A stretch of DNA of 64,000 nt from Longimicrobiales bacterium (GTDB lineage: Bacteria > Gemmatimonadota > Gemmatimonadetes > Longimicrobiales > Gaopeijiaceae): assembly GCA_951828585.1 (NCBI GenBank), contig OX639991.1:1644576-1708575 (forward strand), written 5' to 3'. Within the stretch, counting starts at the first letter, position 1. Every line of letters starts with the position of its first letter. The notes under the pieces were generated by a model, which worked only from the letters and a program-made list of their open reading frames with translations, ran no database searches and was not told where the DNA came from. A program made the translations under genes and the position numbers. Of this stretch, positions 1 to 64,000 are shown piece by piece.

Positions 1-118
1 ACCAGACCAGAACGGGAGGCGGACCATTGCCGTCGGAACCGGGGAGGTGCACGTTGCCCTTGGAGGGCGTCCCGAAGCGCATTCGGGATTGCAGCTTGAA
101 CGGAAGGAATTTCGCATA

Positions 119-637
119 ATGAAGTACCATCGCATCCCCGCACTCCTCGTTCTCGGCGCCCTGCTCGGGCTTGTCGGCGCGGTCCACGCCCAGCGCCCGC
201 GACCCCAGCCAAAGAGTCCCGAGGAACGCTACGAGGACATGAAGAAGACCCCGTTCCTCGCTGCAACGCTCGAATGGATCATCCCCAACGTCGGCTACGA
301 CTACGCAGGCGACCGGGATGCGGGTATGCCGCCGACGTTACTGGCGGTCGCGGGGGTAGTCATCTTCTATACTGCTGCGTGGTCGTCGGTGTACAGTTGC
401 ATGCCGGAGTTGAACGAACCTCGGGACCCGAACTGTGGCAGGGTGTTCGGGCTTATTGCGTTGGGCGGGGCGCTGACCTTTCTGGGAAGTCGAGTCTGGG
501 CATCCGTTTCGGCCTGGAAGCTGGCGAACAGGACCAATGCGTTCTACCGGAAGCGCCTCGGCCTCGATGACGCGGGGCTCGCCCTGTCGGTCACGCCGGG
601 GGGGCAGTTCGGGTTGGGTGTGTCGCTGCGCTTCTGA
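119..637 (+). CDS. Secreted/membrane protein of unknown function
   Basis: Protein of 172 aa, not recognised. The start at 119 is preferred over an upstream ATG at 47 because it follows a GGAAGGA ribosome site and opens directly into a signal peptide (Met-Lys-Tyr-His, hydrophobic core, ending in Ala-His-Ala-Gln near residue 25). After a charged linker there are two hydrophobic segments (about residues 75-95 and 118-138). The tail, rich in Gly/Leu and ending Ser-Leu-Arg-Phe, resembles the last strand of an outer-membrane protein. An envelope location is likely; no enzyme motif is visible. Confidence 0.7.
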   Translation: MKYHRIPALLVLGALLGLVGAVHAQRPRPQPKSPEERYEDMKKTPFLAATLEWIIPNVGYDYAGDRDAGMPPTLLAVAGVVIFYTAAWSSVYSCMPELNEPRDPNCGRVFGLIALGGALTFLGSRVWASVSAWKLANRTNAFYRKRLGLDDAGLALSVTPGGQFGLGVSLRF

Positions 638-703
638 ATGAAGGTCCCTGGAGGTCGTAGAAGTTAGTCAGGTTATCTAGTCATGTTTTGGAAGGAGACC
701 GCG

Positions 704-1999
704 ATGTTCAGGCGAGTGACCATCATTGCCGCCCTCTCCCTCTCCTTTCTGGCGTCCGGGTGTCAACAGCCCGCAGACGACAGCGTGGCCGAGGCGGATC
801 CGACCTTTACGGTTTGGGACTCCGCCGGCATCGAGATCGTCGAGAATCACGCGCCCGAACACGCCGCCGGTGAGTTCTGGACCATCGACCCCGAGCCCGA
901 ATTCGTGCTGGGCGGGTCCGAGAAGCCTGGCGAACTTGCCAACGATTCGGCCCAGCTGATCTGGAGCGTGGTTGGACTGGCGCGGTTGCCGGACGGCAGG
1001 GTGGCCGTCCTGTCCTCCGAGAACAAGCAGCTCATGCTCTTCGAACCCTCGGGTGAGCTGTCCAGGATCGTTGGTGGGCCGGGGGAAGGGCCGGGCGAGT
1101 TCACCCGTCCGGAACGGCTGCAGTATCTGCCGCCCGACACCCTGGTCGTATGGGACTACTTCCTGCGTGCGATCGACTACTTCGATTCCAGCGGAAAGCT
1201 GCTCAGGGAACGCACGGTCGACTATGCCAGGCTGAGGGACCTCGGCGCCTGGGGCGAGTCGCGCCGGATTCCGCTACCGGACGGGTCCTTCCTGGTCGGG
1301 GTGATGGATACCATTGCCGACGAGTCGCCCGACGATTGCACGCACCTGACGATTACGAGTCAGTCTGCCCAGTTTGGGGAAATGGTCCTGCACGCGGAGG
1401 AACTCCTGAAGATCGACGACACCTACGCCGCGCACTCGTTCGGATGCTCCAGCAGTTTCTTCAGCGCGATGGCGGCGGGAGGCGATCCCCCCTTTTTCTA
1501 CATCCGCAACATGGGCAACGGAATCCATCAGAGAACCCTGGACGGCACGCTCGTGCGGATCATCCGTCGCACCACCGAGCCGCCGCCCGTCACCGACAAG
1601 GCGTGGCAGGCCGAGTTGGGGCACCTGGAAGCCTATCGGGAAATGATGGGCTGGCCGCCGCGGCCGGAGGAGGAAGGGCCGATTCCCAGGAGGGAGAAGT
1701 ACAGCGCGGTCGCATCCATCCTTGTGAGTCCGGAAGGACTCCTGTGGGTCAAGGAGTGGTCGGCGTCTGAATACGGGTTACCGGACCAGTGGAGCGTCTT
1801 CAGCCCCGATGGGCGCTGGCTGGGGGTGCTGCCGTTTCCGCCGAATCCCGCGGCTCCGGACTTGCAGATGTGCGGCCGCCAATCCACCCCCTGCTGGGTG
1901 GGAAGGGACTACTTCCTGGCCGTCAGACGCGACGAACTGGGGGTGGAACGCGTCGAGGGATACCGGATTCGGCGGGAGGATGGCAGGGAGCAGTCATGA
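704..1999 (+). CDS. 6-bladed beta-propeller lipoprotein (first of a tandem pair)
   Basis: Lipoprotein of 431 aa. The ATG at 704 has GGAAGGAG 6 nt upstream, better than the ATG at 683, which overlaps that ribosome site. The signal peptide ends in the lipobox Leu-Ala-Ser-Gly-Cys, so the protein should be anchored in the outer or cytoplasmic membrane facing the periplasm. The body has propeller repeats, with the signature GGPGEGPGEF around residue 125 and paired Trp/Asp-Gly-Arg motifs. The propeller fold is known in Gemmatimonadota and Bacteroidota lipoproteins, usually without a defined substrate. Its stop overlaps the start of the next paralogue (ATGA), so the two are probably translated together. 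Confidence 0.8.
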   Translation: MFRRVTIIAALSLSFLASGCQQPADDSVAEADPTFTVWDSAGIEIVENHAPEHAAGEFWTIDPEPEFVLGGSEKPGELANDSAQLIWSVVGLARLPDGRVAVLSSENKQLMLFEPSGELSRIVGGPGEGPGEFTRPERLQYLPPDTLVVWDYFLRAIDYFDSSGKLLRERTVDYARLRDLGAWGESRRIPLPDGSFLVGVMDTIADESPDDCTHLTITSQSAQFGEMVLHAEELLKIDDTYAAHSFGCSSSFFSAMAAGGDPPFFYIRNMGNGIHQRTLDGTLVRIIRRTTEPPPVTDKAWQAELGHLEAYREMMGWPPRPEEEGPIPRREKYSAVASILVSPEGLLWVKEWSASEYGLPDQWSVFSPDGRWLGVLPFPPNPAAPDLQMCGRQSTPCWVGRDYFLAVRRDELGVERVEGYRIRREDGREQS

Positions 2000-3300
2000 T
2001 GTGCCAGCGATCAGGCACCCTTGCGGTGCTCCTGACGACCGTCGCCGTATCAGCGTGTAACCGGGCGCCCCGTGACGGCAGCGATTCCACCGAAGCCCCA
2101 ACCTTCACCGCGTGGGACTCCGCCGGCGTCGAAATCGTCGAGAACCACGCGCCCGAGCACCCCACCGGACAGTTCTGGACCATCGACCCGGAGCCCGAAT
2201 TCGTACTGGGTGGGACCGAGGACCTCAACGCGCTGGCCAACGACTCGGCCCAGCTGATCTGGAGCGTGGTTGGCTTGGCCCGCCTGCCCGACGGCCGCGT
2301 CGCCGTCCTTTCATCCGAGAACAAGCAACTCATGCTCTTCGAACCCTCGGGTGAGCTGTCCCGAATCATCGGCCGGGCAGGCGAAGGCCCGGGCGAGTTC
2401 ACCCGCCCGGAAGAACTCCAGTACCTGCCGCCCGACACGCTGGTCGTGTGGGACTACCATATGACCTCGATCGACTACTTCGATACCGCCGGCACGCTGT
2501 TGAAAGAACGATCCGTCGACTTCCTGCGGCTAAGAGAGCACGACCTCTGGAGCGAGGGGTTCCGGTTCCCCCTGAGCGACGGATCGTTCGTCTCGTCGAA
2601 GAAGGTCCAGGAAGCCGAATCCGAGCCCGCATGGAGCGACTGTTCGCCGACGCGGCGCTGGATGATGCGGGGTTCGGAAACTGGTGAGCTCGTCGGTGGG
2701 CCGCAGGAGTCCGAGCATCGCGCAGACGAATTCATCAGAGTCGACACTGCGTACGGGGCCGACTCGTTCGCGTGCCCCAGGTTCATCGCGGCGGGAGGCG
2801 ATCCTCCTTCGATCTACGTGAGCCGCAGCGACAGAAACGAGATCCATCAGTTTTCGCCCGACGGGGTCCTGCTCAGGATCATTCGGCGCACGACCGATCC
2901 GCTCCGCGTAACCGACAAAGCACGGAGGGCATGGGAAGATCGGAATGCCAAATACTATGAGTCGCTCGGCTTCTCGCTTCCGGAGGGCGAACTCGAGGCG
3001 ATGCGGAGCGTGGAGACCTATCCGCCGATCGACGGCCTCATGGTGGATGCGGAGGGGTATCTGTGGGTCAGCGAGTATTCCGACTCGGAGACGTGGGCGC
3101 CGGACCAGTGGAGCATCTTCGGTCCGGACGGGCGATGGCTGGGTGTGCTGCCCAAGGACGTGCCGGTGTTCTTCCTGTGCCGCGACTTTCAATTCGTGTG
3201 CTGGATCGACAGGGACTTCCTGCTGGTCGTGGGGCGCGACGAGTTCGATGCCGAACGCGTCGTGGCCTACCGCATTCGCCGGGACAGCTCCAACCTGTAA
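1996..3300 (+). CDS. 6-bladed beta-propeller lipoprotein (tandem paralogue)
   Basis: Lipoprotein of 434 aa. The start codon overlaps the stop of the preceding gene (ATGATG at 1996-2001). The signal peptide ends in Val-Ser-Ala-Cys. Residues about 40-175 are almost identical to the upstream gene (same His-Ala-Pro-Glu-His and Gly-Glu-Gly-Pro-Gly-Glu-Phe segments), while the central and C-terminal parts have diverged, with conserved Trp-Ser-(Val/Ile)-Phe near the end. This suggests a tandem duplication followed by uneven divergence or gene conversion of the N-terminal half. Function unknown, probably periplasmic. Confidence 0.8.
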   Translation: MMCQRSGTLAVLLTTVAVSACNRAPRDGSDSTEAPTFTAWDSAGVEIVENHAPEHPTGQFWTIDPEPEFVLGGTEDLNALANDSAQLIWSVVGLARLPDGRVAVLSSENKQLMLFEPSGELSRIIGRAGEGPGEFTRPEELQYLPPDTLVVWDYHMTSIDYFDTAGTLLKERSVDFLRLREHDLWSEGFRFPLSDGSFVSSKKVQEAESEPAWSDCSPTRRWMMRGSETGELVGGPQESEHRADEFIRVDTAYGADSFACPRFIAAGGDPPSIYVSRSDRNEIHQFSPDGVLLRIIRRTTDPLRVTDKARRAWEDRNAKYYESLGFSLPEGELEAMRSVETYPPIDGLMVDAEGYLWVSEYSDSETWAPDQWSIFGPDGRWLGVLPKDVPVFFLCRDFQFVCWIDRDFLLVVGRDEFDAERVVAYRIRRDSSNL

Positions 3301-3306
3301 ACCCCA

Positions 3307-3337
3307 ATTTACCAAATGTCATGTTTGGTATACTTTC
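3307..3337 (+). promoter_or_regulatory. Promoter/operator element, TTTACC-ATGTCATGT type
   Basis: AT-rich block between the propeller pair and the ABC transporter. It contains the inverted repeat ACCAAA/TTTGGT around TGTCATG and a TATACT box at 3329-3334, 63 nt before the transporter start. The 30-base element matches 24 of 30 positions in a block at 12888-12917 and shares TTTAC-A-ATGTCATGT with one at 30524-30540 (opposite strand). Probably an operator or alternative promoter; the factor is unknown. Confidence 0.5.
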
Positions 3338-3396
3338 CGCGTGAGCAGGGGCGAAACCGAGTCCATCCACAGGCGGCGATGCCGGCGACAACCTGA

Positions 3397-5079
3397 ATGA
3401 CCATCCTCGACCAGGAAATCCGCCGCGGCCTCGCCTACATCCTCCCCTACAAAACCCGCCTCGCGGCCATTCTCCTCCTCAACCTCGCGGGCACCGCGCT
3501 CGCCCTCTACGTCCCCTTCCTCACCCGCACCCTCGTCGACGACGCCCTCCTCGGCCAGGACACCTACGCCCTCACACGGGTCGTCGTCCTCTTCACCCTC
3601 GTCACCGCGGCCAGCTTCGTCCTGAACTTCGTCAGCGGGATGCGCTACACGAAGGTCTCGGCCGAGATCCTCTTCGACATGCGCGTGACCGTCTACCGCC
3701 ATCTCCACCGCCTCTCGCCACGATTTTTCGCAAAAACGCCTCTTGGTGAAATAATTTCACGAATTAACAACGATGTGAGCGAAATTCAACGCGTTCTCTC
3801 CGACGCGGCGCTGGCGTGGCTCGGCAACGTGGCCTTCCTGGCGGGAGCGGTGGGGATGCTGCTCTGGCTCGACTGGCGCCTCTTCCTGGCCGCCGCCGCC
3901 CTTCTGCCCCCCGCCATCTGGGCCATCGTGGTTTACCGGCGCCGCCTGGTGGTGCGCGTGCGCGTCATGCGCGAACGGAGCGCGACCATCGGCGCCTTCC
4001 TGATCGAGACGCTGCGCGGCGTGCGCCTGGTGGCCGCGGCGAACGCGGGCGAACGCGAGGCCGGACGCTTCAGCCGCCTCAACGACGCCTTCGTGGCCGC
4101 TCTCATGAAGATGCAGCGGCTGAGCTACCTCGCGGGCGGCCTGCCGGGCATCCTGCTCTCGGCCAGCACGGCGGTGGTGTTCCTCTACGGCGGGTCGCGC
4201 GTGATCGACGGGGCGATGACGCTCGGGACCTTCACCGCCTTCATGGCCTACCAGATCCGCCTCATCGGCCCGGTCCAGGGTCTGATGGGACTCTACACGG
4301 GACTCGGCGCCGCCCGCGTGTCCCTCAAGCGCGTGCACGAGCTGCTCGACGAACCGGTCGAGGTCGAGGATCCCGCGCAGCCCGTCCCCCTCGGCCCCGT
4401 GCGCGGCGAGATCGTCTTCGAGGACGTGTCGTGCGGCCACGGCCGCGGCGCCGACGTGCTGGACGGCTTCGCGCTCACCGTCGCGCCGGGCGAGGTGGTG
4501 GCGCTGGCGGGACGGTCGGGAAGCGGCAAGTCCACCGTCGCCGACCTCCTCGTGCGCCACCTGGACCCCGACCGCGGCCGCGTCCTCCTCGACGGCACCG
4601 ACCTGCGCACCGTCGCCCTGGCCGACCTGCGCGCGCAGGTGGCGGTCGTGGCGCAGGACACCTTCGTCTTCAACACCTCGATCCTGGAGAACGTGCGCTA
4701 CGCGCGGCCCGACGCGGGTCGTGATGCCGTGTCACGGGCCGTGGACCGGGCCGGATTGGGGGACTTTGTCGCGTCGCTTCCGGACGGGCTCGACACGGTG
4801 GTGGGCGAAGAGGGCCGGGCGCTCTCGGCGGGGGAGCGGCAGCGCGTGGCGATCGCGCGGGCGCTGCTGGCCGATCCGGCGGTGCTGGTGCTGGACGAGG
4901 CGACGAGCGCGCTGGACGCGGAGGCGCAGGCCACGGTGGTGTCCGCCTACGCCGAGGTGATGAAGGGGCGGACGACGGTGCTGATTTCGCACCGGGAAGA
5001 GGTGCTCGGATCGGCGGACCGGGTGGTGGTGCTGGAGGGGGGGAGGGGGGCTCCGAAATTGCGACAAAAAAACACCTGA
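3397..5079 (+). CDS. ABC exporter, fused permease and ATPase
   Basis: Half-transporter of 560 aa with an N-terminal type I exporter membrane domain (about five or six helices, residues 20-300) and a C-terminal ATPase. Walker A is GRSGSGKS near residue 372, the signature LSAGERQR near 475, Walker B VLVLDEATSALD near 496, and the H-loop is in Leu-Ile-Ser-His. The family exports lipids, drugs or peptides as homo- or heterodimers in the cytoplasmic membrane. No C39 peptidase domain is present. The gene is followed on the same strand by a subtilisin-like protein, so export of a processed peptide is conceivable but unproven. Confidence 0.85.
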   Translation: MTILDQEIRRGLAYILPYKTRLAAILLLNLAGTALALYVPFLTRTLVDDALLGQDTYALTRVVVLFTLVTAASFVLNFVSGMRYTKVSAEILFDMRVTVYRHLHRLSPRFFAKTPLGEIISRINNDVSEIQRVLSDAALAWLGNVAFLAGAVGMLLWLDWRLFLAAAALLPPAIWAIVVYRRRLVVRVRVMRERSATIGAFLIETLRGVRLVAAANAGEREAGRFSRLNDAFVAALMKMQRLSYLAGGLPGILLSASTAVVFLYGGSRVIDGAMTLGTFTAFMAYQIRLIGPVQGLMGLYTGLGAARVSLKRVHELLDEPVEVEDPAQPVPLGPVRGEIVFEDVSCGHGRGADVLDGFALTVAPGEVVALAGRSGSGKSTVADLLVRHLDPDRGRVLLDGTDLRTVALADLRAQVAVVAQDTFVFNTSILENVRYARPDAGRDAVSRAVDRAGLGDFVASLPDGLDTVVGEEGRALSAGERQRVAIARALLADPAVLVLDEATSALDAEAQATVVSAYAEVMKGRTTVLISHREEVLGSADRVVVLEGGRGAPKLRQKNT

Positions 5080-5301
5080 CTGACAGGGGTCGGATCGTTA
5101 GCCCCATCACTGCATCCCGCAGCCCATTACGAGAGCCGCCCCTGCCAGCCAGGCAAGTCCTGCTCCGGTCGATACTGCCCCGGTCCTGCTGCCCGCGTTG
5201 TTTGCCACCGTTCCCCGGCGATGGCCATCATCACGGGTATGTGCGCTACTACCAGCCTCGCGAAGAAAAGTTCCCCTCATGGAATAGTGCCGGTCGGATG
5301 A
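5080..5301 (+). other. Possible small Cys-rich peptide ORF between exporter and protease
   Basis: Frame open from the codon after the transporter stop (5080) to a TGA at 5299-5301, which overlaps the ATG of the protease gene (5298). The 73-codon frame would encode five Cys, four of them within a 25-residue stretch, followed by a short hydrophobic tail. The only ATG is at 5221 (26 aa); earlier starts would have to be CTG, and no good ribosome site is visible. A 57-codon ATG frame also exists on the opposite strand (5107-5280). Either could be chance. Recorded because a precursor peptide would fit between an exporter and a protease. Confidence 0.2.
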
Positions 5302-6011
5302 TCCCCGAAAACCCGCGTGAACCCGAGCCCGGACGCCCTCTGGCGGGCCGGATATGCACCCACTCGCCCCGGTTCCGCGATCTCCGGGGCCGCGGTGTCT
5401 CGGTCGCGGTCATCGACAGCGGGGTGAACGCGGAGCATCCCCACGTGAGCAGCGTGGCGGGCGGAGTGAAGATCGGTCTTTCGGGTGAGGTCTCGGAGGA
5501 CTTCGTGGACCGCCTGGGCCACGGCACGGCGGTTTTCGCTGCCATCCAGGAGAAGGCGCCCGCGGCGGACCTCTACGCGGTGCGCGTCTTCGACGACCGC
5601 CTGAGGACGAGCGTGCGCGCGCTGGTGGCCGCGATCGGCTGGGCGGCGGAGCGGGGGGTGCGGGTGGTGAATCTGAGCCTGGGGACGCTCAGGGAGGAGC
5701 ATGCGGGGATGCTGGCGGAGGCGGTGGAGCGGTTGGTGGAGGCGGGGGGCGTAGTGGTGGCGGCGGCGGAGGCGGATGGGCGGAGGTGGTGGCCGGGGTC
5801 GCTGGCGGCGGCGGTTGGCGTGGTGATGGACGAGGACTTGCCGCGCGATTGTGTGGAGGTGCGGGGGGAGGGGGGGCACGAGGTGGTGGCGGCGTCGCCG
5901 TATCCGCGGCCGATCCCGGGGGTGCCGGTGAAGCGCAATCTGAACGGGATCAGCTTTGCGGTGGCGAATGTGTCCGGGATGTTGGCGCGGGGGTGGGAGG
6001 GGGCTACGTGA
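5298..6011 (+). CDS. Short subtilisin-like (S8) protein with altered oxyanion site
   Basis: 237 aa from the ATG at 5298, where the domain begins at once; an earlier ATG at 5202 adds an unconvincing tail. Catalytic Asp40 lies in VAVIDSG, His75 in GHGTAV and Ser219 in NGISFAVA. The usual Ala-Gly-Asn oxyanion motif is replaced by Ala-Ala-Ala-Glu-Ala-Asp (about 155-160), so the stabilising Asn seems missing. There is no signal peptide, prodomain or C-terminal extension; most S8 enzymes are longer. It may be a cytosolic peptide-maturation protease, as in some RiPP pathways, or an inactive relative. Its last bases overlap the convergent regulator by 8 nt. Confidence 0.65.
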   Translation: MIPENPREPEPGRPLAGRICTHSPRFRDLRGRGVSVAVIDSGVNAEHPHVSSVAGGVKIGLSGEVSEDFVDRLGHGTAVFAAIQEKAPAADLYAVRVFDDRLRTSVRALVAAIGWAAERGVRVVNLSLGTLREEHAGMLAEAVERLVEAGGVVVAAAEADGRRWWPGSLAAAVGVVMDEDLPRDCVEVRGEGGHEVVAASPYPRPIPGVPVKRNLNGISFAVANVSGMLARGWEGAT

Positions 6012-9000
6012 AGGGTAGGAACTCGTGTGCGAGCCCCGGCAGGTCAAGGCGCAGCGCCAGGTCCCGTGCCCGGGTGGCGAGTTCGGGTCGCGGGCTGCCG
6101 CTTCGACGTCCGAGTCGGACGAGGTCGAGAGTCAGGCGGAGCCAGTGGAGCGGCCTCTCGGCGCTATGAGGCTCGGCGACACGCCCGAGCAGGTCCAGGG
6201 CTTCGCGCGCGTCCCCCTTCCGCGAGAGCAAACGAGCGTGAAAGAGGACGAGGTCAACCGGGACGTTGTGCAGCGGCTCTTCAACGGCGCAATTCCCGGC
6301 GATTGTGGCGGCTTGGTGGAACTTGCCGGTCTCCAGGAGCATGTTCCCCTCCAGGGCGGCCCATGCCCCGGCGAGGTATGGTGGCACGAGTGTATGCCCG
6401 GTTGCTTCCGCGGGCAGTTCGCCGGGGGTACCACCGTGAAGTGTGATCGTTTTGTCGGGGGCACTCCCGGCTGGGCCTCGCAAGGTCTCGATGGTGGCCA
6501 GGGCGGCCGGCAGGTCGCCGCGCGCCAGGGCCAGGTTTCCGCGGGCCAGATTCGCCAGGCACCGGATGTCGGGACAGTCGGTGTGTTCGGCAAGCGCAGT
6601 CTCCAGAAACTCTGCCGCAGTGTCCAGGTCGCCTGTCGCTGTGTGCCACTTCGCCAGTTCCAGCAGGATGAGAAGGTGTGAAGCGAGGTCGTCGCTCCTC
6701 AGTACCGCCTTTCGAGCCTCGTCTACCGAAGTCCTTCCTTCTTCAGTGGCAAGCAGGCCGTTGACCGCCAGAGCGGCGATGTGACGTTGCCGGACAAGCA
6801 TCACTTCACTGTGCAGATCGTGCTCGCGAACAATAGTCACCGCTCGGCGTGCACAGACGAGTCCCTCCGCGGGACTGTCGTATTCGGCTTGCATGGCCAA
6901 GGTCGCCAGAACGCGGCAATTGGCCACCGGATCGCGAAGCCCCTCCAAGCGCTTCACTCGGGCGAACAGACCCGTAACTCCGTCGTGGTCGCCTGTCCTG
7001 CGGAGCAGCCGAAGCCTGGTATCCAGCACCTCCGCCAGGACCGCTTCCTCGTTTCTCGTGAGGACTGCCTGCTCCACGTCTGCGAGCTGTTGGAGGGTCG
7101 TGGAAACTGTCTCCTTTCCAAGCAGTGCGCTGGTGTCGGCGACGATGAGGCGGGCAGTGCAGGATTCGGCAGGAGACAGGCTGCGTACCTTTCTCAAGGC
7201 TTTGCTGGCGTACCGTAGCGCGGCTACGAGTTGCCCGGAGCGATGAAGAGCGCGGGCAAGAGGGATAGTCAGACGCTCTTGTCGCGGTTCGTCGCTCGTT
7301 TCGTACGCGATCTTCACGAATCTCGAGCGGTCCCGGGGCTCAAGCGTCACGGAAGGTCTCGTTGCCTCAAGGGCATAAATGCAAGTCAGCTGGCGTTCGC
7401 CGGCGCGATGGTAGTGGTCTGCCAACCGGTCGGGTCGAAGACTCCGGGTCCTTGACCGAAGCACCTCGGCCGTCAGCCTGTGGAGCAGGGATCGACGCGT
7501 GGGGGAAAGCCCTTCGTACACGGCCCGGCGGACAATGGCCTGGCGGATCCCGACCTTGTCGTCCGTCCGCTCGACGAGCCTTCGCGCGTGCAGCATGTCG
7601 AGTGCGTCGATGCAATCGTGTTGTGAGTGACCGGTGATTCCTGTTAGACATCGGACAGTGGTGGGATGCCCGAAAACGGCAAGTGCCGACATGATGCTCC
7701 TGGCCTTCGGTGCCAACGCGCCGATGCGGCGAACGATGCCTTGGCGTACCGATGCGGGGACGCGGATCTCCGGGTTCGAACTGCTGCTGCCAAGTGCGCC
7801 GGCAGTGATTTCGATCAGGTAGTGGGGATTGCCGTCCGCGAGAGCGGCGATGTCTTCGACGGTAGACTCGGCGAGCTTTTCTCCGCCCAACAACATAACG
7901 AGTTCTCTTGCTGCCGAACGTTCCAGCTCGTGGAGGCGAACGGCGATAGCCTCCGCTTCCGCTTCCAGCTCGTCGACCAGTCGGGCGGCGATTTCGTTGC
8001 GATCCAGCTTTTCCTGCCGATAGGCGAGCAACAGGGTCAGATTTCCGTCCCGCCACCGTTTGTGGAGGAACTGTACGACGGTGGCGGTTGCTTCGTCGGC
8101 CCAGTGGAAATCGTCCAGAACGACGATGGCCGGATGGGACTTCGTGATGGCGGCGAACAATTGCAGGAACGCTTCACAGGTGTGACGTTGCAACCTTTCC
8201 GGCTGTTTACCTGGTACGTGCGGAGGCGCTTTCCTATTGGGGTCGAACTGTGGCAGAAGAGACAGGAGATGAGAGCGCCATGGTTCAGGGACGGATGCCA
8301 ACATCGGTCCCACCCAGACTGCGTTGAGGGCTTCCAGCAGTGGACTGAGCGGAATATCGCGCTCGAATTCACCCGGGCACGCGTACATGACCTTGCGGCC
8401 GTCGATTCGGGCGCCCTGCATCGCCTCTTCAATCAGCCGGGTCTTTCCCAGTCCCTGTTCACCGTTCAGGGTGACGATGCACCAGGAGCCCCGGGAACGG
8501 CGCCGAGAGATGCTCCGACTGAGGTGGGACAATTCGTTCGCCCGTCCTGTCAAAGGGATGTCCTGATCCTGTGTCCTGGCGATCCGAGACTTCTTGTCGG
8601 GCTGCTTGTGAACGGATTTCACGCTCTTGAGCAGCCTCGTCGTTTCCCTTTGCGGAGCCCAGCTGCCGGAGTGGTCCGCACGCTCGGAGAATGAGCGGTA
8701 CTCGGCCTCCGCTTCTTCGACCCTGCCCCCCATCGCTTGCGCCCTTATGACTCGCCGAAGAGCAGCTTCGTCGTACGGGTCAAGTCGGGAGAGTGCCTCC
8801 GCGGCCGACCGCGCGCCGGCCCAGTCGTGAACTGTCTCGGAGGCGTTCCAGTCCGCCGACGCCCTGTTTCGCAAATGTGCCCGCATTCCGATTTCCTGTT
8901 TTTCCATCCAGTCCGAAAACGCTTCCGTCTTCCTGTTCGGGAATGCCGACAGGAATCCGCGCTCAAGGATGTCGCAGGCCACCCTGAAGTCGGAGTTCCG

Positions 9001-9342
9001 AATCGCTTCCTTCAGCTCATCGAGATCGGTAGTGATCGCTTGAGTGTCTACATGGACGTGCTCGCCCACCAATGCGATGGCCCTGACCTCGCACCGGTGG
9101 TTCGTCTGGTACACGAGCTGACTGAGCCGATGTCTGACAGCCCTGCCACTGTCGTTGTTCCAGAGCAGGTTCTGAACGATGGACCGGGGTATGCGGGCTT
9201 GACCGGTGCCGAAGGCCAGGGACAGCAGTCCGGCCTGGAAGGGAGAGATCCGGACGGGCGTGTCTTCGCGCCAGAGTGTGGGGCCCCCGAAGAACTCCAG
9301 CCGTAGCTCCCGGCGTGATATGGGCCTGTTTGCAGAGGACAT
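6004..9342 (-). CDS. Large SARP/AfsR-like transcriptional regulator with AAA ATPase
   Basis: 1112 aa from the ATG at 9342, which starts 20 nt after the stop of the AraC-type gene; longer starts would overlap that gene. The N-terminal 100 residues look like an OmpR-type winged helix, followed by a BTAD-like helical region (to about 260), an NTPase module with Walker A GEQGLGKT near 295 and Walker B VVLDDFHWAD, and a long helical TPR-like C-terminus. This is the architecture of AfsR/SARP-type or LuxR-LAL-like one-component regulators, which sense ligands or ATP state and activate nearby operons. The direct target is unknown. It probably forms an operon with the AraC-type gene. Confidence 0.75.
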   Translation of the reverse strand: MSSANRPISRRELRLEFFGGPTLWREDTPVRISPFQAGLLSLAFGTGQARIPRSIVQNLLWNNDSGRAVRHRLSQLVYQTNHRCEVRAIALVGEHVHVDTQAITTDLDELKEAIRNSDFRVACDILERGFLSAFPNRKTEAFSDWMEKQEIGMRAHLRNRASADWNASETVHDWAGARSAAEALSRLDPYDEAALRRVIRAQAMGGRVEEAEAEYRSFSERADHSGSWAPQRETTRLLKSVKSVHKQPDKKSRIARTQDQDIPLTGRANELSHLSRSISRRRSRGSWCIVTLNGEQGLGKTRLIEEAMQGARIDGRKVMYACPGEFERDIPLSPLLEALNAVWVGPMLASVPEPWRSHLLSLLPQFDPNRKAPPHVPGKQPERLQRHTCEAFLQLFAAITKSHPAIVVLDDFHWADEATATVVQFLHKRWRDGNLTLLLAYRQEKLDRNEIAARLVDELEAEAEAIAVRLHELERSAARELVMLLGGEKLAESTVEDIAALADGNPHYLIEITAGALGSSSSNPEIRVPASVRQGIVRRIGALAPKARSIMSALAVFGHPTTVRCLTGITGHSQHDCIDALDMLHARRLVERTDDKVGIRQAIVRRAVYEGLSPTRRSLLHRLTAEVLRSRTRSLRPDRLADHYHRAGERQLTCIYALEATRPSVTLEPRDRSRFVKIAYETSDEPRQERLTIPLARALHRSGQLVAALRYASKALRKVRSLSPAESCTARLIVADTSALLGKETVSTTLQQLADVEQAVLTRNEEAVLAEVLDTRLRLLRRTGDHDGVTGLFARVKRLEGLRDPVANCRVLATLAMQAEYDSPAEGLVCARRAVTIVREHDLHSEVMLVRQRHIAALAVNGLLATEEGRTSVDEARKAVLRSDDLASHLLILLELAKWHTATGDLDTAAEFLETALAEHTDCPDIRCLANLARGNLALARGDLPAALATIETLRGPAGSAPDKTITLHGGTPGELPAEATGHTLVPPYLAGAWAALEGNMLLETGKFHQAATIAGNCAVEEPLHNVPVDLVLFHARLLSRKGDAREALDLLGRVAEPHSAERPLHWLRLTLDLVRLGRRSGSPRPELATRARDLALRLDLPGLAHEFLPFT

Positions 9343-9361
9343 AGACACGGAGGAGTTCCGT

Positions 9362-10222
9362 CTAGAGGGAGGCGCTGGCAGGAGGTTCGGAAACATTCGT
9401 CTCGCGCCTGTCGGGCGAGGCGAAGGCGACAATGGAAGGGCGGGCGCGCATGGTGTCCGCCGCGATTGTGCCCCGTTGGGCCTCGCGCGCCAGCCAGGTC
9501 TCGAGGAGCCACTCCCATCCCAGTCTCTCTCTCGCCTCCAATGGCCGAATGCCGAGTAGCCGACTCATCTGGTTGCTGAGGGAGAATCCGTCGGGATAGC
9601 CGAGTGACGACGCGACCTTGAACAAACTGGAATCCGAGTTCTGGAGCTTGATCGTCGCCCGCAGGATCCTCGATACCTGCAGCCAATGGGACGGTACCGG
9701 CAGACCCTGGTTCAGCAGGCGGCGCCCCAATGCGCGCCTCGACATGTACAGGTTCTTCGCCAGGGCGGTGATGGTCCGCACCCTGTCGCTCAGCTCGACG
9801 GTCCGCCGGATGATGTTCCGCGTGACGGGATCCAGCCGTATGCCCCTCCACTCCAGGTATTCGGTAACACCGGACGCGAGCGATGTCGGGGGCCTGCGAA
9901 TCAGGCTGGCGATCTCACCGGGACTTGGCACCCTGTGATAGGGGATGACCGCCTGGGGGCGTGTCTGCTCGATCACCCGCAGGATCCTCAGAACGGATAG
10001 CTCGTCGTTCCCGCTCGGCAGGATGATGACGAGTGGGATGCCAGCGAGACGCTCTGCGGCGACCCGGTGCCCGTCGCGCCATCCTTCACAGCCGAGATTC
10101 CACAGCATTGCCCAGCCGCCCTCCTGCGGCAGCACGGGATCAGCGCGATCAACCGCCTGCAGATGACGATATGGCGGGCCGAACAGAAATACAGCTTCGC
10201 GGCGGCTGTCAGTGACCTCCAT
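9362..10222 (-). CDS. AraC-family transcriptional regulator
   Basis: 286 aa; the start has AAGGAG about 9 nt upstream. The C-terminal ~110 residues form the double helix-turn-helix of AraC/XylS regulators (conserved Ala-Lys-Asn-Leu-Tyr-Met-Ser-Arg-Arg-Ala-Leu-Gly-Arg-Arg and the second-helix Gly-Tyr-Pro-Asp-Gly-Phe-Ser-Leu-Ser). The N-terminal 150 residues are not a cupin I can recognise; they look like a receiver- or NTPase-like alpha/beta fold without clear active residues. It lies 19 nt upstream of the giant regulator on the same strand, so the two are probably co-transcribed. Confidence 0.75.
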   Translation of the reverse strand: MEVTDSRREAVFLFGPPYRHLQAVDRADPVLPQEGGWAMLWNLGCEGWRDGHRVAAERLAGIPLVIILPSGNDELSVLRILRVIEQTRPQAVIPYHRVPSPGEIASLIRRPPTSLASGVTEYLEWRGIRLDPVTRNIIRRTVELSDRVRTITALAKNLYMSRRALGRRLLNQGLPVPSHWLQVSRILRATIKLQNSDSSLFKVASSLGYPDGFSLSNQMSRLLGIRPLEARERLGWEWLLETWLAREAQRGTIAADTMRARPSIVAFASPDRRETNVSEPPASASL

Positions 10223-10409
10223 CGATGATAGCTCCTTGGCTCTTGGCGGCTTGTGGGACCGTCAGCCTAAGTAGCTGCCATCATCAACCGATCAACGCCG
10301 CCCCAACCCCTCCACCCATTTCGCGCACGGAACCGCACCGGGCCCCTCCCGGCCAGCCCCGCCCCCCGACCCCGCCCCGCACCCCTGTTGCGCCCTCACC
10401 ACTCCGGAA

Positions 10410-12116
10410 ATGATCTTTCCAGCGGGATCGTACCGTCACCATACGCCCCCCACCCCGCGCTGTCCACCCCGACCATTCCGGAAAGCAACAACTCCCTTGC
10501 CCGACATCGCCACCACCACCCCCGCCGGCCCCGACCCCACCCTCGCCTCCGCGCTCCGCACACTCGGCGGCCGCGCCACCCTGGGAGACGTCGTCTCGGC
10601 GACCGGCCTACCCGACCACGAGGCCGAGACCGCCCTCAAGTCCCTCCTCGAGACCCACCGCGGCCACCTCGAGGTCTCCGACTCGGGCGACCTCCTCTAC
10701 CGGTTCGACCGCAAGCTGATCGCGCGCGACCGGGTGCCTTTCGGGGTCCGCTTCCGCAAGGCGGCCTGGTCCGCCTTCAAGACCGGGTTCAAGGTCATGA
10801 CCGCGGTCATCCTGGTCGTCTACGTCGTGATCTTCGTCATGCTCATCATCGCGCTCATGTTCGCCAACAAGGACGACCGGGGCGGCGGCTTCGGGGGGCG
10901 CCGGAGCGGAGGCTTCGGAATCGGGGACTTCCTGATTCTCCACTGGCTCATGGGGGGGCGCGGCTGGAACCGGCGCGGCCTCTACTACGGCGACCGCCAC
11001 GCCAGGCGCCTGCCCAAGGAGGCGCAGCCGCCCTTCTACAAGAAGGTCTTCGCCTTCATCTTCGGCCCCGAGGAGCCGCGGCCCACGCAGGTGCAGAAGG
11101 ACCGGAGCCTGCTCCGGCTCATCCGGGCGCGCAAGGGCGTGATCACCTCGGCCGAGCTGGTGGAGCACACGGGGCTGTCGCTGTCCGACGCGAACGAGGA
11201 GATGGGCCGGCTGACGGGCGCCTACGGGGGCGACCCCCGCGTCTCCGACCGGGGCGAGGTGGTCTACGCCTTCCCCGGACTCCTGAAAAGCGCCCACGGC
11301 CGCGTGCGCGCGAAGGAGCCCAACCCGGCGTGGATGCGCCTGGAGTATCCGAAGATGCTGACCGGCAACGCCACGAAGTCGAACGTGGGCATCGGCGCGC
11401 TCAACGGGTTCAACCTGGTGGCGTCGTTCGTGCTGGGGCTGGGTCCCGCGCTGGGGACCGCGGCCGTGGAGGCGGTGCCGGTGGGTCCGCTGTGGTTCTG
11501 GGGCCTGGGCGTGGTGCCGGCCACCTTCAGCACCATGTTCTTCGGCATTCCGTTGCTGCGCTCACTGGCGCTGAAGGGGGAGAACAGGGGGCGCCGCCGG
11601 CGCAACGTCCGGCGCCTGCTGATCGGCCTCGTCTACGGGCGGAGCATCTCCGCGGTGCGCTGGATTACGGTGGGCGAAGCGATCGGGCACGTGCAGAAGC
11701 GGATGAAGGACTGGGAGGTGAGCCCCAAGGTCGTGCTGCGCGAGCTGGAAAAGCTGGCCGCCGAGTTCGACGCGGCGGTCGAGGCGGACGACGACGGGTT
11801 CCGCTACCGCTTCGCCGCCGTGCGCGAGAGCTTCGTCGAGGCCGAACTGATGCGCCGCCGGCTCAAGCTGCAGGACCAGAAGCTGGGCCGGATCGTCTAC
11901 GCCACCTCCGATACGGGCACCGAGGCGTCACGGCGGGATCAGGAGGCCTTCGACAAGGAGTTGGCCCGCGCCGAGGTCGACGTGTCGCGCTACCTGCCCT
12001 CGCCCGGCCGGGTGGGCTACGAGGAGGACTTCGAGGTGGTCATGGAGGAGGCGCCTGTCCGGAAGGCTCGCCGCCGGCAGCGGCCTGCTCGTCGATCAAC
12101 TCCTCCATGGCACTGA
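10410..12116 (+). CDS. Membrane protein with winged-helix-like repeats, unknown function
   Basis: Up to 568 aa. The in-frame TTG at 10497 (Leu-Pro-Asp-Ile) may be the real start because the preceding residues are Pro/Thr-rich and poorly ordered. A DNA-binding-like helical unit (about 45-95) is followed by a transmembrane helix near 132-152, a Gly/Arg-rich loop, a second winged-helix-like unit (about 235-290), a hydrophobic hairpin near 345-395, and a third helical unit near 430-480. Three similar 'start-high, small HTH' units around membrane segments suggest a membrane-bound regulatory or scaffolding role. I do not recognise the family. The 3' end overlaps the convergent DsbA-like gene by 77 nt. 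Confidence 0.65.
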   Translation: MIFPAGSYRHHTPPTPRCPPRPFRKATTPLPDIATTTPAGPDPTLASALRTLGGRATLGDVVSATGLPDHEAETALKSLLETHRGHLEVSDSGDLLYRFDRKLIARDRVPFGVRFRKAAWSAFKTGFKVMTAVILVVYVVIFVMLIIALMFANKDDRGGGFGGRRSGGFGIGDFLILHWLMGGRGWNRRGLYYGDRHARRLPKEAQPPFYKKVFAFIFGPEEPRPTQVQKDRSLLRLIRARKGVITSAELVEHTGLSLSDANEEMGRLTGAYGGDPRVSDRGEVVYAFPGLLKSAHGRVRAKEPNPAWMRLEYPKMLTGNATKSNVGIGALNGFNLVASFVLGLGPALGTAAVEAVPVGPLWFWGLGVVPATFSTMFFGIPLLRSLALKGENRGRRRRNVRRLLIGLVYGRSISAVRWITVGEAIGHVQKRMKDWEVSPKVVLRELEKLAAEFDAAVEADDDGFRYRFAAVRESFVEAELMRRRLKLQDQKLGRIVYATSDTGTEASRRDQEAFDKELARAEVDVSRYLPSPGRVGYEEDFEVVMEEAPVRKARRRQRPARRSTPPWH

Positions 12117-12801
12117 AGAACTCGACCCACCATTCCAGCGGCTGAGCGCCCATCACGGGGACCGTGTTGGCCACGAACGCCGGCGTGCCGCGCACCCCCA
12201 GGTTGCGCCCCGTCACGACTCCGCTCCGCACGCGGTTCTCCGGCCGCTCCTCCTCGATGCAGGCGTTGAGCTCGTCGACATCGACCCCCGCTTCGCGCGC
12301 CAGCTCCTCGTAGACGGGGAAGGGGTCGCCCTGGTTCTTCCAGTCCGCCTGCCGCTCGTAGAGCAGGTCGTTGACCGGCGCGAAGAGCCCCTGCTCGCCC
12401 GCGCACTCGGCCACGAACGCCGCCGACAGGCCGTTCTGGAACATCCCGCTCACGTAGGTGATGTACTTCCAGTGCACCTTGCCGGTCTCGATGTAGTCCT
12501 TGAGGAGCGTGGGGAAGGTCTCGGTGTGGAAGCGCCGGCAGTAGCCGCAACCGTAGTCGCTGAACTCAATCACCTTGATCCGCGCGCTATCGGAACCGAA
12601 ATCGAAGCCGAGTTCCTCGAGCGGGACCTCCTGGGCCGCGGGCCGGAAGGCGACGCCCCCTTCGGACAGCATGGCGGCCGTGACGGACTGGCCGGGGTCG
12701 TCGGCCGAGGCGTCGGCGCCCGCGTCCGCGTCGTCGTTCCCTCCGCCGCATCCGGGCACGACGAGGGCGAGGGCGAGGGCGAAGGCGCGAATGTCCGGCA
12801 T
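12040..12801 (-). CDS. DsbA-like thioredoxin-fold lipoprotein
   Basis: 253 aa from the ATG at 12801. The signal sequence ends in Val-Pro-Gly-Cys, then an Asp/Ala-rich linker. The thioredoxin fold starts near residue 75 with the redox motif CGYC (Cys85, Cys88) and has the cis-Pro loop Arg-Gly-Thr-Pro-Ala-Phe. Families of this type oxidise or isomerise disulfides of secreted proteins or support cytochrome assembly. It is probably a periplasm-facing lipoprotein. The start is about 90 nt downstream of the ATGTCATGT-type element. Confidence 0.8.
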   Translation of the reverse strand: MPDIRAFALALALVVPGCGGGNDDADAGADASADDPGQSVTAAMLSEGGVAFRPAAQEVPLEELGFDFGSDSARIKVIEFSDYGCGYCRRFHTETFPTLLKDYIETGKVHWKYITYVSGMFQNGLSAAFVAECAGEQGLFAPVNDLLYERQADWKNQGDPFPVYEELAREAGVDVDELNACIEEERPENRVRSGVVTGRNLGVRGTPAFVANTVPVMGAQPLEWWVEFFSAMEELIDEQAAAGGEPSGQAPPP

Positions 12802-12886
12802 CCCGAGGAACCTGTCCCGGTTGCACTCGGCCGGCGATGCATCCGAGCGGACCGGCTGGGCTTTCTGGATTCCAAATGGAAAGTCT

Positions 12887-12917
12887 GATTTACAACATGT
12901 CATGTGTACTGTACTTT
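12887..12917. promoter_or_regulatory. Second copy of the TTTAC-ATGTCATGT element
   Basis: TTTACAACATGTCATGTGTA followed by CTGTACTTTC, matching 24 of 30 bases of the element at 3308-3337. It contains the odd palindrome ACATG-T-CATGT. The nearest gene start is the DsbA-like lipoprotein on the minus strand (12801). The element therefore faces opposite to its gene compared with the ABC-transporter copy, which fits a palindromic operator better than a promoter read in one direction. Confidence 0.45.
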
Positions 12918-12987
12918 CTGTTATCGGTCGGGTGGTTGGCCGCGCGGGGTTGTCGCGGATCGCCGTGGACCGCTCATCATCGTTTGA

Positions 12988-13473
12988 TCATCGTCGCCTC
13001 AACAGCCCTCCCAGGACCAGCCCCACCACCAGCCCGGTGAGCGCCGAGGCGACCAGCAGCTTCTCCAGATTGCGGGGTGGCGGCTCGGTCAACGCCTCCG
13101 TTTGCGGGTCGGTGCGGGAGTGAGGAAGGCCAGGGCCGGCGGCCGCCAACTCGAGCGCCGAGGTGGAGTCCTGTTCCTCCAGGTAGTTGCGGACGTGCTC
13201 TTCCTCGTCCTCGAGGCCGCAGGTGGTGCAGGACACGAAGCCGCGTTCGCGGGCCGTCCGGTTCGAATACGCCATCTCACCCCCGCCGCACGGACAGCGG
13301 AGGTCGGCGGCCATGGGGGTGATGATCTCGTAGAGGGCGCCCTTGGAGAGGTCCAGTTCCCGGGTGAGCTGGTTGACGCTGGCGCCGGAACGCCAGTAGA
13401 GGTCGTTGGCCCGTTCGACCACTTCATCGGGGACGGGGTTTTGCGATGCGGCGGACTGCTTCAAGGAGATCAT
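12988..13473 (-). CDS. Zinc-ribbon, helix-turn-helix protein with C-terminal membrane anchor
   Basis: 161 aa, not assigned to a family. Residues 15-50 look like a sigma-4/transposase-type helix-turn-helix (Val-Asn-Gln-Leu-Thr-Arg-Glu-Leu-Asp-Leu-Ser-Lys). A zinc ribbon follows, with Cys-Pro-Cys near 60 and Cys-Thr-Thr-Cys near 82. A Pro/Thr-rich linker leads to a single hydrophobic helix near the end (Leu-Thr-Gly-Leu-Val-Val-Gly-Leu-Val-Leu) and a basic tail. This arrangement suggests a membrane-tethered DNA- or RNA-binding regulator, but no target is evident. Confidence 0.7.
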   Translation of the reverse strand: MISLKQSAASQNPVPDEVVERANDLYWRSGASVNQLTRELDLSKGALYEIITPMAADLRCPCGGGEMAYSNRTARERGFVSCTTCGLEDEEEHVRNYLEEQDSTSALELAAAGPGLPHSRTDPQTEALTEPPPRNLEKLLVASALTGLVVGLVLGGLLRRR

Positions 13474-13606
13474 GTCTTTCGTCCCGGAGGTGCGGAATCG
13501 TCGAGCGCGCTACCCTGAAACATACGCTGCACGATACGATGTATGTACGGGCGGCGCGCATCGGAGCGCGTCGTTCCCCGTGGCGAACGCGAACCGGAAG
13601 GTGGAC

Positions 13607-13864
13607 ATGCGCACCAGGGACGACGTCATCGAAAGCCTCGAGGGGGTGTACCGCGAGGCGTTCGAGAAGGCGGACAGGGCCAGCGACCGGGCACGCATGG
13701 ACGCGCTGGATTTCGGCTTTCAGCGGGACCAGGTCATGCTGGAAGCCCTGCTCGATGTCCGTGACCTGCTCTCCGAGATCCGCAGCGACGGCGCGCCCCC
13801 GGAAGCGAGCCTCCTGGACAAGGCCCGCGCGATCCGGAAGTTCACGCGGCTGGGCGCACGATGA
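13607..13864 (+). CDS. Small helical protein upstream of cobalamin adenosyltransferase
   Basis: 85 aa, not recognised. The ATG at 13607 has GAAGGTGG just upstream. The protein is highly charged and probably all-helical, without Cys or membrane segments. Its stop overlaps the start of the adenosyltransferase gene (ATGA), indicating translational coupling and a shared function or dosage with that enzyme. Confidence 0.65.
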   Translation: MRTRDDVIESLEGVYREAFEKADRASDRARMDALDFGFQRDQVMLEALLDVRDLLSEIRSDGAPPEASLLDKARAIRKFTRLGAR

Positions 13865-14418
13865 AGATCTACACCCGGCGCGGCGACACCGGCGAAACCG
13901 CCCTGTTCGGGGGCGGACGCACAAGCAAGGACGACATCCGCGTGGAGGCGTACGGGACCTGCGACGAGCTGAACGCGGCAATCGGAAACGCCTCCGTTCA
14001 CGTAACCCGCGCCGCCACCCGGGACCGGCTGGCGCTCCTCCAGTCGGACCTCTTCGCGATCGGCGCGCACCTGGCCACGCCGCCCCCGCGGGCAGGCCGC
14101 AAGGCCCCGGCGCTTCCCGAACTGCCGGCCGGTCGCGCCGCCGAAATGGAATCCTGGATCGACGAGGCCATGGAGGCCGCGCCCCCGCTCAGGAACTTCA
14201 TCCTGCCCGCGGGAACCACCGGCGCGAGTGGCCTCCACCTAGCGCGTGCGGTGTGTCGGCGTGCCGAGCGGCGCGTGGTCACGCTGGCGGTGGCGGAACC
14301 GGTCGATCCCCTGATCATACGCCACCTTAACCGGCTCTCGGACTACCTCTTCGCGGCGGCCCGCCTCGAGAACCTCGGCGAAGGCCACCAGGACCGCGAA
14401 TGGAAGGGACGCCCATGA
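13861..14418 (+). CDS. ATP:cob(I)alamin adenosyltransferase, PduO type
   Basis: 185 aa, near full length for the PduO/MMAB family, which makes adenosylcobalamin from cob(I)alamin and ATP. The N-terminus has the diagnostic Tyr-Thr-Arg-Arg-Gly-Asp-Thr-Gly-Glu-Thr ATP-binding segment, then Gly-Thr-Cys-Asp-Glu-Leu-Asn-Ala. The C-terminal region carries Arg-Ala-Val-Cys-Arg-Arg-Ala-Glu-Arg-Arg and Leu-Asn-Arg-Leu-Ser-Asp-Tyr-Leu-Phe, typical of the active-site helices. It sits between a small helical protein and an alpha/beta hydrolase with 4-nt overlaps on both sides, so the three form an operon. Confidence 0.9.
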   Translation: MKIYTRRGDTGETALFGGGRTSKDDIRVEAYGTCDELNAAIGNASVHVTRAATRDRLALLQSDLFAIGAHLATPPPRAGRKAPALPELPAGRAAEMESWIDEAMEAAPPLRNFILPAGTTGASGLHLARAVCRRAERRVVTLAVAEPVDPLIIRHLNRLSDYLFAAARLENLGEGHQDREWKGRP

Positions 14419-15242
14419 GACGCGACCGCGTCGAGTCCACCCCCCCGCACGGCGACGTCATCCGCGCCGACATCCGGTCCCCCGCCCGGGGCGACCCCCG
14501 CACGGCCGTGCTCGTCGCGCACGGCTTCAAGGGCTTCAAGGACTGGGGTTTCTTCCCCCATCTCTGCGAAAGCCTGGCGCGGGACGGCCACCTGGTCGTC
14601 TCCTTCAACTTCTCGCTGAACGGCACGGGCCCCAATCTGGTGGACTTCACCGATCTGGAGGCGTTCGGCCGGAACACCCTGTCGCGCGAGTTGGAGGACC
14701 TGCGCTGGATGCTGGACCGCACCATGGCCGGCGAATGGAGCGGCGGCCGCGCCCCGGCGGCGACCGGCCTCCTGGGTCACAGCCGCGGAGGCGGCACCAG
14801 CGTCATCACGGCGGCGGAGCACAGCGGGGTGGCGGCGCTCGTCACCTGGGCCGCGGTGTCGACCTTTCAGCGCTGGGGGGAGGAGCAGGTGAAGGACTGG
14901 ACGACGTGCGGCGTGACCTTCATCCCTAATGCGAGGACCGGCCAGCAGATGCCCCTCTACCGCACCCTGTGGGACGATCTGCGGGCCAACGCGGACCGGC
15001 TGGACGTGACGGCGGCGGCGGCCATGGTGCGCGTGCCTTGGCTGATCGTTCACGGGGAAGAGGACGCGACGGTGGGCGTGGCCGAAGCCCGGCGGTTGCA
15101 CGGTGCGGGTCCGTCGTCGGCGCTCCGCGTGGTTGCCGGGTCAGGGCATACCTTCGAGGCCGTGCACCCGATGGAAGAGACGACACCCGGGCTCGAAGCC
15201 GCGATCGAGGCCGCCGCGCGCCACTTCCGCCGGTCGCTGTAG
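14415..15242 (+). CDS. Alpha/beta-hydrolase family protein
   Basis: 275 aa from the ATG at 14415, overlapping the previous stop and preceded by GGAAGGGA. Oxyanion loop His-Gly-Phe-Lys-Gly-Phe near residue 40, nucleophile elbow Gly-His-Ser-Arg-Gly-Gly (Ser near 123), acid Asp in Gly-Glu-Glu-Asp-Ala-Thr and catalytic His in Gly-Ser-Gly-His-Thr-Phe. This is the dienelactone-hydrolase/prolyl-oligopeptidase type of serine esterase; the substrate cannot be read from sequence. Probably cytosolic. Confidence 0.85.
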   Translation: MRRDRVESTPPHGDVIRADIRSPARGDPRTAVLVAHGFKGFKDWGFFPHLCESLARDGHLVVSFNFSLNGTGPNLVDFTDLEAFGRNTLSRELEDLRWMLDRTMAGEWSGGRAPAATGLLGHSRGGGTSVITAAEHSGVAALVTWAAVSTFQRWGEEQVKDWTTCGVTFIPNARTGQQMPLYRTLWDDLRANADRLDVTAAAAMVRVPWLIVHGEEDATVGVAEARRLHGAGPSSALRVVAGSGHTFEAVHPMEETTPGLEAAIEAAARHFRRSL

Positions 15243-15347
15243 AACAGGCGGCATCGAGGGGCAGGCGCCCGCTCGCAGGGTTGCGGCTTCAACCCCGTTC
15301 CGCAATCATTGGGGCGCCGAAAACCTGCGAATCACAGAGGTGATCTG

Positions 15348-15584
15348 TTGACCTACATCATTACTGAGCCGTGCATCGGAACCAAGGACGCCAGTTGCGT
15401 CGAGGTCTGTCCGGTTGACTGTATCTACGAGACCGGGGACCAGTACCTGATCCATCCTGACGAGTGTATCGACTGCGGCGCCTGCGAGCCGGAGTGTCCC
15501 GTGCAGGCGATCTTCCCGGACACGGATGTCCCTCCGGAGTGGAACGACTACATCGAGAAGAACATCTCCTACTTCGACGAATAG
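15348..15584 (+). CDS. 7Fe ferredoxin ([3Fe-4S][4Fe-4S])
   Basis: 78 aa from a TTG at 15348, chosen because GAGGTGAT lies 5-8 nt upstream and because ferredoxins of this family begin Thr-Tyr-Ile-Ile-Thr-Glu-Pro-Cys-Ile. The first cluster motif is Cys-x7-Cys-x3-Cys-Pro with a further Cys (Pro-Val-Asp-Cys), the second is Cys-Ile-Asp-Cys-Gly-Ala-Cys-x3-Cys-Pro. The spacing fits a seven-iron ferredoxin. It is a soluble low-potential electron carrier; the partner enzyme is not in the neighbourhood. Confidence 0.9.
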
Positions 15585-15658
15585 GCGGCGCGTGGGGTGT
15601 TCCGCGGTGACCGGCGCCGGCACCGGCCTTCTGCCGCGGCAGTGGATGAACAAAAGAC

Positions 15659-15699
15659 GACGAGGGGGGCGAATGCGCTGTCGCGTCGCCCCCCTCGTC
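15659..15699. terminator. Perfect 14-bp hairpin, probable bidirectional terminator
   Basis: Arms GACGAGGGGGGCGA (15659-15672) and its exact complement (15686-15699) around a 13-nt loop. On the minus strand the stem is followed by GTCTTTTG; the plus strand has no T run. It sits between the ferredoxin (plus) and a small minus-strand gene, so it can stop both. Confidence 0.6.
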
Positions 15700-15757
15700 T
15701 CGGGTCAGGCCCGGATACCCGCGGCGACGTGCACCGCGGGCCGGATCCCCGGGATGG

Positions 15758-15937
15758 CTAGATGCCCAGTTCTCTGAGCCTCTCCAGCCGGATGTTCGCG
15801 GGGACCTTCTCGCCCGGCGGCACACCGTCGTCCTTCGCCCCTAAAGGCTCGGGGCGATCGTTGCCATGCCGTAGCAGAGCCAGGCCGGCGGCCACCAGAG
15901 CGGCCGCGCCCAACAGGTTTACGGTTGACTTGCGAAT
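15758..15937 (-). CDS. Small single-pass membrane protein, apparent ATT start
   Basis: 59 codons. The frame has no ATG, GTG or early TTG, but a strong GGGAGGAG ribosome site lies 6 nt before an ATT codon (Ile-Arg-Lys-Ser-Thr-Val-Asn). A hydrophobic helix follows (Leu-Leu-Gly-Ala-Ala-Ala-Leu-Val-Ala-Ala-Gly), then a polar tail ending Leu-Arg-Glu-Leu-Gly-Ile. The coding-like composition, basic N-terminus and ribosome site argue for a real gene. ATT starts are rare (known for infC). Function unknown. Confidence 0.55.
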   Translation of the reverse strand: MRKSTVNLLGAAALVAAGLALLRHGNDRPEPLGAKDDGVPPGEKVPANIRLERLRELGI

Positions 15938-16160
15938 CGCTCTCCTCCCGCGCTGTGTGTGATCGGTCTCGGGTGAGTCCCATGACCTGTGTTACATATG
16001 ACAAGCAAGAACCGTGCCATCCTGTATCGTGCAGATAGGAAGGACCTTGCGGTGCCGGGATTCCTTTCTGTTTGCTACGTTTTTGGCTGCTCGACGTTCC
16101 CTTTCCGAAGACGCGTCGCGCGGCGCTTTCGTGTAGCGGTTTCCCGACCACGGGTGAAAA

Positions 16161-17354
16161 ATGGACCACACAGGTGACAGCGCTCCGGGACCGCCGCACG
16201 GCGCATCCCCGCCCCCGGACCCGGTGGCGATGGCGCGGAGGCTGGTGCAAACGGCGTCCGTAAACCCCGTGTTGGAGGAAGGCGGGACAGGAGAGGCGGA
16301 GATCGCCGCGCTGGTTGCGGGCTGGCTCGACGGGTGGGGCTACGCTACCCGGATGGCCCAGGTGGCGCCGGGCCGGTTCAACGTCGTGGGGCGGCGAGGA
16401 AGGGGGTTAGGTCCCGTACTGCTCCTCAACGGCCATCTGGACACGGTTGGGGTCGAAGGCATGTCCGATCCCTTCTCCGGGGCGGTGCGCGAGGGACGGC
16501 TCCACGGCCGGGGCGCCGCCGACATGAAGGGGGGCGTCGCCTGCATCCTGGCCGCCGCCGCCCGTCTGGCGGCCGAAGATGTACCCGGCGAGCTGATCGT
16601 GGCGCTCACCGCCGACGAGGAGCATGCCTCACTTGGCATGGAGGCGTTGGTCGCGTCCGGCATTCGGGCCGACGCGGCGGTGGTGTGCGAGCCGACGGGC
16701 CTGGCGGTGATGCCTGCCCACAAGGGTTTCCTGTGGATCGACGCAGAGGTGAAGGGGCGGGCGGCCCACGGGTCGAGGCCGGAGCTGGGCGTCGACGCGA
16801 TTGCTCACGCGGGACACCTGCTGGTCGCCTTCGAAGCCGAGGCGGCCCGGCTGGCCGACGACGCCGGCCACCCGCTCCTGGGGCCGGCCTCGGTCCACGC
16901 GGGGACGGTCTCCGGGGGGAGCGCGCCGTCGGTCTACCCGGATCGCTGCGAAGTGGTGTTCGAGCGGCGGACGCTGCCGGGAGAGACCGCGGACCAGGTC
17001 ATGCGCGAGGCCGAGAGCGTGTTGGCTCGGGCCCGCCAACGGTGTCCGGAGCTGGATGCCCGCCTGGAGCCGGGGCTCTACCGGGCGGCGACCGAGGTGC
17101 CTGTTGCGTCACCGGTGGTTCGGGGGCTCCTGGCTGCTTGTGAACGCGCGGGAGTGCCGGGCACGGTGGCGGGCATGTCTGCGTGGGTGGACGCCTGCTT
17201 CCTCAACCGGAACGGAATCCCCGCGGTCTGCTTCGGACCGGGGTCGATCGCCCAGGCGCACACCAACGGGGAATGGATCGCAATCTCCGAAGTCGAGACC
17301 GGCACGGAAGTCCTTGCCGATTTTGCCCGGTGCTTCCTGACCCGCCCGAAGTGA
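16161..17354 (+). CDS. M20-family metallopeptidase (ArgE/DapE type)
   Basis: 397 aa. Zinc ligands and catalytic residues are recognisable: His in Gly-His-Leu-Asp-Thr (about residue 95), Asp in Gly-Ala-Ala-Asp-Met-Lys-Gly-Gly, Glu-Glu in Ala-Asp-Glu-Glu-His, the acid in Cys-Glu-Pro-Thr, and a late His in Gln-Ala-His-Thr-Asn-Gly-Glu. The dimerisation lid lies between. The family includes acetylornithine deacetylase, succinyl-diaminopimelate desuccinylase and N-acyl amino-acid hydrolases. The exact substrate is open. N-acyl amino acids would fit the D-amino-acid genes at 29-33 kb, but these are not adjacent. Confidence 0.85.
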   Translation: MDHTGDSAPGPPHGASPPPDPVAMARRLVQTASVNPVLEEGGTGEAEIAALVAGWLDGWGYATRMAQVAPGRFNVVGRRGRGLGPVLLLNGHLDTVGVEGMSDPFSGAVREGRLHGRGAADMKGGVACILAAAARLAAEDVPGELIVALTADEEHASLGMEALVASGIRADAAVVCEPTGLAVMPAHKGFLWIDAEVKGRAAHGSRPELGVDAIAHAGHLLVAFEAEAARLADDAGHPLLGPASVHAGTVSGGSAPSVYPDRCEVVFERRTLPGETADQVMREAESVLARARQRCPELDARLEPGLYRAATEVPVASPVVRGLLAACERAGVPGTVAGMSAWVDACFLNRNGIPAVCFGPGSIAQAHTNGEWIAISEVETGTEVLADFARCFLTRPK

Positions 17355-17384
17355 CCCGGCGGGCCCCGGCTTTGGACGGCAGCG

Positions 17385-17780
17385 CTACCTGCGGCGGGTA
17401 GCTATCTCGATTGCCCCGGCCCCGTGGCCCGTTCCGTAGCGCGTCGTGGCATCCGACGCATTGATGTACTTCATGGACTCTACAGCGGTGACGACCATTC
17501 CGGAGAGCGCGTCCCCGGCGAACCCGATTCGGTTGCCGTCCTGGTACACGACGGGGTCTTGCTCGGATCCCCTTCTCTGCAGCCAGCGGGGCCGGAGGCG
17601 CTGGACAACTTCGAGACAGGTGAGGCTCGGATAGTTGGCGAGTTCCTCGGCGGTAATGAGGTTCGGGTCTACCCTCGTACCCCCTCCTGCACCGCCGCCG
17701 CTGGCGCAGCCGGCGGTCAGCGCGGTGAGGCCACAGGCGGCGACGAAGGTAAAGATGATCTGACGACGACTCGGGTGCAT
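17385..17780 (-). CDS. Small lipoprotein with TonB-plug-like C-terminus (paralogue 1)
   Basis: 131 aa from the ATG at 17780 (Met-His-Pro-Ser-Arg-Arg-Gln). Signal peptide with lipobox Leu-Thr-Ala-Gly-Cys. A conserved Asp-Pro-Asn-Leu-Ile-Thr-Ala-Glu-Glu-Leu follows, then a segment ending in a Tyr-Gly-x-Gly-His-x-x-Gly-Ala-Ile-Glu-Ile motif typical of the end of TonB-receptor plug domains. There is no barrel. Clearly paralogous to the protein at 17942-18328. It may form a complex with an outer-membrane receptor; function unknown. A TTGACA box at 17911-17916 (minus strand) lies upstream. Confidence 0.7.
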   Translation of the reverse strand: MHPSRRQIIFTFVAACGLTALTAGCASGGGAGGGTRVDPNLITAEELANYPSLTCLEVVQRLRPRWLQRRGSEQDPVVYQDGNRIGFAGDALSGMVVTAVESMKYINASDATTRYGTGHGAGAIEIATRRR

Positions 17781-17941
17781 ACCGTCTTCCTTGTTCTGGG
17801 GGGGCATCGCAGGCCCGCGTCAAGAACGCACGAGCCATGGTACCGCCTGCGTGAGGCGGCGTCCTCGCCGGTTCAGCGAGGTTTCAATATCGGTCGTGAC
17901 GCCCCCGTCCTGTCAAGCGCGGGGGTTGCCGGATCGGTACC

Positions 17942-18328
17942 CTACCTCCGGCGCGTGGTCACCTCGATCGCGCCGTTGACCACTGTCTGGCCGTACCGCA
18001 CCCTGGCGTCCGCGACGCTGTAGTATTTCAGCGACTCGACATCGCTGGCCCGAATCCTGTCCAGGAGGCTCGCCGACATGTGGCTGCCGTCCTGGACCAC
18101 GAGGGGACTATCCGTGCGCAGGAACCAGCGCGGCCGGAGCTGCCGGATGGCCTCCCGGCAGCTGAGGTTGGCGTGGGGAGCCAGTTCCTCGGCGGTGATC
18201 AGGTTGGGGTCGGCACGGGGGCCCCGCTCTCCGTCTTCGCCACCGCCGCTGGCGCAGCCAGCACTCGCGGCGGTCAGACCCAGGGCGGCAACAAAGGTCA
18301 GGATGGCTTGGCGACGACTCGGGTGCAT
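17942..18328 (-). CDS. Small lipoprotein with TonB-plug-like C-terminus (paralogue 2)
   Basis: 128 aa. N-terminus nearly identical to the neighbour (Met-His-Pro-Ser-Arg-Arg-Gln, lipobox Ala-Ser-Ala-Gly-Cys, Gly-rich spacer, Asp-Pro-Asn-Leu-Ile-Thr-Ala-Glu-Glu-Leu). It ends with Arg-Tyr-Gly-x5-Gly-Ala-Ile-Glu-Val-Thr-Thr-Arg. Similar plug-like ends occur in carboxypeptidase-regulatory-like proteins of the same group of bacteria. The upstream region holds a TTGACA box (minus strand) near 18466 and a CATTAT box, so each copy seems to have its own promoter. Confidence 0.7.
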   Translation of the reverse strand: MHPSRRQAILTFVAALGLTAASAGCASGGGEDGERGPRADPNLITAEELAPHANLSCREAIRQLRPRWFLRTDSPLVVQDGSHMSASLLDRIRASDVESLKYYSVADARVRYGQTVVNGAIEVTTRRR

Positions 18329-18566
18329 TCCGTCCTCCTTTCATTTTGGGAACAAGGCCCGCGCCACGGCGCCCGCTTCCCCGCGAGCTTGTTGGCCTTG
18401 CGCGGCTTGCTCACCAAACAACCGTTCATGACATAATGCGTTCCATGGTCCCCTTGCTGTCAAGCGCCGGAGCCCCCCCTGGCCGGGGGCAACTCTCGAC
18501 CGGGCCGGGATGTTCCCTTGAACGGCGTGACCCGCTAGCATTCGGTTGAATCCAACTGGAGATGAG

Positions 18567-19163
18567 ATGCGGCAGAGGTTTGCGATATTGACGGCGGTGG
18601 CGCTGCTGACCGGGTCCGCGGCGACTGCCCAGGCGCAAGCCGCGTTTGGAGTCATCGGCGGGGTCAGCCAGGCGACCTTCACCGGCGGGGGCTCGCAGGG
18701 GATCACCTGGCGGACGACTTTCCTCGTCGGCGCGGTTGGCGTCGTGCCCCTTCGCGATGTGCTCGCGATTCGACCCGAACTGCACTACGCCACCAAGGGC
18801 GCGCGGGCGCGGGTGGGAAGGACGGCCGATGACGCTCTGGAGCTGGCCTACCTGGAACTGCCGGTGCTCCTGCAAGTTCGTACGAATCCCGAAATGCTCC
18901 TGCGCCCGCAGCTGTACGGTGGAATGTCCGTCGGGTTGCTTGTCAGCTGCATGCGGGAACAGGTCGATTGTGACGATGATCCCGACTTTGTCGGACACAC
19001 CTTCGGTTCCAGCCTTGTCGTGGGGGGCGAGGTGGAGGCCTTCGGCGCCGCGCTGGGTGTGCGCTACGAGGCTGGTTTGAACGGGGTGCGGGCCGGCCTG
19101 GAGGGACTCGAGATCGTGAACGGTGTGCTGTCCGTCACGCTTCGCTACCTGTTCCAGCGCTGA
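18567..19163 (+). CDS. Outer-membrane beta-barrel protein (PorT/OmpW-like)
   Basis: 198 aa from the ATG at 18567, after ACTGGAGATGAG; an in-frame TTG at 18546 is less likely. Signal peptide ending Ala-Gln-Ala. The rest alternates polar and hydrophobic residues in about eight strands and ends Leu-Arg-Tyr-Leu-Phe-Gln-Arg, an aromatic C-terminal strand. The pattern matches eight-stranded PorT-like barrels of the outer membrane. Its ligand or role is unknown. Confidence 0.75.
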   Translation: MRQRFAILTAVALLTGSAATAQAQAAFGVIGGVSQATFTGGGSQGITWRTTFLVGAVGVVPLRDVLAIRPELHYATKGARARVGRTADDALELAYLELPVLLQVRTNPEMLLRPQLYGGMSVGLLVSCMREQVDCDDDPDFVGHTFGSSLVVGGEVEAFGAALGVRYEAGLNGVRAGLEGLEIVNGVLSVTLRYLFQR

Positions 19164-19171
19164 TCTCCGGA

Positions 19172-19893
19172 TCAGGCGGACCGAAAGAACTCCCTGACGA
19201 ATTCGGACGCCGGGTGTGCGGCCAGGTCGGCGGGCGAACCGCTCTGTACGACCACACCCTCCTCCATGGCGTAGACCGCGGGTGCTTCGAGAGCGTGTAC
19301 ATCCCGCACATCGTGGGTGACAACGAGTGCGGGCTTGCCCCGCGCGGCCAGATGGCGGGCCAGGTATCCGCGCATGTCCCGGCGGGTCGCCGCGTCGAGC
19401 GCGGCCAGGGGCTCGTCGAGGAGGAGAAGGTCGGGCTCGGAGAGGAGCGCCCGGACGAGGGCAACACGCTGTTTCTCTCCCCCGGAAAGCGTGGCCGGAA
19501 GGCGCTCGGCCAGGTGCCCGCAGTCGATTTCCTGGAGGAGCGCCGCCGCCGCCGTTCGGCGCTGGACGCGTGATCGTCCGGCCCGTGCCGCGGCCAGGCC
19601 GAAGGCGACGTTCTCGAGCACGCTCAAGTGCGGAAAGAGGCCGTACCCCTGCGGCACGTAACCGATGCGCCGCTCCTCGGGGGCGAGGCAAACTCCCCCG
19701 TCGGAGTCGTAGAGGACGTGGTTGCCTACGCAAATGTGGCCCGCAAGGGGAGGATGTCCCCCGGAAACGACCCGGAGCAGGGTGGTCTTGCCGGAACCGT
19801 TGGGGCCGATGAGGACGACCGGGGCACCGTCGCCCGCGACCGCCGCGTCGAGATCGAAGCTGCCGGCGCGTGCGCGGATTCGAGCGTGCCACC

Positions 19894-19897
<4 letters not shown>
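19172..19897 (-). CDS. modC: Molybdate ABC transporter ATPase
   Basis: 241 aa. Walker [10 protein letters not shown] near residue 32, signature LSGGEKQR, Walker [14 protein letters not shown]-loop Val-Val-Thr-His-Asp. It lacks the C-terminal MOP/TOBE ligand domain of many ModC proteins. ATG overlaps the modB stop (ATGA), so it is translated with modB. It powers import of molybdate (or tungstate) through ModB. The short form is common in Gram-negative tungstate/molybdate systems. Confidence 0.85.
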
Positions 19898-20735
<838 letters not shown>

Positions 20736-20739
<4 letters not shown>

Positions 20740-21527
20740 CACGCGGGCGCGGAGCCCGCCTTGAAGCCCCGCCGCGACAGGATCTCCCGTCCCGCGGGCG
20801 ACGCAACGAAACCGATCCACCGCTCCGCGCCCTCCGGGTTGGCCGACCCGGCCACCGCGCCCATCAGGTATCCGGCGCGCACGTTGGCCCAACGCGGCAC
20901 GGGAATCGAGCGCACCCGCCCTGGGGCGTCGTCGGTGCGGTATACGATGGCCGCGTCGGCCACCCCCAACTCCACCTTGGCGCGCACCAAGCGGGCATTG
21001 CTCTCCTCGGACACCACCCTGTCCAGCACCGCGGTCTCGAATTCGGGGCCGTTGTGCGCGGCGGCGCGCCGCAGCGCCTCACGGGTGTATGCGCCCACCG
21101 GCACGTTTTCGGTCCCGATCACCAGGCGCTGTGCACGCGGAAGGTCGTTGAAGGATTCGATCCCGGCCGGGTTGTCCGGCGGCACGATCACCAGCAGTTC
21201 ATTGCCCGCGAATTCCGCGTAATCCGGGACGAGCCCCGCCCGCTCCAGGGATTCGATGTGGCTTCGGTCCGCGGACGCGAAGACGTCGGCGCGGGCTCCC
21301 TGCGCGATCTGCAGGCGCAGGACCTGGCTGCCGGCGAAGACGAGGCTGACGTCCGTGCCGGGGTGCGTGGACTCGAAGGCCGTCTCCATTTCGCGGAAGG
21401 CGTCGGCGAGCGACGACGCGGCGAAGACCTGCAAGGTCCGTCGGTCTTCGCCCGCTTCGCCCCCGGCAGCCACCGCGGCCGCTCCCAGAATGCAGAGGAG
21501 CGTGACTGCCAGGGAGGAAGCTCTCAC
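20736..21527 (-). CDS. modA: Periplasmic molybdate-binding protein
   Basis: 263 aa starting at a GTG that overlaps the stop of the upstream regulator (GTGA). Signal peptide of about 25 residues. Hallmarks of ModA: Ala-Ala-Ser-Ser-Leu near residue 36, Phe-Ala-Gly-Ser-Gln-Val-Leu, Ala-Asp-Val-Phe-Ala-Ser-Ala-Asp and Val-Ala-Asp-Ala-Ala-Ile-Val-Tyr. It captures molybdate or tungstate and delivers it to ModB. Whether it prefers molybdate or tungstate cannot be read here. Confidence 0.9.
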
Positions 21528-22624
21528 GCGGCTTCCACGGTGGTGACGTGCCCGCTCTGGGAGCTGTCATATCCAGGCAGATGTTCCACCTCGGCCCGGA
21601 AGGACGGATCGTCCAGCGTCTCGATGAGGCGGGAGACCGGGGGCTCCGCTGCCCTGCGCGCCGGGACCACCAGGTCGAAGCGTTCCTCGGCCAGCGGAAC
21701 GAAGTCCATGCCCTCGGCCAGGGCCGCGCTCTCGATCGCGATACCGGCGTCGGCGGAGCCCGACCGCACCAGCCGGGCCACCTCCCTGTGACCCCCGGCG
21801 CGGGGACCGTCCTGCGTGTCGCAGGTGCCATCCGTCGATCGGGAGGCCAGTGCGTGAGCCCCGGAGCCCTTCTCGCGATGGGCCAGCCGCAGACCCGGCC
21901 GCATCAGGTCGGCGCCCGCGGCCAGTCCCATCGGGTTGCCGGGGGGCACCACCACGCCCATGCGCCACCGCGTCAGATTGACGACCAGCAGCCTCCGGCC
22001 CGGAAGCGCCTTCTTCGCGGCCGCCTCCGTCGCGGCGCCACCCTCGTCGCCGGCCAGGTGGATCCCCGCCACGTGAACCAGTCCGGCCGCCAGAAGCTGC
22101 ATGGAACGCCGGTTGCCCGCCGGCAGCCAGGTCACCCGGGCGTCGCTGAAGCGCTGGCCCACGCGAGTGCCGACCGCCCCGAGCAGGGGCGCGCATCCCG
22201 CCACCAGGACGTTGCGCCGGAGGCTGCCGGAGCTGACGAGCGGAGTCACGGTGGCCGCGTCGCCGTCGGAGCCGTCGATGATGCCGTCCGCGGCCAGGAC
22301 GCCGTGGGAAGGCATCCGGTGTGCGACCCAGCGGTCTCCAACCCTGGCCAGCGCAGCCCGCGTTCCGCCCTCGTTGCCGGGAGCGGCGGGTGCGAGGCGG
22401 GCCTGGATTCCCGGAGCCGGGGCCAGCTGGAAGATGTCTTCGACGCTGCAGCCGAGGGCATAGGCCAGCTTCAGTCCCAGACTGGTCGAAGGCACGTTGC
22501 GGCCGGCTTCGACGGCGAGGATCGCCTGGCGCGAGACCCCGACGCGTTCGGCCAGGGCGTTCTGGGACAGCCCGGCGGCCTTGCGCTGGTGCTTGAGGTG
22601 GTTTTCGAGACGGGATTCGGACAT
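21524..22624 (-). CDS. XRE-type regulator with periplasmic-binding-protein-like domain, mod operon
   Basis: 366 aa from the ATG at 22624, which follows GGAGGAG. N-terminal XRE helix-turn-helix (Leu-Ser-Gln-Asn-Ala-Leu-Ala-Glu-Arg-Val-Gly-Val-Ser-Arg-Gln near residue 20-35). The remaining ~280 residues look like the ligand-binding fold of PBP-like molybdate regulators (Gly-Cys-Ala-Pro-Leu-Leu, then Ser-Ala-Asp-Ala-Gly-Ile-Ala near 290). It leads the mod operon with 4-nt overlaps throughout. By context it should be a molybdate-responsive repressor acting on its own promoter, where a perfect palindrome is found. Confidence 0.8.
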   Translation of the reverse strand: MSESRLENHLKHQRKAAGLSQNALAERVGVSRQAILAVEAGRNVPSTSLGLKLAYALGCSVEDIFQLAPAPGIQARLAPAAPGNEGGTRAALARVGDRWVAHRMPSHGVLAADGIIDGSDGDAATVTPLVSSGSLRRNVLVAGCAPLLGAVGTRVGQRFSDARVTWLPAGNRRSMQLLAAGLVHVAGIHLAGDEGGAATEAAAKKALPGRRLLVVNLTRWRMGVVVPPGNPMGLAAGADLMRPGLRLAHREKGSGAHALASRSTDGTCDTQDGPRAGGHREVARLVRSGSADAGIAIESAALAEGMDFVPLAEERFDLVVPARRAAEPPVSRLIETLDDPSFRAEVEHLPGYDSSQSGHVTTVEAA

Positions 22625-22684
22625 CGGGCTCCTCCGTTGGACGGGTGGATGTGGATGGTTCGTGGACGGAACCACCCCAGAACA

Positions 22685-22704
22685 TTGTAATGTCTACATT
22701 ACAA
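22685..22704. promoter_or_regulatory. Perfect 20-bp palindrome, probable mod operator
   Basis: TTGTAATGT, spacer CT, ACATTACAA: a perfect inverted repeat 61 nt upstream of the regulator start (22624) in an otherwise GC-rich region. TTTACA (minus strand, 22708-22713) lies beside it. The likely ligand-responsive XRE regulator encoded first in the operon is the obvious candidate to bind here. Confidence 0.6.
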
Positions 22705-22785
22705 GATGTAAAGCAGGGTTGTCAGAACGGGGCACCGGCGGAGACTGTCGGGGGGGGCGACGGAGATCGCCGTGGCCGCCGTCCG

Positions 22786-23439
22786 TTACGCCATGTGCGG
22801 CCGGATCGCCTTGGCCAGCGAGACCTCGATGTCCCAGATGGCCGCCGTGACCGCGCGCCCGATCAGGTCCAGCTTGCGGATGAGTTCGATGCGCGGCAGC
22901 GCGTGCCGCACCTCCCGCTTCGAGAGCAGTTCGGTGAAGATCCCGCATGCGTCGGCCAGGCAGATGATGACGACATCGCGGGGCGTGGGGATCACGTCGC
23001 TGAAGAGCACCTCCATGATGCGCAGCTTCACCTCGCGCTCGGCCCTGCCGTCGACCAGCGGATAGCGGCGCGACCGGAACACCCACAGGAACCGGTCCTC
23101 GCGGCGTTCCAGGATGCCGCGCGCGACGAGCCGTTCGATGGCCGCTTCGCGCGTGTCGTCGGCGCGGTTGGCGGCCCGCTCCACCCAGTAGCGCGCGTCG
23201 AGGGTCTCCGTCGCGGCGGCGATGTCGGCCAGCACGGGGTCGAGGATGTCGTCCCCCACCGGAGTCGGGTTCACCAGGATCAGCTGCTCGAGGTCGGTGT
23301 CGATCCGGTCCTCCATCGCGAGATCCATGAGCACCCCGCCGGCGAGCGCGTAACGCAGGGACCAGTCGGGCACCCGCAGGAACCGTTCTCCCTCGTCGTC
23401 GAGGAGCAGGAGCATGATCTCTTCGGCGAATCTCAGCAT
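22786..23439 (-). CDS. GPP34/GOLPH3-family phosphoinositide-binding-like protein
   Basis: 217 aa from the ATG at 23439. The N-terminal pattern Phe-Ala-Glu-Glu-Ile-Met-Leu-Leu-Leu-Leu-Asp-Asp-Glu-Gly and Leu-Ala-Gly-Gly-Val-Leu-Met-Asp-Leu-Ala is diagnostic of the GPP34 domain, as are the later Arg-Gly-Ile-Leu-Glu-Arg and Arg-Tyr-Pro. In eukaryotes the fold binds PI4P at the Golgi; in bacteria its role is unknown and it is common in actinobacteria and other phyla. Soluble, cytosolic. The next gene upstream ends 11 nt away on the same strand. Confidence 0.8.
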   Translation of the reverse strand: MLRFAEEIMLLLLDDEGERFLRVPDWSLRYALAGGVLMDLAMEDRIDTDLEQLILVNPTPVGDDILDPVLADIAAATETLDARYWVERAANRADDTREAAIERLVARGILERREDRFLWVFRSRRYPLVDGRAEREVKLRIMEVLFSDVIPTPRDVVIICLADACGIFTELLSKREVRHALPRIELIRKLDLIGRAVTAAIWDIEVSLAKAIRPHMA

Positions 23440-23449
23440 TGTGGGCCTT

Positions 23450-24574
23450 TCAAACGGTGGGAAGGTTGGGGATTCCGGCCAGCGGCAGCGCCGTGATCCG
23501 GTCCGTAAGCGGGTATTCCAGGTCGCCGGGATAGACCACCCAGAGGTGCTCGAGTCCCAGGTCCTGCATGACCACGTGCATGGACTTGGTGGTGCGGGGG
23601 GTGTCGGTACACTTGAACTCGAAGCCCCAGCGCCGCCCCCGTCTGAGCAGCAGCAGGTCGAGTTCGGCTCCCCGCTGGGTCGCATAGAAGTACGCTTCGC
23701 GGTCTCCGTGGGCCAGGAGCGTCTGCTCCAGCGCGAATCCCTCCCAGCTGGCCCCGTAGCGCGGGTGCGTGACCAGGTCATGCCTCTCTTCAATGCCGAG
23801 CAGGTAGTGCAGCATCCCGCTGTCGCGCAGATAGACCTTGGGTGACTTGACCAAGCGTTTTCCCAGGTTCTCGAACCAGGGAGGGAGGATGCGGATCATG
23901 AAGGCGCCGGCCAGGAGGTCGCGGTAGCGGTTCACGGTGCTCGCACTCGCGTCCAGCGAACGTCCCAACTGCGCGGCGTTCCAGGTCTGTCCGTGAACGT
24001 GGGCCAGCATCCTCCACAGTCGGCCCAGCGCCTGGGGTGATACTCCGGGGCGCAGCGCGGGGATGTCCCTTTCGACGAAGGTGCGGACGAACGATTGCAT
24101 CCAGCGGGACCAGGCCGAGGGTGTCGGTGCGAGGCACGCCCGCGGAAACCCCCCACGCAGCCAGAGGCGATTCTGGCGGGCCGGTCCCACCTCGGCCAGC
24201 GAGAAGCCGCCCATGTCGACGAACAGGATCCTGCCGGCCAGCGTTTCGGATACTTCCCTGACCAGATTGGGGGAAGCGCTGCCCAGCAGGAGGAAGACCG
24301 CGTTGCGGTGCGGTTCGTCGCAGATCGGACGCAACACCTCGAACAGCTCCGGCATCCTCTGGATCTCGTCGAGAACCACCAGCCCCTTGCTCGCCGCTAG
24401 TACGCTTTGCGGCGTCAGCGACAAGGCGTTGCGCTCGGTGGCGACCTCGAGATCGAAGTGAACGGATGGGCCCGGCCAGTTGCGCGAGACGTGGTGCGCC
24501 AGAGTTGTCTTCCAACAGGATCTGCCAACCGATGGTGACGCCGAGTGTCCGCGCCAGAGAGCCTCGCCGGCGCT
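23450..24574 (-). pseudogene. DUF4143-type AAA ATPase with lost start and broken Walker A
   Basis: The largest ATG frame starts at 24424 (324 aa) with Walker B GLVVLDEIQ, so it lacks the nucleotide-binding P-loop. Translating the same frame upstream gives Lys-Thr-Thr-Leu-Ala at 24497-24511, but the residue before Lys is Trp instead of Gly and no start codon occurs before a TGA at 24575. The rest matches the family (arginine-rich loop, winged helix, C-terminal Phe-Glu-Phe-Lys nuclease-like motif near residue 280). It is most simply a decayed gene, probably not ATP-dependent. A homologue with an intact P-loop is at 53462-54769. Confidence 0.65.
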
Positions 24575-24606
24575 TCAGCGCGCGCGGGGATTCGTCGGCG
24601 GGTGCC

Positions 24607-25770
24607 CTAGAAGATGTTGACCTCCGCCTCCACGCCAGCCTCCTCGAACCGACCGTGGCGGAACGCCGTCACGTCCAGCGTGTGCGAGCACCCGTCCGCG
24701 ATCAGTTCCGCCACCGCCAGCCCGGTAGCCGGCGCGTGCATGATGCCGTGGCCCGAGAAGCCGCAGGCGTCGACCCAGCTGCGGGCGCCCGGGTTGAAGC
24801 CGATCACCGGACTGTTGTCGGGAGTGACGCCGTAGTAGCCCCACCAGCTCCCCTGGCGGTCGACCCCCAGGTCCACCCACCACGGGAACCGGTCGACTCC
24901 GGTGAGAAGCACCTCCTCCAGCCAGCTCCAGTCGACCCCTTCGGTGAAGCCGTCGGCGGCGTGGGTGTCGAGGCCGAAGAGAATGCGGTCGCCTTCGCTG
25001 CGCAGGTAGACGCCGGTCTCCAGGTCGATGGTGAGGGGGTAGACGCGCTCGTCGGCGATGGGGCCGCTCAGGAAGATGTGGATGCGCTTGGGGCGCACGG
25101 GGACTTCGAGGTCGGCGACGCGGGCGGTCACGCCGGACCAGGCGCCAGCGGCGTTGACGAGGTGGCCGCAGGAGAAGGACTCGGTGGCAGTGCTGACGCG
25201 CCAGCCGTCCCCCTCTGGACGGAGCGCGGTGACGGTATGGTTGAAGCGGTATTCCACCCCGGCTGCGCGGCCCATGCGGACCCAGGCATGGGTGGCCATG
25301 TGGGGGTCGATCACGCCGTCCCAGGGGCCGTAGGTGGCACCGGCGAGGCCGTCGGTGGCGAGGGGGACGTAGCGCAGGGCTTCGTCCGGAGTGAGGATGT
25401 CGACGGGGGCCCCAAGGCTGCGCTGCAGCGCGACGGAGGCAAGGTGGTCTTCCCAGCGGTCGGGGGGGACCAGGAACAGGTAGCCGATGTCGCGGTAGCC
25501 GATCTCGAAGCCGTGCCGCTCGCGGAAGGTGCGGTAGACGGGCAGGGAATGCATCGAGAGTTCGATGTTGGGGCGGGTGGTGAACTGGACGCGCACGCCG
25601 GCGGCGCTGCGGCCGGTGGAACCGAGAGCGGGGGCGTTCTCGCGTTCCAGGACGGTGACACGGAGCCCGCGTGAGGCGAGCTCGTACGCGCAGGAAGCGC
25701 CGACGATGCCGGCGCCGATGACGACGACGTCGGGGGTGGAGTGGGGGGCCGGGTGAGGGGCTGGCGTCAT
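24607..25770 (-). CDS. FAD-dependent amino-acid/glycine oxidase-like oxidoreductase (DAO family)
   Basis: 387 aa. Start overlaps the stop of the upstream propeller gene (ATGA at 25767-25770). N-terminal Rossmann motif Val-Val-Val-Ile-Gly-Ala-Gly-Ile-Val-Gly and acid Leu-Glu-Arg-Glu; Gly-Ser-Thr-Gly-Arg-Ser-Ala-Ala-Gly follows the flavin site; C-terminal Ala-Cys-Gly-Phe-Ser-Gly-His-Gly-Ile contacts FAD. This is the sarcosine/glycine/D-amino-acid oxidase superfamily. It is probably soluble or peripheral. Substrate unknown; a second, different member lies at 32331. Confidence 0.85.
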   Translation of the reverse strand: MTPAPHPAPHSTPDVVVIGAGIVGASCAYELASRGLRVTVLERENAPALGSTGRSAAGVRVQFTTRPNIELSMHSLPVYRTFRERHGFEIGYRDIGYLFLVPPDRWEDHLASVALQRSLGAPVDILTPDEALRYVPLATDGLAGATYGPWDGVIDPHMATHAWVRMGRAAGVEYRFNHTVTALRPEGDGWRVSTATESFSCGHLVNAAGAWSGVTARVADLEVPVRPKRIHIFLSGPIADERVYPLTIDLETGVYLRSEGDRILFGLDTHAADGFTEGVDWSWLEEVLLTGVDRFPWWVDLGVDRQGSWWGYYGVTPDNSPVIGFNPGARSWVDACGFSGHGIMHAPATGLAVAELIADGCSHTLDVTAFRHGRFEEAGVEAEVNIF

Positions 25771-26822
25771 GAAAGGGGCGCCCTTACGACGTACTGGACA
25801 TCCAGTTCGTCCACGACCCGGGTGTAGATGTTGCCGTGCTGGATCCAGATCGGACTGTAGCGCTCGGGCTGGAAGGCGAGGCGGACGGAACCGCGATAGT
25901 CGCCGTCTTCGGAGAAGAGGTCGTAGAAGCGTGGGGAGCGGTCTTCGGTCGTGACCGGGAGTGCGGGCAACGACGCCTCGATCAGGAGGAGCGTATCTCC
26001 GTCCTCGCCGGTGCGTGTGAGACGGTAGGACCCCGTATTGGTGCGCCAGAACCCCCCGGAAGGGTTCAGCCGGCTGATCCACCGGGGTTCGAAGGGGATG
26101 GCAATGAACGATAGCCCTCCGCCGGGCAACTCGGCGAAATAGGTTCGGTAGGTGCCTTCACCGAGGTATACGGAGTCGATGGCTGCGGTGGGCGGGTCGT
26201 AGGACTTGTAGTAGACGCGAGTCGTGCCCGTTAGAAGTCCCGGTTGGGGCGGGCCCCTGTCGTCCCTGTAGGAGGTGCTCCTCCAGTAACGTCCTCGAAG
26301 ATCGAACGCCCCGTCCCAGAAGGCCCCGCGTGCCCGGAGAGGCTCATTGAACCGAAAGAGCTCCTCGCCGTAGATGTCCACGCCGATGACGACAGGCTTC
26401 GTCCATTCGTGAACCCACAGCAGCGTATCGCCCGACAGGATGAACCCGTTGGAATCGAGGATCTCTCCAGGACCCTCTCCGCGCCGCATGATCGTCCGCT
26501 GGTAGTCGCCCTCGGGCGAAAACACCCGCACCTCGAGAGCCTGGCCGTCCAGTACGTAGATGGTGCCGTCGCTGGCGGCCTGGACGCCCCGGATGTCCCC
26601 GAAGATGAAGTTGAGGTCGGCGCCCTCGCGGCTGCCGAGTTGCAGGTCCACGTGGGCCTCGGTGACTTCGGGGCCGACGGAGTCGATGACGGGGAGATCG
26701 GGGTAGCGGATGAGGGTGGCGCCGTTGGGCAGCGTCTCCCGAGTCAGGCTGACGACTGGCGCGTCGGCCTCGCAGGACGCGAGGCCGGCGGCGGCGATGA
26801 GTACAAACGATACACGGGGCAG
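25767..26822 (-). CDS. 6-bladed beta-propeller lipoprotein (tandem array, copy A)
   Basis: 351 aa if translation starts at the CTG at 26822, which lies 4-8 nt after AGGAGGAG. The frame continues with a basic then hydrophobic stretch and the lipobox Leu-Ala-Ser-Cys, so the GTG at 26651 would remove the signal peptide. Propeller signature Gly-Glu-Gly-Pro-Gly-Glu-Ile near residue 130 and Gly-Gly-Phe-Trp-Arg-Thr-Asn-Thr-Gly near 250. The body is intact, unlike the two copies upstream. Its stop overlaps the oxidoreductase start, suggesting a two-gene operon. Confidence 0.7.
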   Translation of the reverse strand: MPRVSFVLIAAAGLASCEADAPVVSLTRETLPNGATLIRYPDLPVIDSVGPEVTEAHVDLQLGSREGADLNFIFGDIRGVQAASDGTIYVLDGQALEVRVFSPEGDYQRTIMRRGEGPGEILDSNGFILSGDTLLWVHEWTKPVVIGVDIYGEELFRFNEPLRARGAFWDGAFDLRGRYWRSTSYRDDRGPPQPGLLTGTTRVYYKSYDPPTAAIDSVYLGEGTYRTYFAELPGGGLSFIAIPFEPRWISRLNPSGGFWRTNTGSYRLTRTGEDGDTLLLIEASLPALPVTTEDRSPRFYDLFSEDGDYRGSVRLAFQPERYSPIWIQHGNIYTRVVDELDVQYVVRAPLS

Positions 26823-26838
26823 TGTCTCCTCCTCCCTG

Positions 26839-27683
26839 TCAATTCAGCGGCGCCCTCACGATATACGGCACACCCAGGTCGTCCACGACCCAGGTGTAGA
26901 TGTTGTCGTGCTGGACCCAAAAGCTGCTGTACGGCCCGGGACTGAATCCGAAGCGGACGGAACCGAGGTACTCGCCGTCTTCGGAATACCTGTCGTAGAA
27001 GGCGGGGGCATCGGCTGAAGTGACCCTTTCCACCCAGAGCCGGCCTGCATCGTCCACGATCATGCCCGCGAGAATCGGCTTGATGTCCGGCATCAGCGCC
27101 GCGACCTCTTCCGCCTCGCGCCGCATCGCAGGGTACACTTCCACAATGGTCTCGACGTAGGCCGAACGGTCTTCTTCGGTCACCGGTTGCACGCGCAGCC
27201 CGGCCTCGATCACAACCAACGTGTCCCCGTCCTCGCCGACCCGCGCAATGCGGTATGCAGCGTTGTTCGCGCGCCAGAATCCGCCGGCGGGGTTCACCTC
27301 GGTCATCTCGAATGCCTCGAAGCGAATGTCCAGGTTTCACCTCTTCGCGAGATCGTCCGCAGATACCGGCCGTCGGGATCGAAGGCGCGCACCTCGGTGG
27401 CCGAGTAGTCCAGCACGTAGATGGTGCCGTCACTCGCTGCCTGGATTCCCCGGATGTCTCCGAAGATGAAGTTGGGATCGTCACCCTCGCGGCTGCCGAA
27501 CCGCAGGTCCACCTGGACTTCGGTTACTTCCGGGCCTACGGAGTCGATGGCGGGGAGATCCGGGTAGCGGATGAGCGTTGCACCGTTGGGAAGGATCTCT
27601 CGCGCAGGGGCCCCCGCGGGGGATTCGGTGGTGCAGGAGAAGGCGGTGGCGATCAGTGCGAGTCGTGATGCGGTGCGGAACAT
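26839..27683 (-). pseudogene. 6-bladed beta-propeller lipoprotein (copy B), internal deletion and frameshift
   Basis: The N-terminal part (27683 to 27303, start after AAGGAGAT) has a signal, the shared Leu-Pro-Asn-Gly-Ala-Thr-Leu-Ile-Arg-Tyr segment and reaches Arg-Arg-Gly-Glu, where the other copies continue Gly-Pro-Gly-Glu. Here it runs into unrelated residues and stops. The C-terminal part (27306 to 26839) resumes at Pro-Ala-Gly-Gly-Phe-Trp in another frame. About 110 codons are missing at 27303-27330. The product cannot fold as a full propeller. Confidence 0.75.
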
Positions 27684-27758
27684 GGTGCATCTCCTTGGGA
27701 GCAGGCCTGGTTTTCTTTGCGCTCGCCGCCCCGGAGTCGTGAGGGGTGAGCGATGAGT

Positions 27759-28997
27759 TCACGACAACGGCGCCCTCACCACATACTGCACCCCCACGTC
27801 GTCCACGATCCAGGTGTAGATGGCGCCGTGTTGGATCCAGTACCGGTATCCGGGTTAAAAGGCCAGACGCACCGAACCCAGATAGTCGCCGTCCTGCGAG
27901 AACTGGTCGAAGAAGGGGGGGGCGTCGGCCGGGACGGTTCTCCGCACCCAGAGCCGGTCCTCGTCGTCGACCAGGATGCCCTGGAGAATGGGTTTGAAGT
28001 CCGGCATGAGGGCGGCGACCGCTTCGTAGTCACTGCGGTACTCCGGTTCGCGCTCGGCCCACCTCTCGACGTAGGCGGATCGGTCATCGGACGTAACCGG
28101 GATGCCGGGCAGCGACGCTTCGATCACCAGCAGCGTGTCGCCGCCCTCACCGGTGCGGGTCAGGTGGTATGAGCCCGTGTTCGCGCTCCAGAACCCCCCG
28201 GATGGGTTGACGACATGGTTGTCGGAGGGGTCGAAGGGGACTTGAGCACCCCAGTCCGCGGCGGAACGGTAGGCGCGGCTGGTCGTCTCACCCATGTAGA
28301 CCGAGTCGACCTGCTCCGTGGACAGGTCATGGGACTTGAAGTAGAGGCGCGAGGTGCTCGAGAGCAGCCCGGGCTCGGGATCGCCTCGGTCGCCCTCGTC
28401 ATCATCACGATGGCTGGTTTCTTTCCAGTAGCGACCCTGCCGGTCGAACATCCCGTCCCAGATGTAACCGTAGCCGAAGACCGGCTTGGTGAACCAGCGC
28501 ACCTCCGCACCTGCGGGATCGACCCCTTCGATCCTGTTCTGGGAATAGTCGTTGACCCACAGGAGGGTGTCGCCGGAGAGGAGGATCCCGTTGGCTTCCA
28601 CAATCTCGCCGGGGCCTTCGCCGCGCCGCGCGATGGTGCGCAGGTAGGCACCGCCGGGATTGAAGACCCGAATCTCCTGAGCCTGGAAGTCCAGCACGTA
28701 GATCGTGCCGTCGCTCGCGGCCTGGACGCCCCGGATGTTGCCGAGAATGAAGTTGGGGTCGTCGCCTTCGCGGCTACCGAATCGGAGGTCCACCTGCACC
28801 TCGGTGACTTCGGGGCCGACGGAGTCGATGGCGGGGAGGTCGGGGTAGCGGACGAGGACGCCCCCGTTGGGAAGCGTCTCACGCGTCGGGTTACCTGCGG
28901 GCGATTCGGTTTCGCAGGAGGAAACGGCCGCGGCCAGCGTGAGAAGGAGCAGGACGGGCGCGGCGGTCGCAGTGGGTTTGAGCTCGGAACGAAGCAT
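27759..28997 (-). pseudogene. 6-bladed beta-propeller lipoprotein (copy C), premature stop
   Basis: Start at 28997 after AGGAGGAG; lipobox Val-Ser-Ser-Cys. All propeller segments match copies A and B, including Gly-Glu-Gly-Pro-Gly-Glu-Ile. A TAA at 27855-27857 interrupts the frame after Val-Arg-Leu-Ala-Phe, but the same frame then continues for about 31 codons (Trp-Ile-Gln-His-Gly-Ala-Ile-Tyr-Thr, ending Arg-Ala-Pro-Leu-Ser) exactly as in copy A. A single-base change thus removes the last blade. A 380-aa truncated product may still be made. Confidence 0.8.
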
Positions 28998-29153
28998 GAG
29001 TCGACTCCTCCTGACCGGGTGTTGCAACAAACGCGCGAATCGCTTCACGGGCGGACGCGGGAAGGCGGAAGGTTAGGGTTGGCGCTCCCGGAGCGCCACG
29101 CATCTCATCATGCGGTCAGGCTCTCTCAGGTTCTCCGTGCGCCTGCCGACCGA

Positions 29154-29513
29154 CTACCAGCTGCCCAGCTCCCCCGCGCGCTTGATCACTTCGCCGAGCC
29201 GATCGGCCGCGATGCCCCAATTGGTCTGCACTGCCAGCTGCGCCCGCTCCGCTTCACCGTCTTCGATGGCATCGATCGTGGCCTGGTGCTCGTCGACGGA
29301 GAGTACGAGCTGGTCGATCAGGGCGTCAACGTACAGCCGCGTGTACCGCTCGGCCTGTGGTTTGATGGCATCGTGCAGAGCCAGGAGGCGGGGTCCGTCT
29401 CCTCCTTCCACGTAGCAACGGTGGAACTGCGTATCGACTTGGTGGTGTATTCCTTGCCGTATACAGTCACCTGCCCTAGCGTGGTGCAGTCTGTGAATGC
29501 TGGCGGACAACAC
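29154..29513 (-). pseudogene. GntR-family regulator remnant (C-terminal FCD domain only)
   Basis: The frame reads about 90 residues of an FCD ligand domain (Phe-His-Arg-Cys-Tyr, then Asp-Glu-His-Gln-Ala-Thr-Ile-Asp-Ala-Ile), ending at the stop by 29154. The N-terminal winged helix is absent; residues before His-Gln-Val-Asp are not GntR-like and the acyltransferase gene begins at 29532 on the other strand. Such regulators usually control neighbouring carboxylate or amino-acid genes, here perhaps the D-amino-acid set, but this one cannot bind DNA. Confidence 0.6.
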
Positions 29514-29531
29514 ACTTCAATACGGAGAACG

Positions 29532-30473
29532 ATGGCCACAGTTACGAGACCGGGACCAGCAACCGATCCGGCCCCGTCCGAGGGCGACCAAATCACGATC
29601 CGACCGGTGGAGACGCGGGCAGAGTACGAAGCCTGCGTAGAACTGCAACGCTACACTTGGGGCCGACGGTTTTCGGACGTTGTTCCGGTCAGCATGATGG
29701 GCATCGCGGTAAAGATGGGCGGGGTCTGCCTGGGGGCGTTCGATCCCGGCGGTGCAATGCTCGGTTTCGTCTTCGGGGTGACTGGGCCCCGGGACGGTGA
29801 GTTGGCCCACTGGTCCCACATGCTCGCGGTGCACGTAGAGGCCCGCAACGCCGGGATCGGAAGGCGCCTCAAGTTCGCCCAGCAAAAGGCCTTGGCGGAG
29901 CGAGGCGTGGACACGCTGTACTGGACCTTCGACCCGCTTGTGGCGCGCAACGCCCACTTCAACCTCAACCGCCTGGGTGCCACGATCGCCGAGTTCGTCC
30001 CAGATATGTACGGGGCCTCGGACAGCGCTCTGCACCGGTTGGGCACGGACAGGTTTATTACGCGGTGGTCGCTGATGGGGTGCGGTGGGGTGGCTCGGTC
30101 GTCGTCCAGCCAGCTCGCGGAAGGCGATTGTATGGCGGTGGACGGGGGGCGGGTGGTTCCGGACCGCGCGGAGACGGCGACGGAAGGGGCCGCTTGTGGG
30201 AGCGCGCAACCGGCGATGGGCAAGCCCGGCTGCAACGGCCGGATCCCGTCCGGCGCCGACTTGATCCAGGTGCCGGTGCCGCGCGACATCGATGCGGTCG
30301 TGTCGGAATCGTTCGAGGAGGCGCTCGCGTGGCGGCGCGCGAATAGCGCGGCACTCACGCGCCTTTTTTCGGAAATGTACGACATCGTGGGGTTCAGGAT
30401 GGGGAAGGAGTACGGGAGGTATCTGATGGCGAGGAGGCCGGCCATTTCTGCGACGGGCGGCCATGGGGCGTGA
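29532..30473 (+). CDS. GNAT acyltransferase, COG3375-like
   Basis: 313 aa from the ATG at 29532 after GGAGAAC. The first ~190 residues form a GNAT fold with Val-His-Val-Glu-Ala-Arg-Asn-Ala-Gly-Ile-Gly-Arg-Arg-Leu-Lys (acetyl/acyl-CoA pyrophosphate loop) and a conserved Trp-Thr-Phe-Asp-Pro-Leu. Proteins of this group are linked to N-succinyl-amino-acid racemase and D-amino-acid N-succinyltransferase activity in other bacteria. Placed directly before an N-acyl-D-amino-acid deacylase and a D-amino-acid-type oxidase, it plausibly modifies D-amino acids; this is an inference from context. Confidence 0.7.
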   Translation: MATVTRPGPATDPAPSEGDQITIRPVETRAEYEACVELQRYTWGRRFSDVVPVSMMGIAVKMGGVCLGAFDPGGAMLGFVFGVTGPRDGELAHWSHMLAVHVEARNAGIGRRLKFAQQKALAERGVDTLYWTFDPLVARNAHFNLNRLGATIAEFVPDMYGASDSALHRLGTDRFITRWSLMGCGGVARSSSSQLAEGDCMAVDGGRVVPDRAETATEGAACGSAQPAMGKPGCNGRIPSGADLIQVPVPRDIDAVVSESFEEALAWRRANSAALTRLFSEMYDIVGFRMGKEYGRYLMARRPAISATGGHGA

Positions 30474-30523
30474 TGGCGAGACGGCGTCCGGATTGGCGTT
30501 GGTCGGACAGAAATGGAAAGACT

Positions 30524-30552
30524 ACATGACATTTTGTAAATCAACGTTTACA
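30524..30552. promoter_or_regulatory. ATGTCATGT-type element plus TGTAAA palindrome
   Basis: ACATGACATTTTGTAAA (30524-30540), the reverse complement of the element seen at 3308 and 12888, overlaps an inverted repeat TGTAAA-TCAACG-TTTACA (30535-30552). It lies 20-48 nt before the N-acyl-D-amino-acid deacylase start (TTG at 30573). Likely operator for that operon. Confidence 0.5.
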
Positions 30553-30572
30553 GTGACGAAGCGAAGGCCGGA

Positions 30573-32315
30573 TTGAGAGCGAAGATCGAGGTACTGGCGG
30601 GCTGGGTCGTGCTGGGCGCGGTGACCGCGCTGGGCGCCTGTGGGGATCCGGAGGGTTCGGAGACCTTTGAAGCGATGGACATCGTGATAGAAAACGGGAC
30701 GGTGGTCGACGGCACCGGGGTGGCCGGCTATGCCGGCGACGTGGGGATCCGGGGGGACCGGATTGCGGCGGTGACTGCCGCGGGCGGGCTGGCCGATGTG
30801 GAGGCCGGCGAGCGGATCGACGCCACGGGCAGGGTGGTGGCCCCCGGCTTCATCGACATCCAGTCGCACTCTCGGGGGCAGCTTCTGACCGGCGACGGAC
30901 GGCTGCTCGGCAAGATCACCCAGGGCATCACCACCGAGATCATGGGCGAGGGGTGGACGAACGCGCCCGCCAACGCGAACACGGACCGCGGCGCCGGGCT
31001 GGTCGACCCCGAGGCGCGGGGCGAACGGCTCGACTTCTCGGGGCCGCGCGGCTTCGACCGCTGGCTGAGGGCGATGGAGGAGAACGGTGCCTCGCCGAAC
31101 TTCGGGTCGTTCCTGGGCGCGACCACGGTGCGGGTGTACGCGAAGGGCGAGGTGGCGGGGGACGCGACGGAGGCGGAACTCGACACCATGCGGGCGGTCG
31201 TGCGGCGGGCGATGGAGGACGGGGCCTTCGGGGTGGCGACCGCGCTGATCTACCCGCCGGGCAACTTCGCCTCGACGGATGAGCTGGTGGAGGTGGTCGC
31301 GGCGAGTGCGCCGCACGGGCTCTACATCACGCACATGCGCTCGGAGGCGGACCGGCTGCTGGAGGCGATGGACGAGGCGATCGAGATCGGGGTGAGGGCG
31401 GGGATCCCCGTCGAGATCTACCATCTGAAGGCCGCCGGGCAGCGCAACCACTACAAGGCACCCCTGGCGATCGCGAAGATCGATTCGGCGAGGGCCGCGG
31501 GGGTCGATGTGGAGGCGAACATGTACCCCTACCCGGCCGGAGGGACGGGGCTTTCGGCCGTGCTGCCCCCGTGGGCGTCGGACGGCGGGGGGCTCCTGGA
31601 CAACCTGCGCGATCCGGAGACCCGGCAGCGCATTCACGACGAGATCCTGGGGGATGAAGGGGACTGGGAGAATCTGGGCCTTCTGGCGACGCCGGAGGGG
31701 GTGCTGATCACCTCGGTGGCCGAGACGGGCCCCGACGGTGAGCCGACCGGTGCGGCGGGCTACGTGGGGAGGCGGCTGGCGGAAGTCGCGGCCGAGATGG
31801 GGGTCGACTGGGTGGACGCGGCCATCGAAATTCTCCTCATGACCGAGGGCGCCGCCGGAATGGTCGTGTTCATGATGGCCGAGGAGAACGTCGCGCTGCA
31901 GTTGCAGCAGCCGTGGATCAAGATCGGGACGGACGCGGGCGGCCACAATCCGGAAACCGCCACCGGGATGGTGCATCCGCGGTCGTACGGGACGTATCCG
32001 CGCATCTTGGGCCGGTACGTGCGGGACGAGGGCGTGATCACGCTGGAGGATGCCGTGCGCAAGATGACGTCGGCGGTGGCGACGCGGTTGTCGATCGGGG
32101 ACCGGGGGGTGCTCGAGGTGGGGATGTATGCGGATGTGGTGGTCTTCGATCCGGCGACGGTGGGCGATCGGGCGACCTTCGAGGAGCCGCACCAGCTGTC
32201 GGTGGGGATCGAGGAGGTGTTGGTGAATGGGGTGGCGGTGTTGAGGGGTGGGGCGCACACCGGGGCGAAGCCGGGGATGATTGTGCGGGGGGCGGGGTAT
32301 CGGGGGGAGGGGTAG
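30573..32315 (+). CDS. N-acyl-D-amino-acid deacylase (amidohydrolase), lipoprotein
   Basis: 580 aa from a TTG. Signal sequence with Leu-Gly-Ala-Cys near residue 23, so exported and lipidated. The amidohydrolase TIM barrel begins with Ile-Glu-Asn-Gly-Thr-Val-Val-Asp-Gly-Thr. The usual metal motif Phe-Ile-Asp-x-His-x-His appears as Phe-Ile-Asp-Ile-Gln-Ser-His-Ser (92-100), so the first His is Gln. Thr-His-Met-Arg-Ser-Glu near 250 and Glu-Ile-Tyr-His-Leu-Lys-Ala-Ala-Gly-Gln match the D-aminoacylase family. It should release D-amino acids from N-acyl forms. The oxidase 16 nt downstream would take them further. Confidence 0.8.
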   Translation: MRAKIEVLAGWVVLGAVTALGACGDPEGSETFEAMDIVIENGTVVDGTGVAGYAGDVGIRGDRIAAVTAAGGLADVEAGERIDATGRVVAPGFIDIQSHSRGQLLTGDGRLLGKITQGITTEIMGEGWTNAPANANTDRGAGLVDPEARGERLDFSGPRGFDRWLRAMEENGASPNFGSFLGATTVRVYAKGEVAGDATEAELDTMRAVVRRAMEDGAFGVATALIYPPGNFASTDELVEVVAASAPHGLYITHMRSEADRLLEAMDEAIEIGVRAGIPVEIYHLKAAGQRNHYKAPLAIAKIDSARAAGVDVEANMYPYPAGGTGLSAVLPPWASDGGGLLDNLRDPETRQRIHDEILGDEGDWENLGLLATPEGVLITSVAETGPDGEPTGAAGYVGRRLAEVAAEMGVDWVDAAIEILLMTEGAAGMVVFMMAEENVALQLQQPWIKIGTDAGGHNPETATGMVHPRSYGTYPRILGRYVRDEGVITLEDAVRKMTSAVATRLSIGDRGVLEVGMYADVVVFDPATVGDRATFEEPHQLSVGIEEVLVNGVAVLRGGAHTGAKPGMIVRGAGYRGEG

Positions 32316-32330
32316 GAGGGGCAGGGTCTG

Positions 32331-33542
32331 GTGCGCGTCGCGGTGGTGGGGGGTGGGGTCGTTGGCCTCGCGAGCGCGTGGTATCTGAAGAAGGAGGGGG
32401 CCGAGCCGTTCGTGGTGGAGGCGGGGAGGGTGGGGGGCGGGTGTTCGTTGGGGAATCTGGGGTGGGTCTGTCCGTCGATCTCGACGCCGGTGCCGGGGCC
32501 CGGGCTGACCTGGAGGTCGCTGCTGCGGGCGGTCCGGCGGGATGGTCCGCTGTATGTGCGGCCCTCGGCGGTGCCCGGCTTGCTGCCGTGGCTGTGGCGG
32601 TTCCGGTCGCACTGCAACAGGGCGGACTGGGAGCGGGGGGTGCGGAAGCTGGTGGCGCTCAACGCGAGGACGATGGAGCTCTATGATGAGCTGGCGACGG
32701 ACGGAATCGATTTCGAGTTCTCGCGGGCAGGGGTGTTGATCGCGTTTCGTGATCGGGGGAAGGCCGTGGAAAGGCGTGAGGAGCTGGCCGCGGTGTCGGC
32801 GGTGGGGGCGAGTGTTTGGCGGGAGGTGGATGAAGGAGGGCTCTACGAACTGGAGCCGATGTTGCGGCCTGGGTTTTCGTGCGGGTTCTTCGTGGAATCG
32901 GATGGCCATGTGCGGCCGGAGACGCTGACGGCTGGGTTGGCGGTGGGGTTGCGGGCGCGGGGCGTGGAGATCTTCGAGGGGACGGCCGTGGTAGGGTTCC
33001 GGGAGGAGGGGCGGCGGGTTACGGCGGTGAGGACGGACGGTGGGGAGCTGGATGTCGATGCCGTAGTGCTGGCAGCCGGTGCTAGCACTGGTGTGCTGAC
33101 GAGGATGCTGGGGTGGAAGATCCCGCTGACCGCGGGGAAGGGGTATTCGGTGACGATCGACGGGCCGAAGAACCAGTTGCGGCAGCCGCTCTACCTGGGC
33201 GACGCGCACGTCGGGCTGACCTCGTTCGAAGGCGCGCTCCGGTTCGGGGGGACGATGGAGCTGTCCGGGGTGAATGAGCGGCTGGACCCTGCGCGGGTGC
33301 GGTCGTTGCGACGGGTGGTAGAGCGCGACGTGGAGATCCCGGAGGCGCGGGAGGGGGGGCGGGAGTGGGTGGGGATGCGTCCGATGCTGCCGGATACGCT
33401 GCCGGTGGTGGGGCGGGTGCCGTCGCGCGGGAATGTGTTCGTGAACACGGGGCACCAGATGTCCGGGGTGACGCTGGGGTTGGGGACGGGTGGGGTGGTG
33501 GCTGGGGGATTGATGGACGGTACCCCTGGCTGGGGCAAGTAA
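32331..33542 (+). CDS. DadA-like FAD-dependent D-amino-acid oxidoreductase
   Basis: 403 aa from a GTG (Met-Arg-Val-Ala-Val-Val-Gly-Gly-Gly-Val-Val-Gly), 15 nt after the deacylase stop. N-terminal FAD motif, Val-Glu-Ala-Gly-Arg-Val-Gly-Gly-Gly-Cys-Ser in the DadA-type second loop, and C-terminal Gly-His-Gln-Met-Ser-Gly-Val-Thr-Leu-Gly. Family members oxidise D-amino acids and pass electrons to the quinone pool. It completes a D-amino-acid catabolic pair with the deacylase. Confidence 0.85.
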   Translation: MRVAVVGGGVVGLASAWYLKKEGAEPFVVEAGRVGGGCSLGNLGWVCPSISTPVPGPGLTWRSLLRAVRRDGPLYVRPSAVPGLLPWLWRFRSHCNRADWERGVRKLVALNARTMELYDELATDGIDFEFSRAGVLIAFRDRGKAVERREELAAVSAVGASVWREVDEGGLYELEPMLRPGFSCGFFVESDGHVRPETLTAGLAVGLRARGVEIFEGTAVVGFREEGRRVTAVRTDGGELDVDAVVLAAGASTGVLTRMLGWKIPLTAGKGYSVTIDGPKNQLRQPLYLGDAHVGLTSFEGALRFGGTMELSGVNERLDPARVRSLRRVVERDVEIPEAREGGREWVGMRPMLPDTLPVVGRVPSRGNVFVNTGHQMSGVTLGLGTGGVVAGGLMDGTPGWGK

Positions 33543-33679
33543 ACCTAAGGGCCTAGGTCACTTGTGAACCACGCTCAATGACGATAGAATGTTTCAGGTC
33601 GGCGCAGCAATTGGCGTTGCGTTGGCGGGCGCCACGGTACCCCCCGCCACTACGTGTCACCCCTAGTTTAGGAGGTCTT

Positions 33680-34783
33680 GTGGATCTAGAGCACAACACT
33701 GTGAACGAGTTGGAGAGTCAGATCCAGGCGGCCCGACGCCGTGTCGTATCAGATGGCTATGACATGTCAGTGGGGGAGCTGATCAGCCTTTACAAAGAAC
33801 ATGAGCTGGTCATCAATCCGATTTACCAGAGGTACTTCCGCTGGGACGAATCCCAAAAGACTCGATTCATTGAGTCATTGCTGCTGGGAATCCCCACGCC
33901 ACCGATCTTCGTCTTTCAACAACCTGGAGGAACATGGGAATTGATCGATGGCCTTCAGCGCATTTCTACAGTTCTGGAATTCGTCGGTATACTCAAGGAC
34001 AGCGATGGTGAGGCTGTCTCGTCGTCATCGCTTGAAGGCACGAACTTAGTTCCCGGTCTTGCAGGCATTGAATGGCAATCACTTCCGATTCCACAAAGAT
34101 TGGATCTCAAGCGATCCCGGATGCGCGTTGAGATCCTAAAAAAGGAAAGCGACGAGGAGGCGAAGTTCGAACTCTTTCAGCGATTGAACACTGGTGGATC
34201 CCACTTGTCGGCTCAGGAGGTACGGAATTGTGTACTAGTGATGGTGAACCAGGATTTCCACGACTGGCTAAGGGGCTTGACAGAATACGAGCCCTTTCGA
34301 AGCACTGTCGTCCTTAGCGATGTCAAGCTTCAACAACAACAGGATATGGAAATCGTGCTTCGGTACATAGCTTATCGCCGCATCCCCTACGCAAGTGGTC
34401 TAGACGTTAACGAATACCTGGATCGTGCCGCCCTCAAGCTTGCACGTCAAATGAGCGAAGAAGAACGCAAATCTGAAGAGCGCACATTCCACACAACTTT
34501 CGATTTACTGACCGATGCTCTGGGAAGCAATGCATTCAAGAAATGGGACGGCAACAAATTCAGCGGCCCTTTCTTGATTTCGGGCTTCGACGCAATAGCC
34601 CACGGAGTCGCTTGCAATCAGGAGGAGATTCTCAAACAGGATAATCCGGAGTCTTGGCTGGACAGTAGGAGCCGAGCAGTGTGGAAGGAGGAGTACTTCC
34701 AAAAATACTCGGGCCAAGGTGTCCGCGGCACTACTAGGCTCAGGTATCTCCTGCCGTTTGGGAAAGCGTATTTTGGTCCATGA
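33680..34783 (+). CDS. DUF262 (GmrS/ParB-fold) protein, first gene of a probable defence pair
   Basis: 367 aa from a GTG at 33680 behind a strong AGGAGG; an ATG at 33578 lacks one. The DUF262 core shows Asn-Pro-Ile-Tyr-Gln-Arg-x-Phe-Arg-Trp near residue 46 and Ile-Asp-Gly-Leu-Gln-Arg-Ile-Ser-Thr near 89, a NTP-binding ParB/Srx-like fold. This domain drives GmrSD and BrxU-type nucleases and is otherwise found in toxin-antitoxin or defence loci. No C-terminal HNH nuclease is present here. Lower G+C than its neighbours. Overlaps the next gene by 4 nt (ATGA). Confidence 0.8.
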   Translation: MDLEHNTVNELESQIQAARRRVVSDGYDMSVGELISLYKEHELVINPIYQRYFRWDESQKTRFIESLLLGIPTPPIFVFQQPGGTWELIDGLQRISTVLEFVGILKDSDGEAVSSSSLEGTNLVPGLAGIEWQSLPIPQRLDLKRSRMRVEILKKESDEEAKFELFQRLNTGGSHLSAQEVRNCVLVMVNQDFHDWLRGLTEYEPFRSTVVLSDVKLQQQQDMEIVLRYIAYRRIPYASGLDVNEYLDRAALKLARQMSEEERKSEERTFHTTFDLLTDALGSNAFKKWDGNKFSGPFLISGFDAIAHGVACNQEEILKQDNPESWLDSRSRAVWKEEYFQKYSGQGVRGTTRLRYLLPFGKAYFGP

Positions 34784-35442
34784 AGAAGAAGATTAGAACA
34801 CCTGAGCAACTTCAAGACGTTCTGGATAGTGAAATGGCGTGGCGGTTGAGGGAAATTACCTATCTTCGTACAGCTACCAAGAAAGGCGGTGTGGCACAGC
34901 AGACCTTTATACGGGCGGGGATAGCGCTGCTGTATGCGCACTGGGAGGGGTTCGTAAAACAATGCGCCAAGGCGTACGTCAATTATGTATCGTGCAGGCG
35001 GTTGAGACACTCGGAACTACAATTGTGTTTCGTGGCACTGAGCCTAAGAGCCCAAATGCAGGATATTGTGGTCACCCAAAAGGCAAGTGCGATGGTGTCG
35101 GCGCTAGAAACGGTCTTGTGTCACCAGGAATCGCAAGCAAAGTTAGGGAAAGGAGATCTGATTGATCGCCGAGCCAATTTGAGTTTTAGTGTATTTGCTG
35201 ATATAGCATCATGGATTGGGGTCGACGTACAGAAATATGAAGGCAAATTGCATTTCATTGACGATCGTCTGCTTGTCAGACGTAACAAGATCGCGCACGG
35301 ACGAGTGGATCCATTGCAACTCGATGCGGATGCATTCGAGGGTCTGGCAACGGGTGTGATCGAGCTATTGCGATGGTTCAAGACAGACATCGAGAACGCG
35401 GTGTACACCGAGAGATTCATGAGAACTGGTGCGCAGACGTAG
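34780..35442 (+). CDS. HEPN-like RNase (MAE_28990/MAE_18760 type)
   Basis: 220 aa, helical. The HEPN catalytic motif R-x4-6-H appears as Arg-Asn-Lys-Ile-Ala-His-Gly (Arg168, His173). Tyr-Ala-His-Trp-Glu-Gly-Phe near 52-58 and Arg-x-His-x-Glu near 75 match the family pattern of the MAE-type HEPN proteins that sit behind DUF262 genes. HEPN RNases usually cut tRNA or mRNA in toxin-antitoxin and phage defence systems. Coupled by the ATGA overlap to the DUF262 gene, which is probably its sensor or antitoxin. Confidence 0.75.
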   Translation: MKKKIRTPEQLQDVLDSEMAWRLREITYLRTATKKGGVAQQTFIRAGIALLYAHWEGFVKQCAKAYVNYVSCRRLRHSELQLCFVALSLRAQMQDIVVTQKASAMVSALETVLCHQESQAKLGKGDLIDRRANLSFSVFADIASWIGVDVQKYEGKLHFIDDRLLVRRNKIAHGRVDPLQLDADAFEGLATGVIELLRWFKTDIENAVYTERFMRTGAQT

Positions 35443-35460
35443 CATGCCGTGTACGTGAGT

Positions 35461-35940
35461 TCACCTCGCGGAAAGAGGCATCCCCTCCACAATGTGCCGC
35501 CGAATAGCCTCCTCCCAATGGACCATGAAGTCCTCGAACCCTTCGCCGAATGCCCGCACGAAGTCGTCCGCATCGGATGAGAGCGATGTCATGCGATACT
35601 TCACCGCCGCGCGGCTTCGTCCATCGCCGTCGGGGATCACCCTGACGTCCACCATGGCGACGTGGTGATCCGGCAGGACATACACGAACGACGCGCGGCC
35701 CGCGGCGGGATCATGGCGCGTCTGGACCCATGTCGCGGTTCCTTCACCCTTGCGGGTCTGGAAGACGGCGCCCTCTCCCACACCGGAGTCGGCCGGATGC
35801 ACGGAATGCGGATCCCAGCCTGCCACCCATCGTCGCTCACCCTCGGCGTTGAAGAGCGGGAACGCATCGGTCGTCGTCAGGGCCATGCGTACCACGCCGG
35901 CTCGCTCGATGTGAACTCGACTGTCCGCTCTGGTTGCCAT
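35461..35940 (-). CDS. SRPBCC-fold protein (START-like)
   Basis: 159 aa from the ATG at 35940. Pattern of the polyketide-cyclase/START superfamily: Val-His-Ile-Glu-Arg-Ala, long strand-rich core with Trp-Val-Ala-Gly-Trp-Asp-Pro, and C-terminal helix. Such proteins bind hydrophobic ligands or act as aromatase/cyclases; no ligand can be named. Single gene, between the HEPN gene and a broken hydrolase. Confidence 0.65.
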   Translation of the reverse strand: MATRADSRVHIERAGVVRMALTTTDAFPLFNAEGERRWVAGWDPHSVHPADSGVGEGAVFQTRKGEGTATWVQTRHDPAAGRASFVYVLPDHHVAMVDVRVIPDGDGRSRAAVKYRMTSLSSDADDFVRAFGEGFEDFMVHWEEAIRRHIVEGMPLSAR

Positions 35941-36042
35941 GGTCGCTTCCGGGGTAGAATGCTGTGGCTGGAATCCCGTGGAGGAACCCAACTTGCAACT
36001 GTAAAGACAACCTTACATTATGTCAACGCCAGTATACATTCT

Positions 36043-36842
36043 GTCACTCCAATAGCTCCCGGTGGACGCACGGAGCACGCCTACTTCAACGCCACAATGG
36101 AGCACATCGCCCACGCCGATGGCGCGCCCGGCAACTACGACGCGGTGACCAGCATCCGGTCGCAGCGCTTCTTCGACACGCCGCGCGAGGCCGATGGTCT
36201 GACTCCCGGGGACATGACCTGGGGACTGGTGCCGGATATCGTCGAGTCCGGGGTGGCGATCTACAACTTCGCGGGTTGGTGGGACGCTTTCGCGCGGAGT
36301 TCCTTCGAGGTCTTCGCGACGCTCGAGGGGACGAATCCGTCGCGGATCATCGCGTGGCCGATGTACCACCAGGGGATTTCGCCGGCCGCGTCCAAGGGCA
36401 TCGGCGCGGACCCGACCCGCGAGACGTCTATACGCCGACCTACCTGGGCGAGGCGCTGCGCTGGTACGACCGCTGGCTGAAGGACATCCGCAACGGCATC
36501 GACCAGGAGCCGCCGGTCCACATCTTCGTCCACAACGAGGGCTGGCGGGCAGAGGAGACGTGGCCGCTGAAGCGGGAAGTGCGGTTGCGGTTCCATCTGG
36601 GCGACAACGGCGTGCTCGACCGGGAGCCCGGCAGTCCCGGTACCGACGAATACACCGCCGACTTCACCCACGACGCCTCGTTCGGTCCGCCGCTCGACGC
36701 TTCCCAGATCTCGGTCGCGAACGCCATGAAGGGGAGGGCGCCCTTCAATGCGGGGTCGATCGGCCATTCGCGCCAGCAGATGTTCGGCGTGCGGGGGAAT
36801 GAGGAGGGGTCGTATGTGGAGTTGCCGGTGATTCCGCGGTAG
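36043..36842 (+). pseudogene. CocE/NonD-type hydrolase remnant, frameshifted
   Basis: Two frames read as one protein: from 36043 to about 36415 (Arg-Phe-Phe-Asp-Thr-Pro, Asn-Phe-Ala-Gly-Trp-Trp-Asp) and from about 36425 to 36842 (Trp-Tyr-Asp-Arg-Trp-Leu-Lys-Asp-Ile, ending Leu-Pro-Val-Ile-Pro-Arg). The shift is at 36410-36425. The N-terminal ~200 residues, with the catalytic Ser of the X-Pro peptidase/cocaine-esterase family, are missing, as is the C-terminal jelly-roll beyond the stop. Not functional. Confidence 0.7.
36815..36842 (+). repeat. 28-bp direct repeat, copy 1
   Basis: TGTGGAGTTGCCGGTGATTC followed by CGCGGTAG. It forms the last codons of the hydrolase remnant. Matches 26 of 28 bases at 37918-37945. 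The two copies bracket the minus-strand gene 36862-37899. Confidence 0.6.
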
Positions 36843-36861
36843 GCAGGCCCTGCCCCAATGC

Positions 36862-37899
36862 CTACCCTTTACCGGCCCGCCTACGCGACCAGAGCAGAAC
36901 GATACCGCATTCATGAGGAGGTTCACGATAGTCGGCTATGGGGAGATAGCGCCCCGGAACCCGCCCGGGGTCATACACTTCGGCGAACTCCAATTCCTCC
37001 GCCTGAATGTCGTTCATGTTCAACCCCGCCAGGCCTACGGGCCGCCCGTCCAGGAACACGGGTATCGGACAACCGGAGTAGGTCGCGAGCCTTGCGAGAT
37101 GCCCCGTTCGTAACACCTGAAACCCTGCAAGGTGCCTGAAAACGTCCGAGAGGTACGGTTCGGACTGCTCAATGAGTTCCTCCCGGGTCAGGAGCCTGTC
37201 CGGCCAGCGATGATCGAGCCTCCAGTACACTCCCTGCTTTTCCAGGAACCGGGACCGGGCCTCCACCTCGAGGGGTGCCAGAACCACGGCGTCGATCGCC
37301 AACGACACCTCTACGGCCGTCGTGCGCCCGTCTTGCAACGAGATGGGCTCGGTGCGCGTCTCGTAGCCGAAACTCTGCACGGTGACCTCGGCAACCGGCC
37401 CGCTCAGGTCACGAAACTCGACCCACCCCCGCCCGTCCGTCATCCGGGCCTGCCCCCCGGAGAGCGAGACGCCCGCCCCTTCGATCAGACGACCCGATCC
37501 GAACTCCGCCACCCTTACGAGCAACCTCCCGGGAATGCTCGTGTCCACTTCCCCCAGTTCATGCATCATGACCATCAGGTTGCCCGCGCGCTCCACGCGG
37601 AAGTCACCCCGCAGCGTGGCGTACCCGCCCTTGTGCGCGGTAAAGGTGTAGCGACCCGCCGGGAGGTCGAAGCCGACCTGCCCGTGCATCCCGGTGACGT
37701 ATCGTCTGGCGTGGCCCGCCACCTCGATCAACGCGCCCATCAAGGCCTCGTTCGTGTCCGCATCGCGCAGATTGGCGGTCACGCGGAACACCGTCGTGTC
37801 CTGTTCGGGCTCCTGGGCTGCCAGACCGGAGGGAGGCGCAAGGGAAGCGGCGGAGAGGGCAACTGCGACGCACGTGATTCCGGTGCCGGCCTTCGTCAT
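36862..37899 (-). CDS. Carboxypeptidase-regulatory-like/plug protein, exported
   Basis: 345 aa. Signal peptide (Leu-Ala-Ala-Gln cleavage near 28). Two carboxypeptidase-regulatory-like Ig folds follow (Ala-Leu-Met-Gly-Ala-Leu-Ile-Glu-Val-Ala-Gly, Gly-Arg-Tyr-Thr-Phe-Thr-Ala), then a TonB-plug-like region with Tyr-Trp-Arg-Leu-Asp-His and a segment near 260-290 (Cys-Pro-Ile-Pro-Val-Phe-Leu-Asp-Gly-Arg). No barrel. Common in Bacteroidota and Gemmatimonadota as receptor-like accessory proteins. Probably outer-membrane associated; function unknown. It is bounded by 28-bp direct repeats. Confidence 0.7.
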   Translation of the reverse strand: MTKAGTGITCVAVALSAASLAPPSGLAAQEPEQDTTVFRVTANLRDADTNEALMGALIEVAGHARRYVTGMHGQVGFDLPAGRYTFTAHKGGYATLRGDFRVERAGNLMVMMHELGEVDTSIPGRLLVRVAEFGSGRLIEGAGVSLSGGQARMTDGRGWVEFRDLSGPVAEVTVQSFGYETRTEPISLQDGRTTAVEVSLAIDAVVLAPLEVEARSRFLEKQGVYWRLDHRWPDRLLTREELIEQSEPYLSDVFRHLAGFQVLRTGHLARLATYSGCPIPVFLDGRPVGLAGLNMNDIQAEELEFAEVYDPGRVPGRYLPIADYREPPHECGIVLLWSRRRAGKG

Positions 37900-37917
37900 C
37901 GTTTCCGCCGTGGCTTG

Positions 37918-37945
37918 TGTGGAGTTGTCGGTGATTCCGCGCTAG
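37918..37945 (+). repeat. 28-bp direct repeat, copy 2
   Basis: TGTGGAGTTGTCGGTGATTC followed by CGCGCTAG; differs from 36815-36842 at two bases. On the plus strand it reads Val-Glu-Leu-Ser-Val-Ile-Pro-Arg and a stop, the same as the end of the hydrolase remnant, although no other hydrolase sequence precedes it. Confidence 0.6.
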
Positions 37946-37988
37946 AATGGAATCTCAAAGTCTCTTCAAGATACCGGGAGTGTGATCG

Positions 37989-39110
37989 ATGAAGCCAGTC
38001 AACTGTTCAGCGATTTTCGCTTTCGGCACCACTCTTTCCCTTGCCGCCGCCCTCACCGCCCAGGAAGTCCTCAACTGGGCAGATTTCGAACTCTGTAACG
38101 ACTGCGAATTCGAGATGACCGAACTCGTCCGCCTGGGCGACAGGGACGGAGCGGGAATCATCGAGGCCGACCACATGCGCGCCGCCTGGAGCGAGGAGTT
38201 GGGATATCTGCTCTTCCATCTGGGCGGTACCGGAATCAAGATGTTCGATCACGACGGAGCGTTCATGCGGGAGATCGGGAGAGAAGGGGAGGGGCCTGGC
38301 GAGTTTCGCTCCATTTGGGATCTGGATGTGATCGATGGACGAATCGTGGTGCTCGAGGGCGGAAGGAAGGCAGTCGTCATCCTGTCGCCTGCGGGGGAAT
38401 ACATTGCCCAGCGCCCCTACCAACATCCTGAAGGTGGACAGGTGACGCCTGTCGGCCAGGGACGGGTCGTCATGTTTGCGACCACGTGGCGCACGAGAGT
38501 CATCGAACACCCGCTCCACCTCATCGACCTGTCCACCGGAGCTACGACGCTCCAGTTCGGAGCCGCGAATGCTGGCGCCGAAGTGACCGACATCCTTTCA
38601 AAAACCGGCAAGCGCGTGGAGGGGAACGTGCTGAGCCGACCCGGCACGGTGTGGTGGGGCTGGATCGCGACCCCGGTCGTCCAGGAATGGTCCGCGGAGG
38701 GCGAGTTCCTGCGGCATGTGGAGGGGGAACTGCCCTGGTTTCCGGAGATCACCGAAATGCCGGACCGATCGAGGGAACCTCCGGAGACGATAATGACCGG
38801 GCTGGCGCTGGACGCGGACGACAACCTCTGGATGACCCTGAGGACCGCGGATCCCGCATGGGACGATGTCCTTCTGGAGCAACTTCGATTTGGATACGCA
38901 GTGCCCGCCGGTCGTGAGGACGAGTACTATGACACGCGCCTCGATGTCTTCAGCCTCCGCGAGCGGCGTCACCTCGGGCGGTTTGTGTGGGATTCGGCGG
39001 ACGGAAACCTGCTGGACCGCGGCGGCGAGCCGGCGGTGTATGTCCCTGAATACGACAACGCGATGGTGCCGCGGATTGTGGTGTACGGTGCGGTGCCGGC
39101 GAGGCCGTAG
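37989..39110 (+). CDS. 6-bladed beta-propeller protein, secreted
   Basis: 373 aa, signal peptide ending Leu-Thr-Ala-Gln. Signature Gly-Glu-Gly-Pro-Gly-Glu-Phe near residue 105. Cys-Asn-Asp-Cys near 36-39 is unusual for this family and might hold a metal or disulfide. The rest has six blade-like repeats with Asp-Asp-Asn-Leu-Trp. There is no lipobox, so it is probably periplasmic or secreted. Upstream region (37946-37988) is short, with no clear ribosome site. Ends 17 nt before apt. Confidence 0.75.
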   Translation: MKPVNCSAIFAFGTTLSLAAALTAQEVLNWADFELCNDCEFEMTELVRLGDRDGAGIIEADHMRAAWSEELGYLLFHLGGTGIKMFDHDGAFMREIGREGEGPGEFRSIWDLDVIDGRIVVLEGGRKAVVILSPAGEYIAQRPYQHPEGGQVTPVGQGRVVMFATTWRTRVIEHPLHLIDLSTGATTLQFGAANAGAEVTDILSKTGKRVEGNVLSRPGTVWWGWIATPVVQEWSAEGEFLRHVEGELPWFPEITEMPDRSREPPETIMTGLALDADDNLWMTLRTADPAWDDVLLEQLRFGYAVPAGREDEYYDTRLDVFSLRERRHLGRFVWDSADGNLLDRGGEPAVYVPEYDNAMVPRIVVYGAVPARP

Positions 39111-39127
39111 GAGCGTTCTGTCTGGCC

Positions 39128-39682
39128 ATGCTTACCAGCCTGTCAGCTCGCATCAAGTCGCTGATCCGCGCCGTCCCCGACTTCCCCATTCCCGGAATCC
39201 GCTTTCGCGACGTGATGGGGCTGGTGGAGGACGCCGATGGGTTTCGGGAGGCGACGGCGGCGCTGGCGGATCGATTCCGGGATGCGGCGCCCGAGGTCGT
39301 GGTGGGGATCGAGGCGCGCGGGTTCATCTTCGGGGTGCCGGTGGCGCAGGAGCTCGGCGTGGGTTTCGTGCCCGTGAGGAAGGCGGGGAAGCTGCCGGGC
39401 GAGGTGCGGGGCGTCGACTACGAGCTCGAATACGGGACCGCGCGGGTGGAGATGCAGGAGGTCGCGCCGATCGGGGTGGGGACGCGGGTGTTGCTGATCG
39501 ACGACCTGGTGGCCACGGGGGGGAGCGCGGCGGCGGCGATCGAGCTGGTCAGGGGGATGGGCGGGGTGGTGGTGGGGGCGGGTTTCGTGGTGGATCTGCC
39601 GGAACTGCCGGGGGCGGGGCGGCTGAGGGATCTCGGGGTCGAGGTTTTCGCGCTTTGCAGTTTCCTGGGGGAGGAGGAATAG
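39128..39682 (+). CDS. apt: Adenine phosphoribosyltransferase
   Basis: 184 aa, full length. It salvages adenine with PRPP to AMP in the cytosol. The PRPP-binding loop is Val-Leu-Leu-Ile-Asp-Asp-Leu-Val-Ala-Thr-Gly-Gly-Ser (about 122-134). The N-terminal Phe-Pro-Ile-Pro-Gly-Ile-Arg-Phe-Arg-Asp and Gly-Ile-Glu-Ala-Arg-Gly-Phe-Ile-Phe are diagnostic of APRT. Confidence 0.92.
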   Translation: MLTSLSARIKSLIRAVPDFPIPGIRFRDVMGLVEDADGFREATAALADRFRDAAPEVVVGIEARGFIFGVPVAQELGVGFVPVRKAGKLPGEVRGVDYELEYGTARVEMQEVAPIGVGTRVLLIDDLVATGGSAAAAIELVRGMGGVVVGAGFVVDLPELPGAGRLRDLGVEVFALCSFLGEEE

Positions 39683-39727
39683 GGCGGAAGGTGGTCGGCG
39701 AGGCGGCCACACAATCGCGAATTGTAA

Positions 39728-39756
39728 ACTCCAGGTGACATTAAGTCATGTGGAGT
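39728..39756. other. Imperfect stem-loop immediately upstream of the intron
   Basis: ACTCCAGGTGAC (39728-39739), 5-nt loop ATTAA, GTCATGTGGAGT (39745-39756): arms complementary except for two positions. It is followed by TTGTCA and then GTGCG at 39762. Group IIC introns typically insert a few bases after a stem-loop of this sort. It may also be the apt terminator. Confidence 0.6.
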
Positions 39757-39993
39757 TGTCAGTGCGCCGTGGAAAGGCGCGCTTTCCTGGTGGGTGCGAA
39801 TCCCACCCAGCTATCGCTCCGGCTGGTAGCGGCCAGAGCGGTTCATGGAGGTAACGACATGGGCTGAAGCACTTTGGCGAGACGGGCCGCCTTGGGCGGC
39901 TCAGCGACCATGCAGGCCGGAACGCGAGTGAACGCCGAGCAGGCCTCGAAACACATAACGGAACCTGCCAACGACGTTGAGACACTTTCCGAT

Positions 39994-41031
39994 TCAGTTT
40001 AGTGAGCCCTCCTTTCCCCCGTTGGCCGGCTCTGCTCCATCGGCTGCCGTGACGGGGAGTGCGCGGTTGATCCAGACCTCCACCGGGAGTTCCGCAGCTC
40101 TCGGCGGGCCACCGACAAAGCGGTCGGGCCGGGCGGCGTAGGCCGCAGCCAGCACCTTCTGTCTGTGCTCGATGACCGCGGGGGCGCGGCCGAGATGGAC
40201 CTGTTCCGGCGTCAGCAAGCCGATGCCGCCGTGCCGGTGCTCGGTGTTGTACCACTGGAAGAACTCCCGGCAGAAGTCCTTCGCCTCCTCGATGTTGCCG
40301 AAGCGACCCGGGAAGCCCGGATGGTACTTGACGGTCTTGAAGTGCGCCTCCGAGTAAGGGTTGTCGTTCGAGACCCTGGGGCGGCCCAGCGACTGGGTGA
40401 CGCCCAGGTCGGCCAGGAGCTGCGCCGTGCACTTGGCCGTCATGGGAGATCCCCGGTCCGAGTGCAGCGTGAGCACCCGGGGCTGCACACCGTGCTTGAG
40501 GCATGTCTCCCCGATCAAGTGTCCGGCCAAGCCGGCGGTCTTGCGCTCCGCCACCATCCATCCGGCGGCGTAGCGGCTGTAGATGTCCAGGATCACGTAC
40601 AGATAGAAGTACTGCCACTTCTCCGGCCCCAGCAGCCGGGTGATGTCCCAGGACCACACCTCGTTGGGTGCCCTGGCCACCACCTCGGGCTTCGGGTGGT
40701 TGGGATGGCTACGTTGCGCCCGGCGCTCGCGGACCGCCTGATTCTCGGCCAGGACGCGGTACATCGTCCGCTCCGAACACAGATAGACGCCCTCGTCCAG
40801 CAGCGTCGCGTACACTTCCGCGGGAGCACGGTCCGCGAAGCGCGGCGAGCACAGCACACCAAAGACCCCCGCCCGCTCCGTCGCGTCCAGGGCCCGGGCA
40901 GGAGCCGGCCGGGGCTGCCACTGCCCGGTCTTCGGCCTCCGGCGACGGTAGAACGTGGCGCGCGCAACCCCGAGGGCTTTGCACGCCGCGCGTACGCCCA
41001 CGTGCCCGGCCAAGCCTCTGGCCGCGCTCAA
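39994..41031 (-). CDS. IS3-family transposase OrfB (DDE integrase)
   Basis: 345 aa. Catalytic Asp in Trp-Ser-Trp-Asp-Ile-Thr-Arg-Leu-Leu, second Asp in Leu-His-Ser-Asp-Arg-Gly-Ser-Pro, Glu in Ser-Asn-Asp-Asn-Pro-Tyr-Ser-Glu-Ala-His-Phe-Lys-Thr. N-terminal helix-turn-helix. ATG overlaps the end of OrfA by 4 nt; in this family a -1 frameshift often makes an OrfAB fusion. It cuts and joins DNA ends during transposition. Confidence 0.9.
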   Translation of the reverse strand: MSAARGLAGHVGVRAACKALGVARATFYRRRRPKTGQWQPRPAPARALDATERAGVFGVLCSPRFADRAPAEVYATLLDEGVYLCSERTMYRVLAENQAVRERRAQRSHPNHPKPEVVARAPNEVWSWDITRLLGPEKWQYFYLYVILDIYSRYAAGWMVAERKTAGLAGHLIGETCLKHGVQPRVLTLHSDRGSPMTAKCTAQLLADLGVTQSLGRPRVSNDNPYSEAHFKTVKYHPGFPGRFGNIEEAKDFCREFFQWYNTEHRHGGIGLLTPEQVHLGRAPAVIEHRQKVLAAAYAARPDRFVGGPPRAAELPVEVWINRALPVTAADGAEPANGGKEGSLN

Positions 41032-41477
41032 GAGCGCTTCCCGTCCCCGGGGCTCACACCCAGCAGCCCCGCAACTTTTCCCTGGACATCGATGATGATG
41101 CGCGCCTTGCGAAGTTCCTCGCGCAACCGCGCGTTCTCCCGCTCCAGCTTCCGCACCCTCTTCGCCTCACGCTTCCCGCCGGACGGCCTCGGGCCTCGCT
41201 TCTTCGCCAGCCTCCGCAGCGACCCTTCCCGCGCCGCCTTCCGCCACGACGACAAGTGCGAACTATACAGTCCTTCGCGCCGAAGCAGCTCTCCGATCTC
41301 GCCCGGTGTATCGCAGGCGTCCGCCTTCTCCACGATCGAAAGCTTGTACGCCGCCGTGAACCGCCGCCGCGTCGTCTTCGCCGCAACCTCCGGATCCGGC
41401 CGGGCTGCCGCGCTTCGCTTGCCCTCCCCCGTGGAGAGGGGCGTTCCGTTCACCTTCATTCCTTCTCCTCGTGCCAT
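41028..41477 (-). CDS. IS3-family transposase OrfA (HTH protein)
   Basis: 149 aa. Helix-turn-helix region (Arg-Arg-Phe-Thr-Ala-Ala-Tyr-Lys-Leu-Ser-Ile-Val, then Ser-Ser-His-Leu-Ser-Ser-Trp-Arg-Lys) plus a Lys/Arg-rich part and a leucine-rich coiled segment near the end. It binds the inverted repeats and regulates transposition with OrfB. Confidence 0.85.
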   Translation of the reverse strand: MARGEGMKVNGTPLSTGEGKRSAAARPDPEVAAKTTRRRFTAAYKLSIVEKADACDTPGEIGELLRREGLYSSHLSSWRKAAREGSLRRLAKKRGPRPSGGKREAKRVRKLERENARLREELRKARIIIDVQGKVAGLLGVSPGDGKRS

Positions 41478-42056
41478 CGTTCAACTCTCTGCCTCGCCCT
41501 ACTCTAATCTCTTTCTCCTCTCGTGTCTCGCGTGTGTTGGCAGAGAGGGTAATGCGGAAGCCGACCCTTCTGTCAATAGGGGAAGGCCGTCGGTCGGCCG
41601 GGATGCCCGTCGAGGAAAGGGGCCTCAGGTGTGGAGGGATGACGGAGGAGCGAAAGCCTGCGGGAGTGGCTTTGCCTACGAACCCCGCGTGAAGGGGCGG
41701 AGAGTTCCGAAGCATCACATGCGTAAGCGAAGGGGCCGGGCCGAATGGAGGCTCGGTGCCGCCGGGGCGTGAACAGGCCCGGCGGCGCGACGGCGAGGGA
41801 CACCGCGCGGGTGAAGCCGTGCAGCCTCTGGCAGCCGGAGGAACGCAAGCCACCGGCACCGTGAGTGTGACCCCGAACCGGTGTTCCGCGTGCGAGTGGC
41901 ATGATCCCACTGGAGAGCCACATAACGGGAAATCCGCACGTCCGGTTCGGAGGGCAGGGGGTGGAAACGGACCTACGGGAGCCGGACTGAGCACCGCCGC
42001 GAAAGCGAGTGGAATTGACGCACCGGACCCTAAGGGCACCGCGCCACCCCCTGACC

Positions 42057-43269
42057 CTACTCGTGGGAATTGCGACCGGATCTTGGCGGAGGATTCCCGG
42101 CGCGGATCCGTGCCGCGCGCAACTGAGCCAGAGGGACCGGCGGCCCACGCCAGACGACGCCACGGATGATGGTGAGGAGCGCGGAGCGCCAGATCGTGTA
42201 CACGATGACGAGGACGGCGGCCGGGAAGGGAATCGCGCTCCACCAGGGGTAGGAATCATCCCGCGAGACGGTGCCGGCGACCCCCCAGTAGATGAGCGGG
42301 CAGGCCGCGAAGAGGGCGCCGGCCAGAAACATGGCCGCTCGACAGAAGCAGCGGCGCCATCACGAGCGGGGCGACGGCCAGCCAGGTGATGGTGGCGGTG
42401 GTGCCCGCAGCCATGAACAGGTTGTAGTCCAGGGCGGCGAAGGAGTTCTTCTCAAGTCCTCGAATGAAGTCCCCCAGGGAATGGTACCAGGGACACTCGA
42501 AAAGCGCCTTTCCCTCGAGGAAGTCGGATCGCATTCCCGACTTCTTCACGGCCTGGCCCAGCCGGAGATCCTCGTCGGGCCGGAGTGCAACACGCTCGTG
42601 CCCCCCGAGCGCACGGTACGAGTCGGCGCGCATGATCGTGTAGGAGCCGATTCCGAAGAAGGCGGAACTCCGGGGATCCTTCACCTTCCAGAGCTGCAGC
42701 CTGGCGCCGATGAAGAGACGCGACACGATCGTGCAGACCTGGAGCATGGTGCCGGTGACGGCGAGGCGGGGCGCGGCGGCGAGGTGATCGAGGCGCTCCC
42801 GGACGAGATGGCGCACGCCGTACGCCGCGGCATCGGGGGCGAAGGTCACGTCGGCGTCGGTGAAGAGAAGGATCTCGCCGGTGGCCGCGTCGGGGCCGCG
42901 CTGGGCCGCGTGAGGCTTGCCGAACCACCCGGGCGGGAGTTCGTCGATGTGCAGGACGGTGAGGCGTGGGTCGCCAGTGCCGAGCCGTTCGGCGATCTCA
43001 CCGGTGTGGTCGGAGGAGCGGTCGTTGACGTAGATGACTTCGTAGTCGGGGTAGCGTAGCGCGAGGAGGGACCGGAGGGCCGGTTCCATGGAGCGCTCCT
43101 CGTTGTGCGCGGTGACGATGATGGAGAGGCGGGGGGGTGGGGGGTCGTCGGGGTGGGGTGGGGCGGCCTGGTCGAGCCGGGGGATCAGGTGGCGGCCGAG
43201 TATGGTGGTGGTCGCGAGGGCGAGCCAGATGGCGACGGTGAGGGCGGCGAGGGCGAGGGGGAGGGTCAT
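42057..43269 (-). pseudogene. Family 2 glycosyltransferase, frameshifted near its C-terminus
   Basis: The first frame (43269 to 42256) has an N-terminal membrane helix, Ile-Ile-Val-Thr-Ala-His-Asn-Glu-Glu, acceptor motif Thr-Asp-Ala-Asp-Val near 138 and Arg-Pro-Asp-Glu-Asp-Leu-Arg-Leu-Gly near 235. It ends in unrelated residues after Ser-Gly-His-Val. A second frame from 42332 gives membrane helices and Trp-Arg-Gly-Pro-Pro-Val-Pro-Leu-Ala-Gln-Leu-Arg, the normal end of this family. The shift lies at 42326-42332. The stop (42057-42059) falls in the last bases of the intron. Product would be a membrane-anchored sugar transferase if intact. Confidence 0.75.
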
Positions 43270-43305
43270 GGGGATGGGGGGGCGGGCCGGTGATTTGCGG
43301 CTGGC

Positions 43306-43500
43306 TTATCCCCGGCACACCGTCCCGGGAACCGGAAGTCCGTCCCTCTCGAGCTCTTCGGTGTAGAGCTGGATGGCCTCGCGGATGAGGCTGGCAACCT
43401 CCTTGCGGGTTTTCGCTGCAGCAACACATCCGGGCAGTTCCGGGACATGGGCTCCGTAGCTGGTCGGTCCCTCTTCGATCACGACGGTGTATTCCATCAC
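43306..43500 (-). CDS. HicB-like antitoxin (second copy)
   Basis: 64 aa. Hallmarks of the HicB RNase-H-like fold: Tyr-Gly-Ala-His-Val-Pro-Glu-Leu-Pro-Gly-Cys near the N-terminus and Ile-Arg-Glu-Ala-Ile-Gln-Leu-Tyr. It lacks a C-terminal DNA-binding domain. Sits 24 nt after the other hicB, which itself overlaps a HicA-like gene. Whether it is a true antitoxin or a decayed copy is unclear. Confidence 0.65.
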   Translation of the reverse strand: MMEYTVVIEEGPTSYGAHVPELPGCVAAAKTRKEVASLIREAIQLYTEELERDGLPVPGTVCRG

Positions 43501-43523
43501 GGTAGTAGGCTGGGGTGGGGGCT

Positions 43524-43781
43524 TCAGGCACGCTGTCCGGCATACTCTGCCGCGAGACTGGCCGTCGGCTCGAGTCCGTCCTCAATCATGGTTTCGATGT
43601 AGAGTCGCTTCGCGTTCTCCAGATTGGCCAAGGCATCGGCCTGTGTCGTTCCGTGACTCTCGCACCCCGGCAATTCGATTACGCGAGCGACGTAGCATGG
43701 AGAGCCGTCCGTGCACTCCTCAAGCGTCACGGTGTGCTGGTACGGAAGGGCCAGATAGTGTTCAATGTTCTTCATCGCCAT
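43524..43781 (-). CDS. HicB-family antitoxin
   Basis: 85 aa. Tyr-Val-Ala-Arg-Val-Ile-Glu-Leu-Pro-Gly-Cys and Ala-Leu-Ala-Asn-Leu-Glu-Asn-Ala-Lys match HicB. It overlaps the end of the HicA-like gene by 20 nt, so the two are coupled. HicB binds and neutralises HicA and represses the operon. No DNA-binding tail is seen. Confidence 0.75.
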   Translation of the reverse strand: MAMKNIEHYLALPYQHTVTLEECTDGSPCYVARVIELPGCESHGTTQADALANLENAKRLYIETMIEDGLEPTASLAAEYAGQRA

Positions 43782-44040
43782 TCCTCGTGCTCTCCTTCAC
43801 GTTCTCAAGCTGTTCCAACTCGCTGATGAGCCTTAGCGCGGTGATAGTGTAGCCCTTCGGCAGGGACCGATGCCGGGCCACGGTGGCTCGAAGCTGCGGA
43901 AAGGCTGGGTGGGAGTATACGGTGTGGTTGCTGCCTTCCCGCTTCTTGAAGCCGTAGCTGATGTAGATCCGGTCAAGGTCACGCCACCCCCATCCGCTCT
44001 TTGAAGCTGACATCCGTTTCCGGAGCTTGTCGTCGACCAT
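43762..44040 (-). CDS. HicA-family mRNA interferase toxin
   Basis: 92 aa from the ATG at 44040. HicA dsRBD-like fold with the catalytic His in Gly-Ser-Asn-His-Thr-Val-Tyr, preceded by Tyr-Gly-Phe-Lys-Lys-Arg-Glu and followed by Arg-His-Arg-Ser-Leu-Pro-Lys-Gly-Tyr. The N-terminal ~25 residues are longer than usual. It would cleave mRNA when free of HicB. Confidence 0.7.
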   Translation of the reverse strand: MVDDKLRKRMSASKSGWGWRDLDRIYISYGFKKREGSNHTVYSHPAFPQLRATVARHRSLPKGYTITALRLISELEQLENVKESTRNGDEEH

Positions 44041-44169
44041 TGGATGATAGCGTCCTGGGGGTCTGGGTGCACTGCGGATTCCGTCCACAGTTTTGCTGGG
44101 GAGTCCAAGAAAAGGGGTGTGGACGGGCGGTTCCATGTCCCGATGGGACAGATTTCGGAGCGGTTCCCC

Positions 44170-47100
44170 TCAGTGAAAAAACCGCCCCCGCCCCACAAAC
44201 GACCCCCCCGAGTCACCACCTCGCCCGGCTCCGGCCCCACGCCGCGGCAACCCATCCCCCGCGCCTTCTCCCACCCCGCCCAGCGTCCCCTTGCCCCCCG
44301 CCCCATCCCCACCCCGCCCCACATCATCCCCCACCCCACCCCCCGCCCTCCCCAACCCCTCCAGCCACCCGTTCAACGAAGTCACCCGCTCCGCGATCAC
44401 ATGGATCACCCCGTCCACCTTCTGCACCTTGCCGCGGCACATCATCAGCCGCGCGGTCAGGGTGTCGCGGCGCTGATTCTCGTACACCGACGGGAACACC
44501 ACGAGGTTCGCCGTCCCCGTCTCGTCCTCGAGCGTGACGAACATCACGATCCCCTTCCCGGGGCGCTGCCGGGTCAGCACGATTCCGGCCACAAGGGCCC
44601 GGTCCCCGTCGTTCAACTTCTCCAGATCCTTCGCGGGCAGCACACGCCGCTCGTCCAGACGGCGCCGCAGCAGCGCGACGGGGTGGTGCTTGAGCGACAG
44701 GCCCGTGGTGCGGTAGTCGGCGGCCACCTGCTCGCCGACGGTCATGGCGGGCAGCGCCGGCTCGGGTTGGATGCGGCCATTGTCGTGGACCCGGAGGTCG
44801 CCAGCGGTTCGATCGCCGCTGACCCGGTCGTCCTCCGCCGACTCGAATAGCGGCAGCGGTCCGGCTTCGCTCATTGCGCGGACGGCCCAGGCGGCCTGGC
44901 GGCGGCTCAGCCCCATCGAAGTGAAGGCGTCGGCTCCGGCCATGCGCGTCATGACGGCGGGAGAGATGCCCGTCCGCCGCCACAGGTCGACGGGTGAGCG
45001 GTAGCCGTCCTCCCGGGCTGCAGTCACGCGCCGGGCGTCGTCTTCCTTCAGGCCGCGGATCCGGCGGAGGCCCAGTCGCAGGGCGAGAGGGCAATCCCCC
45101 GCCGCCCCCTCCAGCGTGCAATCCCATTCCGAATCGTTCACATCCGCCGGCCGCACCTCCACCCCGTGGTCGCGCGCATCCCTGACAATCTGCGCGGGCG
45201 CGTAGAATCCCATCGGTTGACTGTTAAGCAACGCGCACGCGAAAACCGCCGGGTAGTGGCGCTTCAGCCACGACGATACATAGGCCAGGTGCGCGAAACT
45301 CGCCGCGTGGCTCTCGGGAAAGCCGTATTCACCGAAGCCCTCGATCTGGCGGAAACACCGTTCGGCGAAGTCCCGGGTGTAGCCGCGCCCGGTCATCCCC
45401 TCGACGAACTTGTCGCGGAAACTGTGAATCGTCCCGGGATTGCGGAAGCTGGCCATGGCCCGCCGCAGCTGGTCGGCCTCGGCCGGCGTGAACCCCGCCG
45501 CAACAATCGCGATCCGCATGACCTGCTCCTGAAACAGCGGCACGCCGAGCGTCTTCCGGAGCACCTGTCGCAGTTCTTCGGACGGGTATTCCACCGCCTC
45601 ACGCCCCTGCCGCCGCCGCAGGTACGGGTGGACCATGTCGCCCTGAATGGGGCCGGGGCGCACGATCGCCACCTCGATCACGAGGTCGTAGAAGGTCGCC
45701 GGCTTCAGCCTCGGCAGCATCGCCATCTGGGCGCGGCTCTCGATCTGGAAGACCCCGACGGTATCCCCGCGCTGGATCATATCGTAGGTGGCCGGGTCCT
45801 CCTGCGGCACGTTTTCCAGCGTGTAGCTGACGCCGCAGTGCTCTTCCAGCAGGGCGAAGGCCTTGCGGATGCACGTGAGCATCCCGAGCCCGAGCACATC
45901 CACCTTGATCAGCCCGAGCACCTCGAGGTCGTCCTTGTTCCACTCGATGACGGTGCGGTCCTCCATGGCCGCGTTTTCAATGGGAACGATCTCGCAGAGC
46001 GGCCCGCGCGAAATCACGAAGCCGCCGGTATGCTGCGACAGGTGGCGCGGGAAGCCGTACAGCTCCCGGGCCAACTCCAGCGTCAGCGCCAGTCGCCGGT
46101 TACCCGGATCGAACCCCTCTTCGCGGGCCCGGTCCCCGTCCACCGCCTTCGACCGCCACGAGACCATGGAGAGCAGCCGCCCGATCACGTCCTCGCTCAG
46201 CCCCATCGCCTTGCCCACGTCGCGCAGAGCGCTCTTCACGCGGTAGGTGATGACGGTCGCGGTCAGCCCGGCCCGCTCGCGCCCGTACTTGCCGTAGATG
46301 TACTGGATGACCTCTTCGCGGCGCTCGTGCTCGAAGTCGACGTCGATGTCGGGCACCTCGTCGCGTTCGGCCGAGATGAAGCGCTCGAAGAGCAGATCGA
46401 TCTGCGCGGGGTCGACCGAGGTGACGCCCAGGCAGTAGCACACGGCGGAGTTGGCGGCCGAACCGCGCCCCTGGCAGAGGATGCCGAGCTCGCGCGCCTT
46501 GCGCACGATGTCCTCGACGGTGAGGAAGTAGGGCTCGTAGTCCAGCTGCGCGATGAGCGCGAGTTCGTGTTCGATGGTCGCGCGGACCCTGGGCGGGATG
46601 CCGTCGGGGTAGCGTTTGGCCGCACCGGCCCAGGTGAGCGTTGCGAGGGTTTCGCGGGGGGTGCGGCCGTCGCCGGCGACCTCGTCGGGGTACTCGTAGC
46701 GGAGTTCGGCGAGTGAGAACCGGCACTGGCCGGCGACCTGGACGGTGTTGGCGAGGGCGTCGGGGTGGTCGCGGAAGAGGTGGGCGAGTTCGGTGGGGGA
46801 TTTGAGGTGCCGTTCGGCGTTGGCTGCGAGGCGCCAGCCGGCGTTGTCGATGGTGCAGTGTTCGCGGATGCAGGTGAGCGTGTCGTGGAGGCGGCGGCGC
46901 GCGGGGTCGTGCTGGTGGATGTCGCCGGTGGCGATGAGGGGGATGTTGTGTGAGGCGGCGAGGGTGGCCAGGTGGGCGAGGCGGCGGTCGTCGTCGCCGC
47001 GATGGTAGTGGGTGGCGGCGAGGTGGAGGGGGGTGGGGAGGTGGTCGCGGTACCAGGCGAGGTCGGTGGCGAAGTGGGGGGTGGGGGTGACTGGCGGAAT

Positions 47101-47511
47101 GGCGATGAAGAGGTGGCCGTTTGGGTCGGCGGCCTCAATGACGTCCTGGCGGGTGAGGTGGCATTCGCCCTTGGGGGCGCGCCGGCGTCCCGTGGTGATG
47201 AGGCGGGAGAGGGCGCCGTAGCCGGGCCGGGTGGTGGGGAGGCAGAGGAGGCTGGGGGCGTCGGTCAGGTCGAGGCGGGCGCCGGGGATGAAGTGGAGGC
47301 CGGTGCGCTGGGCGGCCTCGTGGGCGCGCACGACCCCGGCCAGCGTGTTGCGGTCGGTCAGGGCGAGGGCGCGGTAGCCGAGTTCGGCGGCGCGTTCGAC
47401 CATCTCGTCGGGGTGGGAGGCGCCGTGCAGGAAGGAGAAGTTGCTGGTGACCTGGAGTTCGGCGTAGGCGGGGGGGGTGGACCGGTGTCGTGGGGCTGGT
47501 TCAGAAGACAT
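44170..47511 (-). CDS. dnaE2: Error-prone DNA polymerase III alpha subunit
   Basis: 1113 aa. N-terminal PHP domain (Leu-His-Gly-Ala-Ser-His-Pro-Asp-Glu-Met, Ala-Leu-Thr-Asp-Arg-Asn), polymerase palm with the carboxylate motif Pro-Asp-Ile-Asp-Val-Asp-Phe near residue 390, and OB-fold near 1010-1060. It ends in Gly/Arg-rich repeats and Gly-Arg-Phe-Phe-His. DnaE2 carries out translesion synthesis with ImuB as part of the mutasome. The start at 47511 is 10 nt from a predicted -10 box, so the mRNA is nearly leaderless. Gene imuB is at 55390 on the same strand; no imuA is seen. Confidence 0.92.
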   Translation of the reverse strand: MSSEPAPRHRSTPPAYAELQVTSNFSFLHGASHPDEMVERAAELGYRALALTDRNTLAGVVRAHEAAQRTGLHFIPGARLDLTDAPSLLCLPTTRPGYGALSRLITTGRRRAPKGECHLTRQDVIEAADPNGHLFIAIPPVTPTPHFATDLAWYRDHLPTPLHLAATHYHRGDDDRRLAHLATLAASHNIPLIATGDIHQHDPARRRLHDTLTCIREHCTIDNAGWRLAANAERHLKSPTELAHLFRDHPDALANTVQVAGQCRFSLAELRYEYPDEVAGDGRTPRETLATLTWAGAAKRYPDGIPPRVRATIEHELALIAQLDYEPYFLTVEDIVRKARELGILCQGRGSAANSAVCYCLGVTSVDPAQIDLLFERFISAERDEVPDIDVDFEHERREEVIQYIYGKYGRERAGLTATVITYRVKSALRDVGKAMGLSEDVIGRLLSMVSWRSKAVDGDRAREEGFDPGNRRLALTLELARELYGFPRHLSQHTGGFVISRGPLCEIVPIENAAMEDRTVIEWNKDDLEVLGLIKVDVLGLGMLTCIRKAFALLEEHCGVSYTLENVPQEDPATYDMIQRGDTVGVFQIESRAQMAMLPRLKPATFYDLVIEVAIVRPGPIQGDMVHPYLRRRQGREAVEYPSEELRQVLRKTLGVPLFQEQVMRIAIVAAGFTPAEADQLRRAMASFRNPGTIHSFRDKFVEGMTGRGYTRDFAERCFRQIEGFGEYGFPESHAASFAHLAYVSSWLKRHYPAVFACALLNSQPMGFYAPAQIVRDARDHGVEVRPADVNDSEWDCTLEGAAGDCPLALRLGLRRIRGLKEDDARRVTAAREDGYRSPVDLWRRTGISPAVMTRMAGADAFTSMGLSRRQAAWAVRAMSEAGPLPLFESAEDDRVSGDRTAGDLRVHDNGRIQPEPALPAMTVGEQVAADYRTTGLSLKHHPVALLRRRLDERRVLPAKDLEKLNDGDRALVAGIVLTRQRPGKGIVMFVTLEDETGTANLVVFPSVYENQRRDTLTARLMMCRGKVQKVDGVIHVIAERVTSLNGWLEGLGRAGGGVGDDVGRGGDGAGGKGTLGGVGEGAGDGLPRRGAGAGRGGDSGGSFVGRGRFFH

Positions 47512-47521
47512 GGTCTCTGAA

Positions 47522-47550
47522 CGATAACCGAATGTTTACCGAAGTGTCAA
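47522..47550 (-). promoter_or_regulatory. dnaE2 promoter with direct-repeat operator (leaderless)
   Basis: On the minus strand: -35 TTGACA (47545-47550), 17-nt spacer, -10 TTATCG (47522-47527). The spacer contains TTCGGT-N5-TTCGGT, in plus orientation ACCGAA at 47527-47532 and 47538-47543. The -10 box lies 10 nt before the start codon. The same arrangement stands before imuB. Confidence 0.7.
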
Positions 47551-47596
47551 GGTGAGTTCAGATACGTCTCCGGGAAGGTCATACTGTAAAGAGAGG

Positions 47597-48721
47597 TCAG
47601 TGCAAGCCCAACTCCCCCAGTTCGTACCAGTTGATCGCGTTGTCCGGAACAACGCCGGAATCGTCCGGCCCCGCAACGCGTTCCACCAGGACAACCAGGG
47701 TCGACCCGACCAGGTCGAAGCCCTTCATGTGGTCCCGGACCTTCACGGAGCCGATGAACGCGCCGCCGCGGGCCGAGAAGACATCCAGATAGGAGAACTC
47801 GTTGTGGTCCCGCTGGGTGGCGATCCACAGCCTTCCGGTTGCATCGAAGAGTCCTGTTTGCCCCGCCATGTGGTAGAACTTGGGCGAATTCCGGTAGGCT
47901 TCCAGCCTTTCGGGGCGCACGGCCGGTCCGCGGGGGCGACGGGCCAGGACACCGAGTTCTTCCGCCCACCGGGCAACTTCTCTCTCGCTGGGGAGTTCGT
48001 CGAAGTACGCGGGCGATCGGACGACGGTCGCTTCGCCATCGGCGGAGACGAAGATCAGAAGTCCCCGGCAGGCAATCAGGACCCAGCCGCCGATGGGGTT
48101 GGGGAAACCTTCATACACCTGCTCGCATTCGGTCTCGACGTTCGCCGGGGGGCTTTCCTCTTCATTCAGAACTTCACCTGAGGCGAGGTCGATTTCGAAG
48201 GCGATATACCCCGAACCAGCCGGTTGCCGGGTTTCGCGGGCGGCACTCGACAAAGTGCCCACCATGGAAACGGTCCCGCCGAAGCGTCCGGTCGGCTTCG
48301 GAATGAGCACTGCCCCGGGGATCTGGAAAGCGGTCACAAGGGCGCCAGTCGGCTCAAAGACCGAGAATCGGTCGGCGCGGTAGTCCACCACTCCGACGGT
48401 TCCGTCCATGCCGCCAACGAGACTGCTTACACCTGTAAATTCGCCCGGGCCCTCTCCCTCACGGCCGAAGACACCGACGATGGAACCGTCAGGATCTACA
48501 CAGCGAATCCTCTTTTCGTAGAACTCGCTGACGCATGCCGTGCGTTCATCTGCGAGCAGTGCGATGTTTCCGCTGAACTCTACCCGTGTGGTTGCGACGA
48601 GCACGGGCTCGAACACGTGGTAGGTGGATGCCTGTGGGTCGCTGCACCCGGTGGCCACGGCAAAGGCGAGCAGGCCCCACGTCACCTGGCTGGTGGAATC
48701 GAGGCGTTTCCATGCTGTCAT
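47597..48721 (-). CDS. 6-bladed beta-propeller lipoprotein
   Basis: 374 aa from the ATG at 48721, which follows AGAAGGAC; upstream ATGs are in poor context. Lipobox Val-Ala-Thr-Gly-Cys near residue 26. Signature Phe-Gly-Arg-Glu-Gly-Glu-Gly-Pro-Gly-Glu-Phe near 88. C-terminal Trp-Tyr-Glu-Leu. Cell-surface or periplasmic; function unknown. It is the seventh member of this family in the window. Confidence 0.75.
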   Translation of the reverse strand: MTAWKRLDSTSQVTWGLLAFAVATGCSDPQASTYHVFEPVLVATTRVEFSGNIALLADERTACVSEFYEKRIRCVDPDGSIVGVFGREGEGPGEFTGVSSLVGGMDGTVGVVDYRADRFSVFEPTGALVTAFQIPGAVLIPKPTGRFGGTVSMVGTLSSAARETRQPAGSGYIAFEIDLASGEVLNEEESPPANVETECEQVYEGFPNPIGGWVLIACRGLLIFVSADGEATVVRSPAYFDELPSEREVARWAEELGVLARRPRGPAVRPERLEAYRNSPKFYHMAGQTGLFDATGRLWIATQRDHNEFSYLDVFSARGGAFIGSVKVRDHMKGFDLVGSTLVVLVERVAGPDDSGVVPDNAINWYELGELGLH

Positions 48722-48845
48722 TGGAGCGTCCTTCTCTGCCGGTAGTGCGGTAGTCGACGGGCACCGCCCGCCCTCCAACATGGTCGTGTGGGCTGGCATC
48801 CGGCTACCTTGGTCAACAATCCCCCTCCACAAAGGACTCTCGCTC

Positions 48846-49253
48846 ATGAAGATCGTCTCCAGTTTCGAGGTCACCGGCTGGGACACCCTGCCCTACGGCG
48901 ACGAAGGCGAAGGTCCCCTCCTCTCGGAGGCACGCGTCACCAAGCGCTACCACGGTGATCTGGACGGAGAAGGACGTGTGCGGCTGCTGATGTGCCGCGC
49001 CAGCGCCGACGGTCCTCTGGAGAACGCGGGGTATATCGCGTCGGAGCAGGTCACGGGCACGCTCGGTGGACGCGAGGGCACGTTCGTGCTCCATCACTGG
49101 GGAATCGCCGAGGCCGGAGCCCCGCCGCGCACCGCCGGGCATGTGGTGCCGGGGTCGGGGACGGGTGAGTTGGCAGGGCTGTCGGGGACGATGGAGATTC
49201 ATGTGGATGGGGAGGGTGGGCATACGCTGGCGCTGGAGTATCGGATCGAGTAA
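48846..49253 (+). CDS. DUF3224 domain protein
   Basis: 135 aa. Beta-rich, matching the DUF3224 pattern: Phe-Glu-Val-Thr-Gly-Trp-Asp near residue 7, Ser-Glu-Ala-Arg-Val-Thr-Lys-Arg-Tyr, Gly-Ser-Gly-Thr-Gly-Glu-Leu-Ala-Gly-Leu near 105 and Leu-Glu-Tyr. An allene-oxide-cyclase-like barrel of unknown function. Single gene; cytosolic. Confidence 0.75.
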   Translation: MKIVSSFEVTGWDTLPYGDEGEGPLLSEARVTKRYHGDLDGEGRVRLLMCRASADGPLENAGYIASEQVTGTLGGREGTFVLHHWGIAEAGAPPRTAGHVVPGSGTGELAGLSGTMEIHVDGEGGHTLALEYRIE

Positions 49254-49283
49254 AAGTTGCTGGTGCCCCGCCCACCACCCCCT

Positions 49284-52200
49284 TCACGGCGGACTCACAT
49301 CCAGCACGATTACCGCCACCTTCCGTTGATCCTCGGTCGCCAATTCTGCCGTCAAACGATGTTGTAACTCGTCTGCTGTTCGCGGGGGTCTCCCCTTTGG
49401 GGATGGGGTCTTCGCATGTTCCGGGCCGTGCCAGAAGACGACGTAGATGCCGCAACCTCCCGATCTCGGATCGCGGGCATAGCGGGGAATCAACTGCTCG
49501 GTGACACCCGTCCATAGGTCGCGGCTCGAGCTCATTTTCGTCTCGACAGGAACGGCGAAGTCCTGGAAGGAGACCTGCAAGTCGGCGCGCTTGTCCCCCG
49601 CATGCCGTACCTCTGGTTGCACCCGCACCCGTTCCGGCATTTGAGGGCGCAACGCGGCCAACAGGGCCAGCTGGCAGGAGGGTTCTATCTTCGGCGTCTT
49701 TGGCTTCCCGCGTTCTCCTTCGCTCCAGAAGTGACGCCACACATCGGCGTCACCGTCCCGCACCTGCTCACCGATCGCCACGATTCTGTCCACCGTCAAC
49801 GCGGCCAGATCCGCCGCACTGGCGGGTCGGCCGTCATTCAGGACCCCCAGCACACCCCGGATCGTCGGCGGCTCGAATTCGGCGTCCAACCGAACCACCC
49901 TTTGGGCGTCAAGTGCGTCGGCGATCGGTTCCCGCCAGGCGGCGAGATCTTCGTCGTCAAGCAGTGCCTGAAGCAGTTCCGTGGCCTCCGGGGACGGCAG
50001 GTTCGACAGAGCGCCGAGAGCCACGCGGATGACTCCTCCGGAAAGTGGATCGAAGTAGCCGCCGAGTCTCCTGGCAAGCATCGCCAACGACTGTGCCGAT
50101 AGCGTCCCGACTCGCTTCGAAACCGTCGGCACTTCGAGAAAGGTCGTGAACTCGCGCACCCGGGCACCCGGGCCGTCGGCCAGAAAACGGTCCAGCTGCT
50201 CCGCCAACAGCGGGTCGCCAAGCAACATGCCGGTCGCCAACCAGCGGATGCGATGACCGGTTCGCAAGCTGGACAATTCGAGCTTCCGGTGGACGATCGA
50301 TGCCAAGTCGTCCCGGTCCATATGCTCCAAAGCTGCTGGAATCAGGTAGTCCAAAAGGAACACCTGGTCAGCCGCCGCCTTGGCGGGAAACGAATTCAAC
50401 AGTCGCGTCAGAGCCAGCCGGGCCACTTGCGCATGCGATTCGGCACGAGTCAGAGCGTGCAAATGCTTGTCCACGCTCGAGGACCTTCGGATGCGCGTCC
50501 GGTACACCTTGACGAACGCATCGGCCACTTCGCCGGCGTCGCACCGGAGTGCCCGTCGATACCAGGCCGGATCGGAGATGTCGCGTCCCCTGGCGAAGAA
50601 CAAAGAGCCGAGCGCACGTTGCAAGGCGTTTCCTTCCAGGCGCGCGCGGTCTTCGCCGACCATCCGCTCCTCTTCCTCGAGAGCCGCCAGCAACGGCAGG
50701 ACGAAATAGGAGACCCTCCCGTCCTCATCCAGCCGGATCAGGTCCTCCAGAGTTGGGAGATCGGTGCGACGAGCCATTCGCCGTAGGCCGTCCAGCGCAA
50801 CGCGCAACAACTCCTCGTCGCCAAGGAAGAGACTGCGGACTCGCTCCTCGGGAGTGTTGCCGTGCACCGACCTGTTGACTCCCAGATAGGCACTCGCAAC
50901 ATCATGGTACAGATTTGGCGGACCGTCGCCGCGCGCCAGTGCGCTGGCGTGCTGCCGTACCCAATCGATCCATTCCTTCCGTTTCCGCGCCCGCTTCAGG
51001 GCGAGGGGATGCCGCGGGTTCGGCCGCGGGACCGGGGCCAACGCCGATTCAAGCCATTCTTCGAGCGGCGAATGGCCGGAAATGCGGGCGCGGACCTCTT
51101 CAAGGGTGAGGCCGTTGGCCTTCGGCGGGGCCTCCGGAGTGGAGGCCGGGCCCGCTTTCTTCTCCCAAGGCTGGCGGCGATCGTCGAGGAGTTCCGCCAG
51201 CGTGCGCGTACCAATGCCGGTCCGCCGCAGCATGTGACACGCGAGCCACGGACGGGATTCCGACAGCGATACGGCTTGTTCCAGAAACCAGGGCGCGAAG
51301 TCCGCGACCGGAGCGTCGGCGAGTACATCGTCCAAGGTCAGCGAACCGGCGGGCGAGACAGGATCCGCCGGGACGATGATGTCATCGTCATCCTGGCGGC
51401 GAACGATCTCCAGCATCAGCGCTTTCTGCGTCGATGGTCGATCTCTGAGCCAAGCGTCGGTCTTCGATCTGATGTCCTCCTCCGGCGTGTCCACACCAAG
51501 ATGACGTCGAACCAGACTTGACAGTTCGAGATCGCCCTTGCTCGGCATCCACTGCATCACCACGACAAGCCACGAGTACAATCGCTCGGTTTCGATCTCT
51601 TCGCCGTGCTGTTCGAGGGCGCGCGCGAGCATCTTTACAGCGCCGTCGCGAGTGCAGGAGTCGTCAATGCCATGCGGCCTGCCGCCTAGCCGACACAGGC
51701 TGTCGAGAACCTCCGCCAATCGGCCCTCCTGTTCGGACCGCCGCGGGAGGTCGTACAGCCAGAACTCCTGATGCCCGCTACCAACCGGGTCAGGTGGGTA
51801 CGACCGCGCGTAATGCCAAATCTCCTCCGGCGTTACGTGCCCTGGATACAGATAACCCAACAGGACTCCGGTCAGGCTCCCCCTCGGATCCTCGATTTCA
51901 TTGTCGCGAATCGCATTCAGGAGCCGCAGGGCTTCGTCGACGTGGCGTCCGTCATCGGACACGCTTCGCACCCAGGCCTTCAGGGCGGCAGCCCGCGTAC
52001 CGGGCCACCAGCGCCCATCGGTCACCACCCCCAGCAACGGAGCCCGAAGATCCCGCGGAATGGACGAACCATCCGCCTGGGCGATCGCCCGCAACGCCAG
52101 GTACACAAGCGACTGGGTCGCGTCGTCGCGCTCCGGGGCCGAGATCATGTCGCGCACGATGGGCAGGGCCCCGGGCGTGGCCAGCGACGGCAGCGCTGCC

Positions 52201-53465
52201 GGCGGCCACCGCCGGATGTCGATCTCTCGGGCCCGGTCGCGAAGGTTGGACACCAGTCTTTGCTGATCGTGCGAAGTGAACTCCGAGGGATCCCCGTAGA
52301 TGGCCACGCCAACCGGATCGTCGCGGATCAGAGAAGGGCGAGACTTTGGGCTGTGTACGGCGATCCACGCGGCAAGACCACGCAGCGACGGCGCGGACGT
52401 CCCGTCGCCGCCCGCCATGAGCGCCCGCAGCCGGGCGGACGAGACGTTGCTGCCTTCGACCTCGCCGCCCAGGAATCGGCCCGCGAGAAACTCCGCGACC
52501 TGCCGGTGCATCGGCTCGAAACGGCCGGCCGGTGTCACGCTGAACAGCCGGGTGTGCAGTGCACCGTCCAGTTCCTCGGCGTCCAAGCCAGAATCCGCAT
52601 TCTCGATCTCGCGAAGCGACGGATAACCGGGAATTGGCTCCGCCGGTTCGACCGACCATCCGGGAGCATCGGTCAGGAGGCTCAGGGCGCAGAGCTGTCC
52701 GCTCGCGTTCAGCAACGCGGTCTCGGGGGGTTGAGACATCCACCGCCTCGGGGCACGGTGCGCCGGGTTCTTCTCGCGGATCATCGCCCCGCAGGCGGCC
52801 TCGAACAGGCCGCGCCGGCTGGTGATTCCGCCGTTCTCAATGCCGGCTTCCAACAGTAGACCGAGGTTGAGGGGATGCTGAAGAAAACCGAGCAGGTCGC
52901 GCTCGCGGGCGGCATTCATGAACTCGTCGGCCCGGGATTGCCCGACGCCTTTCTTCAGCAGGAGGCGCATCTCCGCTTCGTCCAGGGGATCCAGGCGGAG
53001 CACGACCAATTCATGGTACGAGCCTAGCCGCCTGAGGGCCGCGGCATCATCTTCGCCAAGCCACTCGCCAGCCCTGCAGGAGAGACGAAAGCGCGGGTGC
53101 CCGAGCGCGTCCAGACGTTTCCGAATGGAGTCCAGCGGGCTGCGCCAATCGCTCGATGCCGTGCGTATTTCGTCGAGCCCGTCGATAAACAGGGTCTTCC
53201 CGCGCCACTCCGGGTGGCTCGTGATGTCCAACTCCGCGAAATCCCGGGCGCTCACCCGCTCGCTGCGCTCCGGCTCCGCATCGCATTCCATCTCGAACGC
53301 CGTAGTCTTGCCCGATCCGGGCTCGCCGAGCAGCACGTACGCCGAAACGTCGCGCCAGTCCGCCAGCGGACGGGACTCCGCCGACGAAGCCGCACTATCC
53401 TCGGCGGACGAGACCGGATCCAAGCTCAAACGGGTTGCCCGGCGTGGCACCCGAAACATCGTCAT
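49284..53465 (-). CDS. Large STAND/NACHT-like NTPase with C-terminal PD-(D/E)xK-type nuclease domain
   Basis: 1393 aa. Walker A GEPGSGKTT at 47-55 and Walker B LFIDGLDE at 92-99, followed by a winged-helix-like stretch (Pro-Leu-Asn-Leu-Gly-Leu near 203) typical of NACHT/STAND switches. Residues about 330-1250 are helical repeats without clear homology. The last 110 residues have Lys-Arg-Ala-Asp (Asp1295) and Val-Glu-Thr-Lys (Glu1308, Lys1310), a PD-(D/E)xK nuclease pattern. STAND ATPases with effector domains often act in phage defence; here the effector would be C-terminal. Coupled by a 4-nt overlap to a DUF4143 ATPase, forming a two-gene unit. Not a system I recognise. Confidence 0.7.
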   Translation of the reverse strand: MTMFRVPRRATRLSLDPVSSAEDSAASSAESRPLADWRDVSAYVLLGEPGSGKTTAFEMECDAEPERSERVSARDFAELDITSHPEWRGKTLFIDGLDEIRTASSDWRSPLDSIRKRLDALGHPRFRLSCRAGEWLGEDDAAALRRLGSYHELVVLRLDPLDEAEMRLLLKKGVGQSRADEFMNAARERDLLGFLQHPLNLGLLLEAGIENGGITSRRGLFEAACGAMIREKNPAHRAPRRWMSQPPETALLNASGQLCALSLLTDAPGWSVEPAEPIPGYPSLREIENADSGLDAEELDGALHTRLFSVTPAGRFEPMHRQVAEFLAGRFLGGEVEGSNVSSARLRALMAGGDGTSAPSLRGLAAWIAVHSPKSRPSLIRDDPVGVAIYGDPSEFTSHDQQRLVSNLRDRAREIDIRRWPPAALPSLATPGALPIVRDMISAPERDDATQSLVYLALRAIAQADGSSIPRDLRAPLLGVVTDGRWWPGTRAAALKAWVRSVSDDGRHVDEALRLLNAIRDNEIEDPRGSLTGVLLGYLYPGHVTPEEIWHYARSYPPDPVGSGHQEFWLYDLPRRSEQEGRLAEVLDSLCRLGGRPHGIDDSCTRDGAVKMLARALEQHGEEIETERLYSWLVVVMQWMPSKGDLELSSLVRRHLGVDTPEEDIRSKTDAWLRDRPSTQKALMLEIVRRQDDDDIIVPADPVSPAGSLTLDDVLADAPVADFAPWFLEQAVSLSESRPWLACHMLRRTGIGTRTLAELLDDRRQPWEKKAGPASTPEAPPKANGLTLEEVRARISGHSPLEEWLESALAPVPRPNPRHPLALKRARKRKEWIDWVRQHASALARGDGPPNLYHDVASAYLGVNRSVHGNTPEERVRSLFLGDEELLRVALDGLRRMARRTDLPTLEDLIRLDEDGRVSYFVLPLLAALEEEERMVGEDRARLEGNALQRALGSLFFARGRDISDPAWYRRALRCDAGEVADAFVKVYRTRIRRSSSVDKHLHALTRAESHAQVARLALTRLLNSFPAKAAADQVFLLDYLIPAALEHMDRDDLASIVHRKLELSSLRTGHRIRWLATGMLLGDPLLAEQLDRFLADGPGARVREFTTFLEVPTVSKRVGTLSAQSLAMLARRLGGYFDPLSGGVIRVALGALSNLPSPEATELLQALLDDEDLAAWREPIADALDAQRVVRLDAEFEPPTIRGVLGVLNDGRPASAADLAALTVDRIVAIGEQVRDGDADVWRHFWSEGERGKPKTPKIEPSCQLALLAALRPQMPERVRVQPEVRHAGDKRADLQVSFQDFAVPVETKMSSSRDLWTGVTEQLIPRYARDPRSGGCGIYVVFWHGPEHAKTPSPKGRPPRTADELQHRLTAELATEDQRKVAVIVLDVSPP

Positions 53466-54769
53466 CGTTCGTCCTCGAGCCAGTAGCCGGCGGGTTCCGA
53501 CAGGAACTCGTGGAGCGCCACGCCCCCGGTGCCCACCACCTCGGCGCGGGTGGGGTTAAATCGCTTCTTGAACTCCTCCAGTCCGCTCACGGCCCGGCGC
53601 CGTGCACCCGTCTTCACCTCTATCGCGGTCAAACGCGGCCCGCGCGCCAGCACGAAATCCACTTCCGAGCCATTGTGACGCCAGTAGTAGAGCCTGACCC
53701 CCGGCGTGCGGGTGTTGTGGAGATGGGCGCCCACCGCGCTCTCCACAATCCGGCCCCAGAAAGAGCGGTCAGCTCTCGCCTCCTCGAACGTGTACCCCGA
53801 CGAAGCCGTCATCAGCGCCGTGTTGAGCACATTGAGCTTGGGGCTCGAGGCGCGCCGGCGGTGAGTCTTCGGGCTGTACTTGCCGAGCCCGGTCAGCAAC
53901 CCCGCGCCACTCAGGAGGGTGAGGTAGCGCGCCAGCGTCGTCGTGTTGCCGGCGTCCTGGAGTTGCCCGAGCATTTTGTTGTAGGACAGGATTTGCCCGG
54001 AATAGGAGGAGCCCAGTTCAAGCAGGTTGGAAAGAAGCGCCGGCTTGTCCACCCGGGTAAGGGAGAGGATGTCCCGCTCGACATTGCGCTGGACGATCCC
54101 ATCCTCGATGTAGCCCCGCCAATCGTCCTCGTCGTCCCATCGTTCCGCTCCCGCGGGATAACCGCCGAAGAACAGGTACTGGTCCATGCTGCAATCGAAG
54201 GCGCGCACCATCTCGACCAACGACCAGTGGCTGACCGGAAACGGCAGGAACCTGCCGACCAGCCTTTCCCCCAAACCGACGAGCAACTCGAGCGGCGCAG
54301 ATCCCATGACGACCACGCGGAGCGGACAGCCGGTCGCCTGGTCCTGGTCCCAGAGACCCTTCACCGTTCGGGACCAATCGGGTATGTCCTGGATCTCGTC
54401 CAACACCAGGACGGCTCCGCCAGGTGAGCGTTCGGCCGCGTAACGCGCCTCTTCCCATATTCCAACGAGCCAGCGGGAATCGCGCTGACCGGCGAAGGCG
54501 CGACTATCGGCATGCGATGGTACCCGAAACTCGGGCCACGCGTGGGTGTCGCCGGGCTGCAGTTCCGGCCCCGCACCCGGAGGCGCGTCCACGGCCGCAT
54601 ATCGCCAGGCGATCCCTGACGACTCCAGTTCCAGCGTCGCCAGCGCCTGACGCGCGATCGTTGTCTTGCCTGTCTGGCGGGGACCGGTGATGGCGATGAG
54701 CCGTCGCCGCCCGCTCCCCGTGAGGAGCTTCACAAGGCGGCGAACATGGGCGCGGTGGAAGGTGATCAT
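53462..54769 (-). CDS. AAA ATPase, DUF4143 family
   Basis: 435 aa from the ATG at 54769. P-loop GPRQTGKTT at 29-37, Walker B VLVLDEIQ, arginine finger region Gly-Ser-Ala-Pro, winged helix, and a C-terminal nuclease-like motif Ser-Glu-Val-Asp-Phe-x10-Ile-Glu-Val-Lys near 380. Families of this kind are common in mobile and defence-associated loci, with unknown direct targets. Its stop overlaps the start of the giant NTPase (ATGA), so the two are coexpressed. It is homologous to the decayed gene at 23450-24574. Confidence 0.8.
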   Translation of the reverse strand: MITFHRAHVRRLVKLLTGSGRRRLIAITGPRQTGKTTIARQALATLELESSGIAWRYAAVDAPPGAGPELQPGDTHAWPEFRVPSHADSRAFAGQRDSRWLVGIWEEARYAAERSPGGAVLVLDEIQDIPDWSRTVKGLWDQDQATGCPLRVVVMGSAPLELLVGLGERLVGRFLPFPVSHWSLVEMVRAFDCSMDQYLFFGGYPAGAERWDDEDDWRGYIEDGIVQRNVERDILSLTRVDKPALLSNLLELGSSYSGQILSYNKMLGQLQDAGNTTTLARYLTLLSGAGLLTGLGKYSPKTHRRRASSPKLNVLNTALMTASSGYTFEEARADRSFWGRIVESAVGAHLHNTRTPGVRLYYWRHNGSEVDFVLARGPRLTAIEVKTGARRRAVSGLEEFKKRFNPTRAEVVGTGGVALHEFLSEPAGYWLEDER

Positions 54770-54834
54770 GCAGAAAGCTAATCCCTGAGTGAAAATACTC
54801 AATAGTGGGACTACCTGTCCCCCCGCCCCCGTCC

Positions 54835-55050
54835 CTATCCTGTTCGCGCGCTCGCCCTTTGGGGCTCCGGAACAGCGTCGCCATACTCCCTGGCGGTGTC
54901 GAGCCAGAGCGCGATGGCCTGCTTGATGTTCTCGTTAGCCGTCGTTTTCGTGGAACCGTGGGCCATGCATCCGGGAAGTTCGGGCACTCTGGCGACGAAG
55001 GCGCGATCCTCGTCGCTCCATTGGATGAGAATCTCGTACTGGTGACTCAT
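54835..55050 (-). CDS. hicB: HicB-family antitoxin (hicAB pair 2)
   Basis: 71 aa. Phe-Val-Ala-Arg-Val-Pro-Glu-Leu-Pro-Gly-Cys and Ala-Asn-Glu-Asn-Ile-Lys-Gln-Ala-Ile match HicB. Its ATG overlaps the HicA stop by 4 nt. It neutralises HicA. Confidence 0.8.
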   Translation of the reverse strand: MSHQYEILIQWSDEDRAFVARVPELPGCMAHGSTKTTANENIKQAIALWLDTAREYGDAVPEPQRASARTG

Positions 55051-55247
55051 TCTTGTTCTCCCGGTTGGTAGTTGAGGATCACTTTGCGCACCTGTCGGAC
55101 CTGGTACGGTTTCGCGTGGCTTCCGTCTCGTTGCAGAACGAGTTGCTTGGGAACACCGTCCTCACGGAAGATATGGTGACTGCCCTGCTTCGGCTCGGCA
55201 AATCCAAGTCCCCGAAGCAACCGGCGCAGGGGGGTCGAAGCGGACAT
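55047..55247 (-). CDS. hicA: HicA-family mRNA interferase toxin (hicAB pair 2)
   Basis: 66 aa. Leu-Arg-Arg-Leu-Leu-Arg-Gly-Leu-Gly-Phe and the catalytic His in Gly-Ser-His-His-Ile-Phe; Leu-Val-Leu-Gln-Arg-Asp-Gly-Ser-His-Ala-Lys-Pro-Tyr. Standard hicA-hicB order with 4-nt overlap. Immediately downstream of the NTPase unit's upstream end, on the same strand. Confidence 0.8.
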   Translation of the reverse strand: MSASTPLRRLLRGLGFAEPKQGSHHIFREDGVPKQLVLQRDGSHAKPYQVRQVRKVILNYQPGEQE

Positions 55248-55389
55248 TCGCGTCTGAATGTCCGCCCAGAACTTGCCGTAGTATTCGCCTTTCCCGTGCT
55301 ATGCCCGCCTCCCTGGTCGATCACGGCAATAACACTGGGCGGCTGGAGTGGGCAGCTCCATGGTTGATTGGGCCAGATCGGGATCCGCC

Positions 55390-57309
55390 TCACGCAAAGA
55401 GCCCGTGCAGGAACCACCGGGACGTCCCCTCTGGACGGAGCGTATCCTCCAGGGTAGATGCCGTCCCGGAGCCCCGCCCACCCTCCCGAAACACCCAATA
55501 CCGGCACCCCATCTCGTCCTCGGCCAGGTAGTAGTCACGCCGCGGAGCGTCTTCACGCCACCACTCGCACTCCAGCCGCTCCGGCCCCTCGACCGCATGC
55601 AACTGGTGCGCCCGTCCTTGCCGGCGAAAGCCTCGCAGCCCGTGGCAGATATCCCCGCTTTCGGTGGGACCTGGGGTGTCACCACGGTCGGGGGACGGAC
55701 CGCCGGGTTCCGCGGTGACGACCTCCACCGGCACTGGAGGAGAGATCAACCGCAGCGGCCTGCGGCGCTCCACCGGCCAGTCCGCAGCGGACGCGGGTAG
55801 CGCGTCTGGCGAGAGTCCATGGGGCACACTCGAACCGGGCCTACCGTTCCGATCCCCCTTCGCGTGCCCGGCGCTGCCATTGCCCCCCGACAGCGGCGGT
55901 TCCCGCCCCGCCGCCCGCTCCGGCAACCAGCTCTGACGCGGCACCGGCCGCCCGATCCTGCCGAATCCGAACCGGTTCCCCAGCCGGTCGAGCAGATCCG
56001 CCAACTCTTCCTCGTCCGCGGCCCGGTATCGCGCAGTGGACATGGCTACACGGTCGACCCCGCCCGCGCCCCGGTATCCCGCGGGGGACGTGGCTGCTGC
56101 ACGGCTGGCCTCTCCCGCCCCCCGGTATCCCGCACTGGACATGGCTACACGGTCAGCCTCGTCGGCAGCCCGGTATCGCACCGCGTCCCCACCACCCCAC
56201 TCCCCCTGCACCTCATCAATCGTTTCCACCACGTCAGTAGCCAACGTGATCTCGTCGATCCCAAAGCCGGGTTCGACCTGCTCCAGCTTTTCGGCGAAGA
56301 GTCCCATGAGCGGCTTCTTGCGGCGCAGCGGACGGCTGGTGCCGATGGTGAGGCTTCGCCGGTCGCCGTCGACACGGTGGCAGACGAGGTGCAGCCGCCG
56401 AGCGCCCTCGCCCGCCCGGCTCAGCTCCAGGCAGAGATCGTCCAGGAGGCCGTCGACCGCGGCGCGGATGTCGGACGGCGTCGAGATCGGCTCGGCGAAG
56501 GCGCGGTGGGCCTCGCGCGGGGGGAGGGGGCGGAGCGGGATGATCGGCTCGTCGACCTGGCCCAGCGCCTGCTGCAGCCGCCTGACCGGTTCCACGCCGA
56601 AACGCCGGATCAGTTTGACGGATTCCATGACAGATAGTGTGCAGATTCTGTCCAGGCCGAAGGAATCGAGCCCGGCCGCCACATCGTCGCTCAGTCGCAG
56701 GGCGGCCACGGGCAATTCGGCAAGCGCAGTCATCAACCCGGACGGTCCGGCACCGGAGGGCACCACCGCGGGGTCTTCGGCGCCGTAGTGGGCCAGGGCC
56801 CAGGCCGCGCCCGGGGTGTCGGCCAGCGCCAGCCGCACGGTCAGGCCGAAGTCCTCGAGCGCGGTCCGCAGCGACGCCATGAGCGCTTTCTCGCCGCTAA
56901 AGAGACGGGCGCAGCCGGCGATGTCCAGAAAAATCGTGTCCACGCCGTCGGGCATGACGCGCGGGGTGAAGCGGTCCGCCCAGCGTGCGAGGCGCTCCAG
57001 GGCGAGGGCGTCGGCGGCGGGGTCGGCGGAACGGACGACCACGCCAGGCACGATGGCGCGGCCGTCGGCCAGGGGCATGCCGGGCGTGAGGCCGGCCCGG
57101 GTGGCGCGGGGGTTGGCGGCGGTGATGACCAGTCGGTTCCGGATCTCGCCGGTGGTTACGAAGGGGTGGGTGCGCGCTTCCGGGCAGCGGCGGACCAGTC
57201 TCTCGGTGGGCCACCACGGCAGCCGCAAGGCTATGATGCGGCGGGGGATGCGGGGGGCGGGCGGAGACGGCGTCTCCCGCGTGGGGGCGGTTGTGGGCTG
57301 AAGAGACAT
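55390..57309 (-). CDS. imuB: ImuB, catalytically inactive Y-family polymerase
   Basis: 639 aa from the ATG at 57309, which is 13 nt from the -10 box; longer frames upstream lack support. N-terminal palm-like region with Leu-Arg-Leu-Pro-Trp-Trp-Pro-Thr-Glu and Ala-Ala-Asn-Pro-Arg-Ala. The usual Asp-Glu catalytic pair is not evident, consistent with ImuB. A helix-hairpin-helix region (near 245) is followed by a little-finger domain. Residues about 375-430 are a Tyr-Arg-Gly-Ala-Gly repeat, unusual in the family. ImuB recruits DnaE2 and the clamp for translesion synthesis. Confidence 0.85.
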   Translation of the reverse strand: MSLQPTTAPTRETPSPPAPRIPRRIIALRLPWWPTERLVRRCPEARTHPFVTTGEIRNRLVITAANPRATRAGLTPGMPLADGRAIVPGVVVRSADPAADALALERLARWADRFTPRVMPDGVDTIFLDIAGCARLFSGEKALMASLRTALEDFGLTVRLALADTPGAAWALAHYGAEDPAVVPSGAGPSGLMTALAELPVAALRLSDDVAAGLDSFGLDRICTLSVMESVKLIRRFGVEPVRRLQQALGQVDEPIIPLRPLPPREAHRAFAEPISTPSDIRAAVDGLLDDLCLELSRAGEGARRLHLVCHRVDGDRRSLTIGTSRPLRRKKPLMGLFAEKLEQVEPGFGIDEITLATDVVETIDEVQGEWGGGDAVRYRAADEADRVAMSSAGYRGAGEASRAAATSPAGYRGAGGVDRVAMSTARYRAADEEELADLLDRLGNRFGFGRIGRPVPRQSWLPERAAGREPPLSGGNGSAGHAKGDRNGRPGSSVPHGLSPDALPASAADWPVERRRPLRLISPPVPVEVVTAEPGGPSPDRGDTPGPTESGDICHGLRGFRRQGRAHQLHAVEGPERLECEWWREDAPRRDYYLAEDEMGCRYWVFREGGRGSGTASTLEDTLRPEGTSRWFLHGLFA

Positions 57310-57322
57310 GGCAGCCCGTGGA

Positions 57323-57351
57323 CAATAACCGAATAAATACCGAACTGTCAA
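57323..57351 (-). promoter_or_regulatory. imuB promoter with direct-repeat operator (leaderless)
   Basis: On the minus strand: -35 TTGACA (57346-57351), 17-nt spacer containing TTCGGT-N5-TTCGGT (ACCGAA in plus orientation at 57328-57333 and 57339-57344), -10 TTATTG (57323-57328). Start codon is 13 nt away. Same layout as dnaE2; probably bound by LexA or another DNA-damage regulator. Confidence 0.7.
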
Positions 57352-57461
57352 TGCCAGTGTGTGGAGGACGAGTGGGAGAGGCACCCCCCTCTCCTCGGAT
57401 GCGTGGGCCAACCGGAGCGTGGCGGCCGCCGCAGCCCGAAAAACTTTGCCCGAAAAAATCC

Positions 57462-57491
57462 TTGCGAATCGCTGCGGGGGAAACATATTAT
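57462..57491 (+). promoter_or_regulatory. Candidate promoter of the ilv remnant operon
   Basis: TTGCGA (57462-57467), 18-nt spacer and TATTAT (57486-57491), 147 nt before the chimeric gene at 57638. The 57492-57637 leader is pyrimidine-rich and shows no clear leader peptide, T-box or terminator. Confidence 0.4.
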
Positions 57492-57637
57492 TCCTCCCCC
57501 CTTCCACCTCCCCCCGCATCGCCCCCGCCGTATCCGTCTCTAAGCCCTCTTTTGCCCTCCAGACAGGAACAAAGGGATCCGTGCATCCCCAATTCCGGCA
57601 ACCCACGACTTCACGGAACTCCTGAGCACTCCCCCGC

Positions 57638-58639
57638 ATGTTGAACCGAATCAGTAGAGAACTGACCCAGCGCCAGGACCGTCCGGCGGCACGCGCGATG
57701 CTCTTCGCCGCGGGCCTGACCGAGGCCGACCTCGATCGCCCGCAGGTCGGCATCGTCAGCTCCGGGTTCGAGGGCAATCCTTGTAACATGCACCTCAACG
57801 GGCTTGCCGCGGCCGTCAAGGAGAGCGTGCAGGCATCGGAGATGGTCGGATTCGTGTCGAACACGATAGGGGTGAGCGACGGGATCTCGATGGGGACGGC
57901 CGGGATGCGCTATTCGCTCCCCTCGCGTGACCATCCCCTGTACGTCGGCCTGCTGGGCATGCACGGCAACTACGGGCCCAATCTCAAGAAGGACGACTGC
58001 GACCTGCTCGTGGCCGTCGGCATGAGGTTCGACGACCGCGTGACCGGGAATCTCGCGAAGTACGCACCCCGGGCGAGGGTGGTCCATGTCGATATCGACG
58101 CCTCCGAGATCGGCAAGAACGTGCCCGTGGACGTGGGGATCGTGGCGGATGCGAAGGAGGCGCTGGCGGCCATGGCGGATCGGGTCGCGACCGGCTCGCA
58201 CGAGGCGTGGCTGGACGCGTTGCCGGCCGCGATGGGGGCCGCGCTCGCCCGGTCCGACCGCCAGGTGGTGGGGGTGATCGGCGACGGCGGCTTCCAGATG
58301 ACCATCCAGGAGCTGGCCACCATCGTCCAGGACGACATCCCGGTCAAGGCGGTCATCCTGAACAACGGGTACCTGGGCATGGTCCGGCAGTGGCAGGAGA
58401 TGTTCTTCGACAACCGCTACTCCGCCATCGAGCTGGCGAACCCGGACTTCGTGGGGGTCGCCGAGGCCTTTGGCTTGAAGGGCCGGCGCGTGGCCGAGCG
58501 GGCGGAACTCGATGCCGCGATCGACGAGATGCTGGCGTGCGAGGGCCCGTTCGTGCTGGACGTCATGGTGGAGCGCGAAGAGAACGTCTTCCCGATGATC
58601 CCGGTCGGCGCCGGGTGCTCGGAGATTCGTCTCGGGTAG
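57638..58639 (+). pseudogene. Chimeric ilvD::ilvB fusion frame
   Basis: 333 codons. Residues 1-98 match the N-terminus of dihydroxy-acid dehydratase (Asn-Arg-Ile-Ser-Arg-Glu, Gly-Asn-Pro-Cys-Asn-Met-His-Leu-Asn, Asn-Thr-Ile-Gly-Val-Ser-Asp-Gly). From residue 99 the sequence is acetolactate synthase (Val-Gly-Met-Arg-Phe-Asp-Asp-Arg-Val-Thr, Ile-Gly-Asp-Gly-Gly-Phe-Gln-Met). Dehydratase Fe-S cysteines and the synthase's pyrimidine domain are both missing, so neither activity is expected. The join is at about 57929-57932. Either a real deletion or a misassembly. Followed by ilvN 8 nt later. Confidence 0.8.
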
Positions 58640-58647
58640 GCGGACTT

Positions 58648-58902
58648 GTGACTGCCCAATATGGAATCTCGGTGCTGATGGAGCACAGCAGCGCTTTGCT
58701 GCTGCGCCTCGTGGCGTGCCTGGTGCGCCATCGTATCGAGATCGTGAGCATGACCTGGGTCCGCCCCGCGCACGGCGCGCTCTACGAACTCGAACTGCTC
58801 GTCCGCGCCGACGCCGACCATGTGCGCCGCGCCGTGAAGCAGATGGGCGCTTGCGTGGGCGTGGCGGAGATAGACTATCGTATGAGGGAGAACGACAGGT
58901 GA
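58648..58902 (+). CDS. ilvN: Acetolactate synthase small (regulatory) subunit
   Basis: 84 aa from a GTG. One ACT-like domain (Tyr-Gly-Ile-Ser-Val-Leu-Met-Glu-His-Ser-Ser, then Val-Ser-Met-Thr-Trp-Val-Arg-Pro-Ala-His). Single-ACT small subunits regulate IlvB by binding valine. It is shorter than the usual ~160 aa form and resembles short IlvM/IlvN types. With the large subunit broken, it has no partner here. Confidence 0.75.
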   Translation: MTAQYGISVLMEHSSALLLRLVACLVRHRIEIVSMTWVRPAHGALYELELLVRADADHVRRAVKQMGACVGVAEIDYRMRENDR

Positions 58903-58945
58903 ACCGGAGCGGGACCGGAGTCCGCTCGAACAGGAGAGACGAATC

Positions 58946-59130
58946 TTGGCAAGGATACGCGTAGGCGACGCCGAAGAAACCGTAGTGACGCGAGGTGAGT
59001 GGCCGCTGGAGAAGGCCCTGGAGTCTCTGAAGGACGAGACGATAGCGGTGCTGGGCTACGGGGTTCAGGGACCGGGGCAGGGCCTCAATCTGAGGGACAA
59101 CGGCTTTCGCGTGATCGTCGGACAGCGAAG
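58946..59130 (+). pseudogene. ilvC: Ketol-acid reductoisomerase, truncated by IS21
   Basis: Starts at a TTG after AGGAGAG. About 60 codons remain, including the Rossmann motif Gly-Tyr-Gly-Val-Gln-Gly-Pro-Gly-Gln and Asn-Gly-Phe-Arg-Val-Ile-Val-Gly-Gln-Arg. The frame then enters the IS at 59131. The normal protein has about 330 aa. The rest of the gene is not found on the other side of the IS. Confidence 0.85.
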
Positions 59131-59145
59131 TGCTGATTCCGGCCC

Positions 59146-59224
59146 ATGCCGATCAGTGATTCCATTTCATGCCGATCACCGATTCCAGAGTATGCCGATC
59201 AGTGATTCCAGAGCATGCCGATCA
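59146..59224 (+). repeat. Left-end terminal repeats of IS21 copy 1
   Basis: Four copies of ATGCCGATCA at 59146, 59169, 59192 and 59215 (period 23), each followed by a variable GTGATTCC- or CCGATTCC-type tail. Multiple terminal repeats are typical IstA binding sites in IS21 elements. Confidence 0.85.
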
Positions 59225-59318
59225 CCTTGGAGTGAGCGAGTAGGAGCGCTGGAGAACCTGCTGTAGCGACACCCTCTTCCATCCTCGCCAGAGGTTCCTT
59301 GAGACGAGGAGAAAGAGG

Positions 59319-60878
59319 GTGTCACAGAAGAGGTTGTCCATGCGGAAGATTCGAGAAGTGCTGCGTCTGAAGTACGAGGCCGGGCGCAGCCACCGGGAGA
59401 TCGCCAGATCGCTCGGCATCGCCAACAGCACGGTGAGCGATTACGTGCGGCGGGCAAGCGCCGGGGGCTTCTCCTGGCCGTTGCCGGAGGGGCTGGACGA
59501 CGCCGCGCTTGAGGCGGCGCTGTTCCCGCCCCTGCCACCGTCGCGGGTTCCCCGGCCGGAGCCGAACTGGGAGCAGGTTCACCGGGAGCTTCAACGCCAC
59601 AAGGGCGTGACGCTGCAGCTGTTGTGGCTGGAGTACCGGGCGGCGCATCCGAACGGCTACGGGTACAGCTGGTTCTGCGAGCGCTACAGGGCGTGGCGGG
59701 GACGGATCGACGTGGTCATGCGGCAGGTGTACCGGGCGGGCGAAAAGGCGTTCGTGGACTACGCGGGCCCGAAGTTCGAAGTCGTGGACCGGAAGACCGG
59801 CGAGGCGCGGGACGTCATGGTCTTCGTCGGTGTCCTCGGCGCGTCGAACTACACCTTCGTGGACGTGACCCGGAGCCGGTCCCTGCCGGACTGGACGATG
59901 TCGCATGTCCGGATGTTCGAATTTTGGGGCGGGGTGCCCGAACTCGTGATCCCGGACAACGAGAAGGCCGCGGTCCACAAGGCCAGCCGCTACGAGCCGG
60001 ACTTGAACCCGACGTACCAGGAACTGGCCACCCACTACGGAACCGCAGTGCTGCCGGCGCGGCCCCGGGCACCTCGGGACAAAGCCAAGGCGGAAACCGC
60101 AGTCCAACACGTCGAGCGCTGGGTCATGGCGCCGCTGCGCAACCATACGTTCTTCTCGCTCGGCGAACTCCGCGACGCCATCGCGCCGCTGCTGGCCGCG
60201 CTGAACGAGCGGCCGTTCGACAAGACCGATGGGAGCCGCCGCAGCTGGTTCGAGGATCTCGACCGGCCGGCGCTCAAGCCGCTTCCGGCCGAGCGCTACG
60301 AATACGCGGAGTGGCGCAAGGCGCGGGTCAACATCGACTACCACATCCAGGTCGAGCACGCGCTCTACAGCGTCCCCCACCCGCTGGGCCGCTGCGAGGT
60401 CGACGTTCGGCTCACGGCCCAGACCGTCGAGATCTTCCACAAGTACCGCCGGGTGGCCGCGCACCTACGGGTCCACAGGAAGGGCGGATACGCGACCGAA
60501 CCGTCGCACATGCCCGCCTCGCACCGCGCCCATGCGGGTTGGACGCCGTCCCGACTGATCGCCTGGGGACAGAGGACCGGATCGCACACGGCCGCGTTCG
60601 TCGAACAACTCCTCGACAGCCGGCCCCACCCCGAACAGGGCTACCGCAGCTGCCTCGGGCTCAAGGCACTGCTGCGGGCCTACGGCGCCGAGCGCCTGGA
60701 GGCCGCCTGCCGCCACGCGCTGGACATCGGCACGCTGAGCTACAAGTCCGTCAAGTCCATCCTCGCGACCGGCCTCGACCAGGCCGACGACCAGCAGTAC
60801 ACGCTCTCCCTCCCCGGCCACCACGCCAACATCCGCGGGCCCGGGTACTACACTCCCCAGAATGGAAAGGAGTCCTGA
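59319..60878 (+). CDS. istA: IS21-family transposase IstA (DDE)
   Basis: 519 aa from a GTG (an ATG lies at 59340). N-terminal helix-turn-helix (His-Arg-Glu-Ile-Ala-Arg-Ser-Leu-Gly). DDE residues: Asp in Phe-Val-Asp-Tyr-Ala-Gly, Asp in Ile-Pro-Asp-Asn-Glu, Glu in Lys-Ala-Lys-Ala-Glu. It performs cut-and-paste transposition with IstB. Confidence 0.93.
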   Translation: MSQKRLSMRKIREVLRLKYEAGRSHREIARSLGIANSTVSDYVRRASAGGFSWPLPEGLDDAALEAALFPPLPPSRVPRPEPNWEQVHRELQRHKGVTLQLLWLEYRAAHPNGYGYSWFCERYRAWRGRIDVVMRQVYRAGEKAFVDYAGPKFEVVDRKTGEARDVMVFVGVLGASNYTFVDVTRSRSLPDWTMSHVRMFEFWGGVPELVIPDNEKAAVHKASRYEPDLNPTYQELATHYGTAVLPARPRAPRDKAKAETAVQHVERWVMAPLRNHTFFSLGELRDAIAPLLAALNERPFDKTDGSRRSWFEDLDRPALKPLPAERYEYAEWRKARVNIDYHIQVEHALYSVPHPLGRCEVDVRLTAQTVEIFHKYRRVAAHLRVHRKGGYATEPSHMPASHRAHAGWTPSRLIAWGQRTGSHTAAFVEQLLDSRPHPEQGYRSCLGLKALLRAYGAERLEAACRHALDIGTLSYKSVKSILATGLDQADDQQYTLSLPGHHANIRGPGYYTPQNGKES

Positions 60879-60883
60879 CCATC

Positions 60884-61648
60884 ATGCTTCGCCAACCCAC
60901 CCTCGACCTGCTTCACGAACTCCGGCTCTCCGGCATGGCCGAGGCCTTCCAGGAACAGGCCGCCATGCCCGACATCGCCGAACTGTCCTTCGAGGACCGC
61001 CTCTCCCTGCTCCTCGAACGCGAGAAGACCGAACGGAAGCAGCGCCGCTACCAGCGACTGAAAGGCCACGCCAAGCTCCACCTCGACGCGACCATCGAAG
61101 ACATCAACTTCAAGGCCCCTCGCGGACTGGACAAATCCCTCGTGCTCCGCCTCGCCTCCGGGCAGTGGATCCGGGACGGCCAAACCGTGCTCGTCAGCGG
61201 TGCCACGGGCTCGGGAAAATCCTACTTGGCGTGCGCGCTGGGCCACCAGGCCTGCCGCGCCGGAATCTCGACGCGCTACTACCGCGTCTCCCGCCTGCTT
61301 GACGAACTCACCCTCGCCCGCGGCGACGGGTCGTATCCCAAGGTCATCCAGAGGCTCGCCCGGACGTGGCTCCTCGTCCTCGACGACTGGGGGCTCGCTT
61401 CGCTCTCGGGACAGGGACGGCACGACCTCCTCGAGGTCCTCGACGACCGCTACGCCCGCCGCGGCACGCTGCTGGCCAGCCAGGTCCCCGTCGAGCACTG
61501 GCACGAGGTCGTCGGCGATCCCACCTTCGGCGACGCCATCCTCGACAGACTGCTCAACAACGCGCACCGCATCGCCCTCAAGGGCGGATCGATGAGAAGG
61601 CTCTACGACTCGACGAAGGAAGCCGACGCCGTCCCCGGCGACGCCTGA
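60884..61648 (+). CDS. istB: IS21-family helper ATPase IstB
   Basis: 254 aa from the ATG at 60884, preceded by AAAGGAG about 13 nt upstream. AAA+ fold: Walker A GATGSGKS, Walker B Leu-Leu-Val-Leu-Asp-Asp-Trp-Gly, DnaC-like. It helps choose target sites and activates IstA. Confidence 0.93.
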   Translation: MLRQPTLDLLHELRLSGMAEAFQEQAAMPDIAELSFEDRLSLLLEREKTERKQRRYQRLKGHAKLHLDATIEDINFKAPRGLDKSLVLRLASGQWIRDGQTVLVSGATGSGKSYLACALGHQACRAGISTRYYRVSRLLDELTLARGDGSYPKVIQRLARTWLLVLDDWGLASLSGQGRHDLLEVLDDRYARRGTLLASQVPVEHWHEVVGDPTFGDAILDRLLNNAHRIALKGGSMRRLYDSTKEADAVPGDA

Positions 61649-62028
61649 TCCGCCGAGAGACCGGGCTCAAGCATGCCTCTGGAAGCGCGTCTCTCCCTGC
61701 GATCGGGGGTGAAAAGACGGAAAGACAGCTCTGAGCGGGCCGTGCGGCCGTCCGGGCGTTCCGTTGCGGCCGGCCCGGATCCGTCCGCACCCCCCAATCC
61801 GGGACAAATGGCCCGGTTCCCTCGCAAAACCGCTCTCCAGAGCGCCGTAGAGGCCGTCCGAAGACCTTCGCCCTACCTACACCCCTCCGGAAAAACCGGC
61901 CCGCCGGCCGTCCCAGCAACACACTGCCAACGGTCCCTTCACACTCGACGACTACCCCCTCCAACCCCTAAACTTCAAACCCGTAACCCGACCCCAGCGC
62001 CCCTATGGACCTCCGCTCTCCTCCAAGG
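61649..62028. other. Non-coding tail of IS21 copy 1
   Basis: About 380 nt between istB and the right terminal repeats. No frame with plausible start and coding bias. The same sequence, in inverted form and with scattered differences, appears at 63630-64000 in the second copy. It is longer than the non-coding part of most IS21 elements. Confidence 0.6.
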
Positions 62029-62082
62029 TGATCGGCATGCCCCGGAATCGGTGATCGGCATGGCGGAATCGGTGATCGGCAT
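62029..62082 (-). repeat. Right-end terminal repeats of IS21 copy 1
   Basis: Three copies of TGATCGGCAT at 62029, 62052 and 62073 (periods 23 and 21), the complement of the left-end repeats. Confidence 0.85.
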
Positions 62083-62096
62083 CGGCGGAATACGGA

Positions 62097-62618
62097 GTAG
62101 CTGACGGGGTCCGTTCTTGAGTAGCTGACTCCCGAAGAGCAACCTGGGCAATCGCCCTGCCCTTCGCGTCCTTCATCTCGACGATGGCCGAACCCGGATC
62201 CGGCGACCTCCATCTCGGCGTCCAGGTCGAAGCTTCCCGAGTTCTCGAGGGAGAGCCTCCACGGGATCGACACGAGTTCGACCGCAGACGACGATCATTC
62301 GCAGCTCGGTGAGGACCAGAGCATCCATCCTCACAGCTTCGTCCTCCATCACTTCATCCTCCATCAGCACAGGATGACCGCGCCGCGTACTCTCCGATCA
62401 GACCCAGCCCTTCCCTACGAACTTCTGCTCGACCATCATCGGCGTCTCCATGGGTCTCCCTCCTGCGTCTCCATGGGTCTCCTCTCCTACCTCATGGGCA
62501 AGGGGGGGGGTCGATTCCATCGTGAAGACGATCAACCAGGTCGCCGAATACACCCCTCTGAAAAGCTTGGCGGATTTTTTCGGTTTTGGGTACTAAGATA
62601 TTCGTAGTTGAGTGAGAG
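62097..62618. other. Gene-poor stretch between IS21 copies
   Basis: No intact gene. Minus-strand frames at 62120-62370 carry protein-like fragments (Val-Glu-Met-Lys-Asp-Ala-Lys-Gly-Arg-Ala-Ile-Ala) split over frames, probably a decayed gene that I cannot identify. AT-rich promoter-like sequence (TTTTTTCGG ... TAAGAT) lies at 62573-62600. Confidence 0.4.
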
Positions 62619-62692
62619 GGTTCAGCCAGCGGCGGGTGTACGCACCGCGCTCCCGCCAAGGACACACGGTGGTGCGTGCCGCTGGCTGAACC
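62619..62692. other. Long imperfect hairpin, possible structured RNA
   Basis: Perfect 15-bp inverted repeat GGTTCAGCCAGCGGC (62619-62633) and its complement (62678-62692). A 6-nt one-sided bulge is followed by an inner stem ACGCACC/GGTGCGT (62640-62646, 62671-62677) and a 24-nt loop. No T run follows. It could be a structured RNA, a recombination site, or the remnant of an element end. Confidence 0.5.
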
Positions 62693-62782
62693 GATTCGGT
62701 CATCCGGAGTTCTTTCTGCCTATGAGGTTGCGGCGCTCGCGGCGCTCACGGCCCTGGTGGGGGCTCTCGGCGGTGACATTCT

Positions 62783-63007
62783 CTATCGCTCGATTACTCG
62801 CAGCTCGGCAAGGTCTTTCCGAGCTGCCAACAGAGCCTTGTGCGCCTCCGACAGAGCCGAGTAGCTCTCCTTTGTCGCATGCTTCGAAGATACCTCGTGA
62901 AGCGAAGAGAGAGCCATCTGTTGGCGTCGAGCGACACGCTCTAGCAGGAGAAGGTTGTGTTCCAAGTCGTCAATCCGTTGGTCGCGGATCTTGTCACGAG
63001 TGGGCAT
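62783..63007 (-). CDS. Small coiled-coil protein, unknown
   Basis: 74 aa from the ATG at 63007; a longer frame starts at 63085. Charged helical protein with heptad-like Leu/Ile (Asp-Leu-Glu-His-Asn-Leu-Leu-Leu-Leu-Glu). It follows a second small gene by 34 nt on the same strand. No known family. Confidence 0.45.
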   Translation of the reverse strand: MPTRDKIRDQRIDDLEHNLLLLERVARRQQMALSSLHEVSSKHATKESYSALSEAHKALLAARKDLAELRVIER

Positions 63008-63041
63008 CTGGCGTTCTCGGTTGGAAGTGAGAGATGGTGGG

Positions 63042-63227
63042 TCAGTTGAATTCTGGTGGGAGTTCAGTTTCCGGCGAGAGCTCAATGATCTGGTCGCGGG
63101 TGTAGACGCACGCCGGACCCATGGGGTGCTTTACCGTCACCCAACACCGAACATCCTCCTGCAGGCGTTGACGTTCCAAGGCCTCAATGAAGCGCGCGGT
63201 CGCCTGGATCTTTCCGGCAACATCCAC
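63042..63227 (-). CDS. Small protein, unknown
   Basis: 61 aa with N-terminal helix (Ala-Arg-Phe-Ile-Glu-Ala-Leu-Glu-Arg) and a beta-rich end (Cys-Trp-Val-Thr-Val, Ala-Cys-Val-Tyr). Possibly cotranscribed with the coiled-coil gene. It overlaps a plus-strand propeller fragment, which makes one of the two spurious near 63227. Confidence 0.4.
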   Translation of the reverse strand: MDVAGKIQATARFIEALERQRLQEDVRCWVTVKHPMGPACVYTRDQIIELSPETELPPEFN

Positions 63228-63257
63228 CCTGGTCCTGCGTTTTCTCCCGGCTGCGGG

Positions 63258-63556
63258 CGAGGTACGGAGGATTCTGTCCTACCCAACTGCCCCGAGGTAC
63301 CAGTCGGATGATGTGTGGAGTTCTTCGCCGATCCTCTCCTCTCATCCACGTCACGCGGTCGGGGGCGACGGCCGGATCTACGTGCATCCGGGCGCGAGTT
63401 ATTCCATTGGAGTGCGGAGTCACGACGGGACGTTGGAAAAGCGCATCCTGGGCGAGGCGGACCTGATCCCGGTGACGGACGAGGACTTTGAGGAGGGGAT
63501 CCTGCGGCTTGTCCGGGAGTCGCGGGATGCTTTCCAGGAAAGCAACAGCGAGAGCG
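63258..63556 (+). pseudogene. Beta-propeller gene fragment truncated by IS21 copy 2
   Basis: In-frame remnant with Ala-Val-Gly-Gly-Asp-Gly-Arg-Ile-Tyr-Val, Tyr-Ser-Ile-Gly-Val-Arg-Ser-His-Asp-Gly-Thr-Leu-Glu, as in the middle of propeller lipoproteins. The frame is cut at 63557 where the second IS begins. The start is not identifiable. Confidence 0.5.
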
Positions 63557-64000
63557 TCCGTATTCCGCCGATGCCGATCACCGATTCCGCCATGCCGATC
63601 ACCGATTCCGGGGCATGCCGATCACCTTGGAGGAGAGCGGAGGTCCATAGGGGCGCTGGGGGTCGGGTTACGGGGTTGAAGTCTAGGGGTTCGAGGGGGT
63701 CTTCGTCGAGTGGTGGGCTCTTGTCATTGTGTGTTGGCTGGGACGGCCGGTGGGCCGGTTTTCCAGAGGGGTGGAGGTAGGGCGAAGGGCTTCGGACGGC
63801 CTCTACGGCGCTCTGGAGAGCGGTTTTGCGAGGGAACCGGGCCATTTGTCCCGGATTGGGGGGGTGCGGACGGATCCGGGCCGGCCGCAACGGACATCTG
63901 GACGGCCCCACGGCCCGCTCAGTGCTGTCTTTCCGTCTTCTCACCCCCTATCGCGGGGAGAGACGTGTTTCCAGAGGCATGCTTGAGCCCGGTCTCTCGG
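63557..64000 (-). mobile_element. IS21-family element, copy 2, inverted, cut by window end
   Basis: The end TCCGTATTCC (63557) and ATGCCGATCA repeats at 63571, 63592 and 63615, then sequence matching, in reverse complement, the tail of copy 1 (61652-62038) with scattered differences. The istB gene would begin just beyond the window. The two copies are in opposite orientation, 1.46 kb apart. Confidence 0.85.

Follow-up and report, generated by a model that had tools for sequence, protein, structure and literature searches.

A decayed ORF-less group II intron behind a repeated host palindrome in a Longimicrobiales bacterium

The intron and its interruptions

The window, analysed here in silico, is a stretch of 64,000 nucleotides from a Longimicrobiales bacterium. 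It carries a group II intron that lies behind a tandem pair of 18-bp palindromes (TGTMAA-N6-TTKACA) and is interrupted by an IS3-family element. The features are as follows.

39723..39740, + strand: host palindrome 1, TGTAAACTCCAGGTGACA, with 11/12 specified bases of TGTMAANNNNNNTTKACA
39744..39761, + strand: host palindrome 2, AGTCATGTGGAGTTGTCA, 9/12, spaced 21 bp from palindrome 1; the intron is inserted at its 3' edge
39762-42060, + strand: group II intron, 5' end GTGCG, 3' end ..CCTGACCCTAC
39762..39958, + strand: 5' portion of the intron, covering domain I between GTGCG and the EBS2 loop, by the RF02003 match (75.8 bits); own-genome copies 90-99% identical
39952..39956, + strand: EBS2 CACAT, pairing exactly with ATGTG of the 5' exon
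39956-39958 and 41550-41552: TAA target-site duplication; the uninterrupted sister copy L020 reads CACATAATGCGG
39959..41549, - strand: IS3-family element in the EBS2 loop, by comparison with L020 and IS3 transposase matches
39994..41031, - strand: IS3 OrfB, integrase core (NF033516, 182 bits; PF00665)
41028..41477, - strand: IS3 OrfA, helix-turn-helix (PF01527)
41571..41577, + strand: EBS1 TGTCAAT, pairing, apart from one mismatch, with GTTGTCA of the 5' exon
41603..41604, + strand: approximate point of a 186-nt deletion that takes out EBS3, relative to L019 and RT-encoding copies
41605..41912, + strand: domain-IV linker of ORF-less type, ~300 nt, also found in three other genomes (94, 96 and 78%)
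41913..41948, + strand: domain 5, broken, GAGAGC-CACATAACGGGAAATCCGCACGTCCGGTTC, 5' arm replaced (RF00029, 22.7 bits)
41919..41928, + strand: presumed scar CACATAACGG, the same sequence as the right RIT end in domain 5 of sister copy L017 (..TTCCACATAACGGGAAATCC)
41949..42060, + strand: domain 6, with a 13-bp basal stem, one bulged A and a structured extension at about 41965-42043

A covariance-model search matched positions 39788-39927 to the Rfam model group-II-D1D4-4 (RF02003) with 75.8 bits (E 8e-15; cut-off 49 bits), so the conserved sequence and structure of the domain I-IV core are present, as are a domain 6 with a bulged branch A and ends of the form GUGYG..AY. No reverse transcriptase (RT) is encoded in the intron, 39762-42060. 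The IS3 element has the OrfA/OrfB transposase, the imperfect inverted ends (CTGCCAAC..GAGACAC) and the 3-4 bp duplication of its family, here an exact TAA when compared with the uninterrupted copy. The original prediction, made from the sequence alone, had proposed a group II intron that starts with GTGCG, lacks a reverse transcriptase and contains an IS3 element, and all of this was confirmed; the start is at 39762. It had given the span as 39728-42064, which does contain the intron but takes in part of the upstream palindromes.

The predicted domain-5 hairpin was correctly placed, but it is not intact. In the window, domain 5 reads GAGAGC-CACATAACGGGAAATCC in place of GAGAGCTGGATGCGGGAAATCC; its lower helix is open, with a fold of -8.3 kcal/mol versus -19.3 kcal/mol in a sister copy, and it scores 22.7 bits with RF00029 versus 46 bits in the sisters, for a cut-off of 40 bits. 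The hairpin is intact in the homologous copies L019 and L020. The window copy is therefore a decayed group II member by descent, not a complete one. The 186-nt deletion, which is common to the window copy, L017, L018 and L020, probably also removes the rest of domain I and domains II and III, judging from the domain order. Splicing had been expected to depend on whether the insertion is tolerated in domain I. The insertion does lie in domain I, at the EBS2 loop, but it does not decide the fate of splicing: with domain 5 broken and about 186 nt including EBS3 deleted, IS3 is not the main obstacle, and the window copy has probably lost the ability to splice. A reading of the domain-IV linker as a decayed reverse transcriptase was rejected.

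The domain-6 pairing with a bulged A was also as predicted. An extra loop had been noticed in it; 79 extra nucleotides are present, but they are not an oddity of the window copy. An extension of roughly 60-80 nt lies between the domain-6 arms in 47/47 aligned sequences of domains 5 and 6. Its fold in 25 short-form sequences comprises several helices, in which compensatory changes occur (e.g. C-G, A-U and G-C at one pair), and the basal stem has one bulged A. A long domain 6 is also found in seven of eight distant plasmid relatives, which match the same Rfam model and have RTs about 46-52% identical, while that of L136 is shorter. The covarying extension is thus a feature of the lineage. It is located in the branch-point domain and may play a part in splicing. 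Introns of the Bacillus cereus group with a 3' extension of 53-56 nt (PMC3261151) similarly have extra RNA that travels with the intron near its 3' end; here, however, the extra RNA is inside domain 6, between the stem arms, and the 3' boundary stays at the end of domain 6.

Sister copies, exon pairing and intron class

The host genome, one 4.47-Mb contig, has seven matches to the RF02003 model, and uninterrupted copies, which the original prediction had proposed to look for, are among them. L020 is 708 nt long and its 3' half is ~98% identical to the window copy, while L019 is 888 nt long. L018 and L021 are truncated. L016 encodes the sole RVT_1 protein found in the genome, a group II RT/maturase of 456 amino acids in which no endonuclease domain was detected. 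An IS110 element lies next to the EBS2 loop in L017 and L018. This element has only two genomic copies (L017 1402-2927 and L018 1685-4708), both at the same position inside an intron copy; the cause may equally be target-specific insertion or copying as part of the intron.

With the RT as query, 55 loci that are 52-90% identical were recovered from MAGs of many phyla, and bin names together with general knowledge suggest a marine sponge origin for several of them. Among the named relatives, a Longimicrobiales bacterium and Candidatus Palauibacter, both Gemmatimonadota, are closest. The closest solved RT is GsI-IIC, a ranking by sequence that we do not take as evidence of class against the evidence from the RNA.

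About 50 introns could be aligned together with their 5' exons, and intron columns were scanned against exon offsets. The scan gave a single strong signal, at EBS1, which covaries with exon positions -5..-1 (z 14.2, 42 sites); in the family test z was 13.7, with as many as 43 distinct sites. All such z values serve as guides, since the permutations leave the relatedness among the sequences in place, and they are supported by the number of distinct sites and by an internal control. The mean EBS1 score is 4.3/5 over the first five positions, and at many sites the pairing extends to 6-7 bp. The EBS2 loop, which follows CCTCGAAAC, pairs with about -17..-9 (z 6.0, 0/5000 permutations, 43 sites), while the control stretch, -24..-18, gave z 1.2. 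For EBS3, in 32/38 cases (z 6.9) the 3' exon begins with a base that pairs with the nucleotide N of the loop CGGGGTA[N]TGG. The family thus reads its targets by base-pairing of EBS1, EBS2 and EBS3, and these pairings can be read in about 40 related sites.

Group IIC introns have an IBS1-EBS1 pairing of 3-4 bp, no evidence of an IBS2-EBS2 pairing and a CGC triad in domain 5 (PMC7923331). The original prediction had assigned the window intron to this class, and that assignment is contradicted. The EBS2 pairing exists, the EBS1 pairing is about 5-7 bp long, EBS3 covaries with the 3' exon, and the triad is AGC, as part of GAGAGC in the sister copies. The stem-loop predicted upstream of the window copy is real and better than chance (shuffle z -5.7), but in the 40 nt upstream of 44 related sites the fold is no better than in shuffles (mean z -0.24). 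The likeness to group IIC introns of the terminator and attC types (PMC4424553, PMC7923331) is limited to the position behind an inverted repeat in the window and the GUGYG..AY ends, while the relatives show no stem-loop requirement. Pairing of EBS1 and EBS2 with the 5' exon and of EBS3 with the first base of the 3' exon makes the family IIB-like, as far as sequence comparison can tell; the window copy, unlike the family, has lost EBS3. Group IIB introns whose IEPs lack an endonuclease (classes D/E/F and relatives; PMC3552965) are close to the present introns in EBS1/EBS2/EBS3 recognition, in the AGC triad and in an IEP that combines RT and maturase domains. The present introns differ from them in the conserved multi-helix extension of domain 6.

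RIT elements in domain 5

Three intron copies in two species hold an RIT (Recombinases In Trio) element in domain 5: L016 (1270-4717), L017 (3316-8408) and the congeneric L165 (1890-2392). In all three the element starts after GAGAGCCGGATGCGGG, at the same nucleotide of domain 5. The element of L016 has three adjacent tyrosine recombinase genes (1443-2681, 2678-3631 and 3624-4619), each matching Phage_integrase and overlapping by 4-8 bp. In this arrangement, in the length of about 3.4 kb and in having inverted ends plus a palindrome, the elements are like those described previously (PMC3414803), whose mobility was described there as unproven; the difference is the location at one fixed nucleotide in domain 5 of a group II intron. 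L016 and L017 hold the interior in opposite orientations, which implies either independent insertion or an inversion between the inverted ends.

The window copy has at this place a domain-5 arm that matches the RIT end. In the simplest history, its domain 5 would once have held an RIT element that was later lost by a deletion at CC. Such use of domain 5 suggests that the most conserved part of the ribozyme, a near-palindrome as DNA, can serve a recombinase element as an integration site.

In 154 genomes of the order, we found no junction between RIT and domain 5 outside two congeneric species, and two matches to the junction in viral contigs were dismissed as chance. Other RIT elements in related genomes sit outside introns. 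None of the literature searched dealt with RIT elements inside group II introns. One RIT end (in L016, L017, L163, L164 and L169) bears a palindromic core close to TTATGTTG-N4-CAACATAA, with arms of 4-6 nt that resemble the target flank in inverted form.

The host palindrome and the spread of the copies

The stem-loop upstream of the intron is part of the two tandem palindromes. Palindrome 2 contains both IBS2, ATGTG (-14..-10), and IBS1, GTTGTCA (-7..-1). The motif TGTMAA-N6-TTKACA has 50 perfect copies in the genome, while a control with the reversed pattern has 0, and it is present in 20/21 congeneric genomes. The seven own intron sites match it at 12, 12, 11, 10, 9, 8 and 5 of 12 bases, so that six of the seven introns abut a palindrome (scores 8-12 of 12), whereas 48 sites of relatives match at 7/12 at most. 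L020, L016 and L019 also have a second palindrome (11, 10 and 9 of 12, respectively), whose start lies 3 nt inside the 3' exon. The ORF-less copies have EBS1 sequences, TGTCAAT or TGGAAAC, that fit palindrome half-sites. The EBS1 of the RT-encoding L016, GCAAGAA, fits TTCTTGC sites of other genomes, but not its own site.

The window feature is, with high probability, a dead member of a family of ORF-less IIB-like introns that is mobilised in trans and has been retargeted to a host repeat. The ORF-less lineage is represented by several copies in the host genome and in related species, the host genome has a single RT-encoding relative, and dependence of ORF-less introns on a related IEP in trans is known in bacteria generally (PMC4424553). 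The present copies are alike in standing beside a related IEP-encoding intron in the genome; they differ in that their EBS sequences depart from those of that intron and fit a repeated host palindrome. Live members would splice in the usual two steps and would reach new sites by reverse splicing directed by EBS1, EBS2 and EBS3, followed by reverse transcription by an L016-type protein. The ORF-less copies would have been moved in trans by the reverse transcriptase of this relative, and changes in EBS1 and EBS2 would have steered them to the repeated palindromes. Introns beside the palindrome would subsequently have been broken by other mobile elements, the window copy being a remnant. This would be a natural example of the apparent retargeting of ORF-less group II introns, from the sites of their parent to a repeated host palindrome.

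One step of this explanation is open to another reading that is compatible with the rest, namely that the deletion-bearing copies were dispersed mainly by gene conversion and not by renewed retrohoming of the deleted form. The form without EBS3 is found at four sites, which simple retrohoming does not explain, and loss of EBS3 should impair splicing. Furthermore, EBS1 and EBS2 fit the current site poorly in L020, L016 and L017, as does EBS1 in L019, which implies gene conversion or loose targeting for part of the history. The copies show conflicting site patterns, and EBS1 of L019, TGGAAAC, exactly fits the L020 site GTTTCCA, while L020 bears another EBS1. On the other hand, most differences between copies can also be arranged as one linear succession, the flanks are unrelated and the ends are exact. 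We regard dispersal mainly by gene conversion as an even bet, and for the spread of the EBS3-less form it is more likely than renewed mobility in trans. It is doubtful that a deleted ORF-less intron without EBS3 and the domains after it could still be mobile in trans, with EBS sequences that evolved toward an operator-like host palindrome, while RIT elements attach at its domain 5.

It is improbable that the targets are recognised as hairpins of palindrome DNA in the manner of group IIC, with EBS matches being secondary. A palindrome immediately precedes six of the seven own copies despite poor EBS pairing in several, and hairpins are found at the window site, L017, L018 and L021, but L020 and L016 have none (z -0.05 and 0.93) and the 44 related sites have none on average. 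Moreover, EBS1 TGTCAAT pairs fully with the L018 site GTTGACA, and EBS2 CACAT with the window site. The original reading, in which a functional group IIC intron without an ORF would recognise a stem-loop and tolerate the insertion in domain I, is hardly credible: the stem-loop 4 nt upstream, the group II model match and the nearness of GsI-IIC agree with it, but it is already contradicted by the covariation of EBS2 with the exon across the family, and the length of EBS1 pairing, the AGC triad, the relatives without stem-loops, the broken domain 5 and the deleted EBS3 also speak against it.

As to the palindrome itself, an origin within the intron was rejected, since the motif is genus-wide and also occurs in genomes with no detected intron. 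A strictly promoter-linked operator was not supported, as 5/18 intergenic sites lie between convergent genes according to rough gene calls. Copies are mostly intergenic and often paired at a spacing of 21 bp; those in the window are at 30535, 36000, 36021 and 39723. The copies at 36000 and 36021 lie inside an apparent hydrolase gene that is split between two frames (35662-36842) and is possibly a pseudogene.
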